Origin: a bacterium
GTDB taxonomy: Bacteria; Orphanbacterota; Orphanbacteria; Orphanbacterales; Orphanbacteraceae
Reading direction: 5' to 3'
DNA length: 64,000 nucleotides
NCBI GenBank assembly: GCA_025782575.1
Contig: JALGYY010000043.1
Coordinates: 73,501-137,500, forward strand
In this document: positions 1-64,000 of the stretch, piece after piece
Layout: each line of letters opens with the position of its first letter
Numbering within the stretch: the stretch's first letter is position 1
Notes under the pieces: generated by a model
What the model saw: only the letters and a program-made list of their open reading frames with translations
Database searches by the model: none
What the model was told of the DNA's origin: nothing
Position numbers and translations under genes: made by a program

Positions 1-47
1 AGTATGAGAACGATAGATCGAGCTCGTGCGCAGACACTTCCGGTCAT
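1..47 (-). CDS. 5' end of a gene cut off by the window edge, unknown product
   Basis: An ATG at 47 reads leftward off the window and gives only the first residues, MTGSVCARARSIVLI. A textbook Shine-Dalgarno (AAAGGAGGT, 53-61) sits five bases upstream, the best in the window, so a real start is likely. It is the first gene downstream of the giant kinase/sigma54 activator (404-5548), and the gap carries a candidate sigma54 promoter and three palindromes, so it is the expected target of that regulator (inference). The peptide is too short to assign a family. Confidence 0.55.
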   Translation of the reverse strand, partial: MTGSVCARARSIVLI

Positions 48-89
48 GGTTGACCTCCTTTGTGTGGTTGGACGATTACGGCATTCAAT

Positions 90-105
90 TGCAATGACCG
101 TGCGA
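90..105 (-). promoter_or_regulatory. candidate sigma54 (-24/-12) promoter
   Basis: On the minus strand the sequence is TCGCAC-GGTCA-TTGCA. The sigma54 consensus is TGGCAC-N5-TTGC[A/T], so there is one mismatch (first G of the -24 GG) and the spacing is exact. It predicts a transcript start near 79 and a 32-base leader containing the strong ribosome-binding site of the gene that starts at 47. The neighbouring gene encodes a sigma54 activator, which raises the prior. Not experimentally shown. Confidence 0.5.
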
Positions 106-191
106 GCCGCCCCAAAAAGCGGCATAGTAACCCATTGATATTTACTATCTTACGACATTTCTAAAGTGATAATAGCACAAGAGAAGAGAAT

Positions 192-207
192 TCGTACTTT
201 TGTACGA
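192..207. promoter_or_regulatory. palindromic operator-like site A
   Basis: TCGTAC-TTTT-GTACGA; the perfect arms extend outward to nine bases (189-210). It lies about 120 bases upstream of the predicted sigma54 start site. Fis-type HTH domains of sigma54 activators bind inverted repeats of about this size (family knowledge); the assignment to the adjacent activator is inference. Confidence 0.6.
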
Positions 208-295
208 ATTCCGAATCAGAGTTGAGAGAGGGGATAGGATCCTAACTGATTATATTTAATAAAGTTAAGATCATTCGATCGGGAGATTCACTTAG

Positions 296-311
296 TCGTA
301 CATTTGTACGA
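296..311. promoter_or_regulatory. palindromic operator-like site B
   Basis: TCGTAC-ATTT-GTACGA, same arms as sites A and C. Its centre is 104 bases (about ten helical turns) from site A and 21 bases (two turns) from site C, so all three would lie on about the same face of the helix. Confidence 0.6.
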
Positions 312-316
312 TCAAT

Positions 317-332
317 TCGTACATTCGTACGA
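317..332. promoter_or_regulatory. palindromic operator-like site C
   Basis: TCGTAC-ATTC-GTACGA, perfect six-base arms. Paired with site B at two helical turns, a spacing typical of cooperative activator binding. Confidence 0.6.
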
Positions 333-403
333 TCACGCACAATTCCCTGAAATCACAGAATATCACTCAGCAGGGCCACTCTCTGATAGGTGAAAACCCT
401 TAA

Positions 404-3400
404 TCAGGAGCGATTGGGATCACGGTCGAGACCGTACTTACGCATCTTCTTTCGGATAGTCGCTTCATGAATGCCAAGCAGTCGGGCGGTCAGGGATTGA
501 TTCCAGCTTGTCCTGCTGAGTGCGTTCTGGAGGAGCTGCCCCTCGAACTGCGCGACCGCTTCCGGGAGCGTGAGGCCTCTCCCTTTCCGAGCTCCGTCCG
601 CATTGATAACCCATGCCTCGCGAACCGTATCGGGGAGATCGACCAGCTCGATCCGGGAGCCGCCACAAACGACAACAGCGCGCTCAATCGCATTCGCCAG
701 CTCCCGTACATTCCCCGGCCAGTCGTAGACTCGCAGGCATCGGATCACCTCGTCTGACAAGGCGTCCACTCTTTTGTCGTTCTGACGGGAATAGAGGTCG
801 AGAAAGTGCCTGGCCAGCAGGTCCACATCTTCAATCCGGCGATTGAGAGGAGGTACTTCAATAGTAAAACGGGCGAGCCGGTAATAGAGATCCTCTCTGA
901 ACTGATTCTTCGCGATTCTCATCTTCAGGTTCCATCGGGTCGCCGCGATGATCCTGACGTCCACGCGTATTGTCTGTGTGCTCCCCAGTCTCTGGAACTC
1001 CCCCTCCTGCAGGACACGCAGAAGCTTCGGCTGCGCGGCAAGAGGAAGATCTCCGATCTCATCCAGGAAGAGTGTGCCGCCATCCAGCTTTTCGAAGTAG
1101 CCGATCTTTCTTTCTTTTGCGTCCGTGAACGCACCGGGCTCATGTCCGAACAGATGAGACTCAATCAACTCCGTCGGCAGAGCCGCGATATTCAGTTTAT
1201 CGAACGGAGTCTCGCTCCGTGCGCTTTTCTCATGAATCAGACGAGCCACGAGTTCCTTCCCCGTTCCCGTCTCCCCTTCGATCAGGACCGAAATATCGCT
1301 CGTTGCCGCCCGAATCGATTTTTCCACCACGCTATTGATCGCCGCGCTCCGCCCGACGATCTCTCCGGGCTTCGTTCCGGAAGTGACCTCCCGCCGAAGA
1401 TCGGCGTTCTCCTGCTCCAGGTCTTCCATCAAGCGAGCGTTCTTGATAGCAAGAGTGGTCTGATCGGCCAGTGCGCGAAGAAAGAGTTTATCCGGTTCGT
1501 GAAATACACCCGCACGGTGACAATTGTCCAGATAGATCACACCGATCGGTTCACCCCTGAATTGAAGCGGCGCGGTGATCACAGACAAAATATTATAGGC
1601 ATCAATACTTTTTGTCTTCTTCAAACGACGATCGGTCCCCGTGTCGTCGAAGACGATCGGGACAGATGATCGCTGGGACTCGAGAAGAAGGGTCTTGCTG
1701 AATCGAGTGACGTCATCGAGATCTCCCCCCTCCAGAGACCGGGCTACCTTCATTTCGAGGCCACCGTCGGCAGTCTGCAGCAGGATAAGCCCGCGGTCCG
1801 CCCCCAGATACTCCACGGCCTTGTCCAGAACGAATTCCAGAATCTTCTGAGAATCACGAAGCGTATTGATCCCCTCCGCAATCCGGCAGATCAAGCGGAA
1901 TGCCTCCCCCATCCCATCGGACTGGGGCGAAACGGCCGCGATCAGTTCAGGCAGGAAAGCAGGAGGAGAGGCGTATCTCACAAGCCCGTAGAGCCGCTTC
2001 GCTTCTTCGATGTGACGCTTGGCCTTCCGCCGTTCTCCCCGGCGGAGGGAGACCGCCCCATAGTAGGAATGGGCGAGAGCGCGATCAATCCGCGCACCGA
2101 GCTTGGTAAAGATCCGGACAGCATTCTGAAAATGCCGGGCCTCCGCCTCGTTCCGCCGTTTGCCGTCACAGGCGCGGCCGTGAAGCATCGCCAGCCTGCC
2201 GCTCAGGAGGGGATTACGCTGTCGCTTGGCGAGTCGATCAAGCTCATCGAGTTTTTCCCGAGCCTCCCCGCTCCTGTTCCGGTTGAGAGCGCTTTCCGCT
2301 TGAAGGAGAAGAATTTCAGCCATGTTGATCTTCTCCTCCCCCTCCCTCGCAATCTCCATGGCACGGCCAAGAGTCTCCTCCACTTCATGCCACTGGCGGT
2401 TCAACTGGTGATAGCGTCCGAGTTGAATGAGCGCGTAGCCCTTCAGCCGGTCACCGGGAGCTGAATCCGCAATCGCCTTCCCTTCGGAGAGTACGTCGTG
2501 AGCCGACTGCATCTCGCCGCGCGCCATATGACAACGGGCGAGTACCATCAGCCCGCCGAACCGGATCTGAGGATGGGCACCGGCGCGATTCGCCTCGATC
2601 ACCGCGCGATCCGCCAGACGAAGCGCCTCGTCGAGTCGCCCGCGATCGATCGCCATCTGGCTCCGGCCGATATAGACTCGAAGACTTCTGCTCTCTTCCC
2701 CATACTCCCGGTAGGTCCTCTCGGCCTGCGTGAAAGCACGTTCGGCATCCCCCCATTCGCCAAGCCGATGAAGAAGACCCGCAAGATCCTCCTGGATTCT
2801 CCCCTCTTCAAGTATATCGCTCGATTGTGCAGCCAGGCCGGACGCCTTCCGAAGAAGAGCCGCCGCCTTGTCGAGATTATCGCGGGACCGGGCGATCAGG
2901 GCGAGATTCGAAAGCGGAGAAGGCGTTTCAGATGGGTGGCTTTTTTCCAGCGCTCGGAGAGACCGACGAAAACAACTCTCCGCGTTCTTCAGCTCTCCCC
3001 GCAGGAACAGGGCACCTCCCATGCGATTGTAGATCTGCCCTCGGAGGAGGGGCTCTTTCTTTCCTTTCAGAAGAGCGAGAGCCCGTTCGAGATCCCTCCA
3101 CGCCTCTTCATAGTTTCCGCTGCGCATGACGACCCAGCTCCGATCACGGAGAACAGTGGCCCACTCACTTGCAGGAACCGCCGTTTCATGCCTTCTCAAT
3201 CGACTGAAAATCCGCTCCGCATCCTGGACTCGCCCCATCTGAAAGAGAATCCAACCTCGCAGGCGTTCTCCACGCACGAGAAAGGTGATCTCTCTTTGAC
3301 GACCGGCCAGCTTGAGGGCGAGCAAACGGAGAGCGGCAAGGGCCGCCCGGGACTCACCGATCCGATTGCGGACGAGTGCCAGGCGATAAAGAACCAGGCT

Positions 3401-5548
3401 GTGCGCGTGAGTCGGGATTCGACCCTGCCCGAGCCGAATCACCCTTCGATAAACATCGGCCGCGTCGGAAAATGCGTAAAGCTCTTCGAACTCCTGAGCA
3501 CCCTCAATGTACTTCTGGCATGCGGAGGCAATGGAGCCGACTTTTTCCAGGTGGTGCGCGGTGACCATAAGGGCACCGGGAACACCTTTCCTCTCTCCTT
3601 CCCGAGATAGCCGGGAAGCCAGCTTATGGATTCGTGTGAGTTCATCCTGCGAGACGGCACCCGTCAGGCCGGCGCGAATCTCTTCTGACCTCGGGAGGAA
3701 GACGTCCCCCTCGTTCCCGCTTTCGATTGATACCAGCAGCCGGTCTACGAGGGGTCGGATCGCCCTTGTCCAATCCATATCGGAGATCTTGAGAAGCCGG
3801 CGTAGATGGGGTCCTGTAACCGGCGCGGGGGCCGATGCGATCGCCGCTGCGAGCAGCCTCTCCGTAGGATCGAGTTCGCCCAGAGGAATCGAACGATTCT
3901 CGTCTGTAATCGGCGGAGTATCCTCCACCTTTTTAGAGAGCGAAAATGTGTCATAGCGACGACGAATTGCCCCGCGCTTCACCCACTCATGAACGAGAAG
4001 AGACAGTCGGGAAGGGAGGCGGCCGGAGATCCGGGACGCCTGCCGAATCAATTCCGGGCTGAACTCACCCGGCCCGAGCATCCCTCGGAGATACTGATAA
4101 ACCTCTTCTTCGCTGAATCGGGAGAGAGGAGCGATCTGCACGAGCCCGCGCAAGTGGAACGGCTCGAGTACGCTTGGGATCGCCCCGTTCTCCGGACGGA
4201 GGGTCGAAAGAACCAACCGGAGCGGTCCCGGCCTTTCCCTGTCCAATAGAAAGCGAAGAAATCGGCGAGAGGAACGATCGAGATGCTCATAGTCATCGAC
4301 AATGAGAAGGGCGGGGCGATCGGATCTGTCGCCGGCATCGGCAAGGATCTTGAGAAGCGAGTCTTCAATGTTGCGGAACAGGGCGACTTCCTCGCCTCGT
4401 GTACCCCGCTTTTCTTCACTGACCTCCCCCCCGTGGGGGAGAAAACAACGCACATCCCAACTCGACACCCCGTCGGTCAGCATGTTTACCAGGAGACTGA
4501 GGCCACCATAGGGCCGACTTTCCCGTGATGCGGGAACGGCAAGGGCATAAACCGTCGAGCCCGCGAGCCGCTCGGTCGTCGCGAGCAACTGGAGCAGGCG
4601 ACTCCGTCCGGAACCACGCTCCCCCGTCACTGCGAAGACGGGCGAAGCTGCTTCCTGGCGCCAGGCATCGAACTGTTCAATTACAGATTCCCGCCCGACG
4701 AAATGGGGTGCCGGCGGGACCGCGACTCTCCGGCGCCGCCACTCCTTCCCGGTCAGATCGCTGAGCACGTCGATCGCGCTTTGCGGACGGTCAGCCGGGC
4801 TCTTCTGCAGCATTTTCTCGATCGTCAACCACCAGAGTTTCGGGACGTCCTTCGGGACATCTTCCCAATCGGGGATTTCGTCAAGGTGGCGGCGGGCGAT
4901 CTCCGTGGCCTCCCCGGTAAAGGGTACAGAGCCCCGCAGAAACTCGTAAAATGTGATCCCGAGTGAGTAGAGGTCTGTACGATGATCGGCGCTCTGTCCG
5001 CGAATCGTCTCCGGCGCCATGTACTCGAGTGTCCCGGTGATCGTGCCGAACCGATCGGCCTTCCCGAAAAGGGGTGGCAGGAAATCAGTCAACTGAAGCT
5101 CGAGGATTTCCTCCCCCTCTGCCTGAAAGAGAATATTCTCCGGCTTGATATCGCCGTGCAGGAACCCACGCTCATGAAGAAACGCCACCGCCTCACAGAG
5201 CTTCTCGGCTACCGGTAGAAAACGGCGGACCGGATCAGCGGATACCCATTCTTCTATTCGTTGACTATCCACGTATGGAGATGATGCATAGAGCACACCC
5301 TCAGGTGTTTGCCCGCACTCCAGAATGGGTGATATGCCCGGATGCTGTAACTGACTCCGAAGAACGGACTCCTCTCGGAATCGGTTTTTCATCCGCTCCG
5401 GCGCATGGCGGGAAATCAGTTTGAGTACGACCTGCCGCTCAGGATCGTCCCTTCGGCTGGCCACGACCACGACACGGTGATCCCCCTCAGCGAGCAGATC
5501 GCCCATCTTGTATGATCGGGGGGGGGTGGGTCGCGATCGAACTCCCAT
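404..5548 (-). CDS. hybrid Ser/Thr kinase - AAA ATPase - TPR - GAF - sigma54 activator - Fis HTH regulator
   Basis: A 1714-aa regulator. Domains in order: protein kinase (about 12-270; VVLK lysine 43, catalytic loop HGDIKPEN 131-138, DFL in place of DFG 155-157); PknK/MalT-like AAA ATPase (about 283-520; P-loop GERGSGRS 309-316 with Arg for the usual Lys, Walker B LLIVDD 414-419); TPR repeats (about 650-1190); GAF (about 1216-1375); sigma54-activator AAA+ (1397-1630; Walker A GETGTGKE 1425-1432, GAFTDA 1472-1477 in place of GAFTGA, Walker B GTLFLDE around 1491); Fis-type HTH (about 1659-1708). It should sense a small ligand or cytosolic state and drive open-complex formation by sigma54 polymerase at nearby promoters. 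The HGD, DFL, GxxGxGRS and GAFTDA variants mean the kinase or first ATPase may be weak or structural. The likely target starts at 47. Confidence 0.92.
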   Translation of the reverse strand: MGVRSRPTPPRSYKMGDLLAEGDHRVVVVASRRDDPERQVVLKLISRHAPERMKNRFREESVLRSQLQHPGISPILECGQTPEGVLYASSPYVDSQRIEEWVSADPVRRFLPVAEKLCEAVAFLHERGFLHGDIKPENILFQAEGEEILELQLTDFLPPLFGKADRFGTITGTLEYMAPETIRGQSADHRTDLYSLGITFYEFLRGSVPFTGEATEIARRHLDEIPDWEDVPKDVPKLWWLTIEKMLQKSPADRPQSAIDVLSDLTGKEWRRRRVAVPPAPHFVGRESVIEQFDAWRQEAASPVFAVTGERGSGRSRLLQLLATTERLAGSTVYALAVPASRESRPYGGLSLLVNMLTDGVSSWDVRCFLPHGGEVSEEKRGTRGEEVALFRNIEDSLLKILADAGDRSDRPALLIVDDYEHLDRSSRRFLRFLLDRERPGPLRLVLSTLRPENGAIPSVLEPFHLRGLVQIAPLSRFSEEEVYQYLRGMLGPGEFSPELIRQASRISGRLPSRLSLLVHEWVKRGAIRRRYDTFSLSKKVEDTPPITDENRSIPLGELDPTERLLAAAIASAPAPVTGPHLRRLLKISDMDWTRAIRPLVDRLLVSIESGNEGDVFLPRSEEIRAGLTGAVSQDELTRIHKLASRLSREGERKGVPGALMVTAHHLEKVGSIASACQKYIEGAQEFEELYAFSDAADVYRRVIRLGQGRIPTHAHSLVLYRLALVRNRIGESRAALAALRLLALKLAGRQREITFLVRGERLRGWILFQMGRVQDAERIFSRLRRHETAVPASEWATVLRDRSWVVMRSGNYEEAWRDLERALALLKGKKEPLLRGQIYNRMGGALFLRGELKNAESCFRRSLRALEKSHPSETPSPLSNLALIARSRDNLDKAAALLRKASGLAAQSSDILEEGRIQEDLAGLLHRLGEWGDAERAFTQAERTYREYGEESRSLRVYIGRSQMAIDRGRLDEALRLADRAVIEANRAGAHPQIRFGGLMVLARCHMARGEMQSAHDVLSEGKAIADSAPGDRLKGYALIQLGRYHQLNRQWHEVEETLGRAMEIAREGEEKINMAEILLLQAESALNRNRSGEAREKLDELDRLAKRQRNPLLSGRLAMLHGRACDGKRRNEAEARHFQNAVRIFTKLGARIDRALAHSYYGAVSLRRGERRKAKRHIEEAKRLYGLVRYASPPAFLPELIAAVSPQSDGMGEAFRLICRIAEGINTLRDSQKILEFVLDKAVEYLGADRGLILLQTADGGLEMKVARSLEGGDLDDVTRFSKTLLLESQRSSVPIVFDDTGTDRRLKKTKSIDAYNILSVITAPLQFRGEPIGVIYLDNCHRAGVFHEPDKLFLRALADQTTLAIKNARLMEDLEQENADLRREVTSGTKPGEIVGRSAAINSVVEKSIRAATSDISVLIEGETGTGKELVARLIHEKSARSETPFDKLNIAALPTELIESHLFGHEPGAFTDAKERKIGYFEKLDGGTLFLDEIGDLPLAAQPKLLRVLQEGEFQRLGSTQTIRVDVRIIAATRWNLKMRIAKNQFREDLYYRLARFTIEVPPLNRRIEDVDLLARHFLDLYSRQNDKRVDALSDEVIRCLRVYDWPGNVRELANAIERAVVVCGGSRIELVDLPDTVREAWVINADGARKGRGLTLPEAVAQFEGQLLQNALSRTSWNQSLTARLLGIHEATIRKKMRKYGLDRDPNRS

Positions 5549-5582
5549 GCCGTAAAACCTCTCCAGAATAACCGGCCGAAAT

Positions 5583-5614
5583 GAAAAGAAACCCGGTCAC
5601 ATCCGGGACCGGGT
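5583..5614 (-). terminator. Rho-independent terminator of trxA
   Basis: On the minus strand a perfect 8-bp stem ACCCGGTC/GACCGGGT with an eight-base loop is followed by TTCTTTTC. It lies just downstream of the trxA stop and separates trxA from the large regulator gene. Confidence 0.85.
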
Positions 5615-5646
5615 CTCATTCGATTCAGATTGCTGGTGGAACGGGA

Positions 5647-5979
5647 TCACGCGAGAATCTTATCGACCTTGTCCGTGATGTCCTTCTTTGGAGCCGCGCC
5701 GACCACGGTGTCCACCACTTCCCCCTTGTGGAAGAATAGAAGTGTGGGGATGCTCCGTATCCCGTAGCTGCTCGCAATATTAGGATTTGAATCCACATCT
5801 ACTTTCGCCACCAGCATTTTCCCGCCATACTCCCCGGCCACTTCCTCAAGAACCGGTGTGATCCTCTTGCAGGGGCCACACCATTCGGCCCAGAAGTCGG
5901 CGATTACAGGAACGTCGGCAGAAACGACTTTTTCCTGAAAGTCAGCGTCAGTTACGTCTATGACATGCTCTGAAGCCAT
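5647..5979 (-). CDS. trxA: thioredoxin
   Basis: Cytoplasmic disulfide reductase of 110 aa, the normal family length. The active site is WCGPCK and the conserved cis-Pro loop is SIPT. The start at 5979 is chosen over the upstream in-frame codon because AAAGGAGATC lies just before it and the protein then begins at the family N-terminus. It is transcribed alone: a consensus-like sigma70 promoter lies at 6051-6079 and a terminator at 5583-5614. Confidence 0.97.
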   Translation of the reverse strand: MASEHVIDVTDADFQEKVVSADVPVIADFWAEWCGPCKRITPVLEEVAGEYGGKMLVAKVDVDSNPNIASSYGIRSIPTLLFFHKGEVVDTVVGAAPKKDITDKVDKILA

Positions 5980-6011
5980 GCGTCTTGATCTCCTTTCAAA
6001 ATGAAATAGTC

Positions 6012-6036
6012 GCGGATCCTCCCGGGGGAGGTCCGC
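6012..6036 (-). terminator. hairpin in the trxA leader / end of the PAP2 gene
   Basis: GC-rich stem (GCGGA and CCTCCC pairing with GGGAGG and TCCGC) between the PAP2 gene and trxA. It is followed on the minus strand by ACTATTTCATTTT, not a clean T-run. It could terminate read-through from the PAP2 gene. Because it lies downstream of the predicted trxA promoter it would also sit at the very start of the trxA mRNA. Confidence 0.45.
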
Positions 6037-6050
6037 CACGCTCTTATAAG

Positions 6051-6079
6051 AGTCTAGGCGGGGGCAGGGTGGTTGTCAA
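6051..6079 (-). promoter_or_regulatory. sigma70-type promoter of trxA
   Basis: TTGACA (6074-6079), 17-base spacer, TAGACT (6051-6056) on the minus strand. The -35 is the exact consensus and the spacing is ideal. The predicted start near 6044 gives a leader of about 65 bases for trxA. Confidence 0.6.
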
Positions 6080-6086
6080 CGTGCCG

Positions 6087-7088
6087 CTACCGGTCATCCA
6101 GATCGTATGGGAGGTTAGCCCCCCCCCACCATCGATCGAGCCGGGGAGTCGCCCAGATCACCCAGGGGACCAGGATCGCACCCGCGATGAGATCGACCAC
6201 ATAATGGTGCCGCAGATAGACGGTGGACGCGAGAAGCCCGACCACATAAATAGCCAGGATCGGGAAGAGCCAGCGACAGGACTTCCACGCATAGACCAGA
6301 ACAGTCAGGCTGACCCCGGTATGGAGAGAGGGAAACGCCGCACGGGAGGCATGATTCGGCATCATCTCGATCAATGAATTTTGAAAATTAGTGATCGCCC
6401 CCCCTTTGAGATTAATAGTGAACATCTCCAGGGATTCGTAATAAAGGCGGGGCGGTGCGGCCGGGAAAATCACATAAAAAATGTAGCCCGAATAGAAACA
6501 GACAATAACGGCAAGCCCCGCCTGCCGCGCCTCCTGCCGCCTCCCCATGATCCAGAGAACGATGGGGATGATCAGGGTGAGGGCAAAAAAGTTGGCATAG
6601 AAGAAGCTGAAAAAGTCAGTCCGGCCTGGGGTGATGAATTGCTCCGCCCACACGACCGGCTGGAAACCGAACATCCACTGTTCGATTGCCATGAGTTTGT
6701 CGTGAATGTCGTGGGGATTAATGTACCGGACGGTGTCGTGAAGATTCGTGTACACCGCCGAACAGAGGGCGAAGGGGAGTACGGTGCGAAAGAACTCGAT
6801 CAGTCCCCGCCCGAGACGATTCCTGACCCGACAACGCCAACGGTGAAGGAGAGGAAGCAGGAAGGCCACGATCAGGACAATCAGGAGCCTCAAGACCCCC
6901 CCGCGAATTTTCCGGGATCGGATTCCCTCTTCGATCAGATCGATATTCGCCCAGATCGTTACGATCATCGATGGAATAAACAGGGCGAAAAACAGGAACT
7001 CCTCAGTACGGAGCTTCCGGACCCTGGCCCAGAGCAGCGCCGCACCGCTTCGGCGTGGCTCTTGCCGGACAGCTTCTGTCGATGTCAT
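6087..7088 (-). CDS. PAP2-superfamily membrane phosphatase / phosphotransferase
   Basis: About 333 aa with several hydrophobic segments. The PAP2 signature is seen as PSLH followed about 45 residues later by RHHYVVD, the pattern of the Aur1/inositolphosphotransferase-like branch rather than the soluble acid phosphatases. It probably acts on a lipid phosphate or polyprenyl phosphate at the outer face of the inner membrane (family knowledge). Start at the ATG 7088 with GGAG nine to ten bases upstream; an in-frame TTG at 7103 is an alternative. It lies downstream of a GT-C transferase that also uses polyprenyl-linked donors, so both may serve envelope glycolipid synthesis (inference). Confidence 0.85.
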   Translation of the reverse strand: MTSTEAVRQEPRRSGAALLWARVRKLRTEEFLFFALFIPSMIVTIWANIDLIEEGIRSRKIRGGVLRLLIVLIVAFLLPLLHRWRCRVRNRLGRGLIEFFRTVLPFALCSAVYTNLHDTVRYINPHDIHDKLMAIEQWMFGFQPVVWAEQFITPGRTDFFSFFYANFFALTLIIPIVLWIMGRRQEARQAGLAVIVCFYSGYIFYVIFPAAPPRLYYESLEMFTINLKGGAITNFQNSLIEMMPNHASRAAFPSLHTGVSLTVLVYAWKSCRWLFPILAIYVVGLLASTVYLRHHYVVDLIAGAILVPWVIWATPRLDRWWGGANLPYDLDDR

Positions 7089-7166
7089 CGGGGCCTGCTC
7101 CAAAGTAGATGACTCCCATGGGAAGGTGTTTCAGAAAAGTAAGCCGACCTGCCGGCCGACGTTCCA

Positions 7167-8750
7167 TCAGGGTTCCGACACCAGGTAAATCGTATAGTTT
7201 CCACTCTCGGTAAGTGGCCGGAGGGCTACCGGCTTTGGTTGGGGAAGATACGATTCCCGGCTCTTCCGCACAATCAAAATCTCCTCTCCCGGGTCGGCGA
7301 TCTCGCGGGCCAGGGCGCTTCGATCCTGGACCAGATCGATCGCCTGCCCGCGAAAATAGAACTCAGCCGAATAGGGCAGACCATCAAAGAAGAGAACTTC
7401 CCGCGCCTCCCCCCCCGTTTCTTCCTGAACCGCAACTGCCAGATGGCGCGTCGACTTGGCCTCTCCCGCCTCTTTCGAGGCAAGAACGGTAATGGAGAAG
7501 ATCGCAACAGGGATGATGAGCGCGGAAACCGTGAGAGCGGGGGCGATACTCTCCCGGCGCCCCGCCCAGACGGCGGAAAGAGCCAGCACGACAAGAGGAA
7601 GGACGAGCAGGCATGACTTCCAGAGGGGGAGCCGGAAGTCGACCGCTCCGTAGATCGCCCCGCCGATAAGAAGCAGGGCGCACCCGAGACCCGATCCGGC
7701 GAGGAACGAAGGTCTCGGTGGACCGGCGATCAGTATTCGCCCGACAAGAAGTGAAAGCGCCGGAATCGCCGGGAGAACATACGGAAACGAGAGCGATCGG
7801 GAGAGAGTGAAAAAGAGGAGTGGCGCAAGCGCCCACGGCAGAATCAGTTTTACTGTGTCGTTGTCGTCAAAAAGAACCTCGCTCCCCCTCCGGATCGACC
7901 TCCAGAAATAGCGAAGGATTATAGGCGTCCATGGGAGAAGCGCGGCCAAAGCCAATACCCAGATCAGTCCGTACGGCGCCGTATGACCGTGGCCGTACTG
8001 GTCACCGTAATCTGTTTTCAGGTATCGCATCAGATGTTCATTGATAAAGAAATAGTTCCAGAAGCCGGGTGTCTTCTTCTCTGCGAGCAGATACCACGGC
8101 GCGGCGACGAGAAGAGTAAGCGGGATACCGCCTGGCCAGGGCAGCCGAAAAACAGGGCGGGGACTGCGGAAAAGAACGGCGTGTATCCCGATCGCCAGAA
8201 ATGCCAGGACCACGCCCACCGGACCCTTCGCCAGTAGCGCAAACCCGAGGGAGAGAAAGAATCCGTAACCGGGGAGGCGGCCTGATCTGTCCCGAACATG
8301 ATAAGCGTAAGAGACGAAGGCTCCGGTCAGGCAAGCGGTAAACGTGACATCCAGAATGACCTGCCCGAGTAAAAGATGGAACAGGAGTGAAGAGAGGAGA
8401 ACGACAGAAGAGATGCGGGCCGTCGCCTCCCCTCCCAGCTCCTTCGCCAGCCGAAAGAATAGAATGAGAATGATCAGCCCCGCAAAAAGGCTCGGCAATC
8501 GGGCCGCCCATTCATTGACACCAAACAGGCGAAACGACGCGGCCGTGAGCCAGAAGTGAAGCGGCGGCTTCCCCCAGAAGGGCTCCCCCCCATGTAGGGT
8601 CGGTGTGATCCAGTCGCCGCTCTCTGCCATCTCGCGACCGATTTCGCCGTATCGTCCTTCGGTCTTGTCCATGAGAGGAGAGAGGCCGAGAGTGGCGGCC
8701 CTGGCGATCAGGAAGATCAGGAGGAGCGCGATCGGCAGGCGGGACTTCAT
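7167..8750 (-). CDS. ArnT/PMT-like GT-C glycosyltransferase, polytopic membrane protein
   Basis: About 527 aa with roughly a dozen membrane segments. The first periplasmic loop has the family pattern of an acidic pair and aromatic (DKTEGRYGEI) followed by GDWITP and KPPLHFWL, as in PMT/ArnT enzymes that transfer a sugar from a polyprenyl-phosphate donor to lipid or protein. A soluble C-terminal portion of about 100 residues follows. The start at 8750 comes four bases after the recD2 stop and is preceded by GGGGGTGA, so it is co-transcribed with recD2. Acceptor and donor cannot be read from the sequence. Confidence 0.85.
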   Translation of the reverse strand: MKSRLPIALLLIFLIARAATLGLSPLMDKTEGRYGEIGREMAESGDWITPTLHGGEPFWGKPPLHFWLTAASFRLFGVNEWAARLPSLFAGLIILILFFRLAKELGGEATARISSVVLLSSLLFHLLLGQVILDVTFTACLTGAFVSYAYHVRDRSGRLPGYGFFLSLGFALLAKGPVGVVLAFLAIGIHAVLFRSPRPVFRLPWPGGIPLTLLVAAPWYLLAEKKTPGFWNYFFINEHLMRYLKTDYGDQYGHGHTAPYGLIWVLALAALLPWTPIILRYFWRSIRRGSEVLFDDNDTVKLILPWALAPLLFFTLSRSLSFPYVLPAIPALSLLVGRILIAGPPRPSFLAGSGLGCALLLIGGAIYGAVDFRLPLWKSCLLVLPLVVLALSAVWAGRRESIAPALTVSALIIPVAIFSITVLASKEAGEAKSTRHLAVAVQEETGGEAREVLFFDGLPYSAEFYFRGQAIDLVQDRSALAREIADPGEEILIVRKSRESYLPQPKPVALRPLTESGNYTIYLVSEP

Positions 8751-8754
8751 CAGG

Positions 8755-10959
8755 TCACCCCCGCCGGATCCGTTCGGCGAGAAAGGAGAAGCGGCTCGCA
8801 ATGCGATCATTGCGGACGGCGATACTGACCGTGCGGCGTGTACCGATCAGGATGACCAGCTCCCGTCCTCTTGTAAGTCCCGTGTAGAGCAGGTTTCTCT
8901 GGAGCATGGGATAGTGCTCTCCCAAAAGGGGAATGACCACTCCTCGATACTCACTTCCCTGCGACTTATGCACGGAGATCGCGTAGGCGAGTGTCAGTTC
9001 ATCGAGATGGCTGAACGGGTAGGTCACGGTCCTCGGCCCGAAACGAACATGGACTTCCTGCTTGGTCGGATTGATATCCATGATCCGTCCTACATCACCG
9101 TTGAACACGTCCTTCTCGTAGTTATTTCGAATCTGCATCACTTTGTCGCCGATCCGGAGCACTTTGTCATCTCTCTTGACTTCCGGCCCCGCCGGGTTCA
9201 ACAGAAGCTGAAGCTCTCGGTTCAGATTCAGTACACCTACCAGTCCCTTGTTCATGGGGGCGAGAAGCTGGACGTCCCGGACCGAATCAAACCCATACTC
9301 TTTGTAGATTTCCTCCGCGAAGAGTGTTCGGATCCGTTCGAGAACATCTTCCGCGCGCTCCAGTTCAATAAATCGAAAGTCCCCCTCTGTCTTGCCCAGT
9401 TCGGGCATCCGCCCTTCGTTCACGCGGTGGGCGTTGACGATAATCCGGCTCTCCCTCGCCTGGCGATAGATCTCCCGCAGAAATACGGTCTTAATCCGGC
9501 TGCTATGGATGAGGTCACGGAGAACATTGCCGGGACCGACCGAGGGAAGCTGGTCGACGTCGCCCACAAGAACCAGCCGGCACTCGGGCTGGAGTGCCAC
9601 AAGCAGGCTGAACATGAGCGGCAGATCGACCATCGATACTTCATCGACGATCAACGTGGTTGCCGTAAGCGGGTTTTTTTCGTCTCGCTGGAATGTCGCC
9701 GTCCGGGGGTCGAACTCGAGGAGCCTGTGGATCGTGCTGGCGGGGCAGCCTGTCGCCTCCTCCAGCTTCTTGGCCGCCCGCCCCGTGGGAGCTGCGAGTT
9801 TTACCTCGTCGCCGGTTCTTTGCAGAATCGCGAGAAGCGACCGGACCAGCGTGGTTTTTCCCGTTCCGGGTCCACCGGTGACCACGACGACATTCTCTTC
9901 GAGAGCGGCCTCCACTGCTTCCTTCTGATCGTTCCCGAGATACAGATCGAGCGCCTGTTCGGCCCAGCGAAGAGCTTCGAGAGAGTCGATATTTTCGCGC
10001 CGCCCCGGGCCTTCTTCGATAAGACGAATCAGTCGGGCCGCGACTCCGATCTCCGCGTCCGCCATCTCCGTTCGATAGACTGCCTCCCCATCAGCCGCAA
10101 TCTCATCGATCACAATCGTGCCGCCATCCTGAAGCCGGACGACCGCGCTTTCGATCGCTTCCTCATCCAGTTCGAGAAACTCGGCCGCCTGGCGGACCAG
10201 GTCTTCCCGGGGATAGCAGACGTGTCCCGATTGGCCGAGTTTTGTCAGCATGTGGAGGAGTCCCGCTTCGGCGCGTCGGGGGGAGGTCTTCTCTATACCG
10301 AGCGACTGTGCGATTCGGTCGGCTGTCTGAAAGCCGACGAGAAACACCTCTTCGGCTAGCCGGTAAGGATCGTTCTGCACTACCTCCACAGTTCGATCTT
10401 TATAGGTCTGGTAGATTCGGGCCGCGATTCCGGGGCCGATCGGAAGATCCTGCAGGAAGATCATTACGCTTCGAACACTTCGTTGCTCGGCCCAGCCTTC
10501 CCTGATGAGGGCGACCCTTTTCGGCCCGATCCCATCGATCTGCAGCAGCTTGCCGGGATCGCTGTCGATTACGTCGAGCGTCGCTTCACCAAAACGTTCG
10601 ACCACACGCTTGGCCATCTCAGGTCCGATCCCTTTTACGAGACCTGAGGCGAGATATTTTTCGATGCCGCTCTCAGTGACCGGTGCGCGTACTTCGTATG
10701 ACGAAATCTGGAGCTGCTCGCCGAATTTTGGATTTTGAATCCACTTCCCTTCGAACCGCACGGATTCGCCCACGTTGACGCCGGGGATCTTTCCGACCGC
10801 CGTCCGAAGCCGGTCGCTGCTTTCCTCACGGATACGAGCCACCGTCCACGAGTTCTCCTCGTTTCGAAACACGATGCGCTCGAGTGTGCCTTCCAGCGTG
10901 GCCACGATTCTGCCAATCTGCCTGTGGGGGCCTTTGCTTACTATCGGATGGGTTTGCAT
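8755..10959 (-). CDS. recD2: RecD2-type ATP-dependent DNA helicase
   Basis: About 734 aa, superfamily 1B 5'-3' helicase of the RecD/TraA long-N-terminus type, which works without RecBC in replication-fork and recombination repair. An N-terminal OB-like region is followed by tandem helix-hairpin-helix motifs (GIGPEMA and GIGPKR, about 110-155), then Walker A GGPGTGKTT (about 362-370), Walker B LIVDEVSM and the C-terminal helicase motif with VHKSQGSEY. The start at 10959 is favoured because a TACAAT -10 at 10989-10994 would place the transcript start near 10982, leaving no leader for the upstream TTG at 10980. Confidence 0.96.
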   Translation of the reverse strand: MQTHPIVSKGPHRQIGRIVATLEGTLERIVFRNEENSWTVARIREESSDRLRTAVGKIPGVNVGESVRFEGKWIQNPKFGEQLQISSYEVRAPVTESGIEKYLASGLVKGIGPEMAKRVVERFGEATLDVIDSDPGKLLQIDGIGPKRVALIREGWAEQRSVRSVMIFLQDLPIGPGIAARIYQTYKDRTVEVVQNDPYRLAEEVFLVGFQTADRIAQSLGIEKTSPRRAEAGLLHMLTKLGQSGHVCYPREDLVRQAAEFLELDEEAIESAVVRLQDGGTIVIDEIAADGEAVYRTEMADAEIGVAARLIRLIEEGPGRRENIDSLEALRWAEQALDLYLGNDQKEAVEAALEENVVVVTGGPGTGKTTLVRSLLAILQRTGDEVKLAAPTGRAAKKLEEATGCPASTIHRLLEFDPRTATFQRDEKNPLTATTLIVDEVSMVDLPLMFSLLVALQPECRLVLVGDVDQLPSVGPGNVLRDLIHSSRIKTVFLREIYRQARESRIIVNAHRVNEGRMPELGKTEGDFRFIELERAEDVLERIRTLFAEEIYKEYGFDSVRDVQLLAPMNKGLVGVLNLNRELQLLLNPAGPEVKRDDKVLRIGDKVMQIRNNYEKDVFNGDVGRIMDINPTKQEVHVRFGPRTVTYPFSHLDELTLAYAISVHKSQGSEYRGVVIPLLGEHYPMLQRNLLYTGLTRGRELVILIGTRRTVSIAVRNDRIASRFSFLAERIRRG

Positions 10960-10988
10960 GGAGCGGAAATCGCCGGACAATCAGGCGA

Positions 10989-11016
10989 ATTGTAGCATCG
11001 ATGCTCGGAGGCGCAA
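10989..11016 (-). promoter_or_regulatory. candidate sigma70 promoter of recD2
   Basis: Minus strand TTGCGC (11011-11016), 16-base spacer, TACAAT (10989-10994). The -10 is one base from consensus, the -35 weak. The predicted leader to the ATG at 10959 is about 22 bases. Confidence 0.45.
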
Positions 11017-11065
11017 GCGAAAAGGATCGCCCGAAACCGTCAAGGTGAAGGTCTCAAACGGGAAT

Positions 11066-14000
11066 CTAGCGAACCAGCATCATCTTCTGCGTTCTGATTT
11101 CACCGAAGGCCTCGAGACGGGAGAAATATAGACCGCTCGCCACATGGCGCCCCGAGCGGTCCCGGCCGTCCCAGATGACAGTCCGCACCCCGCTCTCGAG
11201 AGCCCCGTCAATCAGTTCGCGAACGATGCGGCCCCGCACATCATAGACGACCAACCTGACCCGGCCGTCCCGGTTAAGGGAGACCTCGATCGAAGTCGCG
11301 GGATTAAAGGGGTTCGGCCTGTTCGGTCCGAGCAGCAGCCGCAAGGGTGGAACCGGAATCGCACCCCCCTTCCCGAAAACGGCGAATATCGTCGAGCCGG
11401 GCAACTCACTATCCAGACGGCCGGTCGCGAAATCGTAACTGGCCGGAATCTCCTCCCAGAGAGTTCCGCTCAAACGGAACAGGCCGGGAGCTCCGCCCTC
11501 GCCATGCTCTTCCAGTCCAAATAAGTGGAGTTCGACCCCCCGGTCGAGATCACCGAGTGTCAGGCGGTAAGGGCCTGCCTGCGCCTGCGCCCCTTCCGGC
11601 AGACGGGCACGTAGTCCATCCTCGGGGATGAGATAGAAGTAGGTGTCGCCGGTCGGCTTTCCCGGTGGAATGACAATCTCCACTTTCCCCGTCGTGTCTA
11701 CGATCGTTCCCCCCCTGGCTCCTCTGGCTACGCTGAGCGAGAAATTCTTGCTCGATAGGGACTTGTTCCCGGCGAGATCCTCTCCATCCACTTCAATCGT
11801 TCCGAAGCCGATCTCCGTCATGCGATAGGTGCTATGGTAAATTCCGCGCTGCACATCGATCGGGAAGACCGGGAGCATGGAATCGACCTCTCCCATCTGG
11901 AACCGGATGTTGGGACGTGCCGCAAGCACTTCGTCAGCAGCGACGATGAAGTCCACATACGCATTGGCAAATGCGGATGGCACAATACCGAGCGAGTAGG
12001 ACGGAGCGATTTCATCCACACTGGCAAATCCTTGCAGGAATACTGAGAACGAACTCTTCTCGCAGACGCCGAGGAACGTGCCGAACAGAGAGATATCCCG
12101 TACAAGATCGATCGAAGGCTCCGTATGAAGCGTCTGGATTTGAGCAACGTTCTGTACATCAAGTATTGAGAATCCATTGCCCCGTCTTGCCGCAAACAGA
12201 ATGCCGTCCGCGATCTCAATCCGCCTTGCTCCCACCATATCTTCAAATGTCTCAATCGAATCCGGGCGCGTCGGCTCTCGGACATCGACCACGGTAATCC
12301 CACGCTGGCGCCTCGCCAGATAGGCATAGCCGTTCCAGATGGAGACATCGAAAGCGCGGCCACTGTTGTCATCGTAACTCGACAGGAAGGCGGGGCTGGA
12401 AGGATTCGAAACATCGATCATGAAGAGTACGGGGCTCTGCGAACGCGTCGCCACATAGGCAATCCCATTGGCGACCACTACCCGATGGGCACCCGGCAGA
12501 ATGAGATCCGACTCCGGAGTGAACTCCGTCAGATATCCTCCGACTGCCGATGTAAAATCCTCGGACGATATGTCGTAGATCTGCAATCCTCCCTGATCTG
12601 CTGCGACGTATAGCAGCGAATCAAGAAGGAACAGACCGCCCGGTGATCCCCCTTCAAGGTCCACATTCCTGACGATCGACATGGCGTTCACATTGGTGAT
12701 GTCAACCTCGACAACCCGCGCACCGTCCACCACTACAAAGGCCCTGCGGTCGGAAACCACGATATCACCGATGCTTCCCCCCAGATTGATCGAGGAATGC
12801 CTCACCAGAGAGTCGCCGGGCAGAACTCCGAATGACCAGAAATTCCCTCCATTATCACCCACAACAAGCCTCTGATCAGAACCGGCCGTGCTGATCAACT
12901 CCAGCACGGGATCGTGAGCACCCACCGGAATGAGCGAAAAGTCTTCAAATGAGGCGAAGATCTCGAACCCGAATCGTCCTTCTGATACGAGAATCAGATT
13001 CTCTTTAAGTCTGATCGAAGAAGGTGGGCCGGATGTTTGAACGATGTCGGTTCGGCGTAGTCGGGAGGGGTCGAGCGTGGAGATGATATGAATGTTTCCG
13101 GGGGTTACCTGCCCCCTCCATTCGATCATGTAGGCCAGCCCTTCCACGGCGTCGATGCCGAAAAGGCCGATTGCTTCGAACTCCAGTGTATCGAGGGGGA
13201 GTGGAGACCCGGGATCGGAGATGTCGAGCGACACGACTCCCCCCTGCCTCTGAACGGCAAGTGCGAGTGTTCCGGTCAGGGCCGCGTCTGAGATAAATAA
13301 ATCGGAGTCCCAGAAAGATCGGCTCACAGGGTGCAGCGGGTCTGATACATCGAGGAACTGGACGCCTGCATTCCCCTGGGCCATGACGAGAATATCGCCT
13401 TCCACGTCCGCCCTCTGAGCGGCTCCGCCGGCCGGCGACACGGAAATCGTATCGGTAATCAGCGGTGAGGTCGGGTTGGAAACATCGATTACGACCAGGC
13501 CCTGCAGACCGGCACTTACGTAAAGAGCAGGACCCTTTCGATCGAGAGAGATGACCTGCCCACCTAACTGGAGGTGACCCAGTTCGACGCCGTCTCTCGT
13601 GTAGTAACCGACTGAATTAGAGCCTTCAGTTACATAGACCACGCTGTCGATCACGACGACGCTTGTCGCGACGTTTCCTGTCTTGATCGAATCGATCGTT
13701 TCGGGATTCCTCTCATTTGCGAGATCGATCAGGACGATTCCGTGAGACTGAGTCGCCACAAAAGCGGTGTCGCCCACCAGATCGAACCCGAGCAGCGAAG
13801 CTGCCGCAAATGTCTCTCGAGAGAGAAACGAGGTCCCCTCCGGCTCGACCACATCGACAGTGACGACCCCGGAATTGACTGTCGTCACTAGCGCGGACGA
13901 CCCGACCGGCACGACTCGCAGGATCTCGGATTCGAGCGCAACCCTGACGAGCGGTCCGGAAGAGAGCTCGGCCGGTTGCAGCATGATCAGTTCCGCAGTA

Positions 14001-14815
14001 TTGACAGAAACGACCAGAAGAGAATCGACCAGTGTGAGATCATGGATGGAGTCTCCCACCGCATAAGCGTCGGGATCGAGGCTCGGGGCTTCGGGATCGG
14101 ATACATCAATCTTGATGAGACCGCCCGCACCGATCGAGGCGAATAGATCTTCTCCCTGATGGGCCAGGTGCTCCACGAGATCAATGTTGATCCCGCCAAG
14201 TTCGGCGACGGTGAAGTCTGTAACATTCAGAAGTTCGATCCCCGAGCGCTCAGTCGCGATATAGGCCACATTGCCGTCAGCCACGAAATCGATAATCGGA
14301 TTGTTGTCGAACGGCCATCGATTCAATAGAACGGGATCGGTCGGATCGATGATGTAAATCGAAACGAAACCGCTGTCACGGTCCGCCACGAACAACCGCT
14401 GCTTCATGGTGTCCATGACTCCGAACGAGCTGAAAGCAGCGATCGTATCGACCGGCACCGGCAGGGCGGGATCCTGAACATCGAAAGTGAAGAGGCCGGC
14501 GCTCCCCCTCGTGACGAAGAGAAAATCTCCCCGAACGAGTACGTTTCCGCCCTCTCCGTCGAGGAGTACCTGAGTCAGAGAATCCGGCTCGAACGGATTG
14601 GCTCGATCGATGATCTGAAAACCGGCCGGATAGAGAACGTAGGTGATATTGCCGTTCGCCGTTACGTCGAGCGGGCCGTTCAGTAAATCCAGGCCGATGC
14701 GAACGGTCGTGTCCCCCTCGGCGCGGACAAACGGTGCCGCCACCACCTTCGGCCCGACCGCCATGGCGGCCAGGGTCAACACGAGAACAGACAGATGGGA
14801 GACGCGAACGGTCAT
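11066..14815 (-). CDS. large secreted LVIVD-repeat protein with FlgD-like C-terminal sorting domain
   Basis: 1249 aa. An N-terminal signal peptide (about 1-27) is followed by many repeats of the LVIVD type, seen as recurring LLNVTDF, VIDVSNPTSP, FLDVSDPLHP, MIDVSNPSSP and VVDVREPTRP every 40-50 residues; these fold as beta-propeller blades. The C-terminus carries PNRPNPFNP and a FlgD Ig-like module ending TQKMMLVR, the arrangement of FCB-group proteins exported and anchored at the cell surface (family knowledge). Its start overlaps the stop of the lipoprotein gene (ATGA), so the two are translationally coupled and perhaps act together at the envelope (inference). Confidence 0.9.
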   Translation of the reverse strand: MTVRVSHLSVLVLTLAAMAVGPKVVAAPFVRAEGDTTVRIGLDLLNGPLDVTANGNITYVLYPAGFQIIDRANPFEPDSLTQVLLDGEGGNVLVRGDFLFVTRGSAGLFTFDVQDPALPVPVDTIAAFSSFGVMDTMKQRLFVADRDSGFVSIYIIDPTDPVLLNRWPFDNNPIIDFVADGNVAYIATERSGIELLNVTDFTVAELGGINIDLVEHLAHQGEDLFASIGAGGLIKIDVSDPEAPSLDPDAYAVGDSIHDLTLVDSLLVVSVNTAELIMLQPAELSSGPLVRVALESEILRVVPVGSSALVTTVNSGVVTVDVVEPEGTSFLSRETFAAASLLGFDLVGDTAFVATQSHGIVLIDLANERNPETIDSIKTGNVATSVVVIDSVVYVTEGSNSVGYYTRDGVELGHLQLGGQVISLDRKGPALYVSAGLQGLVVIDVSNPTSPLITDTISVSPAGGAAQRADVEGDILVMAQGNAGVQFLDVSDPLHPVSRSFWDSDLFISDAALTGTLALAVQRQGGVVSLDISDPGSPLPLDTLEFEAIGLFGIDAVEGLAYMIEWRGQVTPGNIHIISTLDPSRLRRTDIVQTSGPPSSIRLKENLILVSEGRFGFEIFASFEDFSLIPVGAHDPVLELISTAGSDQRLVVGDNGGNFWSFGVLPGDSLVRHSSINLGGSIGDIVVSDRRAFVVVDGARVVEVDITNVNAMSIVRNVDLEGGSPGGLFLLDSLLYVAADQGGLQIYDISSEDFTSAVGGYLTEFTPESDLILPGAHRVVVANGIAYVATRSQSPVLFMIDVSNPSSPAFLSSYDDNSGRAFDVSIWNGYAYLARRQRGITVVDVREPTRPDSIETFEDMVGARRIEIADGILFAARRGNGFSILDVQNVAQIQTLHTEPSIDLVRDISLFGTFLGVCEKSSFSVFLQGFASVDEIAPSYSLGIVPSAFANAYVDFIVAADEVLAARPNIRFQMGEVDSMLPVFPIDVQRGIYHSTYRMTEIGFGTIEVDGEDLAGNKSLSSKNFSLSVARGARGGTIVDTTGKVEIVIPPGKPTGDTYFYLIPEDGLRARLPEGAQAQAGPYRLTLGDLDRGVELHLFGLEEHGEGGAPGLFRLSGTLWEEIPASYDFATGRLDSELPGSTIFAVFGKGGAIPVPPLRLLLGPNRPNPFNPATSIEVSLNRDGRVRLVVYDVRGRIVRELIDGALESGVRTVIWDGRDRSGRHVASGLYFSRLEAFGEIRTQKMMLVR

Positions 14816-15471
14816 GGGAGCTGTCCTCGGAGGCTTTCAATCTCGCTCAAGAGCTGTTGTGTGTAATTAAGACTGCTCGGATCGAGGCCGTTGGCCGGGT
14901 TCAGGGCGTCGACATGACCTTGTGCCGCAGGATAGTTGGGCAGGATGAAGTAGGCCGAGGCGAGAAGGACTCGAAGGCGAACGGAATTCACAGTCGCCAG
15001 CCGGGGAAAGGTCCAGAAGTCGCCGGTCAGGCTAAGCCCTTCCTCCCCATATTCGATCGAATCGATCAGCCTCTGGAGCCCGATCTGAGGAATGTTGATT
15101 GACTGGGTGTGGGCCATGAACGCCGCCCCATAGTAAGCGGAGGCGAAGGTCAGACTCTCGGCGATGGCCGCTTCAAATTCGGTGAGCGAGAGCCCTGTAA
15201 AACCAAGCTCGATATTGCACCAGCCACGCCCTGCAATCGCCGGCGCGTAGGTGGAGTCGCGGCCGATGGCGAGATCGAATGTGTTTCGAGCTCCCTTGTA
15301 ATCCCCTTCGCCGTAGAAACGCCACGCCTCGTCGACGATGAATTCTATGGTCCTCCCCGTATTGTCGTCATCATCATCATCATCGCCACCGACCGGGCCG
15401 GTCGTGGAGCAGCCCACAAGGCAGAGGGCCACCACCATAGTCGCTGACAGGAACCAATCGTGCTGGGTCAT
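14812..15471 (-). CDS. TPR-like lipoprotein
   Basis: 219 aa. A signal peptide with lipobox LVGC places lipid-modified Cys at residue 21, followed by a linker with seven consecutive Asp (30-36). The mature part is helical with TPR-like pairs (AWRFYGEGDYKGARNTF, YAPAIAGRGWCNIELG). No Asp at +2 of the lipobox is seen, so outer-membrane sorting is plausible. Upstream partner of the LVIVD surface protein, overlapping it by four bases. The specific role is unknown. Confidence 0.85.
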   Translation of the reverse strand: MTQHDWFLSATMVVALCLVGCSTTGPVGGDDDDDDDNTGRTIEFIVDEAWRFYGEGDYKGARNTFDLAIGRDSTYAPAIAGRGWCNIELGFTGLSLTEFEAAIAESLTFASAYYGAAFMAHTQSINIPQIGLQRLIDSIEYGEEGLSLTGDFWTFPRLATVNSVRLRVLLASAYFILPNYPAAQGHVDALNPANGLDPSSLNYTQQLLSEIESLRGQLP

Positions 15472-15511
15472 TGAATCACCGTAGGGGGTTTAACAGGAAG
15501 CGTAGCCATAA

Positions 15512-15541
15512 ATTGTACCACGATTCGGCCCATTCCGTGAA
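15512..15541 (-). promoter_or_regulatory. candidate sigma70 promoter of the lipoprotein/LVIVD pair
   Basis: Minus strand TTCACG (15536-15541), 18-base spacer, TACAAT (15512-15517). It lies about 40 bases before the lipoprotein start in a 175-base gap with no other feature. Confidence 0.35.
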
Positions 15542-15646
15542 GCGAGAACATCTCAGTGGCCGGACGTCGGGGACCGGCCGATTACCCGCTCCCGCCGGCC
15601 GATCTGGTCAGCCCGCCTCTCATTCGTACTTGTCGGCTCATTCCTT

Positions 15647-16735
15647 CTACCAAAAGAGGAGCCCCTCAAGCAAGACCCGATCATCGTCGATATCGTTTGT
15701 CTGTTCCCGCCGGGCCTGGTACTCCCCACGGAGAACGACGCCGTTGGCCGGTGAGATCGCGAGACCGCCCGAAAAAGTCGTCACCCGGTCATTCGGCGAG
15801 TCGGAGTCCGGATCGATCAGCTCCACACCGGCCAGGATGTCAATATAATCGAAGTGTTCCGAATCCTCGACGATCTTGTAAGCGATCCGGCCATAGAACG
15901 AAGTGGAAAACTGCTCTCCTGTCACCACGTCGACCCGCCGGCGAGTCCCTTCCGCCTGAAGATGAAGGGGCCCGTCATTCAGGGAAAAATCTCCGCCCAG
16001 AAGGATCGAAACCTGATCTCCGGAATCGTCGAATCGGTCCCAGGCAAGCGACCCTCCGATTTCGAGACCTGCCCGGGGGGAGTATCCGATCCTTCCGCCG
16101 ACCGCCTTTGAATTGTTGGAGTCGACACCTGTCTCATTCAGGTTCGCCCTCTTCTCGACGCTCGCGGCTTCGGTCGGCGATCCGGGAGATTCGTTCGCGG
16201 CCGCCGCAAAGTAGTTAAGATTTTGATCGAACAGATCTCCGTAAATACCTATAGCCGATACAATTTCGCTCTTGGAGCCAGGCCGAGATAGAAAGCGATT
16301 GATCCTGGTCGGTGCCCCCCTCATTTCAATCCCGAAAGGGAAATGAAACTGGCCGAACCGGAACGCCAGCGCACGATCGACGATCGAGTAGTCCCCCCGG
16401 ATCTGGCCCGATTCAAACTCACCCGATTGCAGATGGTAGATCCCCTCGACAAAGTACTGAACACGAGGAGAGGGGGAACCGGCGACCCAGACAGTTCCGG
16501 TCGATCGATTGCCGAATGAGTTTTTCCATGAAGTGGCTGCTGAATCGCCCGCGGCATCGGCAAGGCTCTCCACATCGAAGCTGCCGGTGATCGCCCCGAA
16601 GAAGCGGACACGATCAGACGTCTCCTCGGCCAGCAGGAAATCGTGCTTATAGTCGCCAAAACCGGCCGGCCGGGCATGGGCCGGGAGAAGAAGGGTAAGC
16701 GTGATTACGGTGCCAAACAGGCAGGATCTCATCAT
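15647..16735 (-). CDS. outer-membrane beta-barrel protein (porin-like)
   Basis: About 362 aa. A signal peptide (RSCLFGTVITLTLLLPAHA) is followed by alternating amphipathic strands such as VQYFVEGIYHLQSGEF, AFRFGQFHFPFG and GVVLRGEYQARRE, ending in the aromatic LLFW expected of BAM substrates. The FGQFHFPFGIE element resembles porins of the OprO/OprP or DUF3570-like kind, but no specific family is claimed. The start at 16735 has GGAGA seven bases upstream; longer forms would run into yraN. Substrate unknown. Confidence 0.75.
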   Translation of the reverse strand: MMRSCLFGTVITLTLLLPAHARPAGFGDYKHDFLLAEETSDRVRFFGAITGSFDVESLADAAGDSAATSWKNSFGNRSTGTVWVAGSPSPRVQYFVEGIYHLQSGEFESGQIRGDYSIVDRALAFRFGQFHFPFGIEMRGAPTRINRFLSRPGSKSEIVSAIGIYGDLFDQNLNYFAAAANESPGSPTEAASVEKRANLNETGVDSNNSKAVGGRIGYSPRAGLEIGGSLAWDRFDDSGDQVSILLGGDFSLNDGPLHLQAEGTRRRVDVVTGEQFSTSFYGRIAYKIVEDSEHFDYIDILAGVELIDPDSDSPNDRVTTFSGGLAISPANGVVLRGEYQARREQTNDIDDDRVLLEGLLFW

Positions 16736-16797
16736 GTGTTGTCTCCATGGGGAACCGTGCGGCCGGGACCACCGTTTCGGCTCTTGAAAAACCGAGG

Positions 16798-17172
16798 TTA
16801 ACACGTGGTGCGGCCCTCCGCGTCGAAGGCATTTCGAATATGCTCGACCGAGACCCCTCCCCGGTCGTCGGGGTGGAGACCGATCACATCGAATCGACAG
16901 GGCGCCTGCACATTCCTGGTACCGAGAAAGGCTCGCGCGGCTCGAATGAGCCGTCTTCTCTTTCTGAAGTCCACCGATTCCGCCGGCGATCCGTAGGCGG
17001 ACATTTTGCGATAGCGAACCTCAACAAAAACGACGACTCCCCGATCGATGGCGATCAGGTCGATTTCGCCCGTCCGCACCCGGAAATTCCTGACTCGGAT
17101 TTGATAACCCAGCCGGGTCAGGTAGCGCGCCGCGTACTCCTCGCCTCTTCTTCCGATTTCCCCTCGTTCCAC
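16798..17172 (-). CDS. yraN: YraN family (UPF0102) nuclease-fold protein
   Basis: 124 aa, typical length. The family motifs are G-RRGEEYAARYL at the N-terminus and GEIDLIA-(x)-VVVFVEVRYR, which carry the acidic and lysine/arginine positions of the restriction-endonuclease-like fold. Function in the family is poorly defined; the link to RNase HII is conserved. The start lies inside rnhB (55-base overlap); the overlap is needed because the N-terminal motif is lost with any later start. Last gene of the ffh-rpsP-trmD operon. Confidence 0.93.
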   Translation of the reverse strand: MERGEIGRRGEEYAARYLTRLGYQIRVRNFRVRTGEIDLIAIDRGVVVFVEVRYRKMSAYGSPAESVDFRKRRRLIRAARAFLGTRNVQAPCRFDVIGLHPDDRGGVSVEHIRNAFDAEGRTTC

Positions 17173-17891
17173 AACCCATCCCCCTCAATGACCGGAACAT
17201 GAAAACTCTTTCGATGAATAGAACTCGACCCATGCCTGTGAATTGCCGCCGCATGATCTGTCGTCGGATAGCCTTTGTGGCCGCTGAACCCATAGACGGG
17301 ATAGAGTTTGTCGTACCCGGCCATCATCCGATCGCGGAAAACTTTGGCGATCACGGAAGCGGCAGCGATGGAGGGGATTCTGCGATCGCCTTTTATGACG
17401 GCGATCTGGGGGAGGCGTAGACCGCTCATGCGATTCCCGTCCACGATGATCCAGTCCGGTCTTCGGTCGAGCGAGCGGATCGCCCGATCCATCGCCTCTC
17501 TGGTAGCGCCCAGGATATTCCATCGGTCAATTCCCCCGGCCGTCACGATGCCGATCCCGACGGCAAGCGCTTCTTCCCGGATCCTGGGGAAAAGGGCGAG
17601 CCGCCTTTCGGGGGTCATCTGCTTCGAATCACGAAGCCCCGGAAGATCGAAACCTTCCGGGAGGACCACCGCCGATGCGACTACCGGCCCCGCCAGAGGC
17701 CCTCTGCCCGCTTCGTCCACTCCGGCCACAAACAGAAACCCCCTCTTCCGGAGGGAATCCTCCAGAGAGGGGGTCAAAAATGCGTTCTTCCAAGCCCTTC
17801 GCTTTGACCGGCCGAGCGCCTTCGCATCTGCCAGGACCGCCTCGATCACCTGATCGATCAGCGGGCCGGACAGGGCAAAGCCGTCCAGCAC
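17118..17891 (-). CDS. rnhB: ribonuclease HII
   Basis: 257 aa. Degrades the RNA strand of RNA-DNA hybrids and removes single ribonucleotides from DNA. The catalytic block GVDEAGRGPLAGPV starts near residue 57, followed by LRDSKQMTPERR, IIVDGN and AASVIAKVFRD. The GTG start overlaps the rplS stop (TAGTG), indicating coupling. The roughly 55-residue N-terminal extension is within what some family members carry. Confidence 0.96.
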   Translation of the reverse strand: MLDGFALSGPLIDQVIEAVLADAKALGRSKRRAWKNAFLTPSLEDSLRKRGFLFVAGVDEAGRGPLAGPVVASAVVLPEGFDLPGLRDSKQMTPERRLALFPRIREEALAVGIGIVTAGGIDRWNILGATREAMDRAIRSLDRRPDWIIVDGNRMSGLRLPQIAVIKGDRRIPSIAAASVIAKVFRDRMMAGYDKLYPVYGFSGHKGYPTTDHAAAIHRHGSSSIHRKSFHVPVIEGDGLWNEGKSEEEARSTRRAT

Positions 17892-18235
17892 TACCCCCGC
17901 TTCTCTTTCACGCGGGCAGCCTTGCCGACACGGTCACGGAGATAATACAGGCGTGATCTCCGGACATCACCGCGGCGAACCACAGCAATACTTGCTACAG
18001 ACGGTGACTGGAGGGGGAACACACGCTCCACACCAACGCCACCGCTGATCTTGCGAACCATGAAGGTCTCCGAGTAGCCGGCACCACGGCGCTGGATGAC
18101 GATACCCTGGAACGCCTGGAGCCGCTCCTTTTCGCCTTCACGGACGCGCACATCGACGCGAATCGTGTCACCTGGGCCGAAATCGGGAAGGTCGGTACGT
18201 AACTTGTCCGACTCGAGCTGTCTCAACATGTCCAT
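17891..18235 (-). CDS. rplS: 50S ribosomal protein L19
   Basis: 114 aa, normal length. Family signatures [30 protein letters not shown] and the C-terminal [20 protein letters not shown] are all present. It binds 23S rRNA at the subunit interface. Order trmD-rplS-rnhB is the classic arrangement; a perfect 7-bp hairpin lies in its leader (18255-18274). Confidence 0.98.
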
Positions 18236-18254
18236 GATCTATCCATCCTTCTTG

Positions 18255-18274
18255 GTGGGAGCCGTTTCTCCCAC
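18255..18274 (-). promoter_or_regulatory. hairpin in the trmD-rplS spacer
   Basis: GTGGGAG and CTCCCAC pair perfectly around the six-base loop CCGTTT, 20 bases before the rplS start. It has no T-run, so it is not an obvious terminator. Possible L19 leader structure or processing site; speculative. Confidence 0.4.
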
Positions 18275-18307
18275 GAACAATCCAGTGTAGCAACTCCTGG
18301 CTATCTG

Positions 18308-19009
18308 TCAATTCTCTTTTGTGTCCCCTTCGTCCCCTCGTAGATCAGGTCGGGATCGGCCCGTCTCCTCGTCCGCCTGACGATCGCGCCAGCGGGCGAT
18401 TTCCCCATGATTGCCGGAGAGCAGGACTTCGGGGACCTTCATGCCCCTGAATTCAGAGGGACGCGTATAGTACGCCCCATCGAGACCTCCCCTGGAGAAA
18501 GAGTCTTCTCCCGGAGAGTCCTCGTTCCCCAGTACCCCCGGCAGAAGCCGGATCGCGGCATCCATGAGAGCGAGCGCCGGAATCTCGCCGCCCGAGAGGA
18601 CGAAATCCCCAAGAGAAATCTCGAGATCCACCAGGGTGTCTCGAAAGCGCTGGTCCACTCCCTTATAGCGGCCGCACACCAGAATCCACTGATCGCCCTT
18701 TCTGAATTCTCCGGCCCGCTTCTGGCTGAACGGCTCCCCCTTGGGGGTCAAATAGACCACCGGGATTTCGATACCCGCTTTCTGCCGGATCGATTCCACC
18801 GCCTCGAAGAGAGGTTCCGGTTTCATCACCATTCCCGATCCCCCACCGTAGGGCGTGTCATCGACCATCCGGTGCTTATCGTGTGCATAGTCTCGGAGAT
18901 CGACAGGAATGATCTCGACCTGCCCCGCATCGATCGCCTTCCCGGTCACGCCGTACGCGAGCGGTCCGGGAAAGAGCTCAGGAAATATGGTGACAACATG
19001 GAAGCGCAT
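18308..19009 (-). CDS. trmD: tRNA (guanosine(37)-N1)-methyltransferase
   Basis: 233 aa SPOUT-class enzyme that adds m1G37 beside the anticodon and prevents +1 frameshifting. Visible signatures: FHVVTIFPELF at the start, HRMVDDTPYGGGSGMVMKPEP, VCGRYKGVDQRF and the knot region SLGDFVLSGGEIPALALMD. Sits between rimM and rplS, as in many bacteria. Confidence 0.98.
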   Translation of the reverse strand: MRFHVVTIFPELFPGPLAYGVTGKAIDAGQVEIIPVDLRDYAHDKHRMVDDTPYGGGSGMVMKPEPLFEAVESIRQKAGIEIPVVYLTPKGEPFSQKRAGEFRKGDQWILVCGRYKGVDQRFRDTLVDLEISLGDFVLSGGEIPALALMDAAIRLLPGVLGNEDSPGEDSFSRGGLDGAYYTRPSEFRGMKVPEVLLSGNHGEIARWRDRQADEETGRSRPDLRGDEGDTKEN

Positions 19010-19026
19010 CGTCGTGATCGGTTTCT

Positions 19027-19551
19027 CTATTCGGCCAGATCGAGAAGGCCGGGTACCGGGCGGGCTGTGATTCGCCGGTTTGCTAGGTCGATCTCCAGGA
19101 TCATCTCAGGAACAGCGGGGATCAGATGTTCTTTCTCCCCCTCGCGAACCACGTACATCTCACCGGCCGGGCATTCAACGACATCTTCGAGGGAGCCGAT
19201 CATAGCACCCTCTTCGGTTACTACATCGAATCCGATGAGCTGTTCCGGGAAAGGTCCCACGCCACCCGCGGCAATGAGCGCCGAGGCGGGGCAGGTTACG
19301 GAGAGACCGCGCAACTCGTCGGCGGCGTCCCGATCGGACACCCCTTCAAGCTTGACCAGATAGACGTCCTGGTGGGGGCGGACCCCCTCCACATGTGACG
19401 GCGTCGAGTCGGAACCGCTCTCGCCGACGAGGAGACTGTCAAGCCGGGTGATCTGATCTCGATATCGCCGATCGACATGGATACGGAGTTCCCCACGAAT
19501 GCCGTGGGGCCGCCCGATCGATCCGATCCGAATTCGTTCCTCTTCCACCAT
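19027..19551 (-). CDS. rimM: 16S rRNA processing protein RimM
   Basis: 174 aa. Assists assembly of the 30S head around S19. The N-terminal RimM barrel begins IGSIGRPHGIRGELRI and the C-terminal PRC-barrel carries LIGFDVVTEEG and LIPAVPEMILEIDLANRRI. Eleven-base gap after khpA. Confidence 0.96.
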   Translation of the reverse strand: MVEEERIRIGSIGRPHGIRGELRIHVDRRYRDQITRLDSLLVGESGSDSTPSHVEGVRPHQDVYLVKLEGVSDRDAADELRGLSVTCPASALIAAGGVGPFPEQLIGFDVVTEEGAMIGSLEDVVECPAGEMYVVREGEKEHLIPAVPEMILEIDLANRRITARPVPGLLDLAE

Positions 19552-19561
19552 TTCCGGCGCC

Positions 19562-19792
19562 CTACTCGACGATCTCCAACACAGCCCTTACGCCCGCCTT
19601 GGAGGAAAGGACACCAAGCAGTGAACGCATGGCATGGGCGGTCCGGCCATTCTTGCCGATTACCCTGCCGAGGTCCGGCTTCGCTACACGTAATTCGAAA
19701 ACCGTCAGATCATCGCGCTTTTTCCTGTCGACCCGGACTTTATCGGGATCTTCCACCAATAGCCGGGCGACATGTTCGATCATATCCTTCAT
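19562..19792 (-). CDS. khpA: KH-domain RNA-binding protein KhpA
   Basis: 76 aa, one KH domain with the GxxG loop in GRVIGKNGRTAHAMR. Small RNA-binding protein that in other bacteria partners with KhpB/Jag in RNA metabolism and cell elongation. Located between rpsP and rimM, its usual place. Confidence 0.95.
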   Translation of the reverse strand: MKDMIEHVARLLVEDPDKVRVDRKKRDDLTVFELRVAKPDLGRVIGKNGRTAHAMRSLLGVLSSKAGVRAVLEIVE

Positions 19793-19821
19793 GTTGCAAG
19801 GTCCTCACTGTGTTGATCGAA

Positions 19822-20340
19822 TCAGGACTCGGTGTCGGCGGCCGGCTCTTCGGACTTCGCGGGAGCTTCGGCTGTTGCGTCGGCGGTCACTTCGGCCTCT
19901 GCAGGTGCTTCGGCAGTCACTTCAACCTCTGCGGGTGCTTCGACTGCGGCTGGTGCCTCGTCGGCCGGACCCGAAGCGACTTTGCGCTTCCCTTTTCGCT
20001 TCGACCCGTGGGAGTCGAGCTCATGGGCAAACAGATCCATGGAGATTTTCATCTCTTCTTCCCGAAGTTCCTCGCCTCCTTTGACCGCCTCATAGCGGGC
20101 CAGCACGCCGGAATTGCGGAGAATCCTCTCCACCGTACCGGTGAGCTCCACCCCTTCGCCGAGCCAATGGAATGCTTTTCCCTGATTGACGGTAACACGC
20201 GCCGGATTGGTGAGCGGATTGTATGTTCCTAGAATCTCAATAAACCTTCCGTCCCGGGCGCGGCGCGAATCCGCCACCACGATTCTGTAGAAGGGACGTT
20301 TTTTCCGCCCGTGTCGGGCGAGTCGCATCTTTACGGACAC
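19822..20340 (-). CDS. rpsP: 30S ribosomal protein S16 with Ala/Glu-rich extension
   Basis: 172 aa. The first 85 or so are canonical S16 (MRLARHGRKKRPFYRIVVAD, RFIEILGTYNP). The rest is a long tail ending in repeated APAE(V/A)EVTAEA-like units (DNA 19850-19970) of low complexity, absent from standard S16. GTG start with AGGAGAG upstream. Tail function unknown; such Ala/Glu tails recur in several lineages. Confidence 0.97.
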   Translation of the reverse strand: MSVKMRLARHGRKKRPFYRIVVADSRRARDGRFIEILGTYNPLTNPARVTVNQGKAFHWLGEGVELTGTVERILRNSGVLARYEAVKGGEELREEEMKISMDLFAHELDSHGSKRKGKRKVASGPADEAPAAVEAPAEVEVTAEAPAEAEVTADATAEAPAKSEEPAADTES

Positions 20341-20406
20341 CGAATCTCTCCTCTTTTTTTTCGGTCTACCGGGGAAGCCCCGTTTGTTCCCGTTTTACCC
20401 GGCCGG

Positions 20407-21726
20407 TCAGAAGCCGATGGGCATGAGCCCCCGGCGCCCTTTCTTACCGGCTCGTTTCATCATTTTGCGGATCATATCAAATTGCTTCAAGAGTTGGTTG
20501 ACCTCTTGTACGGATGTACCGCTGCCGGCCGCGATCCGCTTGCGCCGGCTTCCGTTGATAATCACTGGTTCCACTCGTTCCGTCGGCGTCATGGACGAAA
20601 TGATCGCCCCGACCCGACCAAGCCCTTTTTCATCTACTGAAAGCCCCTTCGGAAGCTTGGCCGCACCCGGAATCATACCGAGTATCTGGTCGAGGGGGCC
20701 CATATTTTTCAGACTCTTCAGCTGATCCGCGAAGTCCTCCAGCGTGAACTGCTGCCGTTTCATTCTCTCAGCGAGACGGATCGCCTTTTCATGATCGATG
20801 CTCTCGGCCGCTTTTTCAACAAGAGTGATCACGTCACCCATGCCGAGAAGCCGAGTCGCCATCCGGTCCGGATGGAACTCTTCAAGGGCCTCGATCCCCT
20901 CTCCCACCCCGACAAACTTGACAGGTGTTCCGGTCACGTGCCGGATGGAAAGCGCCGCCCCGCCCCGGGCATCGCCATCCATCTTGGTGAGAACGAAGCC
21001 GTCGAGACCGATCCGCTCCTGAAAAGCGGTAGCCACGTTGACTGCGTCCTGGCCGGTCATGCCGTCGACGACAAGAAGTGTCTCATGGGGTTCAGCGACA
21101 GCACTGATTCTTTCGATCTCGCCCATCAGATCATCATCGACATGCAACCGTCCTGCCGTATCGACGATCACCAGATCCTTCAGATCGCCGCGGGCCTTAC
21201 GGATCGCCCGCTCTGTGATCGACTCGGGCGACTCCCCCTCCTCGCCTCTTGTAATCGTGCAGCCGATCGTTTCGGCGAGTTGCTCCAGTTGATCCGCCGC
21301 CGCAGGCCGATAGATGTCGGCCGCTACCAGATGGGGTCGCTTCCCCCGCTTCTTGTATCGGGCTGCGAGCTTGGCGGCAAATGTCGTCTTACCGGAACCT
21401 TGGAGACCGGCGAGCAGAACGACAGTCGGCGGCTGGGAGGCGAGTCTGAGCGGCGCACTCTGTCCACCAAGCAGTTTGACCAGTTCCTCGTGGACGATCT
21501 TGACGATCTGCTGACCGGGGGTGATGCTTTTCAGCACCTCGTTCCCGACCGCCCGTTCTTTAACAGCACTCAGAAACTCTTTGACCACTTTATAGTGAAC
21601 ATCCGCTTCGAGAAGGGCAAGACGGATTTCACGCAGACCTGCGGTTACATCCTTCTCGTTCAGCTTACCCTTACCGCGGAGCTTCTGAAAAGCGGAGTCC
21701 AGTTTTCTGCTGATCTCTTCGAACAA
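20407..21726 (-). CDS. ffh: signal recognition particle GTPase Ffh
   Basis: About 439 aa. N domain, then the G domain with GLQGSGKT, DTAGRLHVD and TKMDGDARGG, then a methionine-bearing M domain ending MIRKMMKRAGKKGRRGLMP, which binds 4.5S RNA and signal sequences. I prefer the TTG at 21726, giving M-FEEISRKL which matches the family N-terminus and has GAGAGGGA upstream; an in-frame TTG at 21750 is the alternative. Head of the rpsP-trmD-rplS operon. Confidence 0.96.
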   Translation of the reverse strand: MFEEISRKLDSAFQKLRGKGKLNEKDVTAGLREIRLALLEADVHYKVVKEFLSAVKERAVGNEVLKSITPGQQIVKIVHEELVKLLGGQSAPLRLASQPPTVVLLAGLQGSGKTTFAAKLAARYKKRGKRPHLVAADIYRPAAADQLEQLAETIGCTITRGEEGESPESITERAIRKARGDLKDLVIVDTAGRLHVDDDLMGEIERISAVAEPHETLLVVDGMTGQDAVNVATAFQERIGLDGFVLTKMDGDARGGAALSIRHVTGTPVKFVGVGEGIEALEEFHPDRMATRLLGMGDVITLVEKAAESIDHEKAIRLAERMKRQQFTLEDFADQLKSLKNMGPLDQILGMIPGAAKLPKGLSVDEKGLGRVGAIISSMTPTERVEPVIINGSRRKRIAAGSGTSVQEVNQLLKQFDMIRKMMKRAGKKGRRGLMPIGF

Positions 21727-22069
21727 AAGAGCTTCCCTCTCTCGATCCAATCATCCGGGAGGACAGTATCCTGCGCCGGGGCGCTTTTGATTTACCAGCA
21801 CGCCCCCCGGGGTCGATACGAGCCGGAACGGGCACGAACATGCCACAATAGCACAGAACAGCCTTCCCGGGAAAGCCTGTCGCTCGAATTACACGACTGT
21901 CCAGTCGGCTACTATCGGACTCCCGACTTCCGTCAACCCTGGTGCCTCCCTCCACGCCGGTCGACCCTCCTCACGAGTGGCCCCTGCGGGACTCCTATTT
22001 TAGTTCTGGGGACACAATACTTAATTCCGCCAAAACGGAGCGTGGGAATTAAGTATTGTGTCCCCAGAA
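21727..22069. other. intergenic stretch with a 30-bp inverted repeat at its right end
   Basis: Apart from the inverted repeat at 21999-22074, this 343-base region between ffh and the HNH gene holds nothing I can support as coding. A promoter for ffh would be expected close to 21750 but none stands out. Confidence 0.5.
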
Positions 22070-22074
22070 CTAAA
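21999..22074. repeat. perfect 30-bp inverted repeat at the 3' end of the HNH gene
   Basis: Left arm 21999-22028 and right arm 22045-22074 are exact reverse complements with a 16-base loop. The core is GGGGACACAATACTTAATTC. The stop codon of the HNH gene (22070-22072) lies inside the right arm. A 13-base core copy GGGGACACAATAC recurs at 23526-23538 on the other side of the gene. It looks like the border of a mobile or recently inserted unit; as RNA it would also form a very stable hairpin. Confidence 0.85.
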
Positions 22075-23206
22075 GGACCTCTCGTTCGGGCGGGGCGAGC
22101 CCCATTCTCTCCGCTTCCAGACGGTTGTGAGGTCCGCAGAGGAGACGGAGGTTTGATGGTTTGTGTTCTCCGCCGAGAGCGAACGGGGTGATGTGGTCGA
22201 TCTGCAGGTGGCGGGTCGCATCACATCGTGTGCCGTCAGGTGCCATGAATGTGCATCGATGGCCGTCGCGGAGAGCAATTTCATCGCGCAGATGTGACGG
22301 AATTTGGCGGGAACGGTGTTCTTGGCGCTGAGCACCACTCATTTCCTGGCAAACGACAGGGTTGTCAGGCAGAGGCTCGGCTGCACCCGAGCCGGCACCA
22401 CGTTCCGCCCGCTCTTTTCGTTTCTCTCTTCTTTCCTGCTTCTTCGCCGGATCATGTCGTTCGAGATACTCGCCCATGACCTTTCGGAACAGTTGCTCGT
22501 AGCTCTGTCCTGCGGTTCCGTTGGAGAGGAGTGCCTGGACTTCAGCGAGTTCTTTTATGAAGTCTTCGCCGGCGGAGAACTCGATCTTGTAGCGGAGTTC
22601 GCGTTGGTTGCTTCGATCATCACTCTCCTTCGGGTTGTCAATTGGGCGTTGCATTTTGCGAGGGGTGGTCACTTCCTGACCGCCATTTCGGCGGTCGGAA
22701 ACTGGTCGGTTTGGTTTTGACATAAAGAGATCGTCTGATCTGGTGAGAGAGTTAGGTGGTTCAATTGTTCCAATGGGCTTTACTTTGTCACGAATCCGAA
22801 CGGCCGGCTTGTCTTCTGCAAGAATTGCGTCGATTTCCCGAAGCCTCTTCCCGGTTACTCTTCGGAGAAGTTCATTCTTGTTTTCCGGAGTGAGGCTGTT
22901 GGAGATCTTTGCCACGGCACAGAACGATAGCTCTCCCCGATCGATCATCCCCTCGATCTCGGGATAGAGCGCGATGGACCTGGCCGTCCTGATTCGGCGG
23001 AACGCTGCCGAGTCGGAGTAGCCGAGTCCCCGGCTCGCGTAGTCGTGCATCGATGAATAGCCAAGCGTGAGGTACAGCTTTCGCCGCTCAACCTCAATCA
23101 ATAGATGAACGATCCGAAGTGTGATCGATCGTTCGGTACGAACCTGATGCTTGAGATCCCGAATGAGTTTCTGGTCGGATAGTAGCCGGAAGTTGCTGCT
23201 GATCAT
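22070..23206 (-). CDS. HNH endonuclease-domain protein
   Basis: About 378 aa. The N-terminal half is helical with a conserved block (ERRKLYLTLGYSSMHDYA, GYSDSAAFRRI) typical of a multicopy bacterial family; a charged low-complexity middle follows; the C-terminal HNH domain reads LQIDHITPFALGG then NLRLLCGPHN, with paired Cys (CTFMAPDGTRC). Likely a nicking or double-strand nuclease of a selfish gene (inference). Start at ATG 23206 with AGGGG eight bases upstream. No RuvC or Cas9-like parts are present, so it is not IscB. Confidence 0.85.
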   Translation of the reverse strand: MISSNFRLLSDQKLIRDLKHQVRTERSITLRIVHLLIEVERRKLYLTLGYSSMHDYASRGLGYSDSAAFRRIRTARSIALYPEIEGMIDRGELSFCAVAKISNSLTPENKNELLRRVTGKRLREIDAILAEDKPAVRIRDKVKPIGTIEPPNSLTRSDDLFMSKPNRPVSDRRNGGQEVTTPRKMQRPIDNPKESDDRSNQRELRYKIEFSAGEDFIKELAEVQALLSNGTAGQSYEQLFRKVMGEYLERHDPAKKQERREKRKERAERGAGSGAAEPLPDNPVVCQEMSGAQRQEHRSRQIPSHLRDEIALRDGHRCTFMAPDGTRCDATRHLQIDHITPFALGGEHKPSNLRLLCGPHNRLEAERMGLAPPEREVL

Positions 23207-23254
23207 GGTCAAACCCCTTCATCGTCGATACTCACGTGATGGGGTCATGGTCAG

Positions 23255-23283
23255 ATTATACACCCTGTTTTCCTGACTTCGAG
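23255..23283 (-). promoter_or_regulatory. candidate promoter of the HNH gene
   Basis: A perfect TATAAT -10 (23255-23260, minus strand) lies about 50 bases before the HNH start. The -35 position (TCGAAG) is poor, so strength is uncertain. Confidence 0.4.
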
Positions 23284-23525
23284 GGAGCGTCAAGATGGCG
23301 AAAAACAGGCTTCTGTGACGCTCGGAGGGCCGGATGTGAAATATTTTGAGACATAGAGCCTCGGGGACGTTTCTCAGATCATTCTCGCGGGGCGCATGTC
23401 CGCCAAGCGATTGATGCCTCAAAAAGGTGTCAATCGTTATTTTGAAAAAAAGTGGAATTATCAAAGATATTTTCGTGCGATCGGGCAGGCCGGACAGTTA
23501 CTTGACGAGGGTCAGCTTGAATTAA

Positions 23526-23538
23526 GGGGACACAATAC
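23526..23538. repeat. second copy of the GGGGACACAATAC core
   Basis: Thirteen bases identical to the core of the 30-bp inverted repeat at 21999-22074, about 320 bases upstream of the HNH start. It suggests the other boundary of the same inserted unit. Confidence 0.55.
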
Positions 23539-23568
23539 GGAACTCCTGGCCGCCAGGTCGCGGGTTGC

Positions 23569-23619
23569 TTACTTGACGATGATCAGCTTGCCGACTTCGG
23601 CGGTCGGGGCTACCCCGGA
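23569..23619 (-). pseudogene. remnant of a FlgD-type C-terminal tail
   Basis: The minus strand reads SGVAPTAEVGKLIIVK then stop. This is the form of the last residues of FlgD-like sorting domains such as those at 11066 and 31129. A second, shorter copy FKLTLVK-stop lies at 23498-23521, directly preceded by a stop. Too short to be genes; most likely debris of a secreted-protein gene. Confidence 0.35.
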
Positions 23620-23743
23620 TAAACGAATATCAAGGATTAAAGATGAGACCCCTTTGTTGTCTGATCACCCACGCCACGCAAAATTGCGAATCCTCAAGCC
23701 CGGCCTGCCTCCCCCACCCTTCCCCGTTCCAACAGGATCATTG

Positions 23744-23772
23744 TTGCGCGGCCGGGCCGCTTCCGCTATAGC
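23744..23772 (+). promoter_or_regulatory. candidate promoter of the LysM gene
   Basis: TTGCGC (23744-23749), 17-base spacer, TATAGC (23767-23772), 30 bases before the LysM start codon. Good spacing, moderate boxes. Confidence 0.4.
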
Positions 23773-23801
23773 TCGGGGAGAGACAGGAGGAGAGAGTCCC
23801 G

Positions 23802-24509
23802 ATGATCTGCTTTACCCGGAACAGCAAGAGCTTGACGACCGCTGTCGGGCTGATCGCGATCGGGCTCCTGGCACCGGCCTCGCCTGTCAGCGGCGAGAGC
23901 TCCCTGATGCCCGCAGCTTATGTGCCGGCCGTCCAGAGCAGCCTCCACCGCCCATTCGTTCACCATCTCCTGGCGGGAGAATCGCTCGCCACCCTTGGGG
24001 AAAGATATTACGGCAACCGCCACTACGCGCTGCTCATCGAGCTGATCAACGGCATCCACGATTCGAGCAGCCTGGCGCCGGGCACGGAGATCCGGATCCC
24101 CAGGCTGGACGCCATCCTACTCGAAGAAGGTGTCTCCACGGTCATGCCGGAACCGGTCTATGAAATGCTGGAAGCCCGCGCCACATATATGGAGGTGGAG
24201 TCGGAACTCTGGAGCCTCCGCAAGTATTCTGATGTCGGCTATGTGGACATGCCCGAACATTTGCAGGCTATTCTGCGAAAAGCATCCCAGACATTCTGGG
24301 ATGTGGCGATGGGGCTTCGGGTAGACAAGCCGAAAGTGAAGGTCGTCCCGAACCGCTCGATCGGCCAGTTCAAAGCGATCTCATTCGACCTTCGTCGAAT
24401 CTCGTACGGCGCGATCGACCCCTTCGGATACGACCTGAACAAGATTCACCAGCGTCTCTCCTGGGCAATCTGCAACGAAATCGTCTGGGCCAGAAACGGC
24501 TATCGCTAA
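23802..24509 (+). CDS. secreted LysM-domain protein
   Basis: 235 aa. A signal peptide (about 1-31) is followed by a LysM module (about 53-100: HHLLAGESLATLGERYYGN ... LAPGTEIRIP), which binds peptidoglycan. The C-terminal 130 residues match nothing I recognise. RBS AGGAGGAG eleven bases upstream. It converges with the gene at 24506 and the two stop codons share bases (CTAA). Probably a periplasmic wall-associated protein. Confidence 0.85.
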   Translation: MICFTRNSKSLTTAVGLIAIGLLAPASPVSGESSLMPAAYVPAVQSSLHRPFVHHLLAGESLATLGERYYGNRHYALLIELINGIHDSSSLAPGTEIRIPRLDAILLEEGVSTVMPEPVYEMLEARATYMEVESELWSLRKYSDVGYVDMPEHLQAILRKASQTFWDVAMGLRVDKPKVKVVPNRSIGQFKAISFDLRRISYGAIDPFGYDLNKIHQRLSWAICNEIVWARNGYR

Positions 24510-25774
24510 TTCGAGACTTCCGGTCGTCCTTTCCACTCTCCCTCATCATCAAAGTGATCAGTGAACATCCGGATCGCCCGGAATGCGCCGTATCTCTGTA
24601 ACGCGTGATACGTCCCCTGCCATGACGTCGGCTGTCTGGGATAGCCTCGTTCGAGAAGGGATTGAAACGCAGCGGCATTGTCGCGCTCGACCGGAAGACG
24701 GGGACGCCAGCCCGATCCGATGATCCGCACGTTTCTTTCCGACACACGATAGAGATCGCTGATCGTGCGAAACTGCCTGATCTTCTCCACTGTATTCCGG
24801 GTGAAGAGAAGCCCGGTGTTGAACACGATGGAAGAGACGATGAATTGCTCGTCGAGCGAGAGCGCAGCGAGGTCGTAACTTCTCCAGTCCGTCTCCTCCC
24901 GCCCCTCTTCACGGGCAAGCTTCCGCCAGGCGATCTCCTTCTCGAAGAGATACATGATCGCATTCGCAACGATCGACTCTCGATAACCGACCGTTCTGGT
25001 GATCCCCACATGGACATCACCCGTTTCCCCCTCGCCGATCTTCTGATCGGTATCGGTCAGTTCCGTACCGAACTCCTGGTCCAGTCTGGCGGCCAGGTCG
25101 GGATAGAGGGTAAGAGCGAGGCCGATATTATCGCAGCCATGATGATAGAAGAGGTCAATCCGCCCCGGCCGCTCCGGCTCCAGAAAGTGCTGCCAGTCGA
25201 GTAGAAGGCGCGCTCCCCCCTCGGCTAGATACGTGATATGAACTTCAAGATCGGTAAGTCTTACCGGCCGTTCCCGCGCTGCCTGATACTCATTGATCCG
25301 ACCGACGACTTCGTGAGTAAGCTGGAGAAGAACGGTCTCCCGGAGTCCGGTATCCCACTTCTCGTCGAAGTAGCCGAAGTACCGCTTCGGGAAAACGCCT
25401 GAACCGAGATAGGACTCCAGCTTGAAGAGTTCATAGCCGAAAACCGTTCTCCGGATCTCCGTGGCGTCGAGAGGGAACGGCGCCCCCCCTTCCCCGGCGA
25501 GGGCGATCTTGTCATCGAGATTGTTACAGACCTGGGAGAGCAGAAGCTTCGCGGCATCATCGATTCGAGCAGCTCCGACGAGCGGTGCCAATCGGCGGGC
25601 GGCCGCGTCCATGTCCCGGGCGATTTCCTTCGAGAGGTCGCTTGCCTCGCTCCTGTCGCTTATGAAGTAGGCGATCCTCTCTTCGAGCTGCCGGTCGGGA
25701 AGCTCGCCCCATGCGACGCCGGCAGTGACCAATACGGTAAAATGGAATAGTGCGATAAGTAGATGCCGGTTCAC
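24506..25774 (-). CDS. secreted protein of unknown family
   Basis: 422 aa with a signal peptide (about 1-23, LLIALFHFTVLVTAGVAWG). The mature part is largely helical and rich in charged residues, with no motif I can name; LFYHHGCDNIGLALTLYP and ALQRYGAFRAIRMFTDHF are its most distinctive stretches. The GTG start overlaps the rpe stop (GTGA), so it is the last gene of the tgt-yajC-fmt-rsmB-PASTA-rpe operon. The LysM protein convergent with it is also secreted; a shared envelope role is only a guess. Confidence 0.8.
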   Translation of the reverse strand: MNRHLLIALFHFTVLVTAGVAWGELPDRQLEERIAYFISDRSEASDLSKEIARDMDAAARRLAPLVGAARIDDAAKLLLSQVCNNLDDKIALAGEGGAPFPLDATEIRRTVFGYELFKLESYLGSGVFPKRYFGYFDEKWDTGLRETVLLQLTHEVVGRINEYQAARERPVRLTDLEVHITYLAEGGARLLLDWQHFLEPERPGRIDLFYHHGCDNIGLALTLYPDLAARLDQEFGTELTDTDQKIGEGETGDVHVGITRTVGYRESIVANAIMYLFEKEIAWRKLAREEGREETDWRSYDLAALSLDEQFIVSSIVFNTGLLFTRNTVEKIRQFRTISDLYRVSERNVRIIGSGWRPRLPVERDNAAAFQSLLERGYPRQPTSWQGTYHALQRYGAFRAIRMFTDHFDDEGEWKGRPEVSN

Positions 25775-26454
25775 GATTGCGAGGCGACCGCCCGATCCAG
25801 CAAAGCGCGAATGGCGGTCGGGCGATCGTCTTGGTCAAAGACCGCGGAGCCGGCAACCAGGAGCTCCGCGCCCGCATCCACTACCCGGCCGGCAGTCTCC
25901 ATCCCGATTCCGCCGTCGACTTCGATCACGAAGTCGTGGCCTTCCCGCTCCCGAATCAGCTCAGCCTGCTCGATCTTGGGAATGACCTCAGCCCGAAAAG
26001 ACTGCCCGCCGAACCCAGGGCTTACAGTCATCAAAAGCATGAGGTGAATGTCAGAAAAGTATGGAATTGCGTCTGATAGCGGTGTTTCTGGATTGATTGC
26101 GAGCCCGGCGAGCGCGCCGGAATCCCGAATGGCTTTCAAGGTTTCCGCCACATCATCGCACGCCTCGGTATGAATCGTAATCCAATCGGCTCCCGCTTTT
26201 CGAAACGGGGGGATCAGGTAGGCCGGTTCGTTCACCATCAGGTGGACGTCCAGGGTCTTCTCGCTCAGCTTGTCGATCGCTTTTACCAGCAAGGGTCCGA
26301 ATGTCAGGTTCGGTACGAACTGCCCGTCCATGACATCGAGATGAAGAATGTCGATCCCTCCCTCTTCGACGCTCCGCAGTTCAGGCTCGAGCCGGGAGAA
26401 GTCGGCAGCGAGAACGGAGGGAAGGATCTGAATACCGTATCGGGAACTTCTCAT
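25771..26454 (-). CDS. rpe: ribulose-phosphate 3-epimerase
   Basis: 227 aa TIM barrel interconverting ribulose-5-phosphate and xylulose-5-phosphate in the pentose phosphate pathway. Signatures: LPSVLAADFSRLE, ILHLDVMDGQFVPNLTFGP, DVHLMVNEP, TVSPGFGGQSF and IEVDGGIG, supplying the metal and catalytic Asp residues. Overlaps the PASTA gene upstream and the unknown secreted gene downstream by four bases each. Confidence 0.97.
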   Translation of the reverse strand: MRSSRYGIQILPSVLAADFSRLEPELRSVEEGGIDILHLDVMDGQFVPNLTFGPLLVKAIDKLSEKTLDVHLMVNEPAYLIPPFRKAGADWITIHTEACDDVAETLKAIRDSGALAGLAINPETPLSDAIPYFSDIHLMLLMTVSPGFGGQSFRAEVIPKIEQAELIREREGHDFVIEVDGGIGMETAGRVVDAGAELLVAGSAVFDQDDRPTAIRALLDRAVASQS

Positions 26455-27185
26455 GGACTGGAGACCTCCACTTCCACGCTTGTTCGGGCATCGACGCGCG
26501 CGCCCGGCGGAGGAGACTGGCGGATTACCGATCCGGCGGAGCTTCCCTCGGATTGCGTGTAGGTGACACGGGCGAGGCCGAGCCCGAACAGATTCAGATG
26601 TCGCCTGACCTCCGACTCCCGTTTCCCCTGCAGATCAGGCATCAGATAGGCCGGCTCGGCAGGCCCGAGACTGACAAGAAGTTGAACCGGTTCTCCGACA
26701 ATGAGCGGAGTTCCCGCTGTCGGCCATGTGGCGATCACGATGTCCTGCCCGACCTGGTCATGGGGCACCCGGATGATCGAGTCGGCTCGGAGTCCTGCCC
26801 GGGAAAGAGCAATGCGCGCCTGGCGAACTCGCATCGCCGAAACTTCCGGTACCGAGAGTGACTCAGGCCCCTTCGAAACCGTGATCTGAATCGTGCGGCC
26901 CCGTTTCACTTTATCCCCGGCGGCCGGCCTCTGCACCAGCACCGTACCGGAATCGGTTTCAGCGTCGAAGATCGCGTTGTCCACTGCAAGATAGAGCCCG
27001 CGATCGCCGAGAATGACATCCGCTTCCCCTTCGGGAAGGCCGACCACTTCCGGAACATGGGTCTCATCCCCCTGGCCGACGACCGCTTTCATGACCGTAT
27101 CGAACAGGAAGAGACCACCCACAAAGGAGATCAGACCCACGACGGCGATCTTCACGAATCCGCCGGCAAATCGCTTGATATTCAA
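26451..27185 (-). CDS. membrane-anchored PASTA-domain protein
   Basis: 244 aa. A short cytoplasmic N-terminus and one membrane segment (about 11-33) are followed by three PASTA modules (about 45-105, 110-175, 178-244), each with the pattern PEVVGLPEGEADVIL / G-x-V-x-x-QxPAAGxxV. PASTA modules bind muropeptide or beta-lactam-like ligands and usually sit on PknB-type kinases or PBPs; here no kinase or transpeptidase is attached. It overlaps rsmB and rpe by four bases each. The rsmB-PASTA-rpe order recurs in several bacteria, where the kinase PrkC is often nearby (family knowledge). Confidence 0.9.
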   Translation of the reverse strand: MNIKRFAGGFVKIAVVGLISFVGGLFLFDTVMKAVVGQGDETHVPEVVGLPEGEADVILGDRGLYLAVDNAIFDAETDSGTVLVQRPAAGDKVKRGRTIQITVSKGPESLSVPEVSAMRVRQARIALSRAGLRADSIIRVPHDQVGQDIVIATWPTAGTPLIVGEPVQLLVSLGPAEPAYLMPDLQGKRESEVRRHLNLFGLGLARVTYTQSEGSSAGSVIRQSPPPGARVDARTSVEVEVSSP

Positions 27186-28522
27186 ATATCTCTCCTCCGG
27201 AGACGGGCCGCGAAAGTGCCGTCACACCCATGGTCCTCAGGTGTGAGGTGGAGCGTCCCGTCCTCAGCGATCGATCCGCGTGGATAAGAACCGGCCGGCC
27301 GCTCGACCTGGAACCGCCCGTCCGATTCGAGAAACCGGGCAAGGGCGCCCTCGTTCTCTTCCGGCTCGGTCGTACAGGTACTATAGAGAAGCACACCACC
27401 CGGCTCAACACGATCCGCCGCAGCCGAAAGAAGTTCCACTGAAAGATCGCCCAGCCGTTGAATATCGTCCTCTTCCACCCTCCAGCGCAGGTCGGCGTGA
27501 CGGGCCATCGTACCGAGGCCGGAACAGGGAGCGTCGAGGAGCACCAGGTCGAATCGCCCCGTGAACGGAACAGCCCGCCCGTCGGCGGCGATCATATCGA
27601 CCCAGTCGAGTCCGAGACGGTCCCGATTCTCCCGGAACCGTTTGAGTCGGCGGGGGGATCTGTCACAGGCGATGAACCGCCCCGCCCGGCCGATCAACGA
27701 AGCGATCGCGAGCCCCTTCCCACCGGGAGCGGCGCAGATGTCGATCGCACTGCTCCCCGGGGCGACCGGCTCCGCAAGGGAAACCGCGAGCGAGGCGCCT
27801 TCATCCTGCACGATCATCAATCCCTCGACAAATGGCTCGATCGTCAGCGGTGAGGGTGCGCCCTCGATTCGAAGGGTATGCCGATCGATAGCCGATCGAG
27901 CTATCTTGTTATTTTTCAATGCGATTCTATCGATCACCTCATCTATTTTATCCAGATCGAGCAGGCGGAGAGAAAGAGGAGAAGGCCGATTGGCAGCCTC
28001 GAGCCGAGACCTGGTTCGCTCCACACCAAGCCGCCGGATCCACCTGGAAACAAGCCATTCGGGGAACGATTCGCTGATGGCGAGATGCCGAACCGGATCG
28101 TCCTCAATCGAGGGAATCCCCTCGGGAACACCCTCTCGAAGGACCCGTCTCAGGATCGCATTCACAAGCCGGGACGCCGGGTCCCCCCCGATCGCCCGGG
28201 CGAGACGTACGGTCTCATTCACCGAAGCATGAGAAGGGATGCTGGAGAGATGGAGGATCTGAAAGAGACCGATTCGGAGGATGTTTCTGATCCGTGGATC
28301 GAGATCGCCAGGGCCTCCCCGTTTCAGCAAACGCCCCAGTATCCAATCGAGATGGCCCCGGCTTTTGAGAGTCCCCCTCACGATCCGGCGAGCGAGGCGA
28401 AGCTCCCGGTCGTCCTCGCCGGTGCGGCGATCGGACTCGGCAAGCGCTTCGCCGAGAAACTTACCTTCTTCGATCTTCTGTAGAGCCGCGAGCGCGGCAC
28501 CGCGGGCCAGGGATCGAGCCAT
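27182..28522 (-). CDS. rsmB: 16S rRNA (cytosine(967)-C5)-methyltransferase
   Basis: 446 aa. N-terminal NusB-like RNA-binding domain (about 1-140) and C-terminal Rossmann methyltransferase: motif I region AIDICAAPGGKGLAIA, motif IV DAPCSGLGTMA, motif VI LLYSTCTTEPEENE with the catalytic Cys. Methylates C967 in 30S subunits. One base after fmt. Confidence 0.96.
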   Translation of the reverse strand: MARSLARGAALAALQKIEEGKFLGEALAESDRRTGEDDRELRLARRIVRGTLKSRGHLDWILGRLLKRGGPGDLDPRIRNILRIGLFQILHLSSIPSHASVNETVRLARAIGGDPASRLVNAILRRVLREGVPEGIPSIEDDPVRHLAISESFPEWLVSRWIRRLGVERTRSRLEAANRPSPLSLRLLDLDKIDEVIDRIALKNNKIARSAIDRHTLRIEGAPSPLTIEPFVEGLMIVQDEGASLAVSLAEPVAPGSSAIDICAAPGGKGLAIASLIGRAGRFIACDRSPRRLKRFRENRDRLGLDWVDMIAADGRAVPFTGRFDLVLLDAPCSGLGTMARHADLRWRVEEDDIQRLGDLSVELLSAAADRVEPGGVLLYSTCTTEPEENEGALARFLESDGRFQVERPAGSYPRGSIAEDGTLHLTPEDHGCDGTFAARLRRRDI

Positions 28523-28523
28523 G

Positions 28524-29459
28524 TCAGGCCTTGTCCGCGAGCAGCCGGCCTACGGGGAACGGTGTTCCGGCGAGGAGCGCGCCCGCCTCCATGCGCCTCT
28601 TTCCGGGAAGCTGAATCTCCTCCAGCCGGACCGCGCCATTGCCGGCCGCGATCAGAAGCCCCGATCTTGCATCGGCCGCCAGAATCTTCCCCGCTTCCCC
28701 TTTGTCGGGAAGAGCCGATGCCCGGAAGATCCGAAGATCCCCCCGATAGGATTCGGTCCACGCCACCGGCCGGGGATTCATGGCGCGCACCCGTCGGACA
28801 ATGGCATCGGCGTCATCATGCCAATCGATGTGGCCGTCTTCACGTGTGAGCATCGGTGCGTGGGTAGCCCGGGAGTGGTCCTGTCCTTCCCGCGGGCAGT
28901 TCCCTCTCTCCATTCTGTCCAGTGTTTCGATCAGAAGTTCCGCTCCCGTCTGTGCGAGACGATCGGCCAACTCCCCTGCGGTCTCCTGCCGATCGATCGG
29001 TGTCTCCATCCTGAGGAGCATGTCACCCGTATCGACTCCTTCGTCAATCAACATCGTCGTGATTCCGGTCATCTCGTCGCCGGCCAGAATCGACGCTTCG
29101 ATCGGACTCGGACCACGATGCCTCGGGAGAAGAGAAGCGTGAACATTGACACAGCCCAATCGGGGAATCTGCAGAAACCAGGGACGGAGGATCTTTCCGT
29201 ACGCAATCACGACAACAATGTCAACGCCGGACGACCGGAGCGTCGCTTCGAAATTCTTCCGAAGGAGCTTCTCCGGCTGAAAAACGGGGAGTCCGGCTTC
29301 GAGACCGCTCTTTTTTGCAGGCGGTGGCTGAAGAGATCGCCCCCGCCCCTTCGGCCTGTCGGGCATGGTGAGAACGCCCGTGACCTGATGATCCGATCGA
29401 AGAAGCGCCTCGAGAGTAGGCACGCCAAAACGAGGAGTTCCGGCGAAAAGTACCCTCAC
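28524..29459 (-). CDS. fmt: methionyl-tRNA formyltransferase
   Basis: 311 aa. Formylates initiator Met-tRNA. Signatures: VLFAGTPRFGVPTLEALL at the N-terminus, VVVIAYGKIL, NVHASLLPRHRGPSPIE with catalytic His, and TTMLIDEGVDTGDML, then an OB-fold C-terminus. Between yajC and rsmB. Confidence 0.97.
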   Translation of the reverse strand: MRVLFAGTPRFGVPTLEALLRSDHQVTGVLTMPDRPKGRGRSLQPPPAKKSGLEAGLPVFQPEKLLRKNFEATLRSSGVDIVVVIAYGKILRPWFLQIPRLGCVNVHASLLPRHRGPSPIEASILAGDEMTGITTMLIDEGVDTGDMLLRMETPIDRQETAGELADRLAQTGAELLIETLDRMERGNCPREGQDHSRATHAPMLTREDGHIDWHDDADAIVRRVRAMNPRPVAWTESYRGDLRIFRASALPDKGEAGKILAADARSGLLIAAGNGAVRLEEIQLPGKRRMEAGALLAGTPFPVGRLLADKA

Positions 29460-29779
29460 TCTCCCTCCTTGAGGACGGTGTCGACGGCGCCCCGCAAAAT
29501 CTCGATCTTCACGTTCTCCGCTATCCGGATGACGATGACCTTTTCCTTCACGCCGACCACCGAACCGAGAAGCCCGCCGCGCGTAACGATCCGGTCACCT
29601 TTTTTGACGGCACCCAGTAGTTTTTCGCGGGCTTTCTGCTTCTTCATCTGCGGGCCGAGATAGATGAACCACCAGACTCCCAGCAGCATGACAAATAGCA
29701 GCATCATGCTGCTGCCGCCGCCACCCCCCCCCTCTCCACCACCCGACGCCCCGATTCCGATCAAATGTATGAGATCCAT
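29456..29779 (-). CDS. yajC: preprotein translocase subunit YajC
   Basis: 107 aa. A Gly-rich N-terminus, a single membrane helix (MMLLFVMLLGVWWFIYLGP) and the family block KGDRIVTRGGLLGSVVGV. Accessory subunit of SecDF in the inner membrane. Follows tgt as in many genomes (94-base gap); secD/secF are not in the window. Confidence 0.93.
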   Translation of the reverse strand: MDLIHLIGIGASGGGEGGGGGGSSMMLLFVMLLGVWWFIYLGPQMKKQKAREKLLGAVKKGDRIVTRGGLLGSVVGVKEKVIVIRIAENVKIEILRGAVDTVLKEGE

Positions 29780-29873
29780 TTCGCCTCCCGATTAGCTGAC
29801 TCTGATGCGAACGATTCCGTCCCTGGAGAGGTATTGTCGCCCATTGCCGGCGCGGGGGCAAGTACGACCCCGG

Positions 29874-32922
<3,049 letters not shown>

Positions 32923-33062
32923 AAAACGACCTCCGTTCAGGCATAATCGTTCATTCATCGAGAAATCCGGACCAGGGAGACGGTCAGATACATTGGGAGA
33001 ACGACCCTATAATGGTAGAGGAAGAGCGGAGTGATCGTCAAGTGGAGTTTGGGCAGATCGGC

Positions 33063-34097
33063 TCAGAGGATGAGCATGGCGTCGCCATAGCTGTAGAACC
33101 GGTAATCCCGATCGATAGCGTAACGGTAAGCCTTCTGCATGAGATCTGTTCCCGCCATCCCGCAGACGAGGACAAATAACGATGATCCTGGAAGATGGAA
33201 GTTCGTCAGCATACCGTCCACCAGGCGGGGAGAGTAAGGGGGATAGATATAGCAGTCAGTGAATCCCCTGCCGGGAGAGACGACGCCTTCCGAGCCGACG
33301 CCCCCTTCGAGAGTCCGAACGGTAGTCGTCCCTACAGCGATCAGCCGCCCGGCACGAGACTTCACTCCGGCGATTGACGTGGCCGCCGGCACGCTGATCT
33401 CGTACGCCTCCGGTTCGATCTCATGATCCTCGATGGAATCGACCCGGATGGGGCGGAACGTGCCCGGCCCGACGTGCAATGTGATCGAAGCGATCTCGAT
33501 TCCCTTCGCCTGGAGTTGATCGAGAAGATCGTCGGTGAAATGGAGACCGGCAGTCGGAGCGGCGACCGATCCGTCCGGCGAGGCGTACACGGTCTGATAG
33601 CGTCTTCGATCCTCCTCGTCCGGTTCCCGCTTGATATAGGGCGGGAGAGGAATGCGGCCGTTTGCATGGAGTGTGTCGAGAACTCCGGTCCCTTCGGGGA
33701 ACCGGATGACCCACTCTCCTTCCCCTCCCCGTTTGACAGCGACTCCATCGAGATTAATCTCCGGAAAAGTGATCGCCCCCCCCTGCCTCACTTTCTTGGA
33801 TGGACGAATGAGAACGACCCAGTCGCTGCCGGCCGCGCTCACAGGTCGGATAAACAGAGCCTCTCCAAGCGCCCCGGACGGAAACTGAGTGGCTGTCCGC
33901 GCGGGGAAAACGCGTGAATTGTTTCGAACGAGGAGGTCTTTCGGATCGAGGTAATCGACCAGGGTTCGGATCGATGTATCGCTAAGGCCGCCGCTCGCCC
34001 GATCGACCACCAGCAGGCGAGCGTCTTCGCGCCGGAGAGATGGCCGCTGCGCGATTAACCGGGGGGGAAGTTCGAACCGGAAATCGGAAAGATTCAC
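33063..34097 (-). CDS. queA: S-adenosylmethionine:tRNA ribosyltransferase-isomerase
   Basis: 344 aa. Transfers the ribosyl of SAM to preQ1-tRNA to form epoxyqueuosine. Signatures: FELPPRLIAQRP, RNNSRVFPAR, SVAAPTAGLHF, TLHVGPGTFRP, DGMLTNFHLPGSSL. Five bases after ruvB. Confidence 0.97.
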   Translation of the reverse strand: MNLSDFRFELPPRLIAQRPSLRREDARLLVVDRASGGLSDTSIRTLVDYLDPKDLLVRNNSRVFPARTATQFPSGALGEALFIRPVSAAGSDWVVLIRPSKKVRQGGAITFPEINLDGVAVKRGGEGEWVIRFPEGTGVLDTLHANGRIPLPPYIKREPDEEDRRRYQTVYASPDGSVAAPTAGLHFTDDLLDQLQAKGIEIASITLHVGPGTFRPIRVDSIEDHEIEPEAYEISVPAATSIAGVKSRAGRLIAVGTTTVRTLEGGVGSEGVVSPGRGFTDCYIYPPYSPRLVDGMLTNFHLPGSSLFVLVCGMAGTDLMQKAYRYAIDRDYRFYSYGDAMLIL

Positions 34098-34102
34098 CGG
34101 TG

Positions 34103-35152
34103 TCAGACGAGCCGCGGAGGTTCGGCCCCGCCCCTATCACGGGGTGCGACGCCAAGATGTCTGTATGCTTCAAGCGTAGCCATTCGGCCTTTCGGCGTTC
34201 GCTGCAACAGGCCTTCACGAAGGAGAAACGGCTCGTGCACTTCCTCGATCGTATCTCGCTCTTCTCCGACCGAAGCGGCCAGAGTGCCGAGCCCCACCGG
34301 ACCGCCGTCAAAGCGCCGGACGATCGCTTCGATGATCCTGAGATCCATTCCATCGAGACCTCGATCATCCACATCCAATCGAATGAGAGAGTCCCTGGCA
34401 AGCTCGCCGTCTATCTTCCCCGCGCCCTCAACCTCGGCGAAATCGCGGATCCGGCGCAAGAGCCGATTCGCGACACGGGGAGTTCCACGGGAACGCCGCG
34501 CAATCTCGGAAGCGCCTTCATCGTCGACCTCGACCCCCAGTATGCGGGCCGACCGGAGCACGATCTCATGAAGGTCCTTTCTATCGTAGTAATCGATGTG
34601 ACATTCAACGCCGAACCGACTTCGAAGGGGACGAGTCAAAAGGCCGGTTCGTGTGGTAGCGCCCACGAGCGTGAAGGGGCGAAGGTTCAGTTTGACTGAG
34701 CGGGCATTCGGTCCCTTGTCGATCATGATGTCCAGCTCGAAGTCTTCCATCGCCGGATAAAGATATTCTTCTATAACCCGGCTCAGCCGGTGAATCTCGT
34801 CGATAAAGAGAATCGCGTGCTCGGGGAGGCTCGTAACGAGCCCCGCCAGCTCGGCGGGACGATCGAGGACCGGGCCCGAAGTGCTCCGAAGATCGGTTCC
34901 CAGTTCACACGAAAGAATGCGGGCCAGCGTGGTTTTTCCGAGCCCCGGCGGGCCGGAGAGCAGAACATGATCGAGAGCCTCCCCCCGCTTCTTCGCCGCC
35001 TCTATGAACACGCGTAGATTGGCTTTTACCTTTTCCTGGCCGACGAACTCATCGAGGCTCCCCGGGCGCAGCGACTCCTCGTAGCTTTCTTCGCCGGCGA
35101 GCGAATCACCCGCAACGAGTTCCCGGCCACCCTCGATTCCCGAATCAGACAC
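34103..35152 (-). CDS. ruvB: Holliday junction branch-migration ATPase RuvB
   Basis: 349 aa AAA+ motor. [16 protein letters not shown], Walker [10 protein letters not shown], Walker [10 protein letters not shown], sensor [18 protein letters not shown] and a winged-helix C-terminus. Overlaps ruvA by eight bases; works with ruvA and ruvC directly upstream. Confidence 0.98.
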
Positions 35153-35732
35153 CGCTCAGCGCCTCCCTCACGAGATCCTCCACCGAGATTCCCTTCCCAC
35201 CCCGTTTTTCGATTACTTTGTCCACTGCCCGGCCCGCCTGGTCCGTCTTGACACCGAGCGACTGCAGAGCGAGCATGGCTTGCTCGATCAGCTCCACCTG
35301 GCCGGCCTGACCCGTTGTTTCAGTCGTCTCGTCTCCGAACCTTCCCTGGAGCTCGACAATCATTCGCTGGGCGCTTTTTTTGCCGATCCCCGGAGTCCGG
35401 GCGAGGCGCGCGGCATCGCCGGAGCGGACCGCCCGCCGAAACTCGGAGGGCCGCATGGATGACAGGACCGCCATGGCCAGCTTCGGGCCGATTCCAGGCA
35501 CCACGAGAAGATGGCGAAACAGCTCCAGTTCCTCACGCCGGGCGAATCCGAAAAGCTGAATCGTATCGTCCCGTATATATGTGATCGTCGTCAGCCGGGC
35601 CGGGTCGCCGATCGGGGGTAGCTGTTCATAGGTGTTCAGCGAAATCGCGAGCTCATAGCCGACTCCGTTCACATCGAGAACAGCGCGGGCGGGCGATTTC
35701 TCCGCCACTATTCCATCAAGGAAAGCGATCAT
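35145..35732 (-). CDS. ruvA: Holliday junction-binding protein RuvA
   Basis: 195 aa. OB-fold N-terminus ([14 protein letters not shown]), tandem HhH ([30 protein letters not shown]) and the C-terminal domain III that contacts RuvB. Start at 35732, overlapping the ruvC stop (ATGA); the ten extra upstream residues of the longest frame do not match the family. Confidence 0.97.
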
Positions 35733-36214
35733 CTTAGAGCCTGCTCCTGATGCCGATGACACCAGCAGATCGCCGCCGCCACCCCATCCGCTTCGTCATA
35801 CGACTCAAACTGCCTGTCCGGCCTCAGTATCTGTTCGGTCATGAACTTGACCTGCTCTTTCGAAGCGTGACCGTTTCCGACGACAGCCGACTTGATCTCA
35901 TTCGGTGGATATTCCGAAACCGGGATGTCCCGTTCGGCAGCAGCCAGGAGAACAATGCCCCTGACGTGGCCGATACGAGCGGCCGTGCGGGCATTGATAC
36001 CCTGGTAGACATCCTCGATCGCCAGTGCATCAAACTCTCGGGAATCCAGTAGATCACTGACACCCCGGTAGATCACCAGCAACTTCTCTGCGAATGCGAG
36101 TTTGCGTGATGGCCGGATACAGCCCGAATCGATATGGCGGAGGCGGCCATCTTTCGACTCGATGACTCCGTAGCCGGTGTTCGCGCCTCCGGGATCGATA
36201 CCGAGAACCACCAT
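35729..36214 (-). CDS. ruvC: crossover junction endodeoxyribonuclease RuvC
   Basis: 161 aa. Cleaves Holliday junctions. RNase H-like acidic residues are in GIDPGGANTGYGV, LAIEDVYQGIN and SYDEADGVAAAICW. First of ruvC-ruvA-ruvB-queA. Confidence 0.97.
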   Translation of the reverse strand: MVVLGIDPGGANTGYGVIESKDGRLRHIDSGCIRPSRKLAFAEKLLVIYRGVSDLLDSREFDALAIEDVYQGINARTAARIGHVRGIVLLAAAERDIPVSEYPPNEIKSAVVGNGHASKEQVKFMTEQILRPDRQFESYDEADGVAAAICWCHRHQEQALR

Positions 36215-36224
36215 CGGCCGCTCC

Positions 36225-36980
36225 TTATTCAGTGGAGCTCAGTTCATGCAGAATGTCTTCCGGAATTTCGAAGTTGGCGGATACCCGCTGCACGTCGTCA
36301 AGATCCTCGAGGTTTTCCGCAAGGCGAATCACCTTACCGGCCACATCCCGTCCCACTTCCACCGTCGTCTTGGCCACACGGATGAACTCCACACGGCCGG
36401 GTGTGATTCCCCCCTCCCTGAGAGCGTCCGCCACCTGTGCCAGGTCGGTCGGAAGAGTATTGATCTCCCAGACATCCCCTTCGTCGGAAATATCCTCCGC
36501 CCCGGCATCGAGGGCGACCATCATGATTTCGTCTTCGTCCTGATCCCCCTTCTCGACAGCAATCAGCCCCCTGAGCTCGAAGAGCCATGCCACCGAGCCG
36601 GGATCTCCCATACTTCCTCCCGCCTTCGTCAGAAGATGGCGGACTTCAGATGTCGTTCGATTCCGGTTGTCTGTCAATGTATCGATGAGAAAGGCGACGC
36701 CTCCCGGTCCGTATCCTTCATAAGCAATCTCGTCATAGGTAACTCCGGCCTCATCGCCCATCCCCTTCCGGATGGCCCGATCTATAGTCGCTGTCGGCAT
36801 GTTATTGGAGCGAGCTGTCTGTAGGGCGGAACGAAGGCGGGGGTTGGAATCAGGATCTTCCCCCCCGGTACGGGCCGCGACGGTGATTTCCCTAATCAGC
36901 TTGGTGAAAATCTTGCCTCGCTTGGCATCAATCGCACCTTTTCGCCTCTTGATCGTAGACCACTTGGAGTGACCGGACAT
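36225..36980 (-). CDS. yebC: YebC/PmpR family protein
   Basis: 251 aa. MSGHSKWSTIKRRKGA at the start, NNMPTATIDRAIRKG and ITDNRNRTTSEVRH-like blocks identify the family, described as a transcriptional regulator and more recently as a translation factor for proline stretches. Start at 36980 with GAGGGG upstream. Directly upstream of ruvC, the common order. Confidence 0.96.
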   Translation of the reverse strand: MSGHSKWSTIKRRKGAIDAKRGKIFTKLIREITVAARTGGEDPDSNPRLRSALQTARSNNMPTATIDRAIRKGMGDEAGVTYDEIAYEGYGPGGVAFLIDTLTDNRNRTTSEVRHLLTKAGGSMGDPGSVAWLFELRGLIAVEKGDQDEDEIMMVALDAGAEDISDEGDVWEINTLPTDLAQVADALREGGITPGRVEFIRVAKTTVEVGRDVAGKVIRLAENLEDLDDVQRVSANFEIPEDILHELSSTE

Positions 36981-37014
36981 TGTTCCCCTCAAATGGCTCG
37001 CATCGCATTCTATG

Positions 37015-39099
37015 CTAGTGCGAGGCTTCTGCTTCCTTTTCTTTTTCCGCTTCCTGAATCACTTTCTGCGCGACGTCCCGCGGAACCTCGGCGTAGTGAT
37101 CGAAATCACGCTCGTGAATCCCCCGGCCTCCCGTGAGTGACCGGAGGTGGGTCGAGTACTTATACAGTTCCGAAAGCGGAACCTCGGCCTTCACGATCTG
37201 GTAGTGACCCTCCGCGTCCATGCCGAGCACTTTACCCCGGCGTGACGAAAGATCGCCCATCACATCGCCCATGCACTCTTCCGGAACAGTCACCTTGACG
37301 ATGTAAATCGGCTCGAGCAGAATCGGATCCGCTTCCACGAACACTTTTCGAAATGCCATACCGGCCGCGATTTTGAAAGAGTTCTCAGACGAATCCACAG
37401 CATGAGAGGAACCGTCGTAAGCGATCGCCTTGACATCCACTACCTGGCACCCCGCGATCACTCCATCATCGAGAAGCTGAACGATTCCCTTCTCGACTGC
37501 CGGCAGGAACTTCGTCGGTATGTTGCCGCCCACGACCTCACTGGCAAACTCGAAGCCTTCCCCGCGAGGCTTCGGCTCGAGTCTGATCCAGACATCACCA
37601 TACTGGCCGCGACCACCGGTCTGCTTCTTGTATCGCCCCTGCCCGCTGGCCGACTTTCGAATGGTTTCTTTGTACGGAATCTTCGGCTTGATGAGTTCCA
37701 CCTCGACACCGAAACGTTCCTTGAGACGTTTGACCACAATCGCGAGCTGCATCTCGCCGAGACCATGGATCAAGGTCTGCTTGATCTCGGAACTTACTTC
37801 CACATGGAACGTGGGGTCTTCTTCGTGGAGCCTGTGAAGTCCGTTCGCGATCTTGTCCTCATCCCCCTGGGTGACCGCCTCGACTGCTGATCGAATCACC
37901 GCTTTCGGGAACGGAATATCAGGCAGCAGGAAATTTCCGCCCTCCTCGCAGAGCGTGTCCCCGGCATGGGTATCCTTCAGTTTCACGGCGGCGCCTATAT
38001 CGCCGGCGATCAACCTGGGGGCATCCAGACGGGTATGGCCCTGTGTGAAGTAGAGCTGGCCGATGCGCTCCGAGTTCTCTCGCCGCGGGTTGTAGTACTC
38101 GCCGGCCGGCTCGAGCGAACCGCTGAAAACGCGAAAGAAAGTAAGATCGCCCATGTGCGCTTCTGAAACCGTCTTGAATGCAAGGGCTGATGTGGGCTCA
38201 GACTCACTTGCTTTACGTTTCGTATTCCCATCCTTCGAAACCGGCTGCGGTACGTCAAGAGGCGAAGCGCCCGACTCCGCGAGTACGTCCAGGAAGAAGC
38301 CCAGGCCCACATTCGGTTTCGAGGCCATGGCGAATACCGGGAAGAATGTGCGCGCGGCAATCCCCTTCTTCAGGCCACCGAGAATCTCTTTCTGCGTAAG
38401 TTCGTTCCCTTCGAGATACCTTTCAAGAAGTTGATCGTCTGACTCGGCCGCCTGCTCGATCAGACGCTCTCTTGCGGCGTTGGCCACATCGGTCAGATCG
38501 CCCGGAATCTCCAGTTCTTTTGGTTTTCCCGATGCATCCGGCAGATACTCCAGGGCACGCATATTAATGACATCAATGATCGTATTGAAGCCGGCACCTT
38601 CGTTAACCGGAATCGTGACGGCTACCGAACGCTTGCCGAGACGGTTCCGAATCATTTCGTAGGTTTTTTCGAAAGTAGAGAACTCCTTGTCCACTTTGTT
38701 GATACCGATGAACGACGGCATGTGGCGATCCCGGGCATACTTCCAGGCGCGGCTCGTTCCCACCTCGACACCCGACTGAGCGTCGATCAGTATGAGGGCG
38801 TTGTCCACTACCTGAAGTGAGCCGACGACATCTCCTACGAAGTCGTCATAGCCGGGCGTATCGAGCAGATTGATTTTCCGGTCTCTCCATTCGAAAGTCG
38901 CCAGCGTGGCGCGAATGGTGAGACTCCTTCTTTTCTCTTCGTCGTCGTAGTCGAACAGTGAGGTTCCGTCATCCACGCTCCCGAGCCGGTTCGTGACTTT
39001 GGCGTTCAGGAGGAAACCGTCGGACAGCGTTGTTTTCCCTACACCGCCGTGACCGACGACGGCGATATTACGGAGTGCTTCAGTCGAGTAAGCCTTCAA
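37015..39099 (-). CDS. elongation factor G-like GTPase (EF-G paralogue)
   Basis: 694 aa. G domain with GHGGVGKTTL, DTPGYDDF and NKVDKE, followed by EF-G domains II-V (ERFGVEVELIKPKIPYKETI, GGNIPTKFLPAVEKGI, VPEECMGDVMGDLSSRRG). The G1 motif and divergent G domain fit the EF-G-like class rather than the main FusA. The true start is a TTG at 39099 (AAGGAG seven bases upstream), which gives LKAYSTEALRNIAVVGH; upstream residues of the open frame are not conserved. Main fusA is not in the window. Confidence 0.9.
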   Translation of the reverse strand: MKAYSTEALRNIAVVGHGGVGKTTLSDGFLLNAKVTNRLGSVDDGTSLFDYDDEEKRRSLTIRATLATFEWRDRKINLLDTPGYDDFVGDVVGSLQVVDNALILIDAQSGVEVGTSRAWKYARDRHMPSFIGINKVDKEFSTFEKTYEMIRNRLGKRSVAVTIPVNEGAGFNTIIDVINMRALEYLPDASGKPKELEIPGDLTDVANAARERLIEQAAESDDQLLERYLEGNELTQKEILGGLKKGIAARTFFPVFAMASKPNVGLGFFLDVLAESGASPLDVPQPVSKDGNTKRKASESEPTSALAFKTVSEAHMGDLTFFRVFSGSLEPAGEYYNPRRENSERIGQLYFTQGHTRLDAPRLIAGDIGAAVKLKDTHAGDTLCEEGGNFLLPDIPFPKAVIRSAVEAVTQGDEDKIANGLHRLHEEDPTFHVEVSSEIKQTLIHGLGEMQLAIVVKRLKERFGVEVELIKPKIPYKETIRKSASGQGRYKKQTGGRGQYGDVWIRLEPKPRGEGFEFASEVVGGNIPTKFLPAVEKGIVQLLDDGVIAGCQVVDVKAIAYDGSSHAVDSSENSFKIAAGMAFRKVFVEADPILLEPIYIVKVTVPEECMGDVMGDLSSRRGKVLGMDAEGHYQIVKAEVPLSELYKYSTHLRSLTGGRGIHERDFDHYAEVPRDVAQKVIQEAEKEKEAEASH

Positions 39100-39167
39100 T
39101 GCGCATCTCCTTTGCCTTATAGGAGTTAGAACATGAAATCGAGAATAGCACCGGCGCTCGGAAAGTG

Positions 39168-40904
39168 TCAACGTGTGGGGGGCAGAATCGCGTACAATGA
39201 GGCGTCCGCCGGCGTGGCCCCCTCGGCAATTCGCCGGATCGCCAGATCCCCCTTCTCCATGTGCCTGAGACAGAGCGCAACCAGCACCCACTCCCAGTCC
39301 ATGATGTAACTGACTCCGGTCTCCCTGATATATTCGTGCAGCCGTTTCCGGGAGAGCGCGGACTGTGCCCCTGCATTCACCTTGCCATCGAGATTGACCA
39401 CGTCACGGCCGCTGAAATAGCTGAAAATCCCCGCCTGGAACGCCCCGATTCGCGCGGACTCGTCGATTAGCGGTTCGAACTGCCGCCAATTGGCGAGAAA
39501 CCCGGTCTCGGGCGAATCCGACCAATCGACCTCCGCGAAAGAGTTCCAGCTAACCAGCTGGCATCCGATCCAGACGGCCAGGATCGCGGGCCAGGCAAAT
39601 TTCCCTTTGATCCCGCCTGATCTACGCAGGGCGTCGGACCAACGGATCATCACCAACGTCGCAAGCAGCACGGCGGGGACCAGATAGCGCCCGAAGAACC
39701 AGTAGGCCGGCGCATAGAATGTATAGCCAAGAGTGATGAGCGCAAGATAGATACCGAAAATCACGAGCAATCCGCCCCCCCTGACCGGTCTCCTCTTCCT
39801 GATAAGAGCAAAAGCGAGCCCCCCCCCGATCGGCAGGACGATCAGTAGAAGCGCCCGCCGGGGAGAAGACTGAACGGCGCGTGAAAGAGCGCTCGGGCCG
39901 GGGTCTGAAAAAGGGGTAACAGGGAGATTGATTCGTAGGGGAGCGAGAACGGGCCACTCGAACAGGAAGACCGTGGCAAGCCTGGTTCCTACATCGGCGA
40001 AGAAGACAGGGGGAACGTCATCAGGATCGAAGAAGATGTCGGCCGCCACCGGACCTGACCAGACAGCGGGGAGCGTAGACCAGCCGTAGTTCAAAGCGAT
40101 CTGTTTCGTTGCCTTGCCGCTGGTGGGAAGGAACTGCCCCGTCAGGTTCTTCGAAATCAGTCCCCACGGTAACCAGATGAGCAGGCCGGTCAGGGTGGTG
40201 ATCGCCATCGTCCGGGTAAAGTACGCTCTGGTGAGAAGGCTGTCTCTGCGAATGGTTCGCCACACGAAGTCGGCCCCGACCGCCGCCAGGAGAAGAACAA
40301 TATCGACCCGCGCAAGAACTCCCATCCCGCCAAGGACGCCGAAAAGAACGGCCTGTTTCGTTCCCCCCTCCCCCTCTCTGATCCACGCAACATAGGCGGT
40401 GATCAACGCGACGAAAAAGAAGAGAGCCACTCCGGTCTCGAGGCCGTTCACCCCATGAATGATGAAATACGGGCTGACTGCGAAAAGAGCGAGTGCCCCG
40501 AGCGCGGCGGGTACCGATGAAAGTCGGCGCATCAATCCGAAGATAAGGACCCCGGTAGCGGTCGACCAGAGTGTGAGAATGATTCCGGATAGATGGATCG
40601 GGAGCTCACGGTTCTCCCCGGCCCATTTGAATATGGGGACGAGTTGAAGGAGGTAGAGCGGATGGAATCCGTTCGTCGGCGCCACGCCATCGAATGTCAG
40701 GCCACGGCCGGCCGCGATGTTCTCTGCGATCTTCAGATAGTAGAATGCATCATCGCAATAGAAGTTGTTGCTGATCAGGGATCGGTAATCCGCTAATGCG
40801 AGTGCCAGGCGAGTTGAAAACAGGAGTGCTATCAGAAACCAGAAGAGGAGCCGGCTGAATCGCTGTGGGAAATGTTCTCCCCGATCCCTGTCCCGTCCTT
40901 CCAA
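39168..40904 (-). CDS. GT-C-like polytopic membrane glycosyltransferase
   Basis: 578 aa, about 10-12 membrane segments. The first outside loop has CDDAFYYLKIAENIAAG then PTNGFHPLY, the signature of a widespread ArnT/PMT-related family with an acidic pair as the catalytic candidates. The C-terminal soluble part (from about 470) is periplasmic. TTG start at 40904 with GGGGTAAG upstream. Substrate unknown; a role in envelope glycan is expected from the family. Confidence 0.75.
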   Translation of the reverse strand: MEGRDRDRGEHFPQRFSRLLFWFLIALLFSTRLALALADYRSLISNNFYCDDAFYYLKIAENIAAGRGLTFDGVAPTNGFHPLYLLQLVPIFKWAGENRELPIHLSGIILTLWSTATGVLIFGLMRRLSSVPAALGALALFAVSPYFIIHGVNGLETGVALFFFVALITAYVAWIREGEGGTKQAVLFGVLGGMGVLARVDIVLLLAAVGADFVWRTIRRDSLLTRAYFTRTMAITTLTGLLIWLPWGLISKNLTGQFLPTSGKATKQIALNYGWSTLPAVWSGPVAADIFFDPDDVPPVFFADVGTRLATVFLFEWPVLAPLRINLPVTPFSDPGPSALSRAVQSSPRRALLLIVLPIGGGLAFALIRKRRPVRGGGLLVIFGIYLALITLGYTFYAPAYWFFGRYLVPAVLLATLVMIRWSDALRRSGGIKGKFAWPAILAVWIGCQLVSWNSFAEVDWSDSPETGFLANWRQFEPLIDESARIGAFQAGIFSYFSGRDVVNLDGKVNAGAQSALSRKRLHEYIRETGVSYIMDWEWVLVALCLRHMEKGDLAIRRIAEGATPADASLYAILPPTR

Positions 40905-41054
40905 GAATTCTTACCCCAAGGGAAACTGTCGACGATGGATGCCGTTAGGCTGACGACCTGAGACTACACGCCTTTCCGGCTCCCTTCAAGAAGACGGTTT
41001 TCCCTGGGAAGGAGTTCACGCGGATCGAAACGGCCATGAACCGGCATCCGATCG

Positions 41055-41921
41055 CTACGCGCTCGCCCGCGCGGTTTCGAGGCCTAGAATCCGTAGCACC
41101 GACCCCATATCCGGATCGTCGAGTAGGGCCATGTTCTCCGCAAGCGGTTCCCAGATCCGATGGATGAGCTTCTCCCCCGGCCCGCGATCGGACTGATATT
41201 CAAGCCCGAAAGCATAGCTCTTACCCGCGATCCTGTGGACGGTGAAGCCTTCCGGTTCCGCCAGTCGGGCGATGCCGGCCAACGAATAACTTACGATGTG
41301 CCCCCGCCGTTTCGGATCGATGTAGCCAGGATCAAAGTCGTGGACGAATTCGGGCTGGGCGGAATTGAAGATATACATCGCCCCCCGGTTGGACCGGCCG
41401 GCCAGTTGACGAAATAACCCGCGTAGCATGGTCGGCGTCAGGTGCTCGATCACTTCGATGCAGCATCCGGCATCGAAACGAACCGAAAGATCGCCCAGTT
41501 CTCCAACAAAATAATTGGGATGGTTGGTTCGAAGTTCTTCGGCGGGCGGGAATAGTTCCACCCCGTAAAATGTCTCGGGAGTGTGGGGCAGTAGTTTTGC
41601 GAGGGAGTCGAGCAGGAAACCGGGACCGCACCCGATGTCGATGAATCGTTCGATCGGTCGTCGGGCATAGTAGAAAACCTCGGCCACCCGGGCGAGACCG
41701 TCCGCCTGGGATCGCTGCCTGGCCGCATTGAGCTCCATCTCCCAGTAGTTCTCATCGTAGACAACGACTACCCCGCCTTCATCAATCTCGGAAAGAACCT
41801 CGGGATGAATAAAGATAGTCTTGCAAACACGGCATGTGAAATAGGGATACCCTTCCACCTCACGATACTCTGCAGACGAGTCCGATTCACAACAAGGACA
41901 GATGATTCCGACGGAAGCCAT
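41055..41921 (-). CDS. SAM-dependent methyltransferase with N-terminal zinc ribbon
   Basis: About 288 aa. A Cys4 zinc ribbon at the start (CPCC ... CRVC) is followed by a class I methyltransferase fold: FIDIGCGPGFLLDSLAK (SAM loop), YGVELFPP, DAGCCIEVIEHLTP. This two-part form resembles methyltransferases found in surface-sugar and lipid pathways. Start at 41921 with AGGAAGGG upstream; the 26 residues of the longer frame are not needed. Confidence 0.8.
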   Translation of the reverse strand: MASVGIICPCCESDSSAEYREVEGYPYFTCRVCKTIFIHPEVLSEIDEGGVVVVYDENYWEMELNAARQRSQADGLARVAEVFYYARRPIERFIDIGCGPGFLLDSLAKLLPHTPETFYGVELFPPAEELRTNHPNYFVGELGDLSVRFDAGCCIEVIEHLTPTMLRGLFRQLAGRSNRGAMYIFNSAQPEFVHDFDPGYIDPKRRGHIVSYSLAGIARLAEPEGFTVHRIAGKSYAFGLEYQSDRGPGEKLIHRIWEPLAENMALLDDPDMGSVLRILGLETARASA

Positions 41922-42156
41922 GGGTTTCCCTTCCTCTCGGGGGCGCGGATAACTCCGAGCGATCCCACTATCTTGGGTATCGGCAGCAAGAGAGGACAAA
42001 ACAAGATCGATTCTGCCTGATCTGGACAGATTCTGATCGGATTGATGGGATTCGACCTGAGATAAAGAAATCGAGGAACATCAACAAACCAAGGTAGTTA
42101 CACAACTCACCTCATGTGCGTTCTTCGAATGGAGAGTAGATCCTGCTCGTCCGGAA

Positions 42157-42948
42157 TTACTCAGACGGCGAAGCGGGGGGATGTTGAGCCGCCAGCCTCT
42201 TGGCGAATTCCTTACAGAGATCCTGCACAACCTTCCGGTCATCTTCTTCGAATTTGGCCAGGAACCTTTTGATTGCCGGTGCCTGTTTGCGGGATGAGGT
42301 AAGCAGAAGCTGGCGTACGGCGCGACGTACATCGGGGTCCGGATCGCCGATCAGCTGCTTCGCCACCTGGAGTGCATCGAAGAGTTTTTCAGGCGACTCG
42401 CCGCGTGAAAACAAATGGGAGTAGAGCTCGGGTCCGAACGAACGGAGCCGGGGGGTATCATCTCCGGCCCAGGTCCTGGCGGCCTGCATCCAGTGGGCGC
42501 CCCGTCCCGCCTCTACATGGTGGGAGAGCGACTCGGCAAACGCATCACCGACGACCGGAGTTTTCGCCTCAGCCAGAAATCGCCTCACCTGACTGACCAT
42601 TTCTGTCTCCTCCTCCTCTGTCCGCGCCTGGAAGAGCTTACCGGCACAGTATGCGGCGGTCGTGCGTGCCTCATCAGTGCCGCCACGCCAGAGCGAATCG
42701 ACCAGCCGGCCGAGTGCTTCCCTTTTCCGTACCGTCCTTTGAATAATAATGGCGACTTCATGAATGACTTCACGTGATACGCGAAGACCGGCGCGATTGG
42801 GTGCGGCCTTGGGATCCGGGAGAATCAGACCGGCGATTTTGCAGGCCACATCATCAGCGTTTTCAGCCTGCAATTCAGCAAGGATTCCTGTCGCTGTGTT
42901 CCGCAGTTTCTCGCGACTCTTCTTGTTCAGCTTGCCCGTCTCCACCAT
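42157..42948 (-). CDS. HEAT-repeat protein, possibly AlkD-like
   Basis: About 263 aa, almost entirely helical. WMQAARTWAGDDTPRLRSFG and LIGDPDPDVRRAVRQLL look like HEAT repeats of the DNA-alkylation-repair (AlkD) type, which lift out alkylated bases; the resemblance is weak and no catalytic residue is asserted. The start at 42948 is uncertain: AGGAGGG lies only two bases before it. The open frame continues to 43143 but that part looks non-coding. Confidence 0.6.
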   Translation of the reverse strand: MVETGKLNKKSREKLRNTATGILAELQAENADDVACKIAGLILPDPKAAPNRAGLRVSREVIHEVAIIIQRTVRKREALGRLVDSLWRGGTDEARTTAAYCAGKLFQARTEEEETEMVSQVRRFLAEAKTPVVGDAFAESLSHHVEAGRGAHWMQAARTWAGDDTPRLRSFGPELYSHLFSRGESPEKLFDALQVAKQLIGDPDPDVRRAVRQLLLTSSRKQAPAIKRFLAKFEEDDRKVVQDLCKEFAKRLAAQHPPASPSE

Positions 42949-43220
42949 ACCCTCCTGTTTGTCTTCCAGAGAGTAGCCGAGGGAGCGAAACGGGGTCAAG
43001 CCGGGGGAAGACAGTGAAGGCGCTCGCTTGACGAGAGTCAGGCTTCTAACTTCAGCGCCCCGGTCACATTCGAGACGAGGGACGCTGCTTCTAATCGGGC
43101 TTCCCCGGTCCGGTCCGACCCTCCTCCCCTTCTTGAGCATCACCCCTCTCCTCCTCTAAAATTGACCTTGCTCCGGAACAGGGGATCCACTAATCTTTGT
43201 GCAAACAGGCGGCAATCACC

Positions 43221-43682
43221 ATGACTGAGATTCATCTATCCGATTACATTGACCAAGAGGCGATCAATCTCGCCATGAGAGCGCGATCCAAAGATGGCGC
43301 GCTTAAAGAGATGGTCGAACTTCTCGCTATCGATCCGGAGTCAAAAAAGATCGCGCTCGAACTCGTGCATTCCCGCGAGGCGCTCGGCTCCACCGGTATC
43401 GGCAAGGGGGTCGCGATCCCCCACCTCCGTTCCACGGTCTTTCGTCGGATCATGATCTCTTACGGCCGGTCGAAGAAGGGGATCGATTTCGCATCGGTCG
43501 ACGGCGAACCGGCTCATCATTTCTTTCTTGTCGCCTCGCCGCCGGTCGACCCCTCGAATCTTTATCACCCCATCCTCGCGAAAATCGTCCAACTGGTTAA
43601 GACGCCTGCGAACAAGCGAAAATTTGACGATTCCGATTCGCGAGCAGAGATACTCAATCTGATGGATGAGCTGACAGGCTGA
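43221..43682 (+). CDS. PTS EIIA (PtsN-like) domain protein
   Basis: 153 aa, a single fructose/nitrogen-type EIIA domain. Phosphoacceptor His in GKGVAIPHLRS. Other PTS parts are absent here, suggesting a regulatory role like PtsN rather than sugar uptake. The start at 43221 gives MTEIHLSDYI, the family beginning. First gene of the plus-strand run leading to pheST. Confidence 0.9.
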   Translation: MTEIHLSDYIDQEAINLAMRARSKDGALKEMVELLAIDPESKKIALELVHSREALGSTGIGKGVAIPHLRSTVFRRIMISYGRSKKGIDFASVDGEPAHHFFLVASPPVDPSNLYHPILAKIVQLVKTPANKRKFDDSDSRAEILNLMDELTG

Positions 43683-43695
43683 AGGAGAGTTTCTC

Positions 43696-44040
43696 TTGAA
43701 TCAAGACCTTGAGTATCTCGTCATTCTGAATGACATCGACCTCATGCTTGACGACTTCGATAAGGGCTCGGCCACGGTCGAGAAGGAGCTGGGGTTCGAT
43801 ATGGGGCGGAAAGAGCAGATCGAGACTGCCCGGAACGAACTTCGGGAAAAATGCCGAAAGCCGATTCTGAAAAGATACGATACGATTCGCGGTAAGTATG
43901 GAAAAGTGATCAGCCCCGTGTTCGACGGCGTCTGCTACGGGTGCTTTCAGAGGCTGCACACCGAGCTCGCCCAGGACGACAAGAACGAAGACATTCTCTC
44001 CTGCCCGCATTGCGGTCGTTTTCTCTACTTCATGAAATAA
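43696..44040 (+). CDS. C4 zinc-ribbon coiled-coil protein
   Basis: 114 aa. A helical, charged N-terminus likely to form a coiled coil is followed by a zinc ribbon CYGC ... CPHC near the C-terminus, the plan of the zf-RING_7/YbgI-neighbour family that is thought to bind nucleic acid. Thirteen bases after the EIIA gene, 68 before pheS. Exact role unknown. Confidence 0.8.
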   Translation: MNQDLEYLVILNDIDLMLDDFDKGSATVEKELGFDMGRKEQIETARNELREKCRKPILKRYDTIRGKYGKVISPVFDGVCYGCFQRLHTELAQDDKNEDILSCPHCGRFLYFMK

Positions 44041-44108
44041 CGGACCAACCGTCTGTGCCCCCTGAACTTCGAGATGAACCGGTGGAGGCATGACCCAAGA
44101 GGATCAGA

Positions 44109-45647
44109 ATGGCTCTTGAACTCCCCAAAAGCGAATATGAACTGATTCGCTATCTCGCCGAAGCTGACGAGGCCCGGCTGCTGCCCGAGGCCTCCCGGGC
44201 GATCGGACTCGACCAGTCGATTATCGCCGCGGCGGCCCGCGAACTGGAATCGAGAGAACTCGTCACCCTGTCCGAGGAGCCCTTCGAGGAACTCACCCTT
44301 CGAGACGCCGGCCAGGAGTGGCTTCGATCGAACTCCGATCTTCCCGAGTTCCGGATCCGTGCGATTCTCGATGAACACGGCCCTCTCGGCCTCCCTGAAG
44401 TAGCCAAACACATGGGCAGCGATCCGGGCGAAGTCGGGAAGGCGCTCCGTTTTCTCTTTTCCAAGGGCCTTGCGAAAAAAGTGAAGGAAACCGGAAATCT
44501 TGCGCCGGGCAAGGGTGACGTCCCCGATTTGAAGACATTTGAAGACGTGGGCATTCTGGAACGATTCCGGGATTCCGGCGGAGAATTCATCGAGATCGGT
44601 CCCGAAGAGGCGGGCAGGTTATCTCGCATTCTCGCCGAACTCAAGTCCCGGGAGTTCGTCAAGATCCGGTCCCGCGTCAGGCGCCGGGTCGGCCTCACGG
44701 ACAAAGGGCGTGCCGCGGTCAAAGACGGTCTCGCCGCAAAAAGAGAGAAGAATCAGCTCGAGCCGGGCATGTTGATTGACGGCTCCTGGCGAGAAACGAC
44801 CTTTCGGCCATACGATGTGACACTCGATTCGGCGCCCGCCTATCCGGCCAAGCCCCACCCCCTTCGCCAGATCCTGGAAGAGACTCGCCGGGCGTTCCAA
44901 TTCCTTGGATTCGAGGAGATCCGCGGGCCCTACGTCGAGAGCGCGTTCTGGGATTTCGATGCGCTGTTTCAGCCGCAGGATCACCCGGCGCGGGAAATGC
45001 AGGATACTTTTTATATCAACCGCCCGGCTCGCTTCTCTCTTCCGGAGAAGGAGATTGTCGATAAGATCCGCGCCACTCATGAGAATGGCGGCGACACGGG
45101 ATCCATCGGCTGGGGATACAAGTGGAAAGAGAATGAAGCACAACGGGTCGTTCTCCGGACTCACACCACAGCCGCAACCGTCATCGCTCTCAAGGACGAT
45201 CCCGCCCCTCCGCGAAAGGTCTTTCTTGTCGGGCGTGTCTTTCGCAGGGAGAAGACCGACTACAAACATCTCCCCGAATTCCACCAGGTAGATGGCATCA
45301 TCGTTGATGAACATGCGAGTCTTTCGGCTCTACTCGGGACACTCACCGCGTTCTATCGGCAGATGGGATTCGACAGCGTCAAGTTCCGCCCCTCTTTCTT
45401 CCCGTATACTGAACCGAGCGTGGAAGTTTTCGTGCGCATGCCCGGCCGGGAAACAGACTGGTTCGAACTGGGCGGATCGGGTGTCTTTCGCCCGGAAGTG
45501 GCACGGCCATTCGGATGCACAGTGCCGGTTCTCGCCTGGGGGCTCGGACTGGAGCGACTCGCCATGGCCCGCTACGGCATCACCGATATCCGCAAACTCT
45601 ATCTGAGCGACTTCTCCTGGCTCGAGGAGACCCCGTTATGCCGGTAG
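44109..45647 (+). CDS. pheS: phenylalanyl-tRNA synthetase alpha subunit, archaeal/eukaryotic type
   Basis: 512 aa, against about 340 for the usual bacterial form. The first 220 residues are winged-helix modules (LIRYLAEADEARLLPEASRA, ILDEHGPLGLPEVAKHMG) found in archaeal and cytosolic eukaryotic PheS, not the bacterial coiled coil. The class II core has WDFDALFQPQDHPAREMQDT, VLRTHTTAAT, LPEFHQVDGIIVDE and GLGLERLAMARYGI (motif 3). The start at 44109 is preceded by GAGGATC; a 9-codon ORF with a stronger RBS begins at 44090 and overlaps it. Overlaps pheT by ten bases. Confidence 0.95.
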   Translation: MALELPKSEYELIRYLAEADEARLLPEASRAIGLDQSIIAAAARELESRELVTLSEEPFEELTLRDAGQEWLRSNSDLPEFRIRAILDEHGPLGLPEVAKHMGSDPGEVGKALRFLFSKGLAKKVKETGNLAPGKGDVPDLKTFEDVGILERFRDSGGEFIEIGPEEAGRLSRILAELKSREFVKIRSRVRRRVGLTDKGRAAVKDGLAAKREKNQLEPGMLIDGSWRETTFRPYDVTLDSAPAYPAKPHPLRQILEETRRAFQFLGFEEIRGPYVESAFWDFDALFQPQDHPAREMQDTFYINRPARFSLPEKEIVDKIRATHENGGDTGSIGWGYKWKENEAQRVVLRTHTTAATVIALKDDPAPPRKVFLVGRVFRREKTDYKHLPEFHQVDGIIVDEHASLSALLGTLTAFYRQMGFDSVKFRPSFFPYTEPSVEVFVRMPGRETDWFELGGSGVFRPEVARPFGCTVPVLAWGLGLERLAMARYGITDIRKLYLSDFSWLEETPLCR

Positions 45648-47437
45648 TCGGACTCCCGACGGAATCATTGCGGCAACTGGTCAGTCCCGATCTCACTGAT
45701 GAGAAACTCGATGAGCTTCTCGATCAGCTCGGTTGTGACGTTGAAGGTTTCACTACTGTCCGCCGACTCCGTTGCCCGGCATGCCGGACCATTACGGAGC
45801 GAGCCGAGAAGGACGAGCTGCTCGGCGCCTGTCCCGAGTGTCTGACCGATGCCGGCGACGACCCGTCCGGATTCTGGAAGATGCTCGGGACCGCCCGCGT
45901 CATCCGCATGGAACTTGTCCCCTCGCGCCCCGATCTTTTCGACGTCGGCGGCCTCTCACGCGCCCTTCGGGGATTGCTCGGCATCGAGCAGGGGCTCGTG
46001 GAGTATGAGGTTCGAGAGTCGGGGCTGGCTGTGCATGTCGATCCCGCCATGGGAAACCCGGAATCATACCGTCCCCATATCGGATGCGCCGTCATTCGGG
46101 GGGTCGAACTGGACGACCCCACCATCCGTCAGATCATGAAGATGCAGGAGGATCTCCACTGGGCGCTCGGCCGGAACCGCAAGTTCGCTTCGATCGGCGT
46201 CTATGATCTTTCCGCCATTCAAGCGCCGTTCCAGTACCGGCCGGTCGGTAAAGACGAACTCGAGTTCGTCCCCCTTGCGACGACGGACGGACAGGCTCTC
46301 ACCCCCCGCCGAATCCTCGAGGAGAATCCCAAAGGACAGGGCTACAAAAACCTACTCGAATCATTCGAGAAATACCCCCTCCTGATTGACTCAGAGGGAC
46401 AGGTCCTTTCAATGCCTCCGATCATCAACAGCCACGAGACTTCCTTGAAGCCCGGAAAGACCGACCTCTTCATCGATGTGACGGGAATCGAACCACGTCC
46501 TGTCGCGAAAACACTGAATGTAGTCGCCACATCGCTCGCCGAACTTATGCCGGGAGCCCGCATCGAAAGTGTTCGGATCATTCGGGATAACGGCGAGTCG
46601 GCGACGCCTGACTTAGCAGCGCAAATCTTTTCCGTATCCACCGAAGCGGCGTCCAGGCTCATCGGCGTGCCGATAAAAACCGACCGGGCGACCGAGCTGC
46701 TCCAGGCCATGCGCTTCGGCACTACCGGTAAAGGCGATTTGATTGACGTCTCCGTACCGGCCTATCGAAACGACATTCTGCACGAGGTCGACCTCATCGA
46801 GGACATGGCGATCGCCATCGGTATTGCCAATCTACCGCAAGTGCTGGTTCCCTCTTTCACACGCGCCACGGAAAGGCCGGAGCGGATTACGGCACAGAGA
46901 GTCTCCACCACCTTGCTCGGACTCGGCTACGTCGAAGTGATGAGCCTCATGCTGACCAACGAGCAGGATCTCTACGAAAATGTACGGCTCCTCGACCCGG
47001 GCGATGCGGTTGTCACCGAAAACCCCGCCTCCCGCGAGCAATCGATTCTCCGGACGGCACTCGCCCCTGGTCTTCTCAGGCTGCTTTCCGAAAATCGGAG
47101 CAGCGGGATTGCGCGAAAGCTGTTTGAAGCGGATGATATAGTCAGAATCGAAAGTGGGCTCGAGGAGCCTGTGCAGAAGTTGCATGTGGCCGCCGCCCTC
47201 CAGGACCGATCGGCCGGGTTTGCCGATATCAAGTCGGTGGTGGAGGCGATCGCGCGTGAAATCGGGCTGCGGCTCGAATATCGGCCGTCCGGCAAAGGGA
47301 TTTTCCTCGATGGCCGGGGGGCCGAGTTATTTCTGGAAGGCCGGCTGGTCGGGATGGCCGGCGAAGTCCATCCCGAAGTACTCGAAAATTTCTCGCTCAC
47401 CGTTCCCGTTGCGGTCCTGGAACTCGAGTTGGAATAA
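45638..47437 (+). CDS. pheT: phenylalanyl-tRNA synthetase beta subunit, archaeal/eukaryotic type, with Cys4 insertion
   Basis: 599 aa against about 800 in ordinary bacteria; it lacks the N-terminal OB-fold and the C-terminal anticodon-binding domain of bacterial PheT, as expected of the archaeal type. Core blocks: PSRPDLFDVGGLSRALRG, PPIINSHETSLKPG, EVDLIEDMAIAIG, LEDP-type YRNDILHEVD. Unusual: between DVEG (34-37) and the MELVPSRPDL block is an insertion with four Cys at 46, 49, 65 and 68 (CPAC, CPEC), a zinc-ribbon pattern. ATG at 45638 with GAGGAG upstream. Confidence 0.95.
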   Translation: MPVVGLPTESLRQLVSPDLTDEKLDELLDQLGCDVEGFTTVRRLRCPACRTITERAEKDELLGACPECLTDAGDDPSGFWKMLGTARVIRMELVPSRPDLFDVGGLSRALRGLLGIEQGLVEYEVRESGLAVHVDPAMGNPESYRPHIGCAVIRGVELDDPTIRQIMKMQEDLHWALGRNRKFASIGVYDLSAIQAPFQYRPVGKDELEFVPLATTDGQALTPRRILEENPKGQGYKNLLESFEKYPLLIDSEGQVLSMPPIINSHETSLKPGKTDLFIDVTGIEPRPVAKTLNVVATSLAELMPGARIESVRIIRDNGESATPDLAAQIFSVSTEAASRLIGVPIKTDRATELLQAMRFGTTGKGDLIDVSVPAYRNDILHEVDLIEDMAIAIGIANLPQVLVPSFTRATERPERITAQRVSTTLLGLGYVEVMSLMLTNEQDLYENVRLLDPGDAVVTENPASREQSILRTALAPGLLRLLSENRSSGIARKLFEADDIVRIESGLEEPVQKLHVAAALQDRSAGFADIKSVVEAIAREIGLRLEYRPSGKGIFLDGRGAELFLEGRLVGMAGEVHPEVLENFSLTVPVAVLELELE

Positions 47438-47439
47438 TC

Positions 47440-48834
47440 ATGATCGGGCCGTTCGATCGGGTCCGGCATCTACACCACCCCGGAGCAGGAGCGCGGAGGA
47501 TGACAGTCGTGAAATTGCGCGGCGTGCCGTTGAACGGCGAAAAAGTCGAGCGCATCGTACTGGAGACCGGGATCGATCTCCGGACCGCCTCGATCCGGGA
47601 AATGAACCGGATCGTCAACGAAATCGAAAAAGAGCTCGATATCGAGTTCATCCGCATGGAGTTCGGGGTTCCGGGCCTTCCCACGAACCGGATCGCCATC
47701 GATGCCGAGATTCAGGCACTCTCAGGACGAGGACTCTCCAGCCAGTACGCCCCCTTTGCCGGAGTACCCGCTCTCAAAGAGGAAGCGGCGCGGTTCGCCA
47801 AGAATTTCATGGATATTGATCTCCCCGCGGAGTGTTGCGTCCCCACAGTCGGTGCCATGCAAGGTGGCTTTCTTGCACAGGCGGTTGCGGGCAGGATTTC
47901 GCCCGATCGAGATACCATCCTGTTTCTGAACCCCTGTTTTCCGGTCAATCGCCAGCAGACCCGATTTCTGGGACTGAAAGAAGATCGAATCGATTTCTAT
48001 GACTACCGGGGTGAAAAGCTCATTCGCCGGCTCGACGAGAGATTGGAGCGGGGGGATGTCGCCGCCGTGCTCTGGTCAAGCCCGAATAATCCCACCTGGA
48101 TCATCCTCGGTGAATCCGAACTGGAAGGGATCGGTCGGGTACTCGACAAGCATAACGTGATCGCCATCGAGGATCTCGCGTATTTCGGAATGGACTTCCG
48201 CCATGACTGCGGCACACCGGGCGAACCGCCGTTTCAGTCGACCGTGGCCAAACACATGAAACGCTGGTTTACGATTATTTCAAGTTCAAAGATGTTCAGT
48301 TACGCCGGCCAGCGAATTGCTATCACTTATATCGCTCCCGACCTGATGCACGAGGAGTCGAAACATCTCGAACCATACTTCGGTACGCGAAACGTCGGCT
48401 ATGCGTTCATCCATGGCGGGATATACCCCACCACTGCCAGCGTCCCCGAAGGGCCACAGGCCGGACTGCTCGCTCTTCTTCGGGCGGCGAGCGACGGCAC
48501 GTATCGATTTACCGACGATGTCAGGGAGTACGGCCGCCGGGCAAAAGTGATGAAACGCCTCTTCATCGAGAACGGCTTTCAAATCGTTTATGACCGTGAC
48601 CTCGATGAGCCGCTTGCTGACGGTTTCTACTTTACATTCTCCTACCCGGGAATCGACCAGGGACACGAACTGGTGCGCAAACTTCTCCGTTATGGAATCA
48701 GCGCCATTACGCTCGACTCCGCCGGAAGTGTACGAAAAGAAGCTCTCCGGGGCTGTGTCTCCCTTGTCAGCGAAGATCAGTTCGAGATTCTCGAACAGAG
48801 GCTCCAACGGTTTCAAAAAGACCATCCCGTGTAG
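47440..48834 (+). CDS. PLP-dependent class I/II aminotransferase
   Basis: Up to 464 aa. Fold-type I aminotransferase: SSPNNPTW, IAIEDLAYFGMD and the PLP lysine region SSSKMFSYAGQRI. Close to aspartate/aromatic aminotransferases, but substrate is not readable. The ATG at 47440 follows the pheT stop by two bases; internal starts at 47500 (ATG) and 47509 (GTG after GGAGG) are plausible and the latter has the better RBS spacing. Association with pheST may point to phenylalanine or tyrosine metabolism (inference). Confidence 0.88.
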   Translation: MIGPFDRVRHLHHPGAGARRMTVVKLRGVPLNGEKVERIVLETGIDLRTASIREMNRIVNEIEKELDIEFIRMEFGVPGLPTNRIAIDAEIQALSGRGLSSQYAPFAGVPALKEEAARFAKNFMDIDLPAECCVPTVGAMQGGFLAQAVAGRISPDRDTILFLNPCFPVNRQQTRFLGLKEDRIDFYDYRGEKLIRRLDERLERGDVAAVLWSSPNNPTWIILGESELEGIGRVLDKHNVIAIEDLAYFGMDFRHDCGTPGEPPFQSTVAKHMKRWFTIISSSKMFSYAGQRIAITYIAPDLMHEESKHLEPYFGTRNVGYAFIHGGIYPTTASVPEGPQAGLLALLRAASDGTYRFTDDVREYGRRAKVMKRLFIENGFQIVYDRDLDEPLADGFYFTFSYPGIDQGHELVRKLLRYGISAITLDSAGSVRKEALRGCVSLVSEDQFEILEQRLQRFQKDHPV

Positions 48835-48934
48835 CGCTGATTGGTAACGGTCGTCCCGATCCCGAGCTCATTATCACAGATCAGATACAAAGAGCGATTC
48901 TGTCCGGTTCCTGACCCCGTTTCCGAACTGTGGA

Positions 48935-48963
48935 TTGACATTCGGAAGCGAACAGGGTAATAT
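48935..48963 (+). promoter_or_regulatory. sigma70-type promoter of the first secreted paralogue
   Basis: TTGACA (48935-48940), 17-base spacer, TAATAT (48958-48963). The -35 is the exact consensus. The leader of about 105 bases carries the hairpin CCTCCG/CGGAGG (48986-49009 region). Confidence 0.6.
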
Positions 48964-49074
48964 CTTTACATATAAAAAAATCACCTCCGCAACACTCCCG
49001 GCGGAGGCGCCCTCCCGATCAACATCAAGAGCAGATCTCGTTAGAATTGCACAGCAACATGAGAAAGGGCATCT

Positions 49075-49809
49075 ATGAGCAATCTACTGAGGAATCTCGG
49101 GGTCATTTGTGTACTGTTCCTAACGGCACTCTGGACTGCAACCCCCTCTTTCGGGGTGACGCAGTCTTTCGGTGGACCCGCTGCGGGAAGCGTCATAGCC
49201 GGAGATCGACCGGGGGGCGGAACGGCGCCCGGCACGCTTTTTCCTGGTTGTATTATCGGAGTCCTGAACAACGGCGGCGGACCCCATACGGCAATTATCT
49301 TCGATTCCAGCGCACCGACAGGTGGTGACGAGGACTTGGGCACGCCAAACGAAGACTTCGGCGGCCCCGGGATCGGGATTGGCGGTGAAGCCGGCCAACC
49401 GGGCGAGAACAGTGTCCCACTCCGAAACCTGCTGATCATCGCAGAGAATATAGTTGATTCGGCACCGGCAGACGGATTTGTCGACGACCCGGACGATGAG
49501 GCGGGAGGGGGTGTAATCGGATTCGGCTTCGATGAGCTCATTCTGCCGACTCACATGATCCTCGTGGACATCGACGTGGAAACGGCGAGCCTCGATCTCC
49601 GAAACGCCGATACCCTCCTGGTACAGGTATCGGCCGCCGATCTGGGGAACAACTCAGTACAGACCATCGATCTCAGCAGTTACGGCCCGGTGGATTGTAT
49701 TGAGGTCGTCTTTTCGAGCAGCGGGGCCATTGCGGAACTCGCCTACGATTACCCATCCACGAGTACGAAGGCCAAGAGCTGGGGAGAACTGAAGCAACTC
49801 TTCCAGTAA
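49075..49809 (+). CDS. secreted beta-rich protein, first of two tandem paralogues
   Basis: 244 aa. Signal peptide (about 1-24). The family pattern FDSSAPTGGDEDLGTPN, GGPGIGIGGEAGQPGEN, LLIIAENIVDS and DDPDDEAGGG is one I have seen in secreted proteins of many phyla, often with a PEP-CTERM tail; here the tail is instead KSWGELKQLFQ. No enzymatic motif. RBS GAAAGGG six bases upstream; own promoter at 48935 and terminator at 49821. Confidence 0.82.
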   Translation: MSNLLRNLGVICVLFLTALWTATPSFGVTQSFGGPAAGSVIAGDRPGGGTAPGTLFPGCIIGVLNNGGGPHTAIIFDSSAPTGGDEDLGTPNEDFGGPGIGIGGEAGQPGENSVPLRNLLIIAENIVDSAPADGFVDDPDDEAGGGVIGFGFDELILPTHMILVDIDVETASLDLRNADTLLVQVSAADLGNNSVQTIDLSSYGPVDCIEVVFSSSGAIAELAYDYPSTSTKAKSWGELKQLFQ

Positions 49810-49820
49810 TCGGCCTGCCG

Positions 49821-49864
49821 GGGGGGAGGAGCCAGCCCTTCCTCTTCCCCCCCTCCCTTTTCTC
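49821..49864 (+). terminator. terminator of the first secreted paralogue
   Basis: GGGGGGAGGAG and CTCTTCCCCCC pair around CCAGCCCTTC, followed by TCCCTTTTCT. It lies eleven bases after the stop codon. Confidence 0.7.
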
Positions 49865-50073
49865 CTATTCGATCTGATCAGACTCCGCGCGGATTGACAT
49901 AAATCCACCAACGATTTCTCTCCTGGCCGTCATCGCTCATCCTCCCATTCAGACAGGAGCGCCGTCACCCGATAACTCGAACGAGGTTATAGGTGTTCTG
50001 GTGCAATCCAGATGTCAGCGGCAGTCAAATAATTCAATCGCCCTTGCGGGGCATTGGACAGGGAGAGTAGAAA

Positions 50074-50811
50074 ATGACCAAAGGGAGCAAGGGACTTACA
50101 GTATTCAGCGTGGCCGCACTTCTGGCGGTCTGGGCCGTTCCCGGTCTTGCCATTACGGAGAACTTTTCCTCCATCACGCCCGGAACCGTTGTATCGGGAG
50201 AAGCTCCCGGCGGTGGAACAATTGCCGGGAACACTTACTTTACTGACTTCACGATCGACGTTACCAATAACGGAACCGGTCCGCATTCGCTGGTCATCTT
50301 TGACTCCTCGAATCCGACAGGGGGCGACTGGGATCTCGGTTCGCCGAATAACGGTTGCGGCGGCCCCGGAGTGGGGCCCGGCGGAGCGCCCGGAGAACCG
50401 GGTGAGAACTGCACCGCCCTCGGCCACGTCCTTGTCATCAACGACAACATCGTTGACGTTTCCCCTGCGGACGGACTTGTGGATCAGCCCGATGACGAGG
50501 CGGCCGGCGGCCAGATGCGTATCGAATTCGCCAACCCTGTTCGCATCCTCAATCTGGCCTTCCTCGATTTGGACGATCAGGAAAACGTAAACATTACATT
50601 CTTCAATGGAAATGATCTTTGGGGAACACACTTTGTTCCCGGTCTTGGAGACAACTCCTATCGGGACGAGGATCTATCCAAGTTCGGCGTGATTACACGA
50701 ATCATTCTCGATTTCTCCAGCAGCGGCTCCCTGGTCTACATGGGCTACGACCATGCTCAGACATCGACAGAGAGCACGACATGGGGAGATGTTAAGAGCC
50801 AGTTCCGGTAG
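50074..50811 (+). CDS. secreted beta-rich protein, second of two tandem paralogues
   Basis: 245 aa, signal peptide (about 1-25). Same plan as its neighbour at roughly 40-50% by eye: FDSSNPTGGDWDLGSPN, GGPGVGPGGAPGEPGEN, LVINDNIVDV, DQPDDEAAGG, and the C-terminal TTWGDVKSQFR that aligns with KSWGELKQLFQ. No known enzyme motif. RBS GGGAGAG eight bases upstream. Likely a tandem duplication with separate transcription. Confidence 0.82.
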   Translation: MTKGSKGLTVFSVAALLAVWAVPGLAITENFSSITPGTVVSGEAPGGGTIAGNTYFTDFTIDVTNNGTGPHSLVIFDSSNPTGGDWDLGSPNNGCGGPGVGPGGAPGEPGENCTALGHVLVINDNIVDVSPADGLVDQPDDEAAGGQMRIEFANPVRILNLAFLDLDDQENVNITFFNGNDLWGTHFVPGLGDNSYRDEDLSKFGVITRIILDFSSSGSLVYMGYDHAQTSTESTTWGDVKSQFR

Positions 50812-50831
50812 GACTACAGATAGCGATCAAC

Positions 50832-50867
50832 AGGCGGGGAGTCGCAGGTCGGCTTCCCGCCTTTTTG
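50832..50867 (+). terminator. terminator of the second secreted paralogue
   Basis: AGGCGGGGAGTCG pairs with CGGCTTCCCGCCT (two G-U pairs) and is followed by TTTTTGTTG. It also stands between this gene and the convergent O-antigen-ligase-like gene. Confidence 0.85.
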
Positions 50868-50870
50868 TTG

Positions 50871-52049
50871 TCAGACCGGGTCGTCGGCGCAGGCAGCGGC
50901 CGCAAGCCCCATCAAACTCCAGAAGAGAGTGATTACCTCGACGTCGCCGAGATTCCATTCGAACAATCCGTTAACAATGAAGCCGAGCGAAATCGCCATG
51001 CCGGCCAGAGGGAGCTGTGCCCCGAGGCCTCCGGACGATCGACTTCTTCGGAACGCACGAACGAGCCAGCGAAGCAATCTGCCGAACAGGAAAACCCATG
51101 CGACGAAACCGATCAGCCCCATTGCCGCGAGAAGCTGGATGGGTACGCTATGCAGGTGAGCCGCTTTTTCCGTCGACCGTGAATCCCTGTACTCCAGATA
51201 GACATCTCTCATTCCGGCAAGGCCCGTACCTGTCATCGGATGGTCCCGGAATATCCTGATCCCCGCCTCCCACATGAAAAGTCGTTCTGCGTTTCGAGGG
51301 TGGCCCGGATCGATCGCCGACAGAGCGGTCTCCCTGACAGGTCCCGGGAACAGGATGAGAAGTCCGGCAAGAAGGACGGGCACGAGCACCAGGCGCTTCA
51401 ATAGAAACGCGGCAAGCAAAAGGAGGCCGGCGAGCAGTCCGATCCACGCACCACGTGTGTCAGTCAAGACAAGGGCGGTAATAACAACGGGCAGAACAAT
51501 TGTCGCTCCCAGACGGAGCCGGCGATCCCCTTTCGTGAGGGCGATCGTAAATGCGAGAAGCGCGATCATGAGAAGAAGTCCGGCGGTGGTCATATAGAAA
51601 CCGACAAATCCCCCGAGACGACGACCGGGTTCGTCGATGAATTTCAAGATACCGAAAACGGATGTAGCCGTTCCGCCGACGAACAGAGCGATCACGGCAT
51701 GCCGTACCATGCGGCCTGTCCTGACGAGCGCCGGGATTGCGAAGAAGAGAAATGGCACGAGGAATTTGGAAAGCTTGCCGAAACTTCCGGCGCTGTCCCG
51801 GGCGAATGACGCGGAAAGGACGGCCGCGATGATCCAGAATGCAGCCGGCAGCAGCATCGGTCGCAATGGGGCGACCCGGGAGCGGACCTCTCTCCACCGA
51901 TCGGGAGTCAAGATGAAAACCGCCAAGCCGAGAACCAGCGCGATACCTCCCGCAATCTCCGAGTATGCGACGGAGACCGGCATAAGGGCAAAAAACAGGA
52001 CGAGGGTGACAGTCGAACCTTGCTGCAGAAAGCGGGCTACAGCTGTCAT
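50871..52049 (-). CDS. O-antigen ligase / polymerase-like membrane protein
   Basis: About 392 aa with roughly ten membrane segments. The periplasmic loop carries RLFMWEAGIRIFRDHPMTGTGLAGM and HLHSVPIQLLAAMGL, the characteristic W-x-x-A-x-x-hxxxHPxxGxG and Hx-N/SxxlQ patterns of WaaL/Wzy. Joins O-antigen to lipid A core or polymerises repeat units. Start not certain: 52049 is used because upstream starts run into the neighbouring gene; 52064 is an alternative. Consistent with an LPS-bearing diderm. Confidence 0.85.
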   Translation of the reverse strand: MTAVARFLQQGSTVTLVLFFALMPVSVAYSEIAGGIALVLGLAVFILTPDRWREVRSRVAPLRPMLLPAAFWIIAAVLSASFARDSAGSFGKLSKFLVPFLFFAIPALVRTGRMVRHAVIALFVGGTATSVFGILKFIDEPGRRLGGFVGFYMTTAGLLLMIALLAFTIALTKGDRRLRLGATIVLPVVITALVLTDTRGAWIGLLAGLLLLAAFLLKRLVLVPVLLAGLLILFPGPVRETALSAIDPGHPRNAERLFMWEAGIRIFRDHPMTGTGLAGMRDVYLEYRDSRSTEKAAHLHSVPIQLLAAMGLIGFVAWVFLFGRLLRWLVRAFRRSRSSGGLGAQLPLAGMAISLGFIVNGLFEWNLGDVEVITLFWSLMGLAAAACADDPV

Positions 52050-52092
52050 GTGAACCACCGGCATGCAGTCCGGTTGATGAACGGGCCGCTGA

Positions 52093-53970
52093 TCAATCGA
52101 GGTACCCGAAAGTACGGAGCGCTTCTCTTGTCCTGTCATCCAGTTTGACATCATCCGCAGCCTGCCCGGCATCAATCGCGATTTCCCGGTCGAGGCCCTG
52201 TTCGAGAAGGACCAGGAATTTCTTGAGGGAGTCGGCTACCTCCGGCAAAGAGTCGATGATGTTGATCTGTTCGAGAGGATCGCTCCGATAATCGAACAAC
52301 TCCCAACGATCGGCCGGGAGATTGCGAACGAGATGATACCTGTCGCCGACTACGGATCGCCGTCCTCCGTAGACTTCCGTCTCGCTGAACACATATCGCT
52401 GTGTCCGGCCGGCCTCACCGGTAACAAAAGGCATGAGCGATCGGCCGCTGACCGGACCGGGTGGCTCGAGGCCTGTCAGGTCGAGAAGGGTAGGCAACAC
52501 GTCGATCAGGCCGACAGCATGTGAAATCCGGGCGCCTCCCTCCTTCCCGCCGGGAAGATGCAGGATGAGAGGGACCCGTGTGACCGTGCCGTATAGCTCG
52601 GTGTGCCCCACACTGCCATGCTCCATGAACTCCTCGCCGTGATCCGCCACAAGAACGACAATGGTGTTCTCGTAGAAGCCCTCACGTGAAAGATGATCGA
52701 ACAGCCCGGCGAGAACATCATCGGTGTAACGAATCCCTCCCGCATAGAGCGCCATCAGGTAACGCGCATCTTCATCATCGATCGTATACGGGAGTTCTCT
52801 GCCAAGCACTTTCCTCTTGTTGTATCCCGCCAGTCGACCACTGTTTGAGGTCACCGTCCCCTCGTAGGGGGCAGGCTGAAACATCTCTTTGTATCGTGGT
52901 ATTCGGGCATAAGGAGTATGAATATCATAGATGTGAATAAACAGGAAGAATGGTTGATCACCATGTCTGTCCAGCCAGCGGATCGCTCGGGGAACAATGT
53001 TTTGGGCCCGCCGCCCCCAGCCGACAAAATCATCGTAACCCTGTTCCATCCCAAAGCGATCAGTCAGAAAGAAACCGTCCACTATGCCGCAGGTTCGGTA
53101 CCCCGCCTCGCGAAAGATCTCCGGGGCAAGCGTGCTCCAGGGGGGCAACTTGTCGACATTCGCAGCTCCCCGGTTAACCGAAGGGAAGCGGGAAGTAAGC
53201 AGCGATTTATGAGAGGGGAGAGTATTCGGCGCCTGGCTGTACGCTCTCTCGAAGAGAATACTTCTCTCGGCCAGCCGGTCGATCGCCGGAGAAACCGTTC
53301 GGCCATCCCCATAACAGCCCAGGTAATCGGCGCGGAGCGTATCAAGTGAGATCAGAATGACGTTCGGCCCTTCCCCCTCGCGGCCAAGCAGGGCAAACGC
53401 CATCGCATGCGTACCCAATAGAAGGAGCAATCCCATCGCCAGGAACGCCTTGTAGGACTTTTGAATAAACGCCGCTCCCAGTCTCCCGGCACGACCACGA
53501 AAGAGAGCACGCATTACGAAGTAGAGCAGAATACCGATGAGCGCACACTCGAGCGTGATCAACAGATTGGCCGCCCAGATTTCCTTGATGAAGAGAGCCT
53601 GAGGAACCGGAACTCCCAGGAACTCCACAGTCTCTTTCCACTGGATATGAAAGCGATATCGATTCTTTGGGTATCCCTGGTACACCCAGACAGAGGCGGC
53701 CGCCATCGTGGCCACCGCAAGCGGGAGCGAGTTGTTCCTGCTGCGACACACCAGCCGCCGGAGAAGAGCCTCCAGAAGAACGAGGGCGACCATGACTGCC
53801 ATGAGCAGGAGGAGACGCTCATCGAGCTTTGCCCTGAGAACGGCAAACGAGTTCCTGAGGTAGCCGAGCGCCGGGTACTGATGGGCGAGCAGATCGCGAA
53901 TGCCCTCACCGAAGCCGATCAGTGTAGCCAGACCGAATCCGGCGGCCAGAAATGTAATTCTCAATCGCAA
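52093..53970 (-). CDS. membrane-anchored sulfatase/alkaline-phosphatase superfamily enzyme
   Basis: 625 aa. Five or so N-terminal membrane segments (to about 200) are followed by a periplasmic catalytic domain: ILISLDTLRADYLGCYG (metal Asp), SQAPNTLPSHKSLLT, VLVADHGEEFMEHG and LDLTGLEPP. The nucleophile position reads TLPSH, so Thr replaces the formylglycine Cys/Ser of true sulfatases; LtaS-type phosphotransferases also use Thr. It may therefore be a phospho- or phosphoglycerol-type transferase. TTG start with AGGAG seven bases upstream. Confidence 0.85.
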   Translation of the reverse strand: MRLRITFLAAGFGLATLIGFGEGIRDLLAHQYPALGYLRNSFAVLRAKLDERLLLLMAVMVALVLLEALLRRLVCRSRNNSLPLAVATMAAASVWVYQGYPKNRYRFHIQWKETVEFLGVPVPQALFIKEIWAANLLITLECALIGILLYFVMRALFRGRAGRLGAAFIQKSYKAFLAMGLLLLLGTHAMAFALLGREGEGPNVILISLDTLRADYLGCYGDGRTVSPAIDRLAERSILFERAYSQAPNTLPSHKSLLTSRFPSVNRGAANVDKLPPWSTLAPEIFREAGYRTCGIVDGFFLTDRFGMEQGYDDFVGWGRRAQNIVPRAIRWLDRHGDQPFFLFIHIYDIHTPYARIPRYKEMFQPAPYEGTVTSNSGRLAGYNKRKVLGRELPYTIDDEDARYLMALYAGGIRYTDDVLAGLFDHLSREGFYENTIVVLVADHGEEFMEHGSVGHTELYGTVTRVPLILHLPGGKEGGARISHAVGLIDVLPTLLDLTGLEPPGPVSGRSLMPFVTGEAGRTQRYVFSETEVYGGRRSVVGDRYHLVRNLPADRWELFDYRSDPLEQINIIDSLPEVADSLKKFLVLLEQGLDREIAIDAGQAADDVKLDDRTREALRTFGYLD

Positions 53971-54033
53971 TTGCCCGCTCCTGTTTCAAACTTCCGGCAT
54001 TGTAACACCATCCACCGGTTGCCCGAAACCGGC

Positions 54034-55728
54034 CTAGAGAGACGATTCGCGCTCCACGAGTCTCCGGATCGCACGGCGGAGTTTCCTGTGGCCATCAAAG
54101 AGCTTCAGATACTCCGACTCCCTCCTCCCCCCTTTTGATCGGATAACGGCGACCAACCCTTTCCGTTCGGTCGGGGACCAGCGATCGAGGCCGGGAAGAA
54201 CCAGTACGACCGGTCCCCATCGCCTCCAGGCCAGCCGCTCGCCTGGAGACCAGGTCTTCCAGGCCGGTTCGTCGAGGCGAACAGCCGCCTCCCGTGCGCA
54301 TACCGATTCGGCTTTCTGACGGTCAAATCCGAACCGGCCGGCGAGATACTCGGTGATCCGGAGACCGACGCGAGGAAGTGGGAGTCGACCGATGACATCT
54401 TTTCTATGCCTGCCGAGATACAGAAACAGGTTCTCTTCCGCCAGTTTTCGGAGAACGGGCGCGCCGGACCGATAGGACGGCTTTGCTCTCATTCTGGATT
54501 CTTCACGATTCATAAGTGCTCGTAATGGGGAAGATCCAGGCTCGAAACCGAGCTTGCGATAGAACCACCATGCCCCAGACTGGATGGCATCCTCGTTCTC
54601 GTATCCACCGATCTGGTACGAATCGATTGTGAAAGCATCACACCCGAAGAACTGTCTGGCGTGAGCAATTATGTGAGAGTAAAGGAGAGCCCCTTCTCCG
54701 GCCCGGAACGTCTCAAAAATGGTAAACGCTACCTCTGACGATCCGAAAAGAACCGTCAATGTCCCATAACCGACAGGAACGCCGTTCAGAATCACCAGAA
54801 ACCCATAAAGCGATTCCAATAGAAACCGTCGGACGGGAATTACGCCGATATAGGCGACCTGAATTCCGGCGCCGCAGTCGACCATTCGAACATCGCGGGG
54901 ATTGGCATAGGAGAAAGCGTCCAGATCCCGGTGACGGGTGACCATCGTCGCGCGGGCGAGATCAATGACGGATTTCGCCTCCGGGAGACGGAGGGTCCGT
55001 ACGATCGGGGTGACTCCTCGGCTCCCCCCCGTGATGGGCCTGCGGGAACGGTCGAGAGGAGAGGTTCGAAAAACGACATCAGAACCGGCGAGCCACTCCG
55101 CAGTTCTCGAGGGGGTGCCGGGCCCTGGCGTCAGTACGAATGGTATGTCGAGACCTTCGAGGAGTGTTTCCCGTCCCATGGCGCTCAGTCTGACCTGATC
55201 AAGTCGCTTCAGCAGAAACGCTGCGTCCGTCTCTCCCGGGCCTTTCATTCGATCGATCCAGCTGGCGACTCCCCAGTCGAACTCATCGAGCCCCGGCGTC
55301 TCGGCGAAGTGGGCAAGCTGAGGGAGAAGCTCCTCCAGGCTCTCACTTTTGTCGAACTGATCCCAATCGATCGTGAGTTGGGCGCCCCAGCGACTGACGA
55401 GCCAGGAAGCTGTCCAGGGATAGAAAGCGAAATGAATGTCCGTGCCGGCGATGCCGGAACTTTGGAGCTCCTCACGGAATCGGCGGAGGTCACCCCGCCT
55501 GGCAAAACTGCGAAGCATGGAGTCGACCAGATCCAGCAGGGGGCGACTGTCAGGATGGGCGCGGAGGAAGCAGAGAACTTCGTGAAGTCTGAGGACGGCA
55601 CGAGCGCTGGTCAGCCGCCCCCTCGCCAGAATCCGGAGCAGCTCCACTTTCCGGTCGCCCAGGCTCTCGCCGAAGCGGTGCGCGATTCGTTCGAGGTCGC
55701 GTAACGTGCGAGCGGCGTCTCTTGCCAT
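54034..55728 (-). CDS. large protein with a GNAT-like region, unknown role
   Basis: 564 aa. N-terminal 200 residues are helical. A central acetyltransferase-like stretch (about 330-440) shows EGALLYSHIIAHARQFFG and AWWFYRKLGFEP, the pattern of GNAT motif A/B, but no clear acetyl-CoA loop (Q/RxxGxG/A). The C-terminal part is Arg-rich. No family identified. Start at 55728 with GGAGGA upstream; a longer frame would overlap the divergent malic enzyme. Not clearly tied to its neighbours. Confidence 0.7.
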   Translation of the reverse strand: MARDAARTLRDLERIAHRFGESLGDRKVELLRILARGRLTSARAVLRLHEVLCFLRAHPDSRPLLDLVDSMLRSFARRGDLRRFREELQSSGIAGTDIHFAFYPWTASWLVSRWGAQLTIDWDQFDKSESLEELLPQLAHFAETPGLDEFDWGVASWIDRMKGPGETDAAFLLKRLDQVRLSAMGRETLLEGLDIPFVLTPGPGTPSRTAEWLAGSDVVFRTSPLDRSRRPITGGSRGVTPIVRTLRLPEAKSVIDLARATMVTRHRDLDAFSYANPRDVRMVDCGAGIQVAYIGVIPVRRFLLESLYGFLVILNGVPVGYGTLTVLFGSSEVAFTIFETFRAGEGALLYSHIIAHARQFFGCDAFTIDSYQIGGYENEDAIQSGAWWFYRKLGFEPGSSPLRALMNREESRMRAKPSYRSGAPVLRKLAEENLFLYLGRHRKDVIGRLPLPRVGLRITEYLAGRFGFDRQKAESVCAREAAVRLDEPAWKTWSPGERLAWRRWGPVVLVLPGLDRWSPTERKGLVAVIRSKGGRRESEYLKLFDGHRKLRRAIRRLVERESSL

Positions 55729-55756
55729 TAGCTCCTCCTCTTCAGTCGGAACCGGG

Positions 55757-55784
55757 AGTATATTTAAGTTTGGAGATAGTGTAA
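55757..55784 (-). promoter_or_regulatory. candidate promoter of the GNAT-like gene
   Basis: Minus strand TTACAC (55779-55784), 16-base spacer, TATACT (55757-55762), about 30 bases before the start codon in the divergent gap with the malic enzyme gene. Confidence 0.35.
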
Positions 55785-55841
55785 CGAATCGAATGGATTC
55801 CCAGACCAATATTTGATTCACGGGTACCCGGGGGGAGTCTG

Positions 55842-57482
55842 ATGTCTGAGGCAATACATGACTACGGTTTCGATCTTCTTTTTCATCCGTCCACCAATAA
55901 GTCGACAGCGTTCACACTCGAGGAACGGAGGCGACTCGGTCTTGCCGGTCTGCTTCCTGCGCGTGTCAGCACCATGGAAAGCCAGAAAGAGCGTGTGCTC
56001 GAAAGCATCCGACGCAAGGCATACGATATTGAGAGGTATATCGCCCTCCGGGCATTGCAGGATCGAAATGAGTGCCTGTTCTACCGAACCCTGATAGACA
56101 ATATCGATGAACTGATGCCACTGGTGTACACGCCGACCGTAGGGCAGGCGTGCAAGGAATTTGCCCATATCTTCAGGCAGCCCCGTGGGTTTTATGTGAA
56201 CCCTTCAGATCACGGGGAGATCCGCCGGAACCTGGACAACTGGCCGGAACCCGATGTACGAGTCATTGTCGTTACCGATGGGGAGCGTATCCTGGGGCTC
56301 GGTGATCTCGGGGCGAGCGGCATGGGAATCCCCATTGGGAAGCTCGCGCTCTACACTGCGTGCGCCGGTATCGCTCCTGAACACTGTCTGCCGATCATGC
56401 TTGATGTGGGAACCGACAATGAAGAACTCCTCGCCGACCCCCTCTATCTGGGCGTGCCCGAGCGCCGGTTGAGGGGCAAGAGCTACGACGAACTAATTGA
56501 GGAGTTGATAGGGGCGCTTCAGGCCAAATGGCCCCACGCACTCATTCAGTTCGAGGACTTCCTGACCCCGAATGCTTACCGGCTCCTGCGGCGTTATCGG
56601 GACAGAGCATTCTGCTTCAACGATGACATCCAGGGTACAGCGGCTGTCGCACTGGCCGGCGTGTACGCCTCCACCCGCATATCGGGTCTCCCCTTCGAAG
56701 ATCTCCGTATCATGTTTCTTGGCGCGGGATCGGCGGCAACCGGTATCGCCGACCTAGCAGTAGAGGCATTCATCGACGCTGGCTTGACACGCGAGAACGC
56801 GGTGAAGCGCCTTACGTTTGTCGACGTCCACGGGATGGTGGTTGCGTCGCGCACGGATTTGCAGGAGCACAATCTACCCTACGCCCATGATCGCGAGAGG
56901 ATGGACTTTCTTGACGCCCTGCGTGACGTACGGCCCCACGTCCTCATCGGGGCTACCGGCGCACCGGCCACTTTTACTCGTGAAGTGATAGAAACGATGG
57001 CCGGGTTCAACGATCGTCCGGTCATTTTCGCGCTTTCCAACCCCACATCAAGGGCAGAATGCACAGCGGAACAGGCCTATACATGGTCGGACGGGCGGGC
57101 GATTTATGCCAGCGGCAGCCCATTCGAACCGGTTGAAATCAATGGCCGGCGGCACCGTCCCGGCCAGGGCAACAACGTCTACATCTTTCCCGGTATCGGG
57201 CTGGGTCTGATATCGTGCCTGTCAACGCGGGTTTCAGAGCCGATGTTCCTTGCTGCCGCTCGGGCGCTCGCCTCCGAGGTGACAGACGAGCGACTAAGGG
57301 AGGGGGCCGTTTATCCACCACTGGCGGATATCAGAAAGGTGTCCGCTCAGATCGCCCTTGCTGTCGCCGAAAGGGCGTACGCCGACGGTTTCGCCCGACT
57401 GCCGCGTCCGGACGACCTTCGCGAGTACATCCTTGGCCGGATGTACGATCCTGCGTATGAGGAGGGAGAGTGCGGCTCATGA
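55842..57482 (+). CDS. NAD(P)-dependent malic enzyme, long form
   Basis: 546 aa, the long homotetrameric class (SfcA/MaeA). Oxidatively decarboxylates malate to pyruvate and CO2. Signatures: FYRTLIDNIDELMPLVYTP, VTDGERILGLGDLGASGMG, metal-binding FEDF and FNDDIQGTAAV, nucleotide loop FLGAGSAATGIADL and FALSNPTSRAECTAE. RBS GGGGGGAG. The stop overlaps the next start (ATGA). First of a five-gene plus-strand cassette that ends in an acetolactate-synthase-like enzyme. Confidence 0.95.
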   Translation: MSEAIHDYGFDLLFHPSTNKSTAFTLEERRRLGLAGLLPARVSTMESQKERVLESIRRKAYDIERYIALRALQDRNECLFYRTLIDNIDELMPLVYTPTVGQACKEFAHIFRQPRGFYVNPSDHGEIRRNLDNWPEPDVRVIVVTDGERILGLGDLGASGMGIPIGKLALYTACAGIAPEHCLPIMLDVGTDNEELLADPLYLGVPERRLRGKSYDELIEELIGALQAKWPHALIQFEDFLTPNAYRLLRRYRDRAFCFNDDIQGTAAVALAGVYASTRISGLPFEDLRIMFLGAGSAATGIADLAVEAFIDAGLTRENAVKRLTFVDVHGMVVASRTDLQEHNLPYAHDRERMDFLDALRDVRPHVLIGATGAPATFTREVIETMAGFNDRPVIFALSNPTSRAECTAEQAYTWSDGRAIYASGSPFEPVEINGRRHRPGQGNNVYIFPGIGLGLISCLSTRVSEPMFLAAARALASEVTDERLREGAVYPPLADIRKVSAQIALAVAERAYADGFARLPRPDDLREYILGRMYDPAYEEGECGS

Positions 57483-59008
57483 AGTCCACGTTTGCCGTTG
57501 ACCTCGAAAAGATGTCGCGCACGGCCAATATCGGCATCCTGCTGCTCTGCGTCTTCTTCGGCATGGCGGGCTACTTCGTCTCGTTCTATTTCCACTTCCT
57601 GACGATTGCGTTTTTTCTCCTGGTTCTGCTGAACCTATTCTGGCGCCACTTCCAAACGTCGCACACATTGCTCGCCAACTTTGGGTTCCTGGCGCAGATC
57701 CGGTACCTCGTCGAAAGCGTCGGCCCCGAGTTTCGTCAGTATCTCTTCGCCTCTGACACGGAGGAGAAGCCTTTCAATCGCGTGGAGCGCGCTGAGGTCT
57801 ACCGCAAGGCTCAGGGCATTGACTCATCGGCAGCCTTTGGCTCCTTGCTTGAATTTGACCAGACAGAGATCAAGCTGCGGCACTCATTCTATCCTGTGGA
57901 CAAAGACCAGCTCGAACCCTTCGACGTCGCGGTCGGTGCGGCTCGCAGCCTGACCACCAGGTACCACATCAAGCGCCCGATCATGATCAGCGCGATGAGC
58001 TACGGTGCGCTGGGCGAGAACGCCGTACGCGCCCTTGCTCGCGGAGCAAAACTGGCGGGTGCGGTGATGAACACCGGCGAAGGCGGCACCCCCAAATACC
58101 ACCTGAAGGAGGGCTGCGACCTCATCTTCCAGATAGGCACTGCCAAATTTGGTGTACGCACCGAAGAGGGTCTGCTGGATGAAGTCAGGCTCGCCAGGAT
58201 CGCCTCCAAGGCTCAAGTGAAAATGATCGAAATCAAACTCTCCCAGGGCGCCAAGCCGGGCAAGGGCGGGTTGCTGCCGAGAGAGAAGATCACAGCCGAG
58301 ATTGCAGAACTGCGAGGCGTACCCATGGACAGGGACATGATCTCCCCGGCGCACCATGTCGAGTGCATCGACGCCGAATCCACCGTTACCTTCATCGGCC
58401 GCATTCAAATGGTCAGCGGTTTACCAACCGGCATCAAGTTCTGCCTCGGCCAGCCAAAGGAACTTCGCGCTCTGGTGCAAGAGATGAAACTGCAGGATAC
58501 TGTGCCTGATTTCATTACCGTTGATGGGGCGGAGGGGGGCACGGGTGCAGCGCCGAAGAGCTTCATGGATGACGTGGGAATGCCCCTCTTTGAAGCGCTC
58601 CCGCTCGTTCATAAAATCCTCTTGGAAGCGGGCCTGCGCGACAGGCTGGTCCTTTTTGCCTCGGGAAAGCTCATCAACCCAGGCAAGCAGATGACAGCGC
58701 TCTCCCTGGGAGCCGACGCCGTCTATTCGGCGCGCGGATTTCTACTTGCTCTGGGATGTATCCAAGCCCTGCAGTGTAACCGGAACACTTGTCCAGTAGG
58801 CATCACCACTCATCAGAGGCAGCTGCAAAGGGGGCTGAACATCGACGGCAAGGCGCGGCGAGTCGCCAACTATATTGAGGCACTGCACCATGACCACGTG
58901 GAACTACTAGCCGCCATGGGGAAATCTTCCACCCGACTGTTGACCGATGAAAATGTGTATCCACCCACTCGAGCGCACGCGTTACCAATCAATCAGGAGC
59001 CGTCATGA
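57479..59008 (+). CDS. FMN-binding glutamate-synthase-like protein, membrane anchored
   Basis: 509 aa. One or two N-terminal membrane segments (about 18-60), then the FMN/glutamate-synthase domain: ISAMSYGALGENAVRALA, NTGEGGTPKYH, EIKLSQGAKPGKGG, DGAEGGTGAAP and the 3Fe-4S Cys pattern C-x5-C-x4-C in CIQALQCNRNTCPVG. It is the stand-alone GltB-core family, without the glutaminase domain, so its true reaction is unknown. ATG at 57479 (ATGA with the previous stop) preferred over GTG 57470. Confidence 0.92.
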   Translation: MKSTFAVDLEKMSRTANIGILLLCVFFGMAGYFVSFYFHFLTIAFFLLVLLNLFWRHFQTSHTLLANFGFLAQIRYLVESVGPEFRQYLFASDTEEKPFNRVERAEVYRKAQGIDSSAAFGSLLEFDQTEIKLRHSFYPVDKDQLEPFDVAVGAARSLTTRYHIKRPIMISAMSYGALGENAVRALARGAKLAGAVMNTGEGGTPKYHLKEGCDLIFQIGTAKFGVRTEEGLLDEVRLARIASKAQVKMIEIKLSQGAKPGKGGLLPREKITAEIAELRGVPMDRDMISPAHHVECIDAESTVTFIGRIQMVSGLPTGIKFCLGQPKELRALVQEMKLQDTVPDFITVDGAEGGTGAAPKSFMDDVGMPLFEALPLVHKILLEAGLRDRLVLFASGKLINPGKQMTALSLGADAVYSARGFLLALGCIQALQCNRNTCPVGITTHQRQLQRGLNIDGKARRVANYIEALHHDHVELLAAMGKSSTRLLTDENVYPPTRAHALPINQEPS

Positions 59009-59388
59009 AGAGTCCGAAACTCACCCTTGCAGCGCAGGGAATTGCTGCGATGCTCCTGATTGTGGCCTCCACAATGAAGCTCACTGGTGATCCGGACAGC
59101 ATCGAGATCTTCGTGAGTCTCGACATGGAACCAACGGGCCGCTACGTAATCGCAGTCATTGAACTGGTAGCTGCGCTGTTGTTGTTGTCCCCTTTTGCCG
59201 CGTTGGGCTCGGTGATCGTGGTCGGCTTAATGTGCGGCGCCATCATCGCCCACGTTACGGAACTCGGCCTGGTGGTCAACAACGACGGTGGCATGCTGGT
59301 GAGCATGCTGGCCGCGGTACTTCTCTGTGCCGGCTTCGTCCTGGTCTCGCGCCGCAAAGAGATACCGATTGTGGGCGACACACTATGA
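59005..59388 (+). CDS. DoxX-like small membrane protein
   Basis: 127 aa, four membrane segments, start overlapping the previous stop (ATGA). Pattern resembles DoxX/DoxD-like proteins (TMKLTGDPDSIEIF, MCGAIIAHVTELG). Function of the family is unclear, often linked to redox or thiol chemistry. Translationally coupled to the FMN protein, so the two may act together at the membrane (inference). Confidence 0.75.
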   Translation: MKSPKLTLAAQGIAAMLLIVASTMKLTGDPDSIEIFVSLDMEPTGRYVIAVIELVAALLLLSPFAALGSVIVVGLMCGAIIAHVTELGLVVNNDGGMLVSMLAAVLLCAGFVLVSRRKEIPIVGDTL

Positions 59389-59461
59389 TTCTTCCATTCG
59401 AACCCGATCGTCCCGCTGGTTCCGGAATCTCACGGATGTCCTACGGGTTGCAGGGAGCCGT

Positions 59462-61105
59462 ATGAAAACTACAGATCTGCTGGTCAAATGTCTCGAACGC
59501 GAGGGAGTTCAGTTCATCTTCGGGATCCCGGGCGAGGAGAATCTGGATTTCGTCGAGTCACTGCGTAATTCAAATATCAAGCTCATATTGACGCGGCACG
59601 AACAGGCGGCCGGATTCATGGCCGCCACGGTCGGGAGGCTAACCGGCCGCGTGGGGGTCTCGCTTGCGACCCTCGGTCCGGGCGCCACCAACTTCGTCAC
59701 AAGCGCCGCCTACGCTCTCCTCGGCGGAATGCCTGTTCTCTTCATCACCGGACAGAAACCGATTCGAGCGAACAAGCAGGGGCGTTTTCAGATCGTCGAT
59801 ATCGTCCGCATGATGGAGCCGGTTACCAAGTTCACGGAGCAGATCGTGGACGGCAATAATGTACCTCACCTGGTGCGAGAATGTTTCCGGCTTGCGCGGG
59901 CGGAAAAGCCGGGACCGGTTCACCTGGAACTGCCTGAGGACATTGCTGCGGAAAAAGTCGATCGGGAACCGTTTACCGTTACCTCGGTCGTCCCGCCGGG
60001 CGCCAGCCATAGTGCGATCTGTAAGGCCGCTGAGATGATCCAGGACGCCGAACGGCCGCTCCTTCTTATTGCCTCGGCATGTAATCGGAATGAGAGTTCA
60101 GGCGCTCTGCTCGATTTCGTCGAAAGGACAGGCATCTACTTCTTCTCGACACAGATGGGGAAAGGGGCGGTCGATGAGCGGCATGCGCGCTCTCTCGGCA
60201 CGGCGGCGCTCTCGGATCAGGACTACCTGCACTGCGCCATCGAGCGGGCCGATCTGATCATCAACGTCGGCCACGATGTGAGCGAGAAGCCTCCCTTCCT
60301 CATGCAACGCGGTGGTCAGACGGTGATCCATATCTCCTACTTTCCCGCCGAGATGGACGATGTCTACTTCCCCCAGCATGAGGTCATCGGATGCACAACG
60401 ACGAACATGCACATGCTTGCAGACGCGATCGAGCCGTCATCAAGCTGGGACTTCGATTATTTCGAGCGAGTCCGGGGTGAGATCGAGAAACATGTGTTCA
60501 CTGAGAAAGCGGACGCGGATGAATTCCCGAATGTTCCGCAGCGAATCGTTGCGGACCTCCGGCAGGCCATGCCAGACAACGGGATCCTCTCCCTCGATAA
60601 CGGCATGTACAAGATCTGGTTTGCGCGCAATTATCAGGCTCACGAACCGAACACCGTCCTGCTCGACAACGCCCTCGCGACAATGGGTGCGGGTCTTCCG
60701 GCCGCCATCGCCGCCAAGATCGTGCATCCCGACCGGAAAGTGGTCGCCATCTGCGGCGACGGCGGCTTCATGATGAATTCCCAGGAGATGGAGACTGCGG
60801 TCCGTCTCGAACTCGACCTCGTAGTCATTGTGCTGCGCGACAACGGTTATGGAATGATCAAGTGGAAACAGGCGGGTGCGGGATTTCCTGATTTCGGTCT
60901 CGATTTCGGCAACCCCGATTTTATCAAGTACGCCGAGAGCTACGGCGCCCGGGGGGTGAGGATTGAACGTACCGGTCAGCTCGCCCTGGAATTGCAGAGC
61001 GCCTTTACAAAAGGGGGCGTCTGCCTGATCGAGGTACCTGTTGACTATTCCGAGAACGAAGCGGTCTTTCTGGAGGCCCTCAAACAGAAGACCTGCATCA
61101 TATAG
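59462..61105 (+). CDS. acetolactate-synthase-like ThDP enzyme, large subunit
   Basis: 547 aa. ThDP fold: cofactor Glu in GIPGEENLDF, HEQAAGFMA, ATLGPGATNF, and the GDG-N ThDP-Mg motif CGDGGFMMNS ... DNGYGMIKW. Probable product acetolactate from pyruvate, but no regulatory IlvN-type subunit is present, so it is more like the catabolic AlsS group or a related decarboxylase. ATG at 59462 with CAGGGAG upstream. Upstream malic enzyme would supply pyruvate; the next gene is an aldehyde dehydrogenase. Confidence 0.88.
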   Translation: MKTTDLLVKCLEREGVQFIFGIPGEENLDFVESLRNSNIKLILTRHEQAAGFMAATVGRLTGRVGVSLATLGPGATNFVTSAAYALLGGMPVLFITGQKPIRANKQGRFQIVDIVRMMEPVTKFTEQIVDGNNVPHLVRECFRLARAEKPGPVHLELPEDIAAEKVDREPFTVTSVVPPGASHSAICKAAEMIQDAERPLLLIASACNRNESSGALLDFVERTGIYFFSTQMGKGAVDERHARSLGTAALSDQDYLHCAIERADLIINVGHDVSEKPPFLMQRGGQTVIHISYFPAEMDDVYFPQHEVIGCTTTNMHMLADAIEPSSSWDFDYFERVRGEIEKHVFTEKADADEFPNVPQRIVADLRQAMPDNGILSLDNGMYKIWFARNYQAHEPNTVLLDNALATMGAGLPAAIAAKIVHPDRKVVAICGDGGFMMNSQEMETAVRLELDLVVIVLRDNGYGMIKWKQAGAGFPDFGLDFGNPDFIKYAESYGARGVRIERTGQLALELQSAFTKGGVCLIEVPVDYSENEAVFLEALKQKTCII

Positions 61106-61113
61106 GAGGTTCC

Positions 61114-62520
61114 ATGACTGCTGATGCCACTAACAATTTCGACGTATTGAGCCCCTTCGACGAGACGGTAATCGAGAGCCTCTCCTATATCGACGAGGGG
61201 ACGGCCCTCGCCGCGCTGGAGAGGGCTCATGAATTGCATCAGAACCGGGACGGCTGGTTGGATGCAACGAAGCGCATCAGGATCCTGGAGCGTTTCGCAT
61301 CGCTGGCCGAGCATCGGGCCGATGAACTGGCCCGGCAGGCGGCGCGGGAAGGGGGCAAGCCCCTGAAGGACTCGATCGTCGAAGTCGAGCGGGGCATTGA
61401 GGGCGTAAGAGTCGCGATCAAGGAGATCGACCAGCTCCTCGGGACAGAAATCCCCATGAGGCTGAACGACGCTTCGGCCCACCGATTTGCCCATACTTAC
61501 AGGGAGCCTCGTGGCGTGGTGCTCGCGATCAGCGCTTTCAACCACCCTTTCAATCTCATCATCCACCAGGTCGTAACGGCGGTCGCCGCCGGATGCCCGG
61601 TTCTGGTCAAACCGGCGATGACGACACCGCTCTCATGCAGAACTGTGGTTGATCTACTTCAGGAGGCAGGGCTACCGGAGGGCTGGTGTCAACTGCTGCT
61701 CTGCAAGAACGAGATAACAGAGAAGCTCGTCACCGATCAGCGAGTGTCGTTCATGACATTCATCGGCTCCGCCCGTGTGGGATGGTACCTTCGCTCCCGC
61801 CTGGCTCCCGGCGCCGCATGCTCCCTCGAGCATGGCGGCGTCGCCCCGGCGATCGTCGATGCGACCGCCGACATTGACAATTGCATCCCCCTCCTCACAC
61901 GGGGCGGCTTCTATCATGCCGGCCAGGTCTGTGTTTCAGTGCAACGAATCTATTTGCAGAAAAGAATCGCGGAGCAGTTCACCCTCCGGTTCGTCGATGC
62001 GGCGAAAGAACTGAAGACAGGCGACCCGCTCGACCCGGAGACCGATGTCGGGCCTCTCATCAGCAGAGGGGAAGTCGATCGAGTCGATTCCTGGGTCAAG
62101 GAGGCGGTCCGACATGGTGCCGAACTCCTCTGCGGGGGGAAGAAGCTATCCGAAACAACCTACGAACCGACCATCCTGCTGAACCCTCCCGACGACGCGC
62201 AAGTCTCCAATGAGGAGATCTTCGGACCGGTCGTCGCGCTGTACACCTATGACAAGCTTGACGAAGCGATCGCTCGGGCAAACGCTCCCGAGCTCTTTTT
62301 CCAGGCGTCGGTATTCACCAGTGATCTCGACACAGCGCTCGGAGTCTCACGGAGACTGAACGGAATGGCGGTCATGGTAAATGACCACACGGCATTCCGC
62401 GTCGACTGGATGCCATTCGGCGGCCATCGCCAGTCGGGCCTCGGGTTAGGCGGGATCGGCCACACGATGCGGGACATGACTCTGGAACGGATGGTGGTTT
62501 TCAGGTCTTCAGCGCTTTAG
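61114..62520 (+). CDS. aldehyde dehydrogenase superfamily protein
   Basis: 468 aa. NAD(P)-dependent oxidation of an aldehyde to the acid or acyl form. Motifs: AISAFNHPFNL, VKPAMTTPLS, FIGSARVGWY, general base in LEHGGVAPA, catalytic Cys in YHAGQVCVSVQR, and NEEIFGPV. Close to lactaldehyde/glyceraldehyde-3-P-type ALDHs. RBS AGGAGG seven bases upstream. Pairing with an AlsS-like ThDP enzyme occurs in other bacteria; the shared substrate is not known. Confidence 0.92.
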   Translation: MTADATNNFDVLSPFDETVIESLSYIDEGTALAALERAHELHQNRDGWLDATKRIRILERFASLAEHRADELARQAAREGGKPLKDSIVEVERGIEGVRVAIKEIDQLLGTEIPMRLNDASAHRFAHTYREPRGVVLAISAFNHPFNLIIHQVVTAVAAGCPVLVKPAMTTPLSCRTVVDLLQEAGLPEGWCQLLLCKNEITEKLVTDQRVSFMTFIGSARVGWYLRSRLAPGAACSLEHGGVAPAIVDATADIDNCIPLLTRGGFYHAGQVCVSVQRIYLQKRIAEQFTLRFVDAAKELKTGDPLDPETDVGPLISRGEVDRVDSWVKEAVRHGAELLCGGKKLSETTYEPTILLNPPDDAQVSNEEIFGPVVALYTYDKLDEAIARANAPELFFQASVFTSDLDTALGVSRRLNGMAVMVNDHTAFRVDWMPFGGHRQSGLGLGGIGHTMRDMTLERMVVFRSSAL

Positions 62521-62551
62521 GGGATTCGATCGGAGAAACGTACTGCAACAG

Positions 62552-62586
62552 AAAAACGGGCCTGCGCCCTGAGGTGCAAGCCCGTT
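62552..62586 (-). terminator. Rho-independent terminator of the rRNA operon
   Basis: Minus strand: ACGGGCTTGC pairs with GCAGGCCCGT (one G-U) around ten bases, followed by TTTTTCTG. Immediately downstream of 5S. Confidence 0.88.
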
Positions 62587-62593
62587 CTCAATA

Positions 62594-62713
<120 letters not shown>

Positions 62714-62796
62714 TATGTTTTCAAAACAATGAAAACCGATAGTGATTGAGACGAGGAAGGCGAAGCATCACCTTCGAATTCAATTTGGCTCTTTTA

Positions 62797-64000
<1,204 letters not shown>

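Follow-up and report, generated by a model that had tools for sequence, protein, structure and literature searches.

The 64-kb window (the whole stretch of DNA analyzed here, positions 73501-137500 of contig C46 in genome G000) carries what appears to be a genuine regulatory module, so far undescribed, and not a product of chance, in which the gene for a putative multidomain sigma54 activator is followed by three palindromes, a -24/-12-type promoter box and the gene for a small exported-type protein (Table 1). We take it to be real because related uncultured bacteria have the same layout of parts, as does a second lineage unrelated to them. The initial annotation had read the region as a self-contained sigma54 switch, and this reading is largely supported by the comparisons below: the palindromes, the box spacing, the presence of rpoN and the recurrence in the second phylum agree with it, and the base at position -25 of the box and the apparent loss of the sigma54 link in one genus qualify it.

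Table 1. Features of the activator locus (window coordinates unless another frame is given)
Feature	Position	Strand	Description
Thioredoxin-like gene	5647-6039	(-)
Activator ORF	404-5548	(-)	1714 aa; starts at 5548, ends at 404
Activator Ser/Thr kinase	aa 21-256		Pfam hmmscan
Activator AAA_16	aa 283-446		Pfam hmmscan; TPR region follows
Activator GAF	aa 1234-1368		Pfam hmmscan
Activator sigma54 AAA+	aa 1397-1564		Pfam hmmscan; loop GAFTDA; AAA lid follows
Activator Fis-type HTH_8	aa 1665-1705		Pfam hmmscan; recognition region GIHEATIRKK
Palindrome 1, distal	317-332		TCGTAC-ATTC-GTACGA, TCGTACATTCGTACGA; center 233.5 bp from C-12
Palindrome 2	296-311		TCGTAC-ATTT-GTACGA, TCGTACATTTGTACGA; center 212.5 bp from C-12
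Palindrome 3, proximal	192-207		TCGTAC-TTTT-GTACGA, TCGTACTTTTGTACGA; center 108.5 bp from C-12
-24/-12-type box	90-105	(-)	TCGCACGGTCATTGCA, TCGCACG-GTCA-TTGCA; C-12 at 91
Predicted transcription start	near 79	(-)	from the -24/-12-type box
Ribosome-binding site	53-60	(-)	AAGGAGGT, ahead of ATG; from sequence
Target gene start	1-47 in window	(-)	ATG at 45-47
Target gene, whole	L002 9808-10047	(-)	79 aa; window position = L002 position minus 10000

Pfam hmmscan gave the domain order of the activator as Ser/Thr kinase, AAA_16, TPR, GAF, sigma54 AAA+, AAA lid and Fis-type HTH_8, with E values of 2.9e-67 for the Sigma54_activat (PF00158) match and 9.8e-12 for HTH_8. The AAA+ domain has the three hallmarks of a sigma54 enhancer-binding protein, namely Walker A (GETGTGKE), Walker B (LFLDEIG) and the sigma54 contact loop, and the C-terminal HTH is accompanied by upstream sites that appear to track its recognition helix (below). 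The GAFTDA form of the loop is, with GAFSGA, listed as activation-compatible in Desulfovibrio vulgaris, where a GVATGV loop was also judged probably functional (PMC4641369). The kinase and AAA+ activities are probably both intact, since the kinase catalytic residues (K43, D133, K135 and D155) and the Walker A/B residues (K1431, D1496 and E1497) are invariant in an alignment of eight homologues; the kinase has DFL in place of DFG. The sigma factor on which the initial annotation had made its reading depend is encoded in this genome, where rpoN (PF04552, E=8.1e-62) has an intact RpoN box (ARRTVAKYR), and rpoN was found in all seven same-phylum genomes examined. The activator gene is directly preceded by the thioredoxin-like gene on the same strand, with which it might be co-transcribed. 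A defence role for the activator was also considered, but its PADLOC matches are to a generic kinase and AAA only and were not counted as evidence.

The three palindromes that had been described after the activator gene are there, and each is a perfect TCGTAC-N4-GTACGA. Palindromes 1 and 2 are 21 bp apart center to center, and successive copies are separated by nearly integral numbers of helical turns (21 and 104 bp here, 63-64 bp in G005 and G006); the arms of palindrome 3 extend to GAATTC..GAATTC (188-211). The pattern TCGTAY-N4-RTACGA has four matches in the 4.88-Mb genome, three of them at this locus, and the reversed control pattern has none; a genome-wide search with the longer motif, allowing up to two mismatches, found mostly scattered near-misses elsewhere, and the palindromes are essentially confined to the activator locus. 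When the intergenic region was shuffled 20,000 times (first-order), only 1 shuffle contained even one perfect copy. Contig C94 of G006 has an extra TCGTAC-N4-GTACGA pair (locus L080, 7353-7368 and 7486-7501, 133 bp apart) upstream of genes for two secreted-type proteins, one Cys-rich and the other 950 aa long, with a GGGCATGAATCCTGC site about 100 bp away, and this pair is a possible second target of the activator.

The -24/-12 box said to precede the gene that starts at 47 stands as to its spacing, its GC doublet and 10 of the 11 fixed bases of the consensus, but not as to the first G of the GG doublet. It is the sole site in the 64 kb with one mismatch or none to TGGCACN5TTGCW, and as good a match was obtained in 3 of 5000 first-order intergenic shuffles. 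Compared with the sigma54 consensus TGGCAC-N5-TTGC, the box has C at -25, usually a strongly conserved position, and the same replacement is found in all four boxes known from its own phylum (CGCACG in G000, G003, G005 and G006). We regard this C as the main weakness of the assignment because the canonical TGGCAC form is overrepresented in the vicinity of the phylum's other activators (19 sites versus 5 in the reversed control). One explanation for the non-canonical base would be a weak promoter that is tightly dependent on the activator.

The target gene was cut by the window edge, and leftward extension of the contig, as the initial annotation had proposed, completes it: it encodes a 79-aa protein (MTGSVCARARSIVLILTLTLILAVFPVGLRG...SQSEPEDPGFPHP) with the C-terminus DPGFPHP, and it adjoins the TPR-containing regulator gene. 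The protein has a basic N-terminus, a hydrophobic stretch of ~20 residues and a Gly/Ser/acidic tail, and is called exported-type here on the basis of hydrophobicity alone; no Pfam or NCBIfam family model matched it at a credible score. The second ORF (205 aa) matches Sigma54_activ_2 (E=6.1e-7) and is a truncated AAA+ fragment that has neither GAFTGA nor HTH and retains neither the Walker A lysine nor the Asp-Glu pair of Walker B (ILLTGDVASGLR, TIIIEGVDR); its product is predicted to be ATPase-dead. The third ORF (321 aa), whose start overlaps the second by ATGA, gave nothing credible in Pfam, NCBIfam or PDB sequence searches, and is followed by uracil-DNA glycosylase-like and prepilin peptidase-like genes (named by eye). 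The gene after the AAA+ fragment differs among genomes (loci L070, L071 and L074): it encodes a histidine kinase in G003 and a protein with a receiver domain in both G005 and G006, and in G000 and G002 it encodes a 321- or 329-aa protein without assigned family.

Conservation was followed in seven genomes of the phylum, which are MAG data and, being related by descent, are not fully independent. Activator homologues of 34-51% identity are present in G001, G002, G003, G005 and G006 and absent from G004; the G001 contig ends inside the activator gene, which places its downstream flank outside the comparison. The expectation that palindromes and box would be found beside homologues was borne out for the palindromes, which adjoin the activator in every readable flank (G000, G002, G003, G005 and G006), and for the box in four of these five loci; in G002 the box is missing. 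The small exported-type protein gene follows the activator and palindromes in all readable flanks (also G002, G003, G005 and G006), and after it comes a degenerate AAA+ gene (Sigma54_activ_2, E=6e-7). The small proteins are only ~30-36% identical overall, but the C-terminal DPxxPHP keeps its DP and PHP in all of them. At the DNA level the pattern DPxxPHP-stop occurs exactly once in each of these five genomes, always at the activator locus, and it had no match in G004 (without the activator) or G001 (contig end in the activator). The four boxes share the form GCACG-N4-[TC]TGC, lie 43-66 nt ahead of the start codon and have their C-12 at 108.5 (G000), 109.5 (G003), 112.5 (G005) and 112.5 bp (G006) from the nearest palindrome center. 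The background frequency of this form in the phylum's loci is 3.5e-5 per position, a descriptive value because the form was derived from the same sites.

Genus g2 (G001 and G002; loci L089 and L072) differs in that its activators have lost the GAFTGA loop and kept the Walker motifs. In the alignment the G002 loop reads TGGPDG and has a proline in place of the key threonine, and a threonine/proline change at that position inactivates NifA (PMC4641369). Upstream of the G002 small-protein gene neither a -24/-12-type box nor a sigma70-type site was found, and the palindromes and the small-protein gene are still there. It appears that the sigma54 link has been lost in this genus, where another promoter type may possibly have replaced it. 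The broken loop and the missing box point to a correlated loss, which is suggestive only because a single lineage is involved.

More distant homologues were sampled by searching 290 genomes with a profile and extending the search to the phyla to which two of the matches belong, so these genomes were chosen for holding a homologue. In three genomes of a second phylum (G140, G290 and G291) the recognition region is HESTLRKK, the activator loops are KVATGV or RVATGV, and the activator loci have TCGTAY-N4-RTACG palindromes and -24/-12-type boxes (GGGTACGTTTTTTGCC, TGGAACAGGCCTTGCA and AGGTATGTTTCTTGCC), each exactly 121.5 bp from a palindrome center; the boxes had been chosen by best score before this spacing was measured. 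A 70-72-aa exported-type protein is encoded next (with ..FADG..NPGDPEPD.. in two of the three), followed in G140 and G291 by a truncated sigma54 AAA+ ORF that has an intact Walker A and no HTH, a less decayed form; none was recognised in G290. Homologues with other recognition helices (G142, L092 from WOR-3 and L093) have different palindromes, then a box (canonical in G142, otherwise variant) and then a secreted-type protein gene. Genomes with other helices contain zero to two scattered TCGTAC-type sites, none adjoining the activator. No clear palindrome or box was found at the homologue locus of G154, and the three-part layout was not seen at L175 and L177.

From these observations we infer that the operon is most probably transcribed with sigma54 under the control of the activator bound at the palindromes. 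A kinase-AAA_16-TPR-GAF sensor, fused in one protein to a sigma54 AAA+ motor and a Fis HTH, would bind TCGTAY-N4-RTACGA palindromes through its HE[AS]T[IVL]RKK recognition helix and, acting ~120 bp ahead of the transcription start, remodel sigma54-bound RNA polymerase on the -24/-12 box, which would turn on the operon beginning at 47. The predicted products are the 79-aa exported-type acidic DPxxPHP protein and the ATPase-dead AAA+ subunit, together here with the 321-aa protein. The dead subunit might join or cap the activator ring and so exert negative feedback, a role that we suggest tentatively, and the exported protein would work in the envelope. It is rather doubtful that this protein, or a peptide cleaved from it, is a signal or envelope-state reporter for the activator; if it were, the locus would be a sigma54-driven peptide signalling loop with an ATPase-dead AAA+ governor in at least two uncultured phyla.

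Could the activator instead control its target from a sigma70-type promoter, the likeness to a -24/-12 box being incidental? The G at -25 is, after all, missing from every own-phylum box, and the GAFTGA loop is broken in genus g2, as in the Caulobacter NtrC, which lacks GAFTGA and acts at sigma70 promoters (PMC10274813). We nevertheless find this quite unlikely, given that the box-to-palindrome distance varies by no more than 4 bp in one phylum and not at all in the other, that the broken loop coincides with an absent box in G002, that no sigma70-like site was found in window positions 1-420, and that so few shuffles (3 of 5000) matched the box.

It is more improbable still that the palindromes end transcription of the activator gene or serve another regulator as binding sites. 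By its score the proximal palindrome does resemble a terminator, and a weakly T-rich tail follows it, but it is the only one of the three with such a tail. The near-integral helical-turn spacing, the nearly fixed distance to the box, and a palindrome sequence that follows the activator recognition helix in two phyla also speak against this reading. That an ordinary activator merely happens to stand beside an unrelated small ORF is hardly credible, even with a small set of seven own-phylum genomes and MAG data only: gene order, operators and DPxxPHP have persisted although the small protein has diverged elsewhere, which already contradicts chance, and the layout was found again in the second phylum.

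Every part of the unit belongs to a known class. The sigma54 AAA+ core, Walker A/B motifs, GAFTGA-type loop, Fis HTH and upstream palindromes are those of the NtrC/NifA/NorR enhancer-binding proteins, and the GAF adjoins the AAA+ domain as in NifA and NorR (the best NCBIfam profile is NifA, with all NCBIfam equivalog scores among the matches listed below their cut-offs); unlike that class, the activator is longer by ~1200 residues, which make up its Ser/Thr kinase, AAA_16 and TPR parts. This kinase-AAA_16-TPR front half resembles regulators such as the TOMM system kinase/cyclase fusion (TIGR03903), but the output domain is a sigma54 activator and the Pfam scan gave no cyclase domain. TOMM systems have small peptides among their components; the small protein here differs in its export-type N-terminus. 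Membership of TIGR03903 was rejected, as homologues score 88.9 and 275.6 against a cut-off of 705.75. The PEP-CTERM response regulator (TIGR02915) is likewise a sigma54 activator tied to exported proteins, but the score against it is 318.8 (cut-off 502.6) and no PEP-CTERM motif was seen in the small protein. The g2 orthologues without the loop resemble the GAFTGA-less NtrC activators of Caulobacter and Rhodobacter, which act at sigma70 promoters (PMC10274813), whereas the window's activator retains its GAFTDA loop and a -24/-12-type box.

Targeted searches of a library of open-access papers found neither the combination of a kinase-TPR-GAF-sigma54 activator with operator, promoter, small protein and AAA+ fragment, here conserved in two phyla, nor any description of a comparable kinase-TPR-sigma54 fusion. 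Such a unit would place the sigma54 transcription of a tiny exported-type protein under the direct control of a Ser/Thr kinase-TPR-GAF sensor. Its operator, promoter and spacing are all legible in the sequence, and with palindrome, helix and box distance identified, binding and rpoN dependence are therefore testable in vitro without culture. The predicted dead AAA+ fragment, with its constant operon position, would make it possible to test whether an activator ring is controlled in trans.

Two further layouts were observed among the homologues with other helices. Downstream of the G142 activator (locus L153) there are two GTGTAAA..TTTACA palindromes, a canonical TGGCATATCAATTGC box, a gene for an 80-aa exported-type protein and then a 78-aa ORF that resembles the activator's own Fis HTH, and we read this locus as a probable parallel version in which an HTH fragment replaces the AAA+ fragment. 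L092 and L093 keep the three-part layout with other palindromes, and both have a box of the form TGTCATA-N4-TTGCTATA.
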